The notes under the pieces were generated by a model that was given only the letters and a program-made list of their open reading frames with translations, ran no database searches and was not told the DNA's origin. From the IMG/VR virus record IMGVR_UViG_3300025769_000497, positions 1 to 31,698 of that record: a stretch of 31,698 bases of DNA; one strand, 5' to 3'. Position numbers and translations under genes: made by a program. Every line of letters begins with the position of its first letter. Position 1 is the stretch's first letter. Below, one piece after another: positions 1 through 31,698 of the stretch. Origin of the DNA: a virus.

Positions 1-2571
1 GTTACTATTACAGATAACGAAAGCACAAACGAAAATAATGCTATTGTCTTTACATCAGGTGGAGACTTAGACGGTGGTAACTTGGGTTTAGAATCAGATG
101 GTGATTTAAAATATAATCCAAGTACAGGAACTCTTTCTGCAACTAACATTTCAGTTAGTGGTACATTTAGTACAGTAAACTCTGTTACAATGAACGCTAA
201 CAACGCAGTAGTTTTTGAAGGATCTACAGCAGATGCACACGAAACTACACTTTCAAGTATAGATGCTACAGGTGATAGAACAATAAATCTTCCTAATGTA
301 TCAGGTACGCTTCCAGTATTAGCGGCTGCATCAGCTACTCAAATTAGTTCAACACCAGAAGAACTTAATATACTTGATGGAGCTACTGTAGTTGTTGGAG
401 AAATAAACGCACTAGACTTAGGTTCTACAGCAGTCGGTACAGCTATTGCTTCTAAAGCAGTCATATTAGATTCTAACAAAGATTATACAGGTATTAGAAA
501 CTTAACTATTACAGGTGAACTAGATGGTGCAACTCTAGATATTTCAGGAGATGCTGATATAGATGGTACTACTAACCTAGATGTCGTAGACATTGATGGT
601 GCTGTTGATATGGCTACAACTCTTGCAGTTGCAGGTAATGTAGACTTTAATGGTGACTTGGATGTTGATGGAACTACAAATCTTGATGTTGTTGATATAG
701 ATGGAGCTGTTGATATGGCTTCTACACTAGCAGTAACAGGTATAGTCACACTAACTGACGATTTAATAATCGGTGATGGCAAAACAATCGGTTCTGCTTC
801 AGACGTAGATGCTATGACTATTGCTTCTAATGGACAAGTAACATTTACACAAACACTTATTGGTACTGCTTTAGATATTTCAGGTGATGCAGATATTGAT
901 GGAACTTTAGAAACTGACGCACTAACTATTAATGGTTCAGCATTAAATTATAAAGCTTTTGGTACTTCTTCAATTATGCTTGGAGACAATGCTACAGGAA
1001 CTATTGATGCTGCTGACAATAATACTGGTGTAGGTGTTGATGTTTTTGCAGCTTTAACATCTGGTGATAATAATGTTGCTGTTGGAAAATCTGCTTTAAC
1101 AGCAAATACGACAGCAGATTACAACACAGCAATAGGTATGGATGCTTTAAAATCAGCCACAACTGGCGCACAAAACACAATGGTTGGTGCTTTGTCTGGC
1201 GATGCGATAACAACAGGTCAATATAATGTAGGTATGGGAATACACGCAGTTGGTTCAACGACAACTGCTTCAAGCAATACTGGACTTGGTTATAATGCTT
1301 TATTTGCAAACACTACAGGTGCAGATAATGTAGCAGTTGGAGCAAATGCTTTAGATGCTAACACCACAGGCGAACAAAATGTTGCAGTTGGTAAGGATGC
1401 TATGTCTGCAAACACCACAGGAAGTAATAATGTCGCAGTTGGAGAGCTTTGTTTAGATGTAGCAACAACAGCAAGCTCAAACACAGCAGTTGGTAGCCGA
1501 GCAATGGGAGCAACCACAACAGGAGCTTCAAACACAGCAGTTGGTCAAGGCGCATTGGAAGCAAATACAACAGCTTCTAACAATACAGGTCTCGGTAAAC
1601 AAGCTCTAGCAGCAAACACAACAGGAACTGAGAACTCAGCAGTCGGATCAGGTGCTTTAAGAACAAATACTACTGGAAACTATAATACTGCATTTGGTTA
1701 TGAATGTTTAAGATTAGCTACTACAGCAGCTAATAATACTGCAATGGGACACTATGCTCTAGGAGCAACCACAACTGGATACCGCAATACAGCAATAGGA
1801 GCTACTGCTGGTGATGCAATAACTACAGGATTAGCAAATACTACTATGGGTTTTGAGTCTTTAACTACTCTGACTACAGGATCAAACAACGTAGCGATTG
1901 GAGAACAAGCATTAGCTAACAGTACAACTGGTGGAAACAACACAGCAGTTGGTCGTAAAGCTTTAAAAGCAGTAACTACTGGAACTCACAATGATGCTTT
2001 TGGTTTTGAGTGCGCTGACAATCTTACTACAGGTCATTCTAATACATTAATTGGTAATGGCATCACTACAGCATCGGTAAGCACTAGCAATGCTAATGGT
2101 TTAGGAGTAGATCTTGTGTGCGCAGACAACTACACAACTATAGGTCAAGGTTCTGCTGATATTCGGACATCACACGGAAGTACATCTTGGGCAACTGTAT
2201 CAGACAAAAGAGTTAAGAAAGATATTAAAGACTCTACTGTAGGTTTAGCCTTTATCAACGATCTCAGACCAGTAACTTTTAATTATAAAAACAAAGGTGA
2301 TCTACCTAAAAACTTTAAAGGCTATGAAGAAAGTTCTACAGAAGTTTATAAAAACTCTAAATCTCAGCATGGTTTTATAGCTCAAGAAGTTAAAGCAGCT
2401 ATTGATAAACATAGTGATATTAAAGATGGTTTTAGTATGTGGGATGATGATGATCCTTCTGGACAACAAAGAGTTGGTGAAGCAGCAGTTATACCTGTAT
2501 TAGTAAAAGCAGTACAAGAACTTTCAGCACAAGTTGAAGAATTAAAAGCACAAATAACCGAGGAAAAATAA
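1..2571 (+). CDS. Tail fibre / receptor-binding protein with S74 chaperone, 5' partial
   Basis: The reading frame is open from base 1, so the N-terminus lies outside the window; about 856 residues are visible. The N-terminal third is rich in Asp, Thr and Gly and carries a 35-residue direct repeat (DGTTNLDVVDIDGAVDM twice, codons from about 562 and 667). The middle holds 20 tandem 17-residue repeats of the type NTAVGxxALxANTTGxx, resembling trimeric adhesin (YadA/hemagglutinin head) repeats and implying a trimeric beta-roll. The C-terminus is an intramolecular chaperone of the peptidase S74 family: it begins at VSDKRVKKDI (Ser codon 2200-2202, the expected self-cleavage site), continues with the QHGFIAQEV motif and ends in a coiled coil. 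In this family the chaperone trimerises the fibre and is then released. The fibre probably binds the host surface. Family call is strong; receptor unknown. Confidence 0.9.
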   Translation, partial: VTITDNESTNENNAIVFTSGGDLDGGNLGLESDGDLKYNPSTGTLSATNISVSGTFSTVNSVTMNANNAVVFEGSTADAHETTLSSIDATGDRTINLPNVSGTLPVLAAASATQISSTPEELNILDGATVVVGEINALDLGSTAVGTAIASKAVILDSNKDYTGIRNLTITGELDGATLDISGDADIDGTTNLDVVDIDGAVDMATTLAVAGNVDFNGDLDVDGTTNLDVVDIDGAVDMASTLAVTGIVTLTDDLIIGDGKTIGSASDVDAMTIASNGQVTFTQTLIGTALDISGDADIDGTLETDALTINGSALNYKAFGTSSIMLGDNATGTIDAADNNTGVGVDVFAALTSGDNNVAVGKSALTANTTADYNTAIGMDALKSATTGAQNTMVGALSGDAITTGQYNVGMGIHAVGSTTTASSNTGLGYNALFANTTGADNVAVGANALDANTTGEQNVAVGKDAMSANTTGSNNVAVGELCLDVATTASSNTAVGSRAMGATTTGASNTAVGQGALEANTTASNNTGLGKQALAANTTGTENSAVGSGALRTNTTGNYNTAFGYECLRLATTAANNTAMGHYALGATTTGYRNTAIGATAGDAITTGLANTTMGFESLTTLTTGSNNVAIGEQALANSTTGGNNTAVGRKALKAVTTGTHNDAFGFECADNLTTGHSNTLIGNGITTASVSTSNANGLGVDLVCADNYTTIGQGSADIRTSHGSTSWATVSDKRVKKDIKDSTVGLAFINDLRPVTFNYKNKGDLPKNFKGYEESSTEVYKNSKSQHGFIAQEVKAAIDKHSDIKDGFSMWDDDDPSGQQRVGEAAVIPVLVKAVQELSAQVEELKAQITEEK
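1021..2040 (+). repeat. 20 tandem 51-bp (17-residue) repeats in the tail fibre
   Basis: Twenty in-frame units of exactly 51 bases run without a break, each starting with codons for Asn-(Thr/Val)-x-x-Gly and ending with Thr-Thr-(Gly/Ala)-x-x. A 21st partial unit (NTLIGNG) starts at 2041. DNA identity between units is modest while the protein pattern is strict, so the array is old and maintained by selection rather than freshly duplicated. Such arrays can change fibre length by recombination. Confidence 0.9.
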
Positions 2572-2572
2572 A

Positions 2573-2866
2573 ATGGCACAAACAGTAAGCGAATGTTTAA
2601 CAGCAGCTACAGATAGCGTAACAGTAATTAATGATATTAACTCTAAAGGCAAAGCATCAACGCATATTGTAGCATCCGATCTATCTGCTGGAGTTACACA
2701 AGCCGATGCAAACGCTAGAGTAAAAGCAAACGTAGATCATCTAACTACTATTCTTGCGTATGACGGAACTGGTGACACACCTGATGTAGCTGGTGCAAGT
2801 GATGATAAGTCATCTTACACTACAGCGATTACTACTGGTAATACATATATTTCTAACAATAGTTAA
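2573..2866 (+). CDS. Small hypothetical virion-associated protein (97 aa)
   Basis: I do not recognise this protein. It starts one base after the tail-fibre stop, with a GAGGA ribosome-binding site 7-8 bases upstream, so it is translated with the fibre. The sequence is hydrophilic, rich in Ala, Thr, Asp and Ser, has one Cys near the N-terminus, and shows no signal peptide or membrane segment. Position between the tail fibre and the internal virion proteins suggests a minor tail or fibre-associated component, or a fibre assembly factor. That role is inferred from place only. Confidence 0.6.
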   Translation: MAQTVSECLTAATDSVTVINDINSKGKASTHIVASDLSAGVTQADANARVKANVDHLTTILAYDGTGDTPDVAGASDDKSSYTTAITTGNTYISNNS

Positions 2867-2889
2867 TTTAACTTTCTAAAGGTAAAAGT

Positions 2890-3129
2890 ATGGACATGGA
2901 AATGTGGAATGTATTGCTTACTATTGTTATAGCTCCAATAGTCTATAGCATACGACAGAACTTTGTAGAGCTTAAAAGAATTGATGTACTTCTAAACAAG
3001 ACGAGAGAAGAAGTGGCTAAGAACTACGTTACTAAAGATGAAATGGAAAGTAATACGGATCGTGTTATTCGTATGCTTAATAAACTTGAAACAAAACTTG
3101 ACAAACTTTTTGAAGTTAAAACAAACTAG
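2890..3129 (+). CDS. Small membrane-anchored coiled-coil protein (79 aa)
   Basis: One hydrophobic N-terminal segment (about residues 6-20, LLTIVIAPIVYSI) is followed by a charged, heptad-like helix running to the end (TREEVAKNYVTKDEMES, then LNKLETKLDKLF). There is no cleavable signal peptide. An AAGG ribosome-binding site precedes the ATG. The layout of one membrane helix plus a coiled coil fits small phage membrane proteins such as single-TM holin-like proteins, but the family cannot be fixed by eye. A protein of the same architecture is encoded at 18027-18377. Its place beside the fibre gene may instead mean a structural role. Confidence 0.6.
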   Translation: MDMEMWNVLLTIVIAPIVYSIRQNFVELKRIDVLLNKTREEVAKNYVTKDEMESNTDRVIRMLNKLETKLDKLFEVKTN

Positions 3130-3137
3130 GAATTAAT

Positions 3138-5942
3138 ATGGCACGGAAAAGATATAAGAAGAAGAGAGAAGACTATCGTAAAGGTGGAAGAGTTACTTTG
3201 AAACATGGAGGTAAACCTTCTCGTAGAAACTACAGTAGTCAAGATGCTTTTCAAGCAGCTTTGGAACAATGGCAAAATGATCCTAAACATACTGGCACTA
3301 CTACTAATGCTCAAGGTGTTTCAGCAGAAGACCAAGCTACTAAAGCTAGAACAGCTACTGAAAGAGTAAACCGAATAGAACGTACTGGTCCTATATTGGA
3401 AGATATTACTTTAGGAGATATAGGTAGTAAAGCTGATCCTAATAAAAGGGAAGATATAGGAATAGCTAAAATAGATCCTGCCGAAGTTGCAACCATAGGA
3501 AGTCAAGGATCAGCCACTAGAGTAGGTATAAGAGGAGATAGAAACTTAACTGTAGATTCTACGTTTGGTCAAATGGCAGGTGGAACTAGAGCAGGTCAAA
3601 CTCCAACAGAAGCTACAGCTAGTCAAATAGGAGACATTACAGATGAAGATGTAACTACAGTTGACGATACAGCACAAGCAGACGCACCGACATCTTTTGA
3701 TCCTGCTACAATGCAAGCAGCTCAAGCAGGTACTATGACCTCAACTACAGGAGCTGTTGGTGAACTCTCTCCTCAAGCACTTGCTCAAGTAGAAGAAATA
3801 CGAACTTTATCAGGAGACAACGTAGCTGCTCAAATAAGCGCACAAGCTATAGAAGCTTCTAAAGCTGAGAATGTAGACGCTGTTATATCTGCAGGAGCTT
3901 TTGTTCCTGAGGTTATTGGAGTAGCTGCACAACTATCTCCGACAGTAGCTGCAGAAAAACAAACAAGAGCAGCTATAACTGGTACAGCTCCTACAGCTAC
4001 AGAAGCACAGATTATAAACAGCATAGGTTTTGAAGCTGCACAAAGACAAGCAGTAACTGGTACAGCAGCAAAAGGTGATGCAGCTAGTATGTTGGCTCAA
4101 ACTGCAAACATACCTGAAAGTATTTCATCAGCTATTGTTGAAGATCCTGCTAGTGTTGAAGCTGCTATAGCAAGTGAAGATGTAGATGTACAAGCAGCAG
4201 TAGCAGCTTTACCTACAGAAGCATTGGTTAGTTCTCAAATGGAATCATTAGTAGGAGGACTGCAAGATGGTCAGATTCCTACTTGGGCAAAACCTGCTGT
4301 TGATATGGTAGAACAAAACTTAGCTTCAAGAGGTTTAGGAGTTTCTACTGTTGGCAGAGATGCTTTGTTTAATGCTATTATACAAAGTGCTTTACCAATG
4401 GCACAAAGCAACGCACAAGCTTTACAAGCTAGAGCAGCTCAAAATCTTACTAATGAACAACAAGCTAATATATTAGAAGCTCAACAAGAACAACAGTTAC
4501 GGATGCAGAACTTGTCAAATCGTCAAGCTGCAGGAAGTCAAACAGCACAGCTTGCACAACAACTAAGAGTGCAACAAGGACAGTTTAGACAAGAATCTAC
4601 TCTTGCTACAGCTACACAGCAACAGCAAACAAGACTTCAAAATCTACAAAACTTACAGCAAGCTACTAACGCTAACGCAGCAAATCAACAAGCTGTAAAT
4701 CTACAAGAGTTAGGCATAGAAGCACAGCTAGAGTTAGCTGAATTGCAGATACTAGATTCTACTAACAGAGAAAATATGTCGGCAGAACAACAAACTAGAT
4801 TAACTCAGTTTAATACTGCTGCTGATTTTATGGCTAAGAATGCTGCATTTACACAAGAAATGCGTAGAGCTAATTTAACTACAGATCAACAAATACAACT
4901 AGCTAATCTTAGTGCGCAGAATCAGGCAGGTGCTGATAATCTTAATGCTGCTCAAGCTACAGAGTTAGCTAACTTAAATGCTAGAATGCAAACTAATTTA
5001 AAAAGTTCTGAGTTGGCACAGCAAATGAACTTAGCTCAGTTAAATGTAGACCAACAAAGAGCTATAGAAAATGCAACAATGAACTCTAAAATGGACCTTA
5101 CTAAATTTAGCACAGCTCAACAAGTAGAGTTAGCTAATAGTAAACTAATGTCTACAGCAGATATTGCAAACATGAACGCTGAACAACAAAGTACAATGCA
5201 GCAAGCAACAGCTCTTGCTTCTTTAGATTTATCAGCAGTAGATCAAAGAACTAAAATAGCTGCTCAGAATGCACAGTCATTTTTACAAATGGATATGACA
5301 AACCTTAGTAATGAGCAACAAGCATTAATATTAAAAGATCAACTAACACAACAAAGATTATTAAGCAATCAAGCTTCTGAAAATGCTGCTAGACAATTTA
5401 ATGCTACATCTGAAAATCAAACTAATCAGTTCTTAACAAATTTAGGAGCGCAGATAAATCAACAGAATGCTGCAAGCATGAATGCTATGAAACAGTTTAA
5501 TGCTGCTAATGAAAATGCTGCAGAAGCTAGAAGAGCAGGAAGAGATGCAGACATTGAAAAGTTTAATGCACAGATAGCTACACAAGTGAGTGAGTCTAAA
5601 GCACAAAGACAATTTCAAAGAGATCAGTTTAATTCACAGAATGCAACAGCCATAGAGCAAGCTAATGTAGAGTTTATGCGTAAAGCAAATACAGCAGATA
5701 CAGCAGCTAAAAATGCTGCTATAACTTTAAATGCACAAAATGCTATGACTCTTTCAACACAACAACTTGCGTTCTTAGCTCAAGAACTGAGAGACGAAGC
5801 ACAGTTTGACGCTACATTTGCAAACAACGAAAGAGAAAGACTTGCTCAAGTATATGCAGCAGCTCTAGGATCTACAACTTACAGAGCTAGTGATGTGAAT
5901 TGGGGAACAGTCATGGAAGCTTTTGGAAACATAATATCATAA
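3138..5942 (+). CDS. Large Gln/Asn/Ala-rich helical virion protein (934 aa)
   Basis: The N-terminus is very basic (ARKRYKKKREDYRKGGRV, then KHGGKPSRR). Residues about 70-400 are a low-complexity Ala/Thr/Gln/Glu region. From about 410 to 900 the protein is an almost unbroken amphipathic helix, very rich in Gln, Asn and Ala, with degenerate units of about 11-20 residues such as LSNEQQ, LNVDQQ and MNAEQQ. There are no Cys residues and no recognised enzyme motif. Such long Gln-rich helices occur in tape-measure and ejected internal proteins. Position between the tail fibre and the internal-protein genes supports a virion role, perhaps a core or channel-forming protein. The function is inferred, and an AGGA site supports the start. 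Confidence 0.7.
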   Translation: MARKRYKKKREDYRKGGRVTLKHGGKPSRRNYSSQDAFQAALEQWQNDPKHTGTTTNAQGVSAEDQATKARTATERVNRIERTGPILEDITLGDIGSKADPNKREDIGIAKIDPAEVATIGSQGSATRVGIRGDRNLTVDSTFGQMAGGTRAGQTPTEATASQIGDITDEDVTTVDDTAQADAPTSFDPATMQAAQAGTMTSTTGAVGELSPQALAQVEEIRTLSGDNVAAQISAQAIEASKAENVDAVISAGAFVPEVIGVAAQLSPTVAAEKQTRAAITGTAPTATEAQIINSIGFEAAQRQAVTGTAAKGDAASMLAQTANIPESISSAIVEDPASVEAAIASEDVDVQAAVAALPTEALVSSQMESLVGGLQDGQIPTWAKPAVDMVEQNLASRGLGVSTVGRDALFNAIIQSALPMAQSNAQALQARAAQNLTNEQQANILEAQQEQQLRMQNLSNRQAAGSQTAQLAQQLRVQQGQFRQESTLATATQQQQTRLQNLQNLQQATNANAANQQAVNLQELGIEAQLELAELQILDSTNRENMSAEQQTRLTQFNTAADFMAKNAAFTQEMRRANLTTDQQIQLANLSAQNQAGADNLNAAQATELANLNARMQTNLKSSELAQQMNLAQLNVDQQRAIENATMNSKMDLTKFSTAQQVELANSKLMSTADIANMNAEQQSTMQQATALASLDLSAVDQRTKIAAQNAQSFLQMDMTNLSNEQQALILKDQLTQQRLLSNQASENAARQFNATSENQTNQFLTNLGAQINQQNAASMNAMKQFNAANENAAEARRAGRDADIEKFNAQIATQVSESKAQRQFQRDQFNSQNATAIEQANVEFMRKANTADTAAKNAAITLNAQNAMTLSTQQLAFLAQELRDEAQFDATFANNERERLAQVYAAALGSTTYRASDVNWGTVMEAFGNIIS

Positions 5943-5957
5943 ACACGGAGTTAAGAA

Positions 5958-7424
5958 ATGGGATTTTTAAGAAAAATAGGTAGGAAGATAGGCAAAGGAA
6001 TTAGGAAACTTGGTCGTAAGATTAAGAAAGGATTAAAAGGAATAGTCAAAGGAATAGGTAAACTAGGTGTACTAGGAACTATTGCTATGATGTTTGTTAT
6101 GCCTTATGTGCCTGTCTTATGGACTAATCTAGGAACTTTTGCTTCTGGACTTACTACTTCTTCAAGTGTATTAGCTAAAGCTGCAGGATATGCTATGAAA
6201 GGAGTATATCACGCAGGCAGATTAGGAGGTAAAGTTTACTCTACTGTTACTAACGCAATCACAGGAACACTTTCTAAAATTCCCGGAGTTAGTAATATAT
6301 CAGAAGCTGTTGCTAAAACCTTTAACAAAGCTATAGATTTTACTAAACAAAAATTAGGAATACAAGATCCTACTGCTTTATATTCAGAAGCTAGTTTAGA
6401 CTTTAAAGAGTTTCAAAATATAGCAGGTGAAAATGCTAGTTTAAAAGATTTTGAAGCGTGGAAACAATCTGACAACTATGCTAGTTTTAAAAGTATAAAT
6501 ACACAAGGCAAAGAATTTTATCAGTCTATGGTAAACGAAGGAGGTCAGTTAAGTGAAACAGGAACTTTTGGTAAGACTGATGCTCTTAGAAAGAATGAAA
6601 GTTTTGATGATTTCTTAGAAAGAAACAATATGGAAGCAGATAGATTTTTAGAACTAAACGATAACGTAACTACATCAACAACTGTATTAGAAGACGGAAG
6701 TATAGTAGAGACTCCTGAACTTGTACCTCAATCAGAATATAATGTCGTGCCTTCTGAAAAAGAAGTGATAGGACAAGTAAGACGAGCAAGGCTAGATGGT
6801 AGATCAGTAGACCTAGATTATAATGTAGACGAAGGAATGTATAAGATACAGACAGATTACGATAAATATATTAGACAAGGAATGACTCCAGAAGAAGCAA
6901 ACCTTGAACTTAATAGACAATATCAAGCTAAGTTTGGTGATGAAGTTTCTTTTGAAAGTGACTTTAAAGGATATGCAAGAGACGGAAGTTCTGGTGCTTA
7001 CTTTAAACAAGACGCTGATTTATTAGAGTCAGGTAAGCAAGGCATGGACGCTGTTAAAGATATGACTATTGTTACTCCTGAGTCAGATCCCGGATTCTTT
7101 AGATCATTAGCTACTAAAGCATTTAGTCAAGATAGCATTACTGATGTAACAGCTAATGTAGCTCAGAAAGGTGTACAGAATGAGTTAATGGGTTTAATAA
7201 CTCCTTCAAGTAATTATGTTCCTCAAGGAGTAAATACTTATTCTCCATTTAATAAACAATCAGTAACTTCAAATGATCCTTTAGATACTGGCAGTATGTT
7301 TATGCAAGCAATATCTAGAGTTCCGGGTTTAGGCTACGCTCAGATGAATGCTTATAATACTTATGAAAATACAGGGTACGGAGGAAACCTTCCTTCCTTT
7401 GTAGCTACAGGATATGGGAGATAA
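5958..7424 (+). CDS. Virion protein with cationic amphipathic N-terminus and hydrophobic segment (488 aa)
   Basis: The first 36 residues form a striking Lys/Arg/Gly amphipathic helix (for example RKIGRKIGKGIRKLGRK), which looks like a membrane-active peptide. It is followed by a hydrophobic stretch at about 37-66 (LGVLGTIAMMFVMPYVPVLW) that could span or insert into a membrane. The remaining 400 residues are soluble-looking, mixed and without a motif I know. The gene follows the 934-residue virion gene after 15 bases with a GGAG site. A membrane-seeking N-terminus fits an internal virion protein that enters the host envelope during DNA ejection, in the manner of T7 gp14. That is an inference from composition and place. 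Confidence 0.65.
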   Translation: MGFLRKIGRKIGKGIRKLGRKIKKGLKGIVKGIGKLGVLGTIAMMFVMPYVPVLWTNLGTFASGLTTSSSVLAKAAGYAMKGVYHAGRLGGKVYSTVTNAITGTLSKIPGVSNISEAVAKTFNKAIDFTKQKLGIQDPTALYSEASLDFKEFQNIAGENASLKDFEAWKQSDNYASFKSINTQGKEFYQSMVNEGGQLSETGTFGKTDALRKNESFDDFLERNNMEADRFLELNDNVTTSTTVLEDGSIVETPELVPQSEYNVVPSEKEVIGQVRRARLDGRSVDLDYNVDEGMYKIQTDYDKYIRQGMTPEEANLELNRQYQAKFGDEVSFESDFKGYARDGSSGAYFKQDADLLESGKQGMDAVKDMTIVTPESDPGFFRSLATKAFSQDSITDVTANVAQKGVQNELMGLITPSSNYVPQGVNTYSPFNKQSVTSNDPLDTGSMFMQAISRVPGLGYAQMNAYNTYENTGYGGNLPSFVATGYGR

Positions 7425-7427
7425 AAC

Positions 7428-8030
7428 ATGGAACAACCTATAACAAGAGAAGAAATGATAAAAACAGGAGCGTTAGGAGGAGCAGGTCCAATTCCCGGAC
7501 AGTCTCTTACCGAACCTGCTGATTCTAAAAATCCGTGGGAAACTCCTCCACAAATTGTAGACTTAGACGAAGGCATAGCTGACACATTTATGTATCTCAC
7601 AGAACCTGAAAGGCTTCCAAGTGTTTTGACTTTGTTAGACAATCAAGTTCCTGTATCAGTAATAGCAAGTACTATTCTTACAGAAGGTTACAAGTCTGGT
7701 AAATATTTACCACAATTAATGGCTTTATTAATAGAACCAGTAATGTATATGCTTATTGCTTTAGCTGAGAAAGCAGGAATAGATCCTGTAGTTTACGAAG
7801 ACGAAGATGAAATAGCAGATGCTGCACCAGAAGAAGCAGATGAAATACAAGAAGAATTAAAGTCTGTTGATCCTACTAGAAGTTTTCAAGAATTAAAACC
7901 TAAAAATCTTAGAGAAGAATCTTTACCAACAGAAGTAAAAGAAAGATTAGATGATATAGAACCAGAACAACTACAAAGTTTATTAGCTAGACCTGAACAA
8001 CAAGAACCTAGCTTATTGGCAGGAGAATAA
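7428..8030 (+). CDS. Virion structural protein, marine-phage GPIPGQSLT family (200 aa)
   Basis: The N-terminus carries GPIPGQSLTEPADSKNPWE, a pattern I remember from virion proteins of marine myoviruses and podoviruses, though I cannot verify this here. A central helical, mildly hydrophobic part (about 88-115, LLIEPVMYMLIALAEKAG) is followed by an acidic, Glu-rich tail. It starts 3 bases after the previous stop behind a GGGAG site, and its own stop almost touches the next start, so it is co-translated with the internal virion genes. Probably a minor virion component. No enzyme motif is seen. Confidence 0.6.
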   Translation: MEQPITREEMIKTGALGGAGPIPGQSLTEPADSKNPWETPPQIVDLDEGIADTFMYLTEPERLPSVLTLLDNQVPVSVIASTILTEGYKSGKYLPQLMALLIEPVMYMLIALAEKAGIDPVVYEDEDEIADAAPEEADEIQEELKSVDPTRSFQELKPKNLREESLPTEVKERLDDIEPEQLQSLLARPEQQEPSLLAGE

Positions 8031-8031
8031 A

Positions 8032-9996
8032 ATGGCATACATACCACCTGAAAAAGCAATGATGAATTTAGATATTAACGCACCTACCTCTGGTGGCTTT
8101 GAATCTGTAGGTCAATCATTGTTAGCACAAAAAAGAGCAGATACTGCTAGAGCAGATAAAACAAATAAAAGAAACGAAAAAATTATGGGAGCTTTGGGTT
8201 TGTTTTCTTTTGGAGCTTCTGCATTTAGAGCATCTACTGCTAAAAGAGCAGAAGAATTAAAAGCCAGAGAAAGTTTCAGTATAGCTCATGCTAAAGGAAG
8301 AACTGAATCTATTAACACTATAGCTTCTTTAAATAAAATTACACAGAAAGATGGTAAGTATCTTTCGTATGAAGATATAATGAACGACAGAGCTAAATTT
8401 GAAGGAGTAAAAACAGCACTAAGACCTCTTATAACTAAACAAATGGAAAATACTTTTAATCCTCAAAGATATAAAGAACTTCCTGCAAGCCAAGTAGATT
8501 TATTAGAGAGTAGAGCAACTCGTAATGTTTTAGAAGATTTACTTACACTACAAGAAGGTAAAGAAAAATCTAAGTTGCAAGATGTTTCAGACAGACTTTT
8601 TGGTGGTTCAGGATTAGCAGGAACTGAGTTACTACAAGGATCAACAACAGAAGAAAAACTTGCGTCTGGTTTAAATTTAACACCAGAAGCTTTTTCAGGT
8701 GACACAAAAAGACTGTACAATGAAGAACTAAGTAAACTACAAGCAGCAGACTCAATTTTTAATATTGACAATTATCTTAATGGTATTGCAAGAATGGATA
8801 GAGGAATAAATATTTTTAAACGTAGAGGTGATGAAGATGCTGTTTTTGGAGAAGGAACTGCACAAATGTTTTTAGATTCTATGAAAATACAAACAGAAAT
8901 TATTCCAATAATACAAGACTCTATTGTTTCTAATGCTTCTCAAGATTATATTGGAAATGTCATGGCTAACGGAAGAACTGAAGGAACTGAAGAAAACACA
9001 GCAGTACAAAATATAAAGTTAGTAACACTTAAAGAAGACGATATAGACAACGGTACTTCAAAACTAGGAAATTATGTTAGATCACTTGCTATGACAAATG
9101 ACATGGAAGAAATAATTGAAGAAATAGATTCTGATTATTTTGTAGCATCTTCAGGTAAAGTGAACGAAAAGACAACAAAAGGACAAACTTTAACAAATGT
9201 TGCAGCAGCATATTCTTTAAGGCTTAACAATCCTGCAGAAGAAGAATTTGCAAAAGAATTATATATGTCCTCTGCACACTCACAAGCTTTAGAAGCAGGA
9301 AAAGAAGCAGGTACTGATGCGTATGAAACTTTTGTTAAAAAGAGAGTAGAGCAATTTGCAAAAGATATGAGAAAACCTGCTTATGCAGAACAAAGATCTA
9401 AGTTTGCTTTGCTTGTTGCTTTAAGAGCAGGAGCAGAAGAAAGATCTTTTATGGATAGAACAACTGATTTTTATAATAACGGATATACTTTTAATCCAGA
9501 CAGAGCTATGGCTATGTTATCACCTGCACTAGATTTTGAAGAAGGTGTGGGTTATACACAAGGTCCTGCATTTGAATTTATGAATGATACACAAAGAAAA
9601 AATCTTATGTTTCTAGAGGTAGACGAAATTCAAGGAAATACTAGAATAACACAAAATGAAAAAGAAATGCTATTACAAAGTTTAATAGATAACATAGCTC
9701 TTACACAATTTGATTCTATTGATTCTTTTGTAAAAGGTTATGAAGAGTGGATTCCTGTTTGGAAATCACAAGCAAGACATTACAATCTTTATGGTCAGCT
9801 TCAAGAAGATAATGCAAACAGAGCTGCTCAGTTACAACAAAGATTGTTTGGTAACAAAATAAATAAGCATATTGGCTTTATGATAAGCAGAGGTAATAAA
9901 CCTAATCCATTTATGGAAGAAAGAACAGAGGAGTTGGACAAGGAAACACCAGATCCAACTACTTTAGAAGGTTTGACTAAATTAGGAGTAAACTAA
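8032..9996 (+). CDS. Internal virion protein, gp15-like by position (654 aa)
   Basis: No family is recognised by sequence. The protein is mainly helical and charged, with one mildly hydrophobic stretch at about 50-65 (IMGALGLFSFGASAF) and no Cys. It sits directly before the giant 1852-residue gene, which starts at the next base. In T7-like phages the last two large virion genes encode the ejected core proteins gp15 and gp16, and the size (T7 gp15 is about 747 residues) fits. AGGAG precedes the ATG. Call rests on gene order and size only. Confidence 0.6.
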   Translation: MAYIPPEKAMMNLDINAPTSGGFESVGQSLLAQKRADTARADKTNKRNEKIMGALGLFSFGASAFRASTAKRAEELKARESFSIAHAKGRTESINTIASLNKITQKDGKYLSYEDIMNDRAKFEGVKTALRPLITKQMENTFNPQRYKELPASQVDLLESRATRNVLEDLLTLQEGKEKSKLQDVSDRLFGGSGLAGTELLQGSTTEEKLASGLNLTPEAFSGDTKRLYNEELSKLQAADSIFNIDNYLNGIARMDRGINIFKRRGDEDAVFGEGTAQMFLDSMKIQTEIIPIIQDSIVSNASQDYIGNVMANGRTEGTEENTAVQNIKLVTLKEDDIDNGTSKLGNYVRSLAMTNDMEEIIEEIDSDYFVASSGKVNEKTTKGQTLTNVAAAYSLRLNNPAEEEFAKELYMSSAHSQALEAGKEAGTDAYETFVKKRVEQFAKDMRKPAYAEQRSKFALLVALRAGAEERSFMDRTTDFYNNGYTFNPDRAMAMLSPALDFEEGVGYTQGPAFEFMNDTQRKNLMFLEVDEIQGNTRITQNEKEMLLQSLIDNIALTQFDSIDSFVKGYEEWIPVWKSQARHYNLYGQLQEDNANRAAQLQQRLFGNKINKHIGFMISRGNKPNPFMEERTEELDKETPDPTTLEGLTKLGVN

Positions 9997-12900
9997 ATGT
10001 CTTTTAATTTACAGTTTGTAAATGATTGGGTTTCTAGAAAAGATAAAACAAGTCCATATTATGTACCAAGCTCTAATGAATCTAACGCTGTTGATTTAGT
10101 AGACTTTAGAAAAGTAGCAGATGTTCCGTCTCCTAGTTCAGAGTCTCAAGAACCTGTTTATGATAGTCAGCAAGAAGCTTTAAGACAAGCTTACGAAAAT
10201 AGAAGTACATCAGTAGCAGAAACTCCTTCTTTTACTTTAGATGATTTAGATAACGATGAAGCTTTTCAAGAAACAGCTAGTCGTTTCTTAGAATCTATAG
10301 ATGAAGATGATGATATATTTGAATATCTAAGAGATGAAGACTATAGAGTTTCTAGTGCTTTATACAGAGGATATACTTCTGGTAAATGGACAGAACAACA
10401 AAAACAAGACTATGCGTTTCTTAGGTCAGCTTTTGATCAGGCAGACGTAGGTAGTTTTTCTAATATGATAAAAGCTACTGCTGATGGTGTTATTGATTTT
10501 GTAACAGATCCTATACATTTACTATCTATAATGATGACTCCTTTAACAGGAGCAGGAATTGCTGCTGCAGGCACAAAACTTGGTTCAACCAAACTGGCTT
10601 CTAATCTAGCCCAATCTAAAGCTCTTAGATCAGGACTTAAAAAAATTAGAGATAACAACACAGGTACTGGTGTTAACTATGCTATTACAGAAGGTTTCGT
10701 ACAAGGCACAGGATCGAGTATAGGCAATCAAAATATAGAGGTTAATGCTAACCTTAGAAATTCTTTTTCTCCTTCTGAAGCAGGCTTAACAGGCTTAATA
10801 GGAGGTACTGCAGGAGGAGTTTTAGGATTAGGTGGAGCTGCTGCTCTTATAGGATTGCGTAACTCTAAATCAATACAAAGAGTTAGAGAGCGTATGGAAG
10901 CTAAAAAAGAACCTAAAGATGTTGATCCTGCATCAAGAAGTGAAACATCAAAACAATGGGAAAAAATTCAAGAGTCTTTAAAAAGTGTAACCATTGTTCC
11001 TAAAACAGCAAAAGAAGGAGTTAGTAAGTTTGTACAAGGTTTAACAGGTAAAGCTACTGCTCCTTTAGTTAAATATGTTAAAGACTCAGAAGCTATGGGA
11101 AAATTTTTAGAAGCAATAAGATACGATGCTCTAAGAGATTTTACTGGTGCTGTTACTGAAAAAGCAAACATATCTTTTGGTTTGGCATTAGGAACAAGAA
11201 CTGCTGAATATAGACAAGCATTAGCTAAAATATTTGCAGATCATAACATTGAAAGAACTGGTTGGACTAATCACCTAACTGCTGTAAATAACGAACAGCT
11301 TTCGTTTCTTTTAAATCAACCTCAACTACTAGCAAAAATAGGAATAAACGAAGTTAAAGATGAAACAGGTAAAGTAGTTTCTTATTCGTTTAAAGGTAAC
11401 ATAGATGAAGTAGCTGAAAAGTTAAACGCTGCTTGGAGAAAAAGCAGACCTGTAGATATGGAAGCAGAACAAACTGGTCCACTTAAAAAACTTTTTGGTG
11501 AAAAAAATGTAGATAGAAAAGCTACTAAAATAAATAAAGATACTGTAATGGCAGCTCTTCGTTTAAGAAAACTTACAGACAATGTTTACAAAGACGCTAC
11601 AACAATAGACTCTGTTGACGGTTCAGAAGTTTTTACTTTGTTTGAGCCAGAACAAAAGATTCCGTTTTACTTTCCTCGTTACTATAATTTACAAGCTATA
11701 AAAGATAACAAAGATAAATTTGTACAGCTTATTTTTAACAGCAGACACTCTAAGTTAAATGATGATTTAATTAAAGGAAAAATAAGAGATGTTGATGATC
11801 CAGAAACAATTATAACAGGAGTAGATATTAGTGGTTTAAAAAGAGATGAAGCTTACTTTAAATCTTTCTTTGATAGTATAGAAGGTAATCCAACTACATT
11901 TAAAGAAGTAATAGAGTTACAAGCTAAAAAAGATGGCATCACTCTTTCACCTCAAGAAATAGAAACAAGAGCTAGAGCATTAAAATCAGAAAGATTAGTA
12001 CAGGATATGTTAGATAAAGAATATCCTTCTCTTCAATTTGTTGATCCAGACGCTCCTAATAAACCTTTGCGTATGCAAAGAACTAGAGTCTTTTATGATT
12101 TAAAAGATCAAGACTTAATTGATAATGGGTTTATAGAAAACAACATAGAACAAATATATATTAATTACTTTGATGATATGGCAGGTGCAATAGAACGTAA
12201 AAGATATTTAGGTGTAACTTTAAATGAGTTTCAAGATAGATATTCAAGAACTATTTTAGAAGATTTAAGAAGAGCAGGTTATAGCAAAGACGAACAGGAA
12301 GAAGTAATTGAAAGAATGAAAGATACTTACGAGTCTGTTACTGGTACTGCTCCTAGAAAACAACCTTTACTAGGTGAGAAATTTAAAGGAGTGCAAAACT
12401 TTGTAAAACTTACACAGCAACTAGCTCACCTTCCTTTAGCAACTATTTCAAGTTTAACTGAGCCTTTAATTATTTTAACTAAAGTAGACCTTGAAGATAC
12501 ACCAGAAGTTTTTAAAGCTTTTGGAAGTGCTGCAGGAAAACAAATGAAGAAATCTTTTAATAGATTTTTTACTAGATTTGATGGTGCATTAAAGAAAACA
12601 GGTGTTACAAATAGATCAGTAAAAGGCTTTAAAGATTTAACTGACGATGAATGGGCAGAAGCTTACTCATTTAGTATAGCTACTGAGTACTCTGCACAAC
12701 AAAGACTTACGTCTATGTATGCAGGATCTGTTCAAGGTAAAGTAACTGGTGCAATATCAGAAATGTTTTTTAAAGCTACGTTGCTTTCTCCGTGGACACA
12801 AGCTGTACAGTTTGGTGCTTTTAAATCTTCTAAAGGTGTAATTAAAAGACTTACTAAAAAACTAGCAGATGGTGGTTTATCAGAGTCTGAAAAGAAAAGA

Positions 12901-15555
12901 ACAATAACTAAACTTTGGCAGATAGGAATAGATCATAAGAAAGCAGTATCTAATTACAAAAATTCTTCTGTAAACGGAGTGCTTGATGATGCTAAGTATG
13001 AGAATAGTGCGTTTTATCAGAATGATGTTTTATCTTCTTCTAATTTATTTGCCAGAGAAATAATTCTAAATCCTGCTGCTTCGGAAGCTAACAAGCCTTT
13101 ATGGTTTAACAGTCCTGTTGGACAGCTAGTAATGCAGTTTGCTTCTTATCCGACTGTATTTAACAATACTGTTCTTAAAAATATGGTAAGAGAAGTAAAT
13201 CAAGATCCTATAAGAAACGCACCTAAACTTGTAGCTGCTACATCTTTAATGACAGGAGGAGCTATACTTACTAATGCTTTCAGAAGTGAAGGAAGAAGTT
13301 TAGAAGAGTCAGATGCTAAAATAGTTTCTGATGCTGTTTCTAGGTGGGGAGGATTTGGTCCTCTTGACTATGGGTTTAGATATGCAAGAGGTATCGAGTA
13401 TGGTGGACTAACAGCAGGCTCTACACTTAAAGCTCCTTTTGGTCCTTTAGTTGCAGACGTTGTGGATGCTGTACAGTTTAGACACAGTCCTTTACAAATA
13501 GCTACACAAAATATTCCATTTTATTCTGCTCTTCCAAAAGATCAAAGAGATGCTTTAAAATCTTGGGCTAGAGGAACTAAAGCAGAAAAACCTGAAGATC
13601 AAAGCTTTGTTATAGATAACAGAAGATTTGCTAAAGGTGGTAGAGTCAACGTGCCTAATGCAGTTGAAGAACCAGAAGAAAGAAAAATGAGAGGTCTTCC
13701 GTTTACATACGCTGACTTAGGAGGTCCGTCAGTCCAAGACAACGAAGACAGACTTGGTTTTTCTATGGGTGGAGAAGTAGACACTCCTGATAATAACAAC
13801 TATGCTTTTAGTGTGTTAACAAAGAATGATGACTACGGAAGATTTTTAGAAGATAGAGATCCTATACAAACATACGAAGATAGTGATATGCCAGAAGATA
13901 CTAGCAAAGAATCTTACTTTGTAGGTCTTGAAGAAAATAACTATGATGCAATAAATAGAAGAGTAGAAGACTCTATAGGTTTAGATGTTTCTAAAGTTTC
14001 TGTAAACATTAGAGGTGCTAACAAAGTAGAAGGCAAAGTTAAAGTTATGAATACTTTAGAAGTCGATAAGCCTACAGTAGAAGCAATACTAGAAAAAGTA
14101 GAGAAAGCACGAACTATGCCGAAAGATGTAGAGATTATAAAAGATATTAAGTTTGAGTTGAATGCTAGAGACTATGCGTTATCTACCGAAGGAGGTAGTA
14201 AAGAAGGATCTGACATGATGCAGAAAAGTAAAAGCGTAGTAATTAAAGATGGTTTATTTAACTTAGGTTATGATTCTGTATCTTACAACGAAGGTAAAAA
14301 TATTGTGTTGCTAAAACATAACCAGTTTATACCGACTAAAATTGAAAAGAATATGGTTCGTAAAAAAGTTTATGGTGGTGGTCTTATGAGAACTTTGAGA
14401 AGACGCTACGATATAGGAGGAGCAGTAGAAGCTGTGCTTGGTATCTTTTCTAAAATTCCTTTGACTAAAAGATTTTTAGATATACAGCACAAACGAATGA
14501 ATATTGAAGATACTGATCAGAATACATTTGCAGAAAACTTAGTTAGATACGCTGACGAAGTAGCAGACGTAGAAACTAAAAATAATCCTAAAGAAATATC
14601 TATTGCAAACGCTAAAGGTTTACATCAATTTAAAGATGAAACTGTCAAAACAGTAGTGAACAATTTTCTTAGTGGTAGAATACCTGTAGATCAAAATATT
14701 ATAGATGCAGTTGTAGCAGCATCTAAAAAAGATCCTCGTGATTGGAACAGAGATGAATCTAACTTAATGGTTTTAGGTCACATGTTTTTGACAGCAGAGA
14801 AAAAAGAGTACAACGGAGTTACTATGTCAAGTGATCCTTTGTTAAGAATAATAGGAACATCAAAAGAACAAGACGATGGTTACAAAGAAGCTGCTGAGTT
14901 TTTATATATGAAGTTTCATTGGAGAGGAACTAAGCAATCTCCTGAATATAATCAAGCATTAAAAAATATTAGAAATAGATATAATCTTACTTCTTCTATT
15001 ATATACGGTCCTGCACAAATGAGAGAAAGATCTTTTTCAGATGACACTCCTTCTCCTGCTCCTAGACAAGATGAAAATCTTAGAGCAGGTGTTGCTCCTA
15101 TAGATAGCTACCAAAACTATTACAAACCTAGTATCTCTAATCTTCCAGAAGAAGAAGGTGTATTTAGTAGATTAAAAAATATATATGAACTGACTACTAA
15201 AGAAATAGATCCTAACAATAAAAGTCCTTTTGAAAGAAATCCTGTGATAGATACTTTTTATGATGAAGAAGTGATAGAGCCTAAAATGATTGAGCCACAA
15301 CCTCGTATTGTAGATCACTATTTAAAAGAACATCAAGACGCTTACATAGCCGAAGAAACTAAAAAGTTAAAAGATTTTTTACTTCCATTACCAGACGGAA
15401 CTTACAGAAACTATCCGTCTATGAGTGATGCTATAGAAGAACCAGAAGTTATAGAAGTGCCAAAAGCACCAGAAGTACCAACAGTAGAACCTCAAGGATT
15501 TGGTAGGTTTGAATTGCGTAAACATAGTAGAACAAGTGACTACAGAAAGGATTAA
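9997..15555 (+). CDS. Giant polyvalent internal virion protein with LPD38-like, ART-like and transglycosylase-like regions (1852 aa)
   Basis: This last virion gene matches T7 gp16 in position but is larger (T7 about 1318 residues). Residues about 160-290 contain glycine-rich hydrophobic stretches. Residues about 1025-1175 resemble the LPD38 domain of polyvalent proteins (FNSPVGQLVMQFASYP, later GGFGPLDYGFRYARG). A junction follows at 1213 (AKGGRV, DRLGFSMGGEV). Residues about 1265-1450 resemble phage ADP-ribosyltransferase-like domains (MNTLEVDKP, then LGYDSVSYNEG at 1423-1433 and a hydrophobic strand ending in NQFIP). Residues about 1515-1640 resemble a soluble lytic transglycosylase (VETKNNPKEIS with candidate catalytic Glu1526, then GLHQF). 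The tail is acidic and Pro-rich. T7 gp16 has its transglycosylase at the N-terminus; here it is near the C-terminus. Presumably ejected to breach the cell wall. Domain calls are by eye and moderate. Confidence 0.7.
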   Translation: MSFNLQFVNDWVSRKDKTSPYYVPSSNESNAVDLVDFRKVADVPSPSSESQEPVYDSQQEALRQAYENRSTSVAETPSFTLDDLDNDEAFQETASRFLESIDEDDDIFEYLRDEDYRVSSALYRGYTSGKWTEQQKQDYAFLRSAFDQADVGSFSNMIKATADGVIDFVTDPIHLLSIMMTPLTGAGIAAAGTKLGSTKLASNLAQSKALRSGLKKIRDNNTGTGVNYAITEGFVQGTGSSIGNQNIEVNANLRNSFSPSEAGLTGLIGGTAGGVLGLGGAAALIGLRNSKSIQRVRERMEAKKEPKDVDPASRSETSKQWEKIQESLKSVTIVPKTAKEGVSKFVQGLTGKATAPLVKYVKDSEAMGKFLEAIRYDALRDFTGAVTEKANISFGLALGTRTAEYRQALAKIFADHNIERTGWTNHLTAVNNEQLSFLLNQPQLLAKIGINEVKDETGKVVSYSFKGNIDEVAEKLNAAWRKSRPVDMEAEQTGPLKKLFGEKNVDRKATKINKDTVMAALRLRKLTDNVYKDATTIDSVDGSEVFTLFEPEQKIPFYFPRYYNLQAIKDNKDKFVQLIFNSRHSKLNDDLIKGKIRDVDDPETIITGVDISGLKRDEAYFKSFFDSIEGNPTTFKEVIELQAKKDGITLSPQEIETRARALKSERLVQDMLDKEYPSLQFVDPDAPNKPLRMQRTRVFYDLKDQDLIDNGFIENNIEQIYINYFDDMAGAIERKRYLGVTLNEFQDRYSRTILEDLRRAGYSKDEQEEVIERMKDTYESVTGTAPRKQPLLGEKFKGVQNFVKLTQQLAHLPLATISSLTEPLIILTKVDLEDTPEVFKAFGSAAGKQMKKSFNRFFTRFDGALKKTGVTNRSVKGFKDLTDDEWAEAYSFSIATEYSAQQRLTSMYAGSVQGKVTGAISEMFFKATLLSPWTQAVQFGAFKSSKGVIKRLTKKLADGGLSESEKKRTITKLWQIGIDHKKAVSNYKNSSVNGVLDDAKYENSAFYQNDVLSSSNLFAREIILNPAASEANKPLWFNSPVGQLVMQFASYPTVFNNTVLKNMVREVNQDPIRNAPKLVAATSLMTGGAILTNAFRSEGRSLEESDAKIVSDAVSRWGGFGPLDYGFRYARGIEYGGLTAGSTLKAPFGPLVADVVDAVQFRHSPLQIATQNIPFYSALPKDQRDALKSWARGTKAEKPEDQSFVIDNRRFAKGGRVNVPNAVEEPEERKMRGLPFTYADLGGPSVQDNEDRLGFSMGGEVDTPDNNNYAFSVLTKNDDYGRFLEDRDPIQTYEDSDMPEDTSKESYFVGLEENNYDAINRRVEDSIGLDVSKVSVNIRGANKVEGKVKVMNTLEVDKPTVEAILEKVEKARTMPKDVEIIKDIKFELNARDYALSTEGGSKEGSDMMQKSKSVVIKDGLFNLGYDSVSYNEGKNIVLLKHNQFIPTKIEKNMVRKKVYGGGLMRTLRRRYDIGGAVEAVLGIFSKIPLTKRFLDIQHKRMNIEDTDQNTFAENLVRYADEVADVETKNNPKEISIANAKGLHQFKDETVKTVVNNFLSGRIPVDQNIIDAVVAASKKDPRDWNRDESNLMVLGHMFLTAEKKEYNGVTMSSDPLLRIIGTSKEQDDGYKEAAEFLYMKFHWRGTKQSPEYNQALKNIRNRYNLTSSIIYGPAQMRERSFSDDTPSPAPRQDENLRAGVAPIDSYQNYYKPSISNLPEEEGVFSRLKNIYELTTKEIDPNNKSPFERNPVIDTFYDEEVIEPKMIEPQPRIVDHYLKEHQDAYIAEETKKLKDFLLPLPDGTYRNYPSMSDAIEEPEVIEVPKAPEVPTVEPQGFGRFELRKHSRTSDYRKD

Positions 15556-15558
15556 TAA

Positions 15559-15969
15559 ATGAACAAAGAAAAACTAATTGAAGAACTTAAACGTGACGAA
15601 GGTGTAGAACTACGACCTTACAAATGCTCGGCAGGATTTTTAACTCTGGGTGTAGGTAGAAATATAGAAGAGCGTGGTATTACTATGGATGAGTCTGATT
15701 ATCTTCTTGCCAACGATATAACAATTTGTGAAGAAGAAGCTGCTAGAGTTTTTAAATGGTTTGCAGATCTAACAGACGTTAGACAAAGAGCTATTATTAA
15801 CATGATATTTAATCTAGGTTTAACAAAATTATTAAACTTTAAAAACTTCCTAGCTGCTATGGCAGCAGAAGATTATGAAACTGCAGGTAAGGAAATGCTC
15901 GATAGTCGTTGGGCTAGACAGGTTGGTAACAGAGCAGACAGATTGGAGCAGATGATTGTTAACGGATGA
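15559..15969 (+). CDS. Endolysin, T4-type lysozyme (GH24)
   Basis: This 136-residue protein hydrolyses peptidoglycan at lysis. The active-site pattern is clear: Glu14 in RDEGVELRPY, Cys23, and Thr29 in FLTLGVGRN. That matches the E-x8-(D/C)-x5-T triad of the family (T4 lysozyme Glu11, Asp20, Thr26), with Cys replacing Asp, a variant known in other phage endolysins. The C-terminal part NMIFNLG and SRWARQVGNRADR is also typical. There is no signal peptide, so release through a holin is expected; a 3-TM holin lies two genes downstream. Length is close to the catalytic core of the family. Confidence 0.93.
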   Translation: MNKEKLIEELKRDEGVELRPYKCSAGFLTLGVGRNIEERGITMDESDYLLANDITICEEEAARVFKWFADLTDVRQRAIINMIFNLGLTKLLNFKNFLAAMAAEDYETAGKEMLDSRWARQVGNRADRLEQMIVNG

Positions 15970-16234
15970 TATATTAATTATGTATCTTGAAGATGATCTT
16001 GACAGAGCTTATCGGATAGATTGTAAAATGCGTTCAAAAGTAGACATACCTTGGATTAAACGTGAAGAGTTTAGAAAAGTCTATGAAGAATTACTAGGTG
16101 CGCATTTAAAGGGTGTGCCTGACATGCCATTAGAATTAGCTATGCAATCAGTAGAAGAAATTTTATCGAATGAAAGCATACGCTTTAACAAAGAGGAACT
16201 AAAAGAGAAAACAAATGAAACTAAACTTACTTAA
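15956..16234 (+). CDS. Small hypothetical protein (92 aa) in the lysis region
   Basis: The TTG start overlaps the lysozyme stop by 14 bases and has a GGAG site 7 bases upstream (15945-15948). An ATG at 15980 without a site would give 84 residues. The protein is acidic and helical with the pattern MYLEDDLDRAYRIDCK and PWIKREEFRKVYEELL, which I associate with short proteins of marine phages, but I know no function. It overlaps the downstream holin gene by 20 bases, so it is coupled to the lysis genes. It has no membrane segment, which argues against a spanin. Confidence 0.65.
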   Translation: MLTDDILIMYLEDDLDRAYRIDCKMRSKVDIPWIKREEFRKVYEELLGAHLKGVPDMPLELAMQSVEEILSNESIRFNKEELKEKTNETKLT

Positions 16235-16709
16235 AAATGTGAAAAATATTATAGGTGCTGTAGCTCCTACAATCGGAACAGCTCTAGGTGGACCAATGGG
16301 TTCGATGGCTGCAAACATGGTAGCTGATGCTCTTGGATGTGAGCCAACACCTAAGAAAATAGAAGCAGCAGTACAAGCTGCAACACCTGAACAGTTAGCA
16401 GAACTTAAAAAGATTGACAAAGACTTTGAAGTTAGGATGAAGGAATTAGATGTTGATCTATACGCACTAGAAACTGCAGACATACAAGATGCAAGAGGAA
16501 AGTTCTCTAAGGACTGGACTTCTCGTATCATGGGTATAGCTGTTGTTGGTGGCTTTATGGGTTATATATTCCTAGTCACGCTCCAACCTCCCGAGCAAAA
16601 CTCAGAAGCGTTAATTAACTTAGTTCTCGGCTACCTTGGAGGACTTGCAAGTGCCGTAATTAGCTTCTACTTTGGAGCAAGCAACACAAAAGGAAAAGAC
16701 GATGACTAA
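16215..16709 (+). CDS. Holin, 3-TM type (gene-transfer-agent holin family)
   Basis: The 164-residue protein has an N-terminal glycine-rich hydrophobic helix (IIGAVAPTIGTALGG), a charged middle, then KDWTSRIMGIAVVGGF and two further hydrophobic helices ending in SFYFGASN. This order and the KDWTSR and FYFGAS signatures match the family described as a holin of three TMs for gene-transfer release. It should form the inner-membrane lesion that releases the lysozyme encoded at 15559. It overlaps the preceding gene by 20 bases and the following one by 8. Confidence 0.82.
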   Translation: MKLNLLKNVKNIIGAVAPTIGTALGGPMGSMAANMVADALGCEPTPKKIEAAVQAATPEQLAELKKIDKDFEVRMKELDVDLYALETADIQDARGKFSKDWTSRIMGIAVVGGFMGYIFLVTLQPPEQNSEALINLVLGYLGGLASAVISFYFGASNTKGKDDD

Positions 16710-16914
16710 TATAAATCACACACCTCAGTACAAAGCTTTGAAAGCTGTATATAAAGGTGAAATAGCTAAAGCAGAAGCAAACCTATCTGTATACTTTAAG
16801 AATAGTGTAGGTGTAGGAGAACACGCAGACATTGTAGAAGTTATGGATGAACAACTAGATAAACTTGCACAGGCTAAAGATAAACTAGCAGCATTAGAGG
16901 ATTTAATTATATGA
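16702..16914 (+). CDS. Small hypothetical coiled-coil protein (70 aa)
   Basis: The ATG at 16702 overlaps the holin stop (ATGACTAA) and is preceded by AGGAAAA, so translation is coupled. The sequence is helical and charged, with an early KALKAVYKGEIAKAEANL and a C-terminal heptad-like DEQLDKLAQAKDKLAALE. A longer form using a start at 16672 would overlap the holin further and lacks support. No known family is recognised. It could be a scaffold or regulator; nothing in the sequence decides this. Confidence 0.6.
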   Translation: MTNINHTPQYKALKAVYKGEIAKAEANLSVYFKNSVGVGEHADIVEVMDEQLDKLAQAKDKLAALEDLII

Positions 16915-17060
16915 GAAAAGGTGGATTTAGAAACCAAGCTAGAAGACAACAAGTAAGGAATAAAGAAAAATTTAATTTTAGAAAACAACAAATCAAACTT
17001 AAAGATCAAATGGATTATTATCATGGCAGTAAAAAAGAAAAAGAAATCAACAGTAAATAA
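16911..17060 (+). CDS. Tiny basic protein (49 aa), first of the lysine-rich series
   Basis: An ORF begins with ATGA overlapping the previous stop, a typical coupled start in this genome, and ends 38 bases inside the next gene. The product is very basic (MRKGGFRNQARRQQVRNK at the N-terminus) and shares the KGG motif with its neighbours. It is short and the 38-base overlap is larger than most here, so it could be a chance ORF. The ATGA junction and composition favour a real gene. Confidence 0.5.
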   Translation: MRKGGFRNQARRQQVRNKEKFNFRKQQIKLKDQMDYYHGSKKEKEINSK

Positions 17061-17211
17061 AGCAGGTAATTACACGAAACCTACTATGCGTAAAAATCTT
17101 TTTAATAGAATTAAAGCAGGTAGTAAAGGTGGGAGATCAGGTCAATGGAGTGCTAGAAAGGCACAGATGTTAGCTAAACAATACAAAGCAAAAGGTGGAG
17201 GATACAAATAA
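17023..17211 (+). CDS. Small lysine-rich protein, marine-phage family (62 aa)
   Basis: A basic protein with AVKKKKKSTVNKAGNYTKP, then RKNLFNRIKAGSKGGRSGQW and SARKAQMLAKQYKAKGGGYK. I recall this conserved pattern from marine phages and some other aquatic viruses, always without assigned function. It carries a run of five Lys near the start. Its stop overlaps the next start by one base (TAATG). High positive charge suggests binding to DNA, RNA or membranes; a role in DNA condensation within the virion is only a guess. Confidence 0.72.
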   Translation: MAVKKKKKSTVNKAGNYTKPTMRKNLFNRIKAGSKGGRSGQWSARKAQMLAKQYKAKGGGYK

Positions 17212-17483
17212 TGCCAATGGGAAAAGGAACTTATGGTTCAAAGGTCGGCAGACCTAAAAAGAAAAAGATGATGGGTGGTGGCATGGCTAAGAAAAAGCGC
17301 ATGACATATAAAAAAGGTGGAGGTGTTAAACACTATAAGAAAGATGGTACTGAGTATAAAGGTTCTAGTCACAAGATGCCTAATGGAGAACTACATACAA
17401 ATAAAACACACACCAAAACAAGCGTTAAACTTTTTCACTTTAAAGATCTTTCTAAGAAAGCTAAAGTAAAGGCTAAAAAGTAA
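17211..17483 (+). CDS. Small Lys/Gly-rich protein, KKGGGV motif (90 aa)
   Basis: The N-terminus PMGKGTYGSKVGRPKKKK is a pattern common in small proteins of marine phages. It continues with MMGGGMAKKKRM, KKGGGVKHYKKDGTEYKG and a His/Thr-rich middle, and ends in a KAKVKAKK tail. The protein is expected to be strongly cationic and largely unstructured. It is coupled by TAATG junctions on both sides. The function is not known; the shared KGG element links it with the large virion proteins at 3138 and 9997. Confidence 0.7.
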   Translation: MPMGKGTYGSKVGRPKKKKMMGGGMAKKKRMTYKKGGGVKHYKKDGTEYKGSSHKMPNGELHTNKTHTKTSVKLFHFKDLSKKAKVKAKK

Positions 17484-17731
17484 TGGCACTCAAAAAGTCT
17501 CAGAGGTCTTTAAAGAAGTGGACAAAGCAGAAATGGAGAACTCCAAGTGGTAAGAAGTCTTCTGAAACTGGTGAAGTCTATGCTCCGTCTGCAAAAATTA
17601 AAAGGCTTAAGTCTACTCCTGCAGGTAGAAGAAAACTTGCAGCAGCTAACAAAAAGAAACGTGCTGCTACTGCTAAAGGTAAGCAACATGCTAAACATGG
17701 ATTACATAAAAAGAAAAGGAAGAAGAAATAA
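17483..17731 (+). CDS. Small lysine-rich protein, KWTKQKWRT family (82 aa)
   Basis: The protein contains KKWTKQKWRTPSGKKSSETG followed by VYAPSAKIKRLKSTPAG and a poly-basic end (KKKRKKK). The WTKQxWRT-xSGK-SSETGE signature is a recurring domain of unknown function in marine phages (I believe DUF5872, unverified). An alternative plus-frame ORF overlaps it but lacks the family pattern. TAATG junctions link it to both neighbours. It may bind nucleic acid; this is inferred from charge only. Confidence 0.75.
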   Translation: MALKKSQRSLKKWTKQKWRTPSGKKSSETGEVYAPSAKIKRLKSTPAGRRKLAAANKKKRAATAKGKQHAKHGLHKKKRKKK

Positions 17732-18021
17732 TGGCTAAGAAGAAAGACTCAAGGCTTGCAAGAGCAGGTGTTTCTGGTTTCAATAAACCTAAACGTACTC
17801 CAAGCCATCCTAAAAAATCTCACATTGTTGTAGCTAAAGAAGGTGATAAAATAAAGACTATTCGTTTCGGACAGAAAGGAGCTAAGACTGCAGGTAAACC
17901 TAAAGCAGGTGAGTCTAGACGCATGAAGATGAAACGTAAATCTTTCAAGGCTAGACATGGTAAAAATATTAGAAAAGGTAAAATGTCTGCAGCTTATTGG
18001 GCTGACAAAGTTAAATGGTAA
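17731..18021 (+). CDS. Conserved basic marine-phage protein (96 aa)
   Basis: The sequence includes RLARAGVSGFNKPKRTPSHP, KSHIVVAKEGDKIKTIRFGQ, a Lys/Arg-rich stretch KSFKARHGKNIRKGKMSAAY and the end WADKVKW. I recall this as a highly conserved short protein of many marine podoviruses and myoviruses, with no known function. It has a small beta-type core (HIVVAKEGDKIKTIRFG) flanked by basic segments, more like a folded nucleic-acid-binding domain than its three upstream neighbours. It closes the TAATG-linked series. Confidence 0.78.
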   Translation: MAKKKDSRLARAGVSGFNKPKRTPSHPKKSHIVVAKEGDKIKTIRFGQKGAKTAGKPKAGESRRMKMKRKSFKARHGKNIRKGKMSAAYWADKVKW

Positions 18022-18026
18022 CGTAA

Positions 18027-18377
18027 ATGGTAGAAGCAATAGACTTCATAAACCAAGTAGGATTCCCGATTGCTAGTGCGCTAGGATTGGGTTTCTTCAT
18101 TTGGAAGCTTATAAATAAAATCATTGATGGCATGGAAAAGAAGATAGATGTTGTTGATGAAAAGGTAGATGCTAGTTTAAATGCTATGGAAGAACGGCTT
18201 AGTACTAAACTAGATTCTCAATATGGCATCATAGTAGCTTTAATTGATAGAGTAAGATCTCTTGATAATCAAACAATACGACAAGATGTACTTCTTAAAA
18301 CTTTGTTAGGTATTCCTAACTTAATTGAAATAGATAAAGTGAGTAAAGCAGACCGTGAAGATCAAAGAAAAGATTGA
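18027..18377 (+). CDS. Membrane-anchored coiled-coil protein (116 aa), holin-like topology
   Basis: One hydrophobic helix at residues about 8-28 (INQVGFPIASALGLGFFIWK) precedes a long charged coiled coil (KKIDVVDEKVDASLNAMEER) and a short C-terminal segment. The GFPIA-x-LGLGFFIW pattern recalls single-TM phage proteins annotated as holin-like or of unknown function. It starts 5 bases after the basic-protein series and overlaps the csgF-like gene by 23 bases, so it heads the curli-like operon. It could anchor that system in the inner membrane or take part in lysis. The sequence does not decide this. Confidence 0.6.
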   Translation: MVEAIDFINQVGFPIASALGLGFFIWKLINKIIDGMEKKIDVVDEKVDASLNAMEERLSTKLDSQYGIIVALIDRVRSLDNQTIRQDVLLKTLLGIPNLIEIDKVSKADREDQRKD

Positions 18378-18858
18378 AAATATATCAATAAACAAACTTA
18401 TTAATTTATTATTTGTGTGTAATTTTATTTTTTTGTTTATGGTAATTTTTTTTAGTGACGCATTAAAAGCTGACGAAATACTTTACAAGTTTAAAAGTCC
18501 TAGCTTCTCTGGAATAAATACATCAAGTCATTATCTTACTATAGAAAACCAAGAAGCTACAAGAGTTAGAGATATTAAAGAAGAGATAGAAGCTTATAAA
18601 GATGAACTAGCCAGAGAAGCAGACAACACTACACTTGCAAGGTTTATAAGAAACTTAGAAAGCAGAATCTACGCACAGTTGTCACGACAAATGGTAGAGC
18701 AACTGTTCGGAGAAACACCACAAACATCAGGTACACTTGAGCTAGAGGGCAACACTATTGAATACAAAGTTGAAAATGAACTTATCACACTTACTATCAC
18801 AGATGAAGAAGGTAGCGTTACCAGTATTTCTGTGCCTATCGGCAGCTTTACTTTCTAG
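18355..18858 (+). CDS. csgF: CsgF-like curli assembly protein
   Basis: In bacteria CsgF sits in the mouth of the CsgG pore and helps curlin nucleation at the cell surface. Here, a GTG start gives 167 residues with a signal peptide (hydrophobic core 15-33, likely cleavage after ALKA39). The mature N-terminus DEILYKFKSPSFSGINTSS closely follows the conserved CsgF segment that inserts into the CsgG barrel (aromatic-x-F-x-(N/S)-P-x-F-x-G). The middle helix (RFIRNLESRIYAQLSRQMVE) and the beta-rich C-terminus with LTITDEEGSVTSISVP also match the family. It overlaps the csgG-like gene by 56 bases. Strong family call; its role in a phage is unknown. Confidence 0.88.
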   Translation: MKIKEKIENISINKLINLLFVCNFIFLFMVIFFSDALKADEILYKFKSPSFSGINTSSHYLTIENQEATRVRDIKEEIEAYKDELAREADNTTLARFIRNLESRIYAQLSRQMVEQLFGETPQTSGTLELEGNTIEYKVENELITLTITDEEGSVTSISVPIGSFTF

Positions 18859-19624
18859 TTGTGCGCCAAGATATAGTTCTTTATTACAGGAAGGTGGTCT
18901 TCCTTATATTGTTATTGAGAAAGCTTCTGTATTAGATTTACAATCAGAAGAACTAAAGAACATACCTGCTGCAAAAAGAAAACCAGTAATAGCTATTTAT
19001 CCTAATAGCTTCAAAGATCAAACAGGACAAAGAAAAAGCAACGGACAGTTTGCTTTGTTTAGTACTGCAATAACACAAGCACCAGAAGCTTTTCTTATTA
19101 GAGCTTTGAAACATGCAGCAGATGGTGAGTTCTTTCAAGTGGTAGAACGTGTGGGTTTAGACTCATTAACCAAAGAAAGGCAACTTATACGCAGTACAAG
19201 GGAATCTTTTGAAGAGGAGAGTGCTGTGAAACCTCTTTTACTAGCAGGACTCATGGTACAAGGAGCTGTCCTATCCATAGATAGGAACATAAGAAGCGGT
19301 GGAATGGGTGCTAGGTACTTAGGCATAGGATCTAGTAAAGAATACAGAGAAGACTTAATAACTATATCACTTAGATTAGTTTCAGTATCTACAGGAGAAG
19401 TTCTTATAGAAGTATTAGTCAACAAGAGTGTTATATCAGTAGGACTATCACAAGATCTATTTCGTTTTATCTCAAGTGGAACAGAACTTGTTGAAATCGA
19501 GGGAGGAGCATCAGAGAATGAGTCAAGTTCTTTAGCTCTTCAACAAGCAATAGAAGAAGGAGTACTGTCTATAATTAAGACAGGTATAATTAGGAGGTAT
19601 TGGGAATATGAAAAAGTTAATTAG
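18803..19624 (+). CDS. csgG: CsgG-like outer-membrane curli secretion lipoprotein
   Basis: CsgG forms a nonameric outer-membrane pore that exports curlin subunits. The ATG at 18803 starts a lipoprotein signal peptide with lipobox LLSSC (lipidated Cys20), which fixes the start; earlier starts would bury it. Conserved elements include KPVIAIYPNSFKDQTGQ (61-77), FSTAITQAPEAFLIRALK (86-103), VVERVGLDSLTKERQLIR, SGGMGARYLGIG (165-176), SLRLVSVSTGEVL and the C-terminal ALQQAIEEGV with a late YWEYEK. The 273-residue length matches bacterial CsgG (about 277 with signal). By alignment to E. coli CsgG, constriction residues Tyr51 and Asn55 become Gly81 and Leu85, while Phe56 is kept as Phe86. The pore may therefore pass a different substrate. 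Strong call. Confidence 0.93.
   Translation: MKKVALPVFLCLSAALLSSCAPRYSSLLQEGGLPYIVIEKASVLDLQSEELKNIPAAKRKPVIAIYPNSFKDQTGQRKSNGQFALFSTAITQAPEAFLIRALKHAADGEFFQVVERVGLDSLTKERQLIRSTRESFEEESAVKPLLLAGLMVQGAVLSIDRNIRSGGMGARYLGIGSSKEYREDLITISLRLVSVSTGEVLIEVLVNKSVISVGLSQDLFRFISSGTELVEIEGGASENESSSLALQQAIEEGVLSIIKTGIIRRYWEYEKVN
19592..19598 (+). promoter_or_regulatory. Near-perfect Shine-Dalgarno before the curlin-like gene
   Basis: AGGAGGT lies 9 bases before the ATG at 19608, inside the end of csgG. It is the strongest ribosome-binding site of the cassette; csgF and csgG show none as good. This predicts that the secreted subunit is made in excess over the pore, as fits a substrate. Confidence 0.8.
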
Positions 19625-20354
19625 TATACTAGATTGTACTTTATTTAGTGTAGCTGTAATAGCAGGTAGCGTTTATTTATTTAATGAAGTTAGAGCTGAT
19701 GATAATGAAATATATGTAGATCAAGTAGGTGCTACAGCAAATATAGATCTTGAGCAGCTTGGAAGTGGTAACATAATCGGAGGTTTACTATCGACACACG
19801 GATCTATGACTCCGTTTGATCTTGATGGTGCAACCATGACGCTAGATGTAAATCAAATAGGTAACAACAACAAGATGCTTGGTGATATAAATAGTGATAC
19901 ATTTACTGGTGTCTTTGATTTTGATGGTGATACTAATAGTTTCACTATTCAAGTCGATCCTACAAATACTTATTCGGCAGACAACTCAAATGTAAACGTA
20001 GATGTTGACGGAAGTACAAATACATTTACTCTTGATCTAGCTACAAACAGTTTAGCAAGTGGCGCAGATATTGACACTATAGTACAAGGAGATTCAAATA
20101 CTGTGAACATTGATTTAGATGTAGACTCTGCTACAAACTACATAGATCTTGATGGTGACAGTAACACAGTTAATTATGATGGAGATGGGTATGCGTCTGG
20201 GTATTTCAAGTTGGAACACGATGGTAACTCAAGGTCGTTTGCTATTGATCAACAGTCTACTTTGGATAATGACTGGTTGCGCATTGTGTCTGACGGAAAC
20301 AACGGAACAGTATGCGTTAATCAGGACGATCAAGGCACAGCAGTTGGATGTTGA
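19608..20354 (+). CDS. Secreted curlin-like (CsgA/CsgB-type) acidic repeat protein
   Basis: The 248-residue protein has a signal peptide (residues about 1-30, cleavage near EVRA before DDNEIY). It continues with repeat strands of curlin style: IYVDQVGATANIDLEQLGSG, LDVNQIGNNN, VDVDGSTNTFTLDL, IVQGDSNTVNIDL and DGDSNTVNYDGDG. The Gln-x-Gly-x-x-Asn pattern is classic in the first two units; later units shift to Asp-Gly, making the protein very acidic. It ends with VCVNQDDQGTAVGC, where two Cys could form a disulphide. In bacteria such subunits leave through CsgG and form surface amyloid fibres. It overlaps csgG by 17 bases. It may be the cassette's export substrate. It could instead be a soluble beta-solenoid. 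Confidence 0.75.
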   Translation: MKKLISILDCTLFSVAVIAGSVYLFNEVRADDNEIYVDQVGATANIDLEQLGSGNIIGGLLSTHGSMTPFDLDGATMTLDVNQIGNNNKMLGDINSDTFTGVFDFDGDTNSFTIQVDPTNTYSADNSNVNVDVDGSTNTFTLDLATNSLASGADIDTIVQGDSNTVNIDLDVDSATNYIDLDGDSNTVNYDGDGYASGYFKLEHDGNSRSFAIDQQSTLDNDWLRIVSDGNNGTVCVNQDDQGTAVGC

Positions 20355-21372
20355 TATAGGAAGTATTACAGAACTAAACGGAAACACCAGAGTAGTAAGA
20401 GACAAACCATACGAAAGTGCTATAGATTTTTCTCTTAATGCTATGGATAAACTAGAAACTGCTCAAGGCAGAATGGGTGTTACGTTTAGAGATGAAACTA
20501 CAATACGTTTGACAGAACACAGCAATGTTATTATTGATGAGTTTGTGTTCGATCCTAATCCAAGTAAGTCTAGCATGGCTCTTAACTTTGTTAAGGGTAC
20601 TGGTAGATTTATATCCAGTAAAAAGAAACGTATACCTAACGACAACATTACTGTAAGGACACACGCTGCTACCATTGGAATAAGAGGTACAGACTTTACA
20701 ATAACTGTAAAAGAAACTGGTGAAGCTTTGGTAATACTTTTACCTGATGAGTTTGGTAATGCTAGTGGAGAGATAACTGTAAACACAGCGTTAGGACAAG
20801 TAATACTTAACAAACCTTATGAAGCTACTACAGTCTATAACTTTGAAACTGCACCAACTCCTTCGGTTATATTAGATCTAAGCATAGACATGATAGACAA
20901 CATGCTTATTGTTAATCCACCAGAAAGAGAAGAGATAGAATCAGATGAAGGTAACGCAGTAGCAGATAACATACTCGATGTAGACTTGTTAGAGTTTAAC
21001 GATCTAGATGAAGACCAACTACAGGAAAACGAATTAGAATATACAGAGCTAGATATAGACTATCTGGCAGGTAATTTTCTTGAAGATCTGCTAGATATAA
21101 TTCAAGATGTTGATGAACTTAGTAAAGCTGAGAAGTCTTTATCGGCTGATGGAGTTAAAGGAACAGCAGTCGGTTATGATAGTGACACACAGATAAGCAC
21201 CTTTATAACTGATACTCACCTAAAGTTCTTGCGTCAGATAGAAGATACATTAGAAATGAAAGTAGATAAAGCAGGCTCGTACAATATTCGTATTGAGCAA
21301 GAAGGTAAAGTAAATCAGATCACTACCAACGGAGGTAGTAGTTCTAATATTACAATAAAACAAGGTAGTTAA
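20344..21372 (+). CDS. FecR-domain protein with C-terminal curlin-like repeats
   Basis: The frame is open far upstream, but the conserved part begins at DVDIGSITELNGNTRVVRDK. The TTG at 20344 has an AAGG site 8 bases upstream and gives 342 residues; an ATG at 20269 would give 367. Residues about 1-130 form a FecR-type domain (RMGVTFRDETTIRLTEHSNV, later THAATIGIRGTDFTITV). A long acidic middle follows (DLLEFNDLDEDQLQEN). The C-terminus ends in curlin-like strands (NIRIEQEGKVNQITTNGG, NITIKQGS). No clear signal peptide is seen with either start, which is odd for a partner of exported curlin. In marine bacteria FecR-type proteins of this kind occur near surface-protein genes. It may be a chaperone, nucleator or anchor. 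Confidence 0.7.
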   Translation: MDVDIGSITELNGNTRVVRDKPYESAIDFSLNAMDKLETAQGRMGVTFRDETTIRLTEHSNVIIDEFVFDPNPSKSSMALNFVKGTGRFISSKKKRIPNDNITVRTHAATIGIRGTDFTITVKETGEALVILLPDEFGNASGEITVNTALGQVILNKPYEATTVYNFETAPTPSVILDLSIDMIDNMLIVNPPEREEIESDEGNAVADNILDVDLLEFNDLDEDQLQENELEYTELDIDYLAGNFLEDLLDIIQDVDELSKAEKSLSADGVKGTAVGYDSDTQISTFITDTHLKFLRQIEDTLEMKVDKAGSYNIRIEQEGKVNQITTNGGSSSNITIKQGS

Positions 21373-21378
21373 CCTTTT
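21362..21378 (+). terminator. Possible weak bidirectional terminator at the convergent junction
   Basis: AAGGT and ACCTT (21362-21366 and 21372-21376) form a 5-bp stem with a 5-base loop, followed by T-rich sequence. On the minus strand the same stem is followed by GTTTTATT. It overlaps both stop codons of the facing genes. The stem is short and AT-rich, so termination may be leaky; no better terminator is seen between the two arms. Confidence 0.3.
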
Positions 21379-21593
21379 CTTGCGTTTAAGTCTGCTTCTA
21401 TTTTATTATGTACAGCATCAAGCTCTCTTGTACCGCTTCTTATTACAGACTGTAGTAAATTAAAATCTTCTTTAGTTAATTTTTTTTGTAGTTCTGCAAT
21501 GTCTGTAGTAGTTCTTTCTGTTATTAGCTGTCCTTTTCTATTAAATAAGATTGTATATCCTAATAATTTAGCTTCCGTTCTTTTAGTTTTCAT
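21369..21593 (-). CDS. Small hypothetical protein (74 aa), last gene of the minus arm
   Basis: The product is basic and helical (MKTKRTEAKLLGYTILFNRK, then TDIAELQKKLTKEDFNLLQS). It starts one base after the ribonucleotide reductase stop and ends overlapping the stop of the facing FecR-type gene by 3 bases. No membrane segment, Cys or known motif is seen. I cannot name a function; the LTKEDFNLLQSVI stretch resembles helical protein-interaction segments but nothing more. Confidence 0.6.
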   Translation of the reverse strand: MKTKRTEAKLLGYTILFNRKGQLITERTTTDIAELQKKLTKEDFNLLQSVIRSGTRELDAVHNKIEADLNARKG

Positions 21594-21594
21594 A

Positions 21595-23511
21595 TTAAAT
21601 TATCTCACAAGTTCCTGCGCTACACGCAAGTTCTTTTGTATTCTCCGTATTATCTTCTTTTTCATATTCGGTAATCTTAGACCAATCTACCTTGTCGGTT
21701 GTCTTCTTTAACCATTTCCTGTACTCATTGTAAGTTATCTCTTGATAAGGAGCTTGCTTATATGAGTGATCTGAGTATGGTAAGAAGGATATACCTGATA
21801 TATCATCAAAGTTTTTATGTACCCAAGCACCTACTTCTAACCACTCGTTTTCTTTTACTGATATTGTAACAGAAGGTTTATGCTCACACCATTGATCTTG
21901 ATACTCTTTCCATATCTTCAAGTGTTCTATTGCTGATAAATCATTCCTAGTCAATGCACCTACAGGACTTTTCATTGGAAAGTAAAAGACTAAAGTATGC
22001 TCTGGCTTAGTAAGATCATCTTCATTGTATACTCCTGCATCAACCATTAGTTTAGCTAGAGGATCTTTCTTGTCTGCCCTTACTGTTCTAAGATAATATC
22101 TACTATGTCTAGTGTGAATACCAGAAGCACTATCCACTAACTGACTTACAGTTCCACTAGGTTTAACGCAAGTTATAGCTGCTGACTGTGGTATACCTAG
22201 TTTCTTAGCCCATACTTTATTTACATCAATAGATATTTGTTTTAATTTATCTAAATCTATTTTGCCATTTAGCATATCTTTATTATCCATAATACCTGTT
22301 AAAGACACACCAAGTAAAGACTCTTCTTGTGTGTTTTGTTTCCACTTACTTGTCAAGTATCTAAAGTTTGTAAGCGTAGCTTGGAATGTACCAAGAATTG
22401 TAGCAGCTTTTACTTTAGCTATTAAAGTATCTTCATTATCGTCAGGTCTAACAACAACCTCAGTTAGATTACAGAACTGTTTGTTGCGTAATATGATTTC
22501 ACTACAAGGATTACATCCAAAGTCTTTATACTCCTCTCGTCTACCATTCTTAGCAGCTTGTTTCTCGGCAGCTTGTCTATTAAAGATACCACGCTCACCA
22601 CTTTTAGATTCATATAGTGACAACCATTCACGCATAAACGCACCTGTTTCTGCAGCATCTGTATAGGCTACAGAGTTATTAGACAAAGCTCTTTGCTGAT
22701 TGTCTTCCCACCAAGCACCTGACTTAGCATTGCGCATACGATTGTCTGAGAGGTTGCTGAGAGAGATTAAAGCACTCCTCCTTACTCCTCCTACTACTAC
22801 AACTTCTGCGACCTTACACATCAAATCATGACAGTCTATGGACACAAGTTTACGCTGTCCTTTTGACATGGCATCACGGAATATGTTAATAGTAAACTCA
22901 AATAACTCTTCAAGAGGAGCAGGACCACTAGCACGACCACCAAATGTTTTAAGTCTAGCACCATAAGGTCTGATGTTAGACACATCCCAAGTGGGAATTT
23001 GCCCTGCATAAAGTAAAGATAATAATTCTTTGTAGGATTTTGCCCATCCTATTTTAGAATCAGCTACTTTAATAACTGTATCAGTTGGAAACAAATCTTC
23101 TGGAAGATCTGGTAGCTCGTTTATATACTGACGCTCTACGCTAAAGCCAACACCTGTACCACACATGAGTATGTAAAGTGTTTCATCAAATGCTCTAGGA
23201 CTATCAACAGCTACATAGCTACAGTTAAATCCTGCTACATTATCTTTTTGTAAAGCTAGTCCTGCTGACATCAATGCTCTCATGCTTGGCATAATGTTTA
23301 AATACAATACAGCTTTCTCTAAGTACTTTCTAGTTTCATCAAACTGTGACTTACTTAGGTTGTGGTTTTCTTTAAGATGTGTTTCAAAGAAATCAAAGTA
23401 TCGAGATACTGTTTCTGTCCACGTTTCTCTTCTTTGTTTATCTTCGTTCCATCTAGCGTACCTGCTTAGATGTATAAACTGTTGATAGTTTGTAGGTAAT
23501 TCTGTACTCAT
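21595..23511 (-). CDS. nrdJ: Class II (adenosylcobalamin-dependent) ribonucleotide reductase, monomeric type
   Basis: The enzyme reduces ribonucleotides to deoxyribonucleotides using vitamin B12 coenzyme, supplying DNA synthesis during infection. All key residues of the Lactobacillus leichmannii-type enzyme are seen: Cys97 (FNCSYV) and Cys347 (QFCNLTE) as the redox pair, and Asn334, Cys336 and Glu338 (GCNPCSEI) as the active site. The spacing of 11 between the thiyl Cys and the second redox Cys matches. A C-terminal CSAGTC pair (Cys630, Cys635) serves re-reduction. Other family segments are CGTGVGFSVER and CVKPSGTVSQL. The 638 residues are somewhat shorter than the roughly 740 of the bacterial enzyme, as is common in phages. 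AAGGA precedes the ATG, and an ATGA overlap links it to the upstream membrane-protein gene. No small NrdB subunit is needed. Confidence 0.96.
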   Translation of the reverse strand: MSTELPTNYQQFIHLSRYARWNEDKQRRETWTETVSRYFDFFETHLKENHNLSKSQFDETRKYLEKAVLYLNIMPSMRALMSAGLALQKDNVAGFNCSYVAVDSPRAFDETLYILMCGTGVGFSVERQYINELPDLPEDLFPTDTVIKVADSKIGWAKSYKELLSLLYAGQIPTWDVSNIRPYGARLKTFGGRASGPAPLEELFEFTINIFRDAMSKGQRKLVSIDCHDLMCKVAEVVVVGGVRRSALISLSNLSDNRMRNAKSGAWWEDNQQRALSNNSVAYTDAAETGAFMREWLSLYESKSGERGIFNRQAAEKQAAKNGRREEYKDFGCNPCSEIILRNKQFCNLTEVVVRPDDNEDTLIAKVKAATILGTFQATLTNFRYLTSKWKQNTQEESLLGVSLTGIMDNKDMLNGKIDLDKLKQISIDVNKVWAKKLGIPQSAAITCVKPSGTVSQLVDSASGIHTRHSRYYLRTVRADKKDPLAKLMVDAGVYNEDDLTKPEHTLVFYFPMKSPVGALTRNDLSAIEHLKIWKEYQDQWCEHKPSVTISVKENEWLEVGAWVHKNFDDISGISFLPYSDHSYKQAPYQEITYNEYRKWLKKTTDKVDWSKITEYEKEDNTENTKELACSAGTCEII

Positions 23512-23798
23512 ATCATAAAATCCTTTGTAATCTGTAAAGTTAATATTAGAAAGATAGAAGAAGAAAGAATTAAAAATATCACAGGCATTAACGCATCTTT
23601 TAATTCTACTTCTACTTCTAAAACTCCGTCATGTCCGTGAGCTATTATGTTTAGTACTACATAAAGTAAACATATTAAGCTTTGTGTTAGAGCTAATCCT
23701 GATAATAATAAAGCTCCTCTAATATCTGCAGTCCATATAAAGTATATACCTACTACCATTCCAAAGAAAGGTATCATATATAGTAATCTACCTAGCAT
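23508..23798 (-). CDS. Small integral membrane protein (96 aa, about 3 TM)
   Basis: Hydrophobic segments lie at about 4-22 (RLLYMIPFFGMVVGIYF), 28-52 (GALLLSGLALTQSLICLL) and 71-90 (MPVIFLILSSSIFLILTL). A short acidic loop with HGHDGVLEVEVELKD lies between the second and third. It starts behind GAGGAG, overlaps the upstream gene by 11 bases and the nrdJ start by 4 (ATGA). Its family is not recognised. Placement among replication genes suggests an early inner-membrane protein, for example one acting on host transport or superinfection; this is a guess. It could also serve as an anti-holin, but nothing shows that. Confidence 0.7.
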   Translation of the reverse strand: MLGRLLYMIPFFGMVVGIYFIWTADIRGALLLSGLALTQSLICLLYVVLNIIAHGHDGVLEVEVELKDALMPVIFLILSSSIFLILTLQITKDFMI

Positions 23799-24084
23799 TT
23801 GTTTTCTCCTCTACCCATAAGTGTATAGCTATTATAGCGTAGTGTATAATCTTTAATAAGTCTCCTTGATTTTTATAATTTCCAGTAACAGGATCAGGTT
23901 TCTTACCATAACGCATAGCATACTTTATAATATTGCCCATACAAAAACTCTCTCCGTGTCCTGCATCAATAATCATATCTGTTGCTTGATATTTTCCACT
24001 AGCATAATGTTTTTCATATGTTTTATCTACATATCTTTTTATTTGTTCTATTGTATTTTCTTCGTTGAATTTATAATCAACCAT
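23788..24084 (-). CDS. DUF3310-like small protein, possible nucleotide kinase
   Basis: The core ESFCMGNIIKYAMRYGKK followed by NQGDLLKIIHYAIIAIHLWV matches the DUF3310 pattern (GNxIKYxxRxGKK, then DLxKAxxYxxxxI). Proteins of this family occur in many phages near replication genes; T7 gp1.7, a nucleotide kinase, has been placed near it. The N-terminus is charged and helical. It is linked by a TAATG junction to endonuclease I, with AAGGAG 8 bases upstream. The family call is fair; the enzymatic role is uncertain. Confidence 0.7.
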   Translation of the reverse strand: MVDYKFNEENTIEQIKRYVDKTYEKHYASGKYQATDMIIDAGHGESFCMGNIIKYAMRYGKKPDPVTGNYKNQGDLLKIIHYAIIAIHLWVEEKTNAR

Positions 24085-24491
24085 TATTTAAACTCCTTTG
24101 GTAAAGTTTCTTCTGTGTACCATTTAAAATTATTTGACTCTGCCCATTCAGCATGTGTCCTTTTAGTTCCGTCTTTTCTTTTCTTAGCCTGTGGCATTGG
24201 AGCATAAGGTTTCTGGAAAAGAAATACAAGCTCCATTGTATCAGGTAATGACTCTCTAATCCAGATATATTTACTATATTCTGCATGATCCCAGAACCTA
24301 CCTTTAGCTTCTATAATTATTTTATCTTTAACAAAGTCTGGTTCGTACTTTCTTTTTATAATATATTCTATGTAATCAGAATGATGATCCCATTCTTTTA
24401 GAATACCTGTGTGTAGTTGATGTTCCCACTTACTATCGTATCCTTTAGGAACTCCTTTCTCTCTTGGTCGTATCTTTCTAGGTTTTCTCAT
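24084..24491 (-). CDS. Endonuclease I, T7 gp3-type Holliday junction resolvase
   Basis: This 135-residue nuclease should cut branched DNA such as Holliday junctions and help degrade host DNA and debranch replication products. The PD-(D/E)XK active site is seen as Glu23 (SKWEHQLHTG), Asp52 (YEPDF), Glu61 and Lys63 (IIIEAKGRFW). This corresponds to Glu20, Asp55, Glu65 and Lys67 of T7 endonuclease I, including the YxPDF and KG(R/L)(F/W) neighbours. A basic N-terminus (RKPRKIRPREKG) fits DNA binding. Length is close to T7 gp3 (149). It overlaps the upstream exonuclease gene by 4 bases (ATGA). Confidence 0.9.
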   Translation of the reverse strand: MRKPRKIRPREKGVPKGYDSKWEHQLHTGILKEWDHHSDYIEYIIKRKYEPDFVKDKIIIEAKGRFWDHAEYSKYIWIRESLPDTMELVFLFQKPYAPMPQAKKRKDGTKRTHAEWAESNNFKWYTEETLPKEFK

Positions 24492-25366
24492 ACAGTAACT
24501 TCTTCTGCTCTTGGTTCTCTAACTACTTTTGTTAAGTATGTTAGACCTCTAGAATATTTAAAAGTTCTAAGACCTTGTCCATCGTTAGAATTTTTATGAC
24601 ACTCAAACTTAAATGGACAATAGAAGCAATCTCTTGGTAAAGCCATGTTACCTGAACTGCCGTTAGGAATTGGATCGTGACATCTGGGAGGTGGCTTTTT
24701 CTTTTTAAGAGTTTTCTTTAAATGTTTTATTCTTTCTTTGCCATCAACCTTATCAAATTCATCAGGTCTATAAAGACATAGCTCACCTGTGACTTTATCT
24801 ATAACTAAGAAGCCACCATTGTTGGTCTTCTCTGCTGCTTCATATCCTGCAATCTGTCCTAAGTAACCGAAAGGATCGTTGCTTGCTAAAGTTCCTTCTT
24901 TAAATTTCTTAAAAGAGAATGGAGAAGCTGACTTAACATCTATAACTTCTCCGTTTATCTTACAATCCATGTGTCCTTTAACACCTTCTACTACTACTTC
25001 TTTTTGTTGGTCTGTAACTTCATAACCTGCTAGTTTAACTAACATGAGGACTAACTCCTCAAGTAAATGACCATATAAAAATTTTATAAAGGTATTAGGA
25101 GAATGTCCGTGTACAGAATCTAACTTGTGGTTTGCTTCATACCAAAGTTTTCTATCTGGTATTCCTATATTAGACATTCTAAGAGAAGAAGCTTTAGGAT
25201 CTTTTTTGTGAGGTTTAGACCACTCAAGTAAAGCTGTACTCATAGCTTTACCAAATTCATCAGCTTGCTTTTTAGTTATTCCTAAACTCTTTTCATTGTT
25301 TAGATTATCTAATTTATTATATATGTTATTTACTAAGTTGTCTAGTGTTTTTTTATTCTTCTTCAT
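24488..25366 (-). CDS. PD-(D/E)XK exonuclease with four-Cys cluster (Cas4/RecB-like)
   Basis: The ATG at 25366 has GGAG 7 bases upstream, which is better than the TTG at 25381; it yields 292 residues. The nuclease core is seen as a helix YGHLLEELVLMLVKLAGY, GHMDC (Asp134), VIDVKSAS (Asp143, Lys145) and GQIAGYEAA (Gln171, Tyr175). The C-terminus has Cys229, Cys247, Cys250 and Cys256 (C-x17-C-x2-C-x5-C), a spacing like the iron-sulphur or zinc sites of Cas4, AddB and related phage exonucleases. It probably trims DNA ends, taking the place of T7 gp6 exonuclease for host DNA breakdown and recombination. It overlaps its upstream neighbour by 14 bases. No Cas1 or Cas2 or CRISPR array is seen, so it is not an adaptation gene. 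Confidence 0.85.
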   Translation of the reverse strand: MKKNKKTLDNLVNNIYNKLDNLNNEKSLGITKKQADEFGKAMSTALLEWSKPHKKDPKASSLRMSNIGIPDRKLWYEANHKLDSVHGHSPNTFIKFLYGHLLEELVLMLVKLAGYEVTDQQKEVVVEGVKGHMDCKINGEVIDVKSASPFSFKKFKEGTLASNDPFGYLGQIAGYEAAEKTNNGGFLVIDKVTGELCLYRPDEFDKVDGKERIKHLKKTLKKKKPPPRCHDPIPNGSSGNMALPRDCFYCPFKFECHKNSNDGQGLRTFKYSRGLTYLTKVVREPRAEEVTV

Positions 25367-25679
25367 CTTTATGCTCCGCAAACCTTAACTTCCTAGTATC
25401 AGGGTTGAACAGTAAGAACTGAACACCTAACTCTATTTGTTTTTTAGTTCTTCCAGTTTTGAATTGTATCCTATTTCCTGTGTTTGCTCTATGGTCTGGC
25501 TGTGCTGTCTTAACATCAATCAAAGTAATCTCACCTTTCTTATCCATAGCAATCATATCTATAGGACCTGTACAACCTGAGTTTTGAAATACCTCATACC
25601 CATTATCCCATAGCCAAGTGACAGCATAGTATTCTGCAAAGTCTCCTTTTCTATTCGTATTCATTCTAATGCGTTTCAC
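25353..25679 (-). CDS. Small PD-(D/E)XK nuclease, Hjc-like
   Basis: A GTG start at 25679 has GGGAG 8 bases upstream and overlaps the polymerase stop by 14 bases; an ATG at 25664 is the alternative. In the 108-residue form the motif order is Glu16 (KGDFAEYYAV), Asp41 (GPIDMIAMD), Asp55 and Lys57 (ITLIDVKTA), the Hjc-type or restriction-endonuclease-like layout. A conserved GNRIQFKTGRTKKQIELG segment follows, which resembles C-terminal elements of archaeal-type resolvase relatives. It may resolve or nick branched DNA; substrate unknown. Confidence 0.8.
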   Translation of the reverse strand: MKRIRMNTNRKGDFAEYYAVTWLWDNGYEVFQNSGCTGPIDMIAMDKKGEITLIDVKTAQPDHRANTGNRIQFKTGRTKKQIELGVQFLLFNPDTRKLRFAEHKDEEE

Positions 25680-27399
25680 TCCAATTTCTCCCATACTTGT
25701 ATTCACCATCCAAAGGACAACGAAGATTAAAAAAGTTTCCTGCTTCTACAATAGCTTCTACACCTAAACGACCTACTTGATCTGCAATATCTTGAGGAAC
25801 TTCCATCTGCCATTCATCATGTATGTTAGCTACGAACTTGTACTCAAGATTTTTTTCTTGTAAGTATTCGTCAAGTAAAACAAGAGCTTTCTTCATAACT
25901 ATAGCTCCTGCACTTTGTAATAAAGTATTTAAAGAAGCGTGTTCGTTTCTTATCCAAAGAACTCTTTTATCTAATCCTTTTAGATATCCTCTAACTTTAG
26001 CTGTTGACTTAACTTTGTCATTTAATTTTTTAAATGCAGGTTTGTTTTCAAAGAATAACTCTCTTGCTTTTTTACCTGCTTTAGCACTAGCGTTCATTAC
26101 ATTGCCAAGCCTAGCATCACCTGCTCCATACATCAAAGCGTAGATAAAAGTCTTAGCAATATCTCTAGTCTTTAGACCTGCTAAGTTTTGATTAGCAGTA
26201 TGTACATCACCATTTAATATTTCATTAGTAAACTCCTCATCATTCATGTAGTGTGCTAACATTCTTAACTCTAATCCAGAAGCATCTATACCTAGTAAAA
26301 CATTACCTTCATCTACTGTCCAACAAGCACGACATTCCTTACCATAAGGTTGTCTTACGCTCGGAATTTGCGCTGTGTTTGGACTTCGGTGAGTCATACG
26401 ACCTGTGATAGCTCCATTAGATATTACAGCACCATGTATTCTGTTGCCTTCAACAGCGTCTATCCAAGAAGATATTTGAGCTATGCGTTTTTGAAGTAAC
26501 AAAAACTCTGCTATCAACTGTGCTTCTGGTATATGCTTTATCTTTTTTAGAGTTCCTTCATCTACAATAGGTTGACCAGTAGGTGTAAAGCGTTTAGGTT
26601 TCCAACCAAAATCTGTTAAGTATTCTCCAATTTGTTTACGACTGCCGAGATTAAAGTCAACTAACTTCTTACGCATGAAAGGCTCGGTGTTACCAAACCA
26701 CAAACAGTTATCGTATTCTTCATCAGTCAACCCACGTTTAGATAACTCACCATCTTTTTTTACATAAGGTTTTACTAACTTATCATCTACCCACTTAGGT
26801 TTGAATGTAACTCTAACTTCTTCTTTAACTTTATCCATTCTGTGTTGTAAATCTGCAAGTAAAGTCATAGCAGCTTTATCGTCAAAAGCAAAACCATTGT
26901 CACGTTGCTTTTGAATAATCTCTGCAACTTTGTGTTCTAACTCTATGGATTCCTTACCAAAAATCTCAGTATCTTTTTGTAATCTTTCATAAACTAACTC
27001 ATTTAATAATACATCTTGACTACAATATTTTAACATTTCAGGTGTGTATTCTTCAAAAGAATCAGGTGATTCTAATTTATGATATCCTGTTTTAAATCCC
27101 CAATTTTTCAAACTGTGACCATTTTCTTGAGCAGGATTAGCAAGTCTAGATACAACTAAAGTATCGTAAACTTTGTTAGTCAGTTCAATTCCAGTTAGTT
27201 TTTTAATTACAGGAATATCATAGCCTGTTATGTTATGTCCTACAAGAGTGTCTGCACTTTGTAAATACTCTATGCCCTCTTTTATTTTATTAGGAGGAAA
27301 CTTTTTTATTTCTCCTGTAGTAGATTTAGCAACTATGCACCATAGCTTAGTCGGCTTCAATCCGTCTGTTTCAATATCAAATACTATTTCAGAACTCAT
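25666..27399 (-). CDS. polA: Family A DNA polymerase with 3'-5' exonuclease (T7 gp5-like)
   Basis: Replicates phage DNA. The ATG at 27399 (GAGG 9 bases upstream) gives 577 residues, against 704 in T7. The proofreading domain is intact: Asp8 and Glu10 (VFDIETDG), Asp61 (ITGYD), Tyr125 and Asp129 (YCSQD). Polymerase motif A is IDASGLELRMLAHYM (Asp372), motif B is RDIAKTFIYALMYGAG (Arg412, Lys416, Tyr420, Tyr424), and motif C is IHDEW (Asp528). The residue equivalent to E. coli Phe762 is Tyr420, as in T7. The region that holds the thioredoxin-binding loop in T7 is much shorter here, so thioredoxin may not be the processivity factor. It overlaps the primase-helicase stop by 11 bases. Confidence 0.96.
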   Translation of the reverse strand: MSSEIVFDIETDGLKPTKLWCIVAKSTTGEIKKFPPNKIKEGIEYLQSADTLVGHNITGYDIPVIKKLTGIELTNKVYDTLVVSRLANPAQENGHSLKNWGFKTGYHKLESPDSFEEYTPEMLKYCSQDVLLNELVYERLQKDTEIFGKESIELEHKVAEIIQKQRDNGFAFDDKAAMTLLADLQHRMDKVKEEVRVTFKPKWVDDKLVKPYVKKDGELSKRGLTDEEYDNCLWFGNTEPFMRKKLVDFNLGSRKQIGEYLTDFGWKPKRFTPTGQPIVDEGTLKKIKHIPEAQLIAEFLLLQKRIAQISSWIDAVEGNRIHGAVISNGAITGRMTHRSPNTAQIPSVRQPYGKECRACWTVDEGNVLLGIDASGLELRMLAHYMNDEEFTNEILNGDVHTANQNLAGLKTRDIAKTFIYALMYGAGDARLGNVMNASAKAGKKARELFFENKPAFKKLNDKVKSTAKVRGYLKGLDKRVLWIRNEHASLNTLLQSAGAIVMKKALVLLDEYLQEKNLEYKFVANIHDEWQMEVPQDIADQVGRLGVEAIVEAGNFFNLRCPLDGEYKYGRNWSETH

Positions 27400-29041
27400 A
27401 TTCTGTAACCTCGTTGTCGAATGTTTCTTGTTCGGTATCTTCAAAAAGTCTACCAGTTTCAGAATCATAAACTAACTTACAAGCTAGTCCAGTATCTCCT
27501 GTGTATCTAGACTTCAATACTCTAACCTTAGTTGTGTTGGCTTCTTTTTTATTAGCAGCCTGTTGATTTCTTTCTAATGCTATCACACAATCAGACAACT
27601 GCGCAATACCTTGTGAGCCTTTTAAGTGAGATAAAGAAACTTCTACACCTTTCTCATGTCCTTTATCTCCTGTTGCTCTTCTCAAGTGTGAAACAAGAAT
27701 CATACCTACTCCTGTTTCTTCTACCAAAGATCGTAAACGATTCATCAAACTATCAATACCTCGTCTTTCATCTCCTTCTGTCATTACATTTACTAGCATG
27801 TGTAAGTGATCTACTACAACCCATTGACACTCACAACCAACTATGATGTATCGTAGCTTAGAAAAGATCTCATCTATGTCTGTTGCACCTAAATGAGCAT
27901 GGACAAAGACTCTACCTTTCTGAATAACTTTATCAAATAAATTAGATAGATCTTCATCTGAATACTTATTACGCTTTTCGTTAAGATATATCCTATCATT
28001 AGCTTCAATAGATAAGAGTCCGTCAGCAGTTCTAGTCCAGTTTTCTTCAAGAGCAACGATACCTACATTGTCTTCGGTATTCTTAATAAGCCAATGCTCT
28101 AACTCTCTAGTCACACTAGACTTACCAAGACCTGTACCACCTGTAAGTGTTACAAGCTCTCCTTTGCGCATACCAAAGAGTTTCTTGTTAAGACCTTCCC
28201 ACGGATAAGCAACACTCTCTTTTACTTCTCTGTTCAACCAATCATCTTTCTTACTTGACAGCTCTAATATACCAGAAGGAGTATAGGTCTTAGCTTCCCA
28301 AAAAGATTTGTTAAACTCTTTGAATGCTTTAGCTTTGAGCATATCGTTAGCATCTTTATACTGTGTTGGTAAAGACATTATCTTAGTTTTGTTTGGTCTG
28401 AGTATCTTAGCTACCTTCTTAGCTGCTTCTCTACCTTGCTTGTCAGAGTCAAAGCAAAGAACAACATTGTCATAAGACTCGACAAACTCTATGCTTTCTC
28501 GTATATCTCTAACGGCAGCACTAGCACCACGCTTCAATGAAACTACAGACCAGTTACCTTTAAACATTTCGTAAACTGCCATAGCATCACACTCTCCTTC
28601 TGTAATCGTGAGGTACTTACCTCCGTGTTTGAATAGCTGTTCTCCGAATAGTCCTGTATTTTCTAGCGTTCCGTTACAATAGAAGTTTTTCTTCTCTACA
28701 TTCCTGCCTTTAGTTCCTACAATATCTGTTCCTTTGTAATAAGGATAAATGTGTTTGGTTACCTTGCCTGCAAACACTTCACTTTTTACACCATACTTAA
28801 CAGCAGTATCTCTTGATATACCTCGATCAGTTAGAGCGTTGAAACTTAACTGTGGACTTTCTATCTTAGGTTGTGATGATACTATTGTGGGTGTAACTAC
28901 ATGGGTATTTGTTCCGTCATACTTAGGAATAAACTTGTTACAACTGAAACATTTTGCTGATCCATTTTCATTTACAGAAACTGCATCACTACTCCCACAT
29001 AAAGGGCATGGTTGTTTATGTTTTATAAATTTTGTTTCCAT
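27389..29041 (-). CDS. Primase-helicase, T7 gp4-like
   Basis: This bifunctional replication protein primes the lagging strand and unwinds the fork. Domains in order: zinc-binding module Cys12, Cys15, Cys31, Cys34; primase TOPRIM with Glu148 (ITEGECDAMAVYE) and Asp198/Asp200 (LCFDSDKQGREAA); and a RecA-type DnaB-family helicase from about 275 with Walker A GGTGLGKSS (Lys307), Walker B WVVVDHLHM (Asp411) and SHLRR. The C-terminus ends in an acidic tail, as in T7 gp4 where it contacts the polymerase. The 550 residues match T7 gp4 (566). AAGGAG lies 5-6 bases before the ATG. A folded leader lies just upstream. Confidence 0.95.
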   Translation of the reverse strand: METKFIKHKQPCPLCGSSDAVSVNENGSAKCFSCNKFIPKYDGTNTHVVTPTIVSSQPKIESPQLSFNALTDRGISRDTAVKYGVKSEVFAGKVTKHIYPYYKGTDIVGTKGRNVEKKNFYCNGTLENTGLFGEQLFKHGGKYLTITEGECDAMAVYEMFKGNWSVVSLKRGASAAVRDIRESIEFVESYDNVVLCFDSDKQGREAAKKVAKILRPNKTKIMSLPTQYKDANDMLKAKAFKEFNKSFWEAKTYTPSGILELSSKKDDWLNREVKESVAYPWEGLNKKLFGMRKGELVTLTGGTGLGKSSVTRELEHWLIKNTEDNVGIVALEENWTRTADGLLSIEANDRIYLNEKRNKYSDEDLSNLFDKVIQKGRVFVHAHLGATDIDEIFSKLRYIIVGCECQWVVVDHLHMLVNVMTEGDERRGIDSLMNRLRSLVEETGVGMILVSHLRRATGDKGHEKGVEVSLSHLKGSQGIAQLSDCVIALERNQQAANKKEANTTKVRVLKSRYTGDTGLACKLVYDSETGRLFEDTEQETFDNEVTEYEF

Positions 29042-29061
29042 TCTATCTCCTTAGAAAAATT

Positions 29062-29115
29062 GAGAGGTGGATAAGTCACCAACTTATCTCTTATACTGTT
29101 GTCGTGTTACCTCTC
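29062..29115 (-). promoter_or_regulatory. Structured leader element before the primase-helicase gene
   Basis: On the minus strand a perfect 7-bp outer stem (GAGAGGT at 29115-29109 with ACCTCTC at 29068-29062) encloses a perfect 7-bp hairpin (GATAAGT, loop TGGTG, ACTTATC; 29088-29070). A 20-base single strand lies on one side and one base on the other. The direct repeat TAACACGA occurs twice, 12 bases apart. The element ends 9 bases before the AAGGAG site of the primase-helicase gene. It is not a terminator, having no T-run. It may be a translational control site, protein-binding hairpin or RNA-processing site. I match it to no known riboswitch. Confidence 0.45.
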
Positions 29116-29125
29116 GTGTTAAGTT

Positions 29126-29377
29126 TTAATTGTTTGACTTTAATACTTCATCTTCTTCCTTTTTACTTTTTTCTGAAGAACTGTTTACAATTTCAACAAT
29201 TCTATTTGAAAAGAAATTAATACCTGCTTGTATTTCTTCTAAGTCAAGCATAGTAGTTGCTTTCTTTTGAGTCAAGCGTTGCACTCTTCCGAAGATGCCT
29301 TGTGCTTCTTCTGGTAAATCATCTACCGAAATTTGCACATCATCAATAACAATGTGAGGTTTATTTTCTTCTGTCAT
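29126..29377 (-). CDS. Small acidic protein (83 aa), DUF6447-like
   Basis: The sequence begins HIVIDDVQISVDDLPEEAQG, a pattern (IxIDGxxYxxDDLSxEA) that I associate with short phage proteins of the DUF6447 kind, followed by a helix with QRLTQKKATTMLDLEEIQAG. The C-terminus is charged. AGGAG precedes the ATG by 8 bases. It lies 2 bases after the ssDNA-binding gene and before the primase-helicase, so is probably part of the replication operon. No function is known. Confidence 0.65.
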   Translation of the reverse strand: MTEENKPHIVIDDVQISVDDLPEEAQGIFGRVQRLTQKKATTMLDLEEIQAGINFFSNRIVEIVNSSSEKSKKEEDEVLKSNN

Positions 29378-29379
29378 AA

Positions 29380-29805
29380 TTAAAACTCCTCTCCTCCTTC
29401 ACCTTCATCAAAGAACTCTGCTCCATCTGCGTTCTTGTAAGGAATTAAATCTACAACTTGAACAGCTTGTAAATCTAATCCAGTATAAGGTCCGTAAGCA
29501 CCTGTTCCACTATATTCGTTGTACTGCACACGAATCTTAGAGCCGTTGCCTACTGCTGCATCTAAAGGTTGTTTGTTAATATCTAATAATCTAGGAGCAG
29601 CTCTGACCATTCCTTTTGGTCCGTTAACTTTTCTTTTAATTATTAACGCAGGTCCTTCTTCCATCTGCTTAACTTTGTGTCCTCTAGAAGCAAAGTCGTT
29701 TGCAGTTTCTTCGTCAACAACTAAATTAACACTAAAAACTGGTTCAAACTTTGTGTTTGGTGTAGTAATGGAACACCAATATCCTTGTCCTTCTAAAATT
29801 GCCAT
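29380..29805 (-). CDS. Single-stranded DNA-binding protein, T7 gp2.5-like by position
   Basis: The ATG at 29805 has AGGAGG 10 bases upstream; a TTG at 29814 would sit too close to that site. The 141-residue protein is beta-rich in the style of an OB fold (GYWCSITTPNTKFEPVFSVN, PALIIKRKVNGPKG, KIRVQYNEYSGTGAYGPYTG). It ends in an acidic tail with terminal Phe (FFDEGEGGEEF), the mark of phage and bacterial SSBs, which recruit other replication proteins through it. First gene after the strong promoter and next to helicase and polymerase. Confident as SSB; exact subfamily is less sure. Confidence 0.82.
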   Translation of the reverse strand: MAILEGQGYWCSITTPNTKFEPVFSVNLVVDEETANDFASRGHKVKQMEEGPALIIKRKVNGPKGMVRAAPRLLDINKQPLDAAVGNGSKIRVQYNEYSGTGAYGPYTGLDLQAVQVVDLIPYKNADGAEFFDEGEGGEEF

Positions 29806-29814
29806 GTCGTTCAA

Positions 29815-29862
29815 TCCTCCTGTGGCTGTGTGTTAAAATAAAGTGAGAGTTTTGAGAGCCAC
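29815..29862 (-). promoter_or_regulatory. Leader with alternative hairpins covering the SSB ribosome-binding site
   Basis: The AGGAGG site (29820-29815) is preceded, after one base, by AGCCAC (29827-29822). This can pair with GTGGCT (29862-29857). The same GTGG lies in the loop of another possible hairpin, GAGAG-TAAGTGG-CTCTC, and GAGAGT can also pair with a later ACTCTC. These pairings exclude each other, as in a switch. The stems are short and might be chance in AT-rich DNA, though the long leader of about 130 bases is unusual for this compact genome. Confidence 0.35.
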
Positions 29863-29953
29863 TTACTCTCGAAGTGTGCTTTATGTGATGCAAATTAAGC
29901 GGAGATAGACTACAAAAACAAGGGAATATGCTTAACTGCTCTCTCTTTTGGTC

Positions 29954-29983
29954 ATTATATCATACATTAAAATATAATGTCAA
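29954..29983 (-). promoter_or_regulatory. Consensus sigma70 promoter of the replication operon
   Basis: On the minus strand TTGACA (29983-29978) is followed after 18 bases by TATAAT (29959-29954), with TG one base upstream giving an extended -10. Both hexamers are perfect. Transcription should start near 29947 and run through SSB, primase-helicase, polymerase and nucleases. This is a host RNA polymerase signal, so the replication genes do not need a phage polymerase. Confidence 0.85.
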
Positions 29984-29989
29984 ACTTTT

Positions 29990-30274
29990 TTACCATCCTA
30001 AATCTAATTTCTTTTTAAGTTCAGGAATACCTAACATATCTTTGTAACAAGTTATGTTGGGATATTTTTTTAAATACTTTACAATCCATCTATCAGTCAT
30101 AGCTGATAAGTGCATAGTTCCTTTGACCATGAAGTGTGTTTGTTTAGAAAGCATAGTATCTATATTAGATAGATTTACTTTCTCTGCTTCTTCTTCGTTC
30201 AATAAACTACGCACCCACTCAACCTGAATAGGTTTGATAAGTCTTCTAATTTTTTTCATCTGCTTTGCGTTCAT
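29990..30274 (-). CDS. Small hypothetical protein (94 aa)
   Basis: The product is basic and helical (MNAKQMKKIRRLIKPIQVEW, LLNEEEAEKVNLSNIDTMLS, TDRWIVKYLKKYPNITCYKD), with no membrane segment. It begins with an ATGA overlap to the tiny membrane ORF upstream and ends 7 bases before the consensus promoter of the SSB operon, so it closes a separate upstream transcription unit. I know no family. The WIVKYLKKYPNI stretch looks like a small recognition helix, but DNA binding is not shown. Confidence 0.65.
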   Translation of the reverse strand: MNAKQMKKIRRLIKPIQVEWVRSLLNEEEAEKVNLSNIDTMLSKQTHFMVKGTMHLSAMTDRWIVKYLKKYPNITCYKDMLGIPELKKKLDLGW

Positions 30275-30384
30275 ACATTATTCATCCATGTTATGACAGG
30301 CATTACATACCATTGCCCTGTTTTAAGCATATAGAATAACATAGAACACAAACAGATTGCAACTATTATTTTATTTATTTTCAT
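30271..30384 (-). CDS. Tiny membrane protein (37 aa)
   Basis: This ORF lies in what would otherwise be a 96-base gap. It overlaps the upstream gene by 14 bases and the downstream start by ATGA (30274-30271), both normal junctions here. The product has a short basic start (MKINK), one hydrophobic helix (IIVAICLCSMLFYML) and a Trp-rich end. The positional evidence is better than the ribosome-binding site, which is weak. Confidence 0.5.
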   Translation of the reverse strand: MKINKIIVAICLCSMLFYMLKTGQWYVMPVITWMNNV

Positions 30385-30589
30385 CGAAATATTTCTTATC
30401 TATAAACATTCGATTATATTTATAATATTCCTCACATGAAGCATACAAAGGCATACCATGCTCTGATCTTTCATGACAGTTTTCTATGTATAAGTTACTG
30501 ACAAACATATCAAATTCTTCTTTAGATTTTCTAATATCTTCTTGCATCTTTTTATAGTCTTTGATTATTTCTTTTGATAAAGCACTCAT
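30371..30589 (-). CDS. Small hypothetical helical protein (72 aa)
   Basis: The ATG at 30589 with a GGGG site 7 bases upstream is chosen over an earlier start that would extend into the neighbour. The sequence opens with a charged helix (SALSKEIIKDYKKMQEDIRK) and continues with YIENCHERSEHGMPLYASCE, in which His and two Cys are loosely spaced, then a Tyr- and Lys-rich end. A metal site is possible but the spacing fits no known finger. Function is unknown. Confidence 0.6.
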   Translation of the reverse strand: MSALSKEIIKDYKKMQEDIRKSKEEFDMFVSNLYIENCHERSEHGMPLYASCEEYYKYNRMFIDKKYFDENK

Positions 30590-30590
30590 A

Positions 30591-30869
30591 TTATTTCCCC
30601 ACCCAAAAAGATATATCAGCAGTATCATCAAAAACTATAGACTTCTTTTTGTACTCACTTTTATCCCAATCTATTTCACGGATACCATTCTCATCCTTAA
30701 CTTCTTTTCCGTTCTTGTGTTTCTTATACACATACTCTCGTTCATGGTATACAATATCAGGATAATCATGCGGACTTATATCTTCCAAGTCTATATCTAT
30801 ACCTAGTTTCTTTTTAACAAGAAGCTGTATTGCTTCCTGTACCTCGTAGTAATCAAATGTTAATTGCAT
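30591..30869 (-). CDS. Small hypothetical protein (92 aa)
   Basis: The TAATG junction at 30869 and an AAGGAG site 8 bases upstream fix the start, so residues before MQLTFDYYEVQEAIQ are not translated. The N-terminal helix YYEVQEAIQLLVKKKLG with a following IDIDLEDIS is a pattern I recall from small early proteins of T4-like and marine phages. A charged middle of KHKNGKEVKDENG type and a beta strand at the end follow. No function is assigned. Confidence 0.65.
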   Translation of the reverse strand: MQLTFDYYEVQEAIQLLVKKKLGIDIDLEDISPHDYPDIVYHEREYVYKKHKNGKEVKDENGIREIDWDKSEYKKKSIVFDDTADISFWVGK

Positions 30870-31285
30870 TATAAACACTCCTTTACAATGTTCTCAATGA
30901 TAGCGTCAATGTTATCTACTGCATCTTTAGGTAGTAAAGATATAGCAATCTTGTTAGCTATCTTTTCTTTTAGTTTCCATTCATTTACACCTGTCTGAGT
31001 AGACAATACTCCGTTCCATCTGTCATACTTTAATTCAAAGTCGTTTGCATAATTGTAAAGTTCTACTCCTCTAGAAACTTTAGTAGACAGTTCATCTCTT
31101 TGTTCTTTCAACATGTTTATCTGCTTATCAAAAGACTTAACCTCGTTAGCTGTTGACAGCAACTCTCTGTACTCTTTACATTTCTTAACTACATACTTTG
31201 CTTTAGTTTCTTTAGAGCTTATTACTCTATCAACAATAGTATCAACGATTGCATCTTGTTCAAATTTTCTTATTTGTGTAGCCAT
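30869..31285 (-). CDS. Hypothetical coiled-coil protein (138 aa)
   Basis: The ATG at 31285 is preceded by GGGAG, 8 bases away, and starts just after the upstream stop; earlier starts lack support. The product is mainly helical: MATQIRKFEQDAIVDTIVDR, then KSFDKQINMLKEQRDELSTK (coiled coil), and an end rich in Ile, Asp and Asn. It has no membrane segment and no motif that I know. It is coupled to the downstream gene by TAATG. Likely an early phage protein. Confidence 0.65.
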   Translation of the reverse strand: MATQIRKFEQDAIVDTIVDRVISSKETKAKYVVKKCKEYRELLSTANEVKSFDKQINMLKEQRDELSTKVSRGVELYNYANDFELKYDRWNGVLSTQTGVNEWKLKEKIANKIAISLLPKDAVDNIDAIIENIVKECL

Positions 31286-31287
31286 TT

Positions 31288-31473
31288 TTAGTTCTCCCAT
31301 TTGTGATTTAAAATTGTTTCGATAGACTCTTTTGCTTTTATTATAAAACAATCAGGATCTGACGCTAAATGATCTTGATTAAACCAAACAGTTATATCTC
31401 TTGTGTCTTCATTCATAGTTATTTTATCAATAACTTTCCCATCTATCTCTTGTCCTACTTTTAACTCTAACAT
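31288..31473 (-). CDS. Small hypothetical protein (61 aa)
   Basis: A GGAG site lies before the ATG. The short product is beta-rich at the start (MLELKVGQEIDGKVIDKITM), has an acidic centre with a Trp-Phe pair (ITVWFNQDHL), and ends in a helix. It resembles a small barrel or OB-like fold only in its strand pattern. No known family and no function; its neighbours are equally small early genes. Confidence 0.6.
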   Translation of the reverse strand: MLELKVGQEIDGKVIDKITMNEDTRDITVWFNQDHLASDPDCFIIKAKESIETILNHKWEN

Positions 31474-31483
31474 TTTCTATCTC

Positions 31484-31690
31484 CTATTTTATATAAATAT
31501 TTTTTGCTACTGCATAAGGATCACCCATTCTATTACCTACATATTTAAAGTGTTCTTGTGCCACATTAGGTTTCACACCAATATAAGTACTTACTATAAA
31601 AGTATCCTTCTGGTCACAGTAAGTTTCTATTTCTTCTGGCTCACCATATACAAGTTCTTGGTTTTTTAATCTTACTAATTTAATGCTCAT
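31484..31690 (-). CDS. Small hypothetical protein (68 aa)
   Basis: Begins 8 bases inside the window edge on the minus strand, so its start ATG is visible but its ribosome-binding site is not. The sequence MSIKLVRLKNQELVYGEPEE recalls a family of short proteins in T4-like marine phages that start MSIKLV-L-(S/N)GE, of unknown function. The rest is mixed with a Gly-Asp-Pro-rich loop. A longer form starting beyond the window cannot be excluded. Confidence 0.6.
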   Translation of the reverse strand: MSIKLVRLKNQELVYGEPEEIETYCDQKDTFIVSTYIGVKPNVAQEHFKYVGNRMGDPYAVAKNIYIK

Positions 31691-31698
31691 CAGTCACC

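Follow-up and report, generated by a model that had tools for sequence, protein, structure and literature searches.

A curli-type secretion cassette on an HTVC103P-like phage backbone, with a FecR-domain protein as candidate fiber partner

Why would a phage carry a curli-type secretion pore together with a candidate substrate, and what is the FecR-domain protein encoded beside them for? The window analyzed here, the whole 31,698-nucleotide stretch of IMG/VR record IMGVR_UViG_3300025769_000497, comes from a marine phage that probably infects SAR11 bacteria. As the initial annotation had it, four co-oriented genes at 18355-21372, each overlapping the next, encode CsgF, CsgG, a probably exported curlin-like protein and a FecR-domain protein; with the small membrane protein gene before them they form a five-gene unit (Table 1).

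Table 1. Features of the curli-type cassette (positions in the window)
Feature	Position	Strand	Remarks
Small membrane protein	18027..18377	+	One N-terminal TM helix and a long charged coiled-coil-like tail; cassette-specific
CsgF-like curli assembly factor	18355..18858	+	GTG start, signal peptide, N-terminal FxxPxF motif
CsgG-like outer-membrane lipoprotein pore	18803..19624	+	Lipobox LLSSC; in-frame TTG at 18758 is a possible alternative start
Curlin-like subunit	19608..20354	+	Signal peptide, mature from ~19698; two C-terminal cysteines
FecR-domain protein	20221..21372	+	N-terminus signal-like and within the overlap; then FecR beta domain, disordered acidic linker, a helix and beta strands at the C-terminus
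Double-coded overlap	20221..20354	+	Curlin 3′ end and FecR N-terminus in the +1 frame
C-terminal curlin-like repeat of FecR protein	21274..21369	+	GSYNIRIEQEGKVNQITTNGGSSSNITIKQGS

A conserved cassette on a phage backbone

Family matches identify the pore and, with it, the cassette. CsgF matches PF10614 above the cut-off (E = 4.6e-18), and CsgG matches both PF03783 (E = 1.8e-46) and the E. coli CsgG structures 3x2r/6l7a (E = 5.6e-39), bearing out the predicted signal-peptide CsgF and lipobox pore. The phage encodes both a pore and, in the curlin-like protein, a plausible substrate for it, as originally proposed. Overlaps measure 56 bp between csgF and csgG, 17 bp between csgG and the curlin-like gene, and ~134 bp or more between the latter and fecR. 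Strong purifying selection acts on all four genes, with dN/dS of ~0.03-0.21 in unsaturated comparisons (~0.06-0.13 for csgF and ~0.08-0.21 for csgG).

A synteny survey of the 94 viral loci with enough flanking sequence found the same order in 93: one or two homologs of the small membrane protein, csgF, csgG, the curlin-like gene directly after it, and fecR. Contigs from other metagenomes also contain the window cassette, with 98-100% identity. Together these observations rule out a misassembled bacterial region. Cassette contigs assigned to bacterial MAGs (L091-L096) are probably viral as well, because they combine 33-37% G+C with a phage gene set.

The cassette as such was known earlier (Zaragoza-Solas 2020; Buchholz 2022; Wittmers 2022, PMC9599517, the last including CsgA/B and FecR). 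The substrate and FecR partner are therefore not the less-described components that they were first taken for: both were reported by Wittmers 2022, and in GenBank the HTVC008M and Melnitz entries already carry the names 'curlin minor subunit CsgB', 'curlin associated repeat protein' and 'FecR domain protein'. One new point here is a curli-type cassette on an HTVC103P-like backbone, a lineage for which we found no earlier report of one. The window DNA polymerase is 49.8% identical to that of HTVC115P, and matches the polymerases of HTVC023P-type csg contigs at only ~26-27% over a short stretch. The type VIII secretion module of HTVC023P-type pelagiphages and pelagimyophages (PMC9599517) has the same order of small gene(s), csgF, csgG, csgA/B and fecR, and CsgG is ~77% identical between the window and loci with an HTVC023P-type polymerase; the window differs in its backbone and in having neither a second curlin nor an adenylate cyclase gene after fecR. 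Pelagibacter phage HTVC008M and Methylophilales phage Melnitz, both T4-like, likewise share csgF, csgG, curlin, fecR and two small TM genes upstream with the window cassette, but their fecR adjoins or barely overlaps the curlin gene, and a second curlin and an adenylate cyclase follow it. The near-invariant gene order and the survival of the cassette across unrelated replication modules argue for a selected function. Upstream of the cassette, at a distance of 2 kb, is a lysozyme gene (15559-15969).

The curlin-like candidate substrate

AlphaFold2 renders the mature curlin-like part entirely as strands, a predicted beta-solenoid (pLDDT 82, pTM 0.82). The protein had been described as an exported chain of Gln-x-Gly-x-x-Asn repeats; its export signal stands, but the strict QxGxxN form occurs just twice (shuffle P = 0.004). 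A degenerate pattern chosen post hoc, [QDEH]x(0-1)G[NDS][NSTG][NR], occurs eight times against 0.18 expected and was equaled in none of 20,000 shuffles. Pfam searches divide, with CsgG, CsgF and FecR matched as anticipated but the curlin repeat family PF07012 below threshold for the window protein; weak matches appear in 5 of 29 relatives (best 0.02). Sequence searches of the PDB with the curlin and FecR profiles returned no matches, and Foldseek gave the curlin model weak beta-solenoid matches only, the CsgA fibril 8enq at E = 2.8.

These structural results bear on whether the protein polymerizes. It could instead be a soluble or cell-bound solenoid, serving as a binding protein or decoy. The closed, monomeric model does not match the CsgA fibril with confidence, and both the subthreshold Pfam result and the two C-terminal cysteines would suit such a protein. 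We nevertheless regard this reading as quite improbable: the gene adjoins csgG and csgF, the FecR partner bears the same terminal strand motif, and the phage curlin profile retrieves curlin genes adjoining csgG in bacterial genomes, which indicates homology to the curlins of bacterial csg operons.

The FecR-domain protein and the small membrane protein

FecR domains occur in signaling proteins, and the best fold matches of the FecR domain are to those from signaling proteins. The predicted FecR-domain gene was recovered by Pfam (PF04773, E 8.7e-12 to 9.4e-12 in the window), as were all 61 family members, and Foldseek matched its AlphaFold2 model to the FecR-family domains 4m0h and 6ovk. This fold is shared with the FecR/PupR anti-sigma regulators, but the window protein differs from them in having no N-terminal sigma-binding domain and no TM helix, in its curlin-like C-terminus and in its probable export. 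Across the 61 family members no domain besides FecR reached a usable E-value, the maximum 19-residue hydropathy of the mature protein is 1.25, and 20 residues of the 59-residue linker are acidic against one basic.

The far C-terminus indeed ends in curlin-like strands, as first noted. The terminal strand Phi-x-Phi-x-Q is present in 117 of 119 distinct phage ORFs and in none of 77 bacterial relatives, and the curlin-like motif in 115 of 119 distinct phage sequences versus 2 of 77; Q316 is invariant among 61 aligned sequences. A profile of this C-terminus matched curlins no better than shuffled sequences did (best E = 0.88). Among NCBIfam families, the surface proteins LipL45 and Lsa33 of Leptospira (annotated as lipoprotein/surface adhesin) share a FecR-like domain at scores below the cut-off and differ elsewhere. 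We know of no curli operon context for either.

Where the FecR protein begins is less sharply defined. The start at 20149 given initially is not certain; the start codon is poorly conserved, and the strongest candidate for this lineage is ATG 20221. Over the final 60 codons of 54 curlin genes, +1-frame stops occur at 0.00-0.07 per 15 codons, versus 0.40-1.23 expected from synonymous shuffles, with no such depletion upstream of those codons. A hydrophobic stretch in the podoviral overlap exceeds synonymous expectation in 65% of loci, which are not independent of one another. In the window protein itself the N-terminal signal sequence is weaker (P = 0.098), and the HTVC008M and Melnitz homologs have evident signal peptides. 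The poor conservation of the start codon prompted us to consider a +1 ribosomal frameshift fusing curlin to FecR, which we rejected: the stop and last codons vary and the open +1 frame runs far upstream of the stop, which makes a separate start farther upstream the likelier explanation.

Wittmers 2022 (PMC9599517) proposed a regulatory role for the FecR protein and the small proteins encoded upstream: as an iron-responsive FecR and a histidine kinase, they would tune the phage curli operon. Beyond its publication, this proposal can draw on the Pfam FecR domain and on the fold matches to anti-sigma FecR-family domains. The protein labeled 'histidine kinase' is, judging from its position and number, probably the product of 18027..18377, and hence probably a small protein of membrane/coiled-coil type that lacks a kinase domain: neither HisKA nor HATPase_c was found in 13 small upstream proteins (~85-116 residues) at E up to 1. 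All 13 match PHROG 18771, seven weakly match the holin family phrog_4898 (best 1.1e-4), and among 50,697 phage records the small protein is present only in those with csgG. The neighbors scanned include no FecI-type or other sigma-factor gene and no TonB receptor. Because it lacks TM and sigma-binding domains, has its N-terminus encoded in a second frame across the curlin 3′ end and ends curlin-like, the FecR protein looks more like an exported fiber partner than an anti-sigma or iron regulator; the signal peptides of the myophage homologs point the same way, and we consider the regulatory account very unlikely. This reinterpretation of FecR and 'histidine kinase' replaces a published regulatory account with a testable structural one.

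Bacterial curli systems offer a further comparison. The E. coli csg system shares with the window the CsgG pore, CsgF and an exported repeat protein; the window has FecR-domain and small TM proteins instead of CsgC, CsgD and CsgE, and its substrate repeats are degenerate. None of these three was found near the cassette, the search for CsgE covering cassette and neighboring proteins (a subset of ORFs in a window that is itself a fragment). In E. coli, CsgE boosts secretion. Alphaproteobacterial curli operons also do without it (PMC9599517). Having found CsgF above the cut-off in 3 of 289 genomes, we saw no FecR gene beside csgF/csgG in three alphaproteobacterial operons and rejected FecR as a gene of bacterial curli operons. 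The sampled bacterial operons contain neither FecR nor small TM genes; therefore, both belong to the phage version.

A putative surface fiber and its rivals

On balance, we favor a late phage form of type VIII secretion: a CsgG-CsgF pore would export a surface beta-solenoid, and FecR would act as structural partner, anchor or seed, rather than as iron-sensing anti-sigma protein. Late in infection the phage would express its version of the curli secretion system, CsgG and CsgF forming an outer-membrane pore with its exit chaperone. The curlin-like protein would be carried into the periplasm by host Sec machinery, exit through CsgG and fold at the surface as a beta-solenoid, single or polymeric. 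The FecR-domain protein would likewise be exported, its folded domain remaining at the pore or outer membrane while the fiber is anchored or seeded by the flexible linker together with the curlin-like strands at the C-terminus, as CsgB seeds CsgA. An infected cell might thereby gain a surface layer otherwise beyond its means, and the phage would most likely benefit through exclusion of competitors or through cells being held together. Several results weigh against this reading: the C-terminal repeat has no significant profile match to curlins, no CsgE was seen among the proteins scanned, the FecR N-terminus of the window is a weak signal sequence, the best fold matches are signaling proteins, and cultures infected with Melnitz did not clump (PMC9004378).

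A bolder version, which we advance tentatively and think doubtful, makes this a type VIII variant of its own. Here an exported FecR would replace CsgB/CsgE, with its domain at the pore and its tail seeding the fiber; the export signal double-coded in the substrate gene would lock the partners together, and the small membrane proteins would be a further component.

SAR11 ranks with the most abundant groups of bacteria and, to our knowledge, is reported to have no curli genes. If a phage supplies both secretion system and surface fiber, the encounters of infected SAR11 cells with other cells and phages would be altered.

Alternatively, CsgG-CsgF may have been co-opted without any fiber, as an outer-membrane pore, open or gated, that serves lysis timing or the uptake of nutrients (Buchholz 2022; Zaragoza-Solas 2020). 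The weak holin resemblance of the cassette-specific small TM proteins and the lysozyme gene upstream would fit this, as would the only published observation of infected cultures, in which Melnitz produced no clumping (PMC9004378). We judge it unlikely, since CsgF and an exported beta-solenoid would be superfluous for a pure pore, the substrate-like and FecR proteins accompany the pore in all but one of the testable loci, and their genes are selected as strongly as those of the pore.

Cassette genes and their occurrence

The four cassette genes of the window share one orientation, each overlapping its neighbour, and Pfam HMM searches bore out the CsgF, CsgG and FecR identities proposed in the initial annotation. 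IMG/VR scans with csgG gave 80 kept loci and those with a fecR profile 80 more, some contigs being common to both. In 93 of the 94 loci with sufficient flank, csgF, csgG, curlin and fecR follow in that order after a single small membrane-protein gene or a pair of them, and all four cassette genes are under strong purifying selection (dN/dS ~0.03-0.21, comparisons unsaturated at synonymous sites). Among 50,697 cultured-phage records, cassette genes occurred only in HTVC008M and Melnitz phages; csgG also matched one unannotated 1.5-kb Salmonella record.

Cassette genes and neighbouring features of the window
Feature	Coordinates (strand)	Assignment
Basic protein pair	17483-18021 (+)	82 and 96 aa, lysine/arginine-rich; second protein, PHROG 7595
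CsgF	18355-18858 (+)	PF10614, 4.6e-18
CsgG	18803-19624 (+)	PF03783, 1.8e-46; solved E. coli CsgG, 5.6e-39
Curlin-like protein	19608-20354 (+)	no confident Pfam domain; AlphaFold2 beta-solenoid
FecR-domain protein	end 21372 (+)	PF04773, 9.4e-12
Ribonucleotide reductase	21595-23511 (-)	adenosylcobalamin-dependent type

Zaragoza-Solas 2020 (PMC7029224) reported csgF/csgG in pelagimyophages and coined the term 'sibling capture'. Wittmers 2022 (PMC9599517) described CsgF, CsgG, CsgA/B, FecR, adenylate cyclase and an upstream 'histidine kinase', with cassette expression in metatranscriptomes; substrate and FecR partner were therefore already on record, contrary to the initial impression that they were less described. 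In the Melnitz paper (Buchholz 2022, PMC9004378) no clumping was seen, a pinholin-like role was suggested and csgA/csgB were stated to be lacking, but two genes within the cassette are labelled 'curlin associated repeat protein' in the Melnitz GenBank record.

The small upstream proteins (85-116 residues, hydrophobic in one N-terminal segment and ending in a charged tail), encoded in 1-2 copies 5' of csgF, appear from their position and copy number to agree with the published 'histidine kinase'; no kinase domain was found in 13 of them. They belong to PHROG 18771 (function unknown), show weak holin-like similarity and occur only in phage records having csgG. Because three alphaproteobacterial curli operons examined carry neither these genes nor fecR, both are features of the phage version.

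A putative displayed solenoid and its proposed FecR partner

AlphaFold2 predicted the mature curlin-like protein as a clean beta-solenoid (pLDDT 82, pTM 0.82). Degenerate [QDEH]-x-G-x-x-[NR]-type motifs, a pattern fixed after inspection, number 8 versus 0.18 in shuffles. The phage curlin profile retrieved curlin genes adjoining csgG in GC-rich bacterial genomes, with E-values that are indicative only given the small database.

Four observations argue against a regulatory role for the FecR protein. First, FecR is the sole domain in 61/61 family members, no transmembrane stretch was found in the mature protein, and its counterparts in myophages start with clear signal peptides. Second, the podoviral N-terminus is encoded in the +1 frame across the curlin 3' end: in the last 60 codons of 54 curlin genes, +1 stops number 0.00-0.07 per 15 codons versus 0.40-1.23 expected from synonymous shuffles, observed equalling expected elsewhere in these genes. 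Hydrophobicity of this +1 reading exceeds expectation in 65% of loci, which are related and hence not independent counts; for the window's nearest signal-like start, ATG 20221 (MVTQGRLLLINSLLWIMTGC), the excess alone is not significant (P=0.098). Third, in the model (pLDDT 72) a FecR domain matching the FecR-family domains of 4m0h and PupR is followed by an acidic disordered linker, a helix and, at the C-terminus, a domain of strands. Fourth, a terminal Phi-x-Phi-x-Q strand (window end, GSYNIRIEQEGKVNQITTNGGSSSNITIKQGS) occurs in 117/119 phage FecR sequences versus 0/77 bacterial relatives. A profile of this tail did not significantly retrieve curlins, so the curlin resemblance is one of motif only.

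The data are best read as a phage type VIII secretion system that would present a beta-solenoid protein at the surface of infected cells, FecR serving as a putative exported anchor or nucleator. Pore identity, conservation, selection and the predicted fold come from computational analysis; export, assembly, the part played by FecR and benefit to the phage are what we infer. Pore-only roles for CsgG-CsgF are possible, but leave retention of substrate and FecR in nearly every locus unexplained.

Phage backbone and cassette exchange

The window DNA polymerase is nearest to those of Pelagibacter phages HTVC115P, 103P and 104P (49-50%), as is a tail-module protein; a search of cultured-phage records found no csgG in these isolates. 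Among 24 cassette-bearing records, the polymerase query found a close relative (58-100%) in 10, a distant one alone (26-27%, short stretch) in 4 and no match in 10, which is uninformative for fragments. One distant polymerase, from contig G017, matched HTVC023P/HTVC027P and phage 023Pt_psg01 at the DNA level.

Since HTVC023P-type cassettes (CsgG 77%, curlin 82-91%) are as near the window's as those of many HTVC103P-like contigs (CsgG 75-79%, curlin 66-74%), the cassette has been passed among phage lineages. Transfer between myoviruses and HTVC023P-type podoviruses has been described (Wittmers 2022, PMC9599517); as far as we found in the literature, the HTVC103P-like lineage is an addition to known carriers.

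Beside the cassette, the ribonucleotide reductase resembles those of cobaviruses and HMO-2011, whereas the equivalent position in HTVC115P is taken up by distinct genes for the alpha and beta subunits, a module exchange. The highly basic pair directly upstream of the cassette recurs in many HTVC103P-like contigs, and the window's match to cobavirus CRP-4 starts there. Cassette contigs L091-L096, L263 and L264, from MAG bins called Pelagibacter, Flavobacteriaceae and Rhodobacteraceae, have phage-like G+C (33-37%) and are probably viral contigs inside bacterial bins. In contigs G012 and G013 (sources of loci L036 and L038, from different metagenomes), the DNA polymerase homologue runs on across two in-frame TAG codons in each, possibly reflecting a split gene, a pseudogene or TAG reading.
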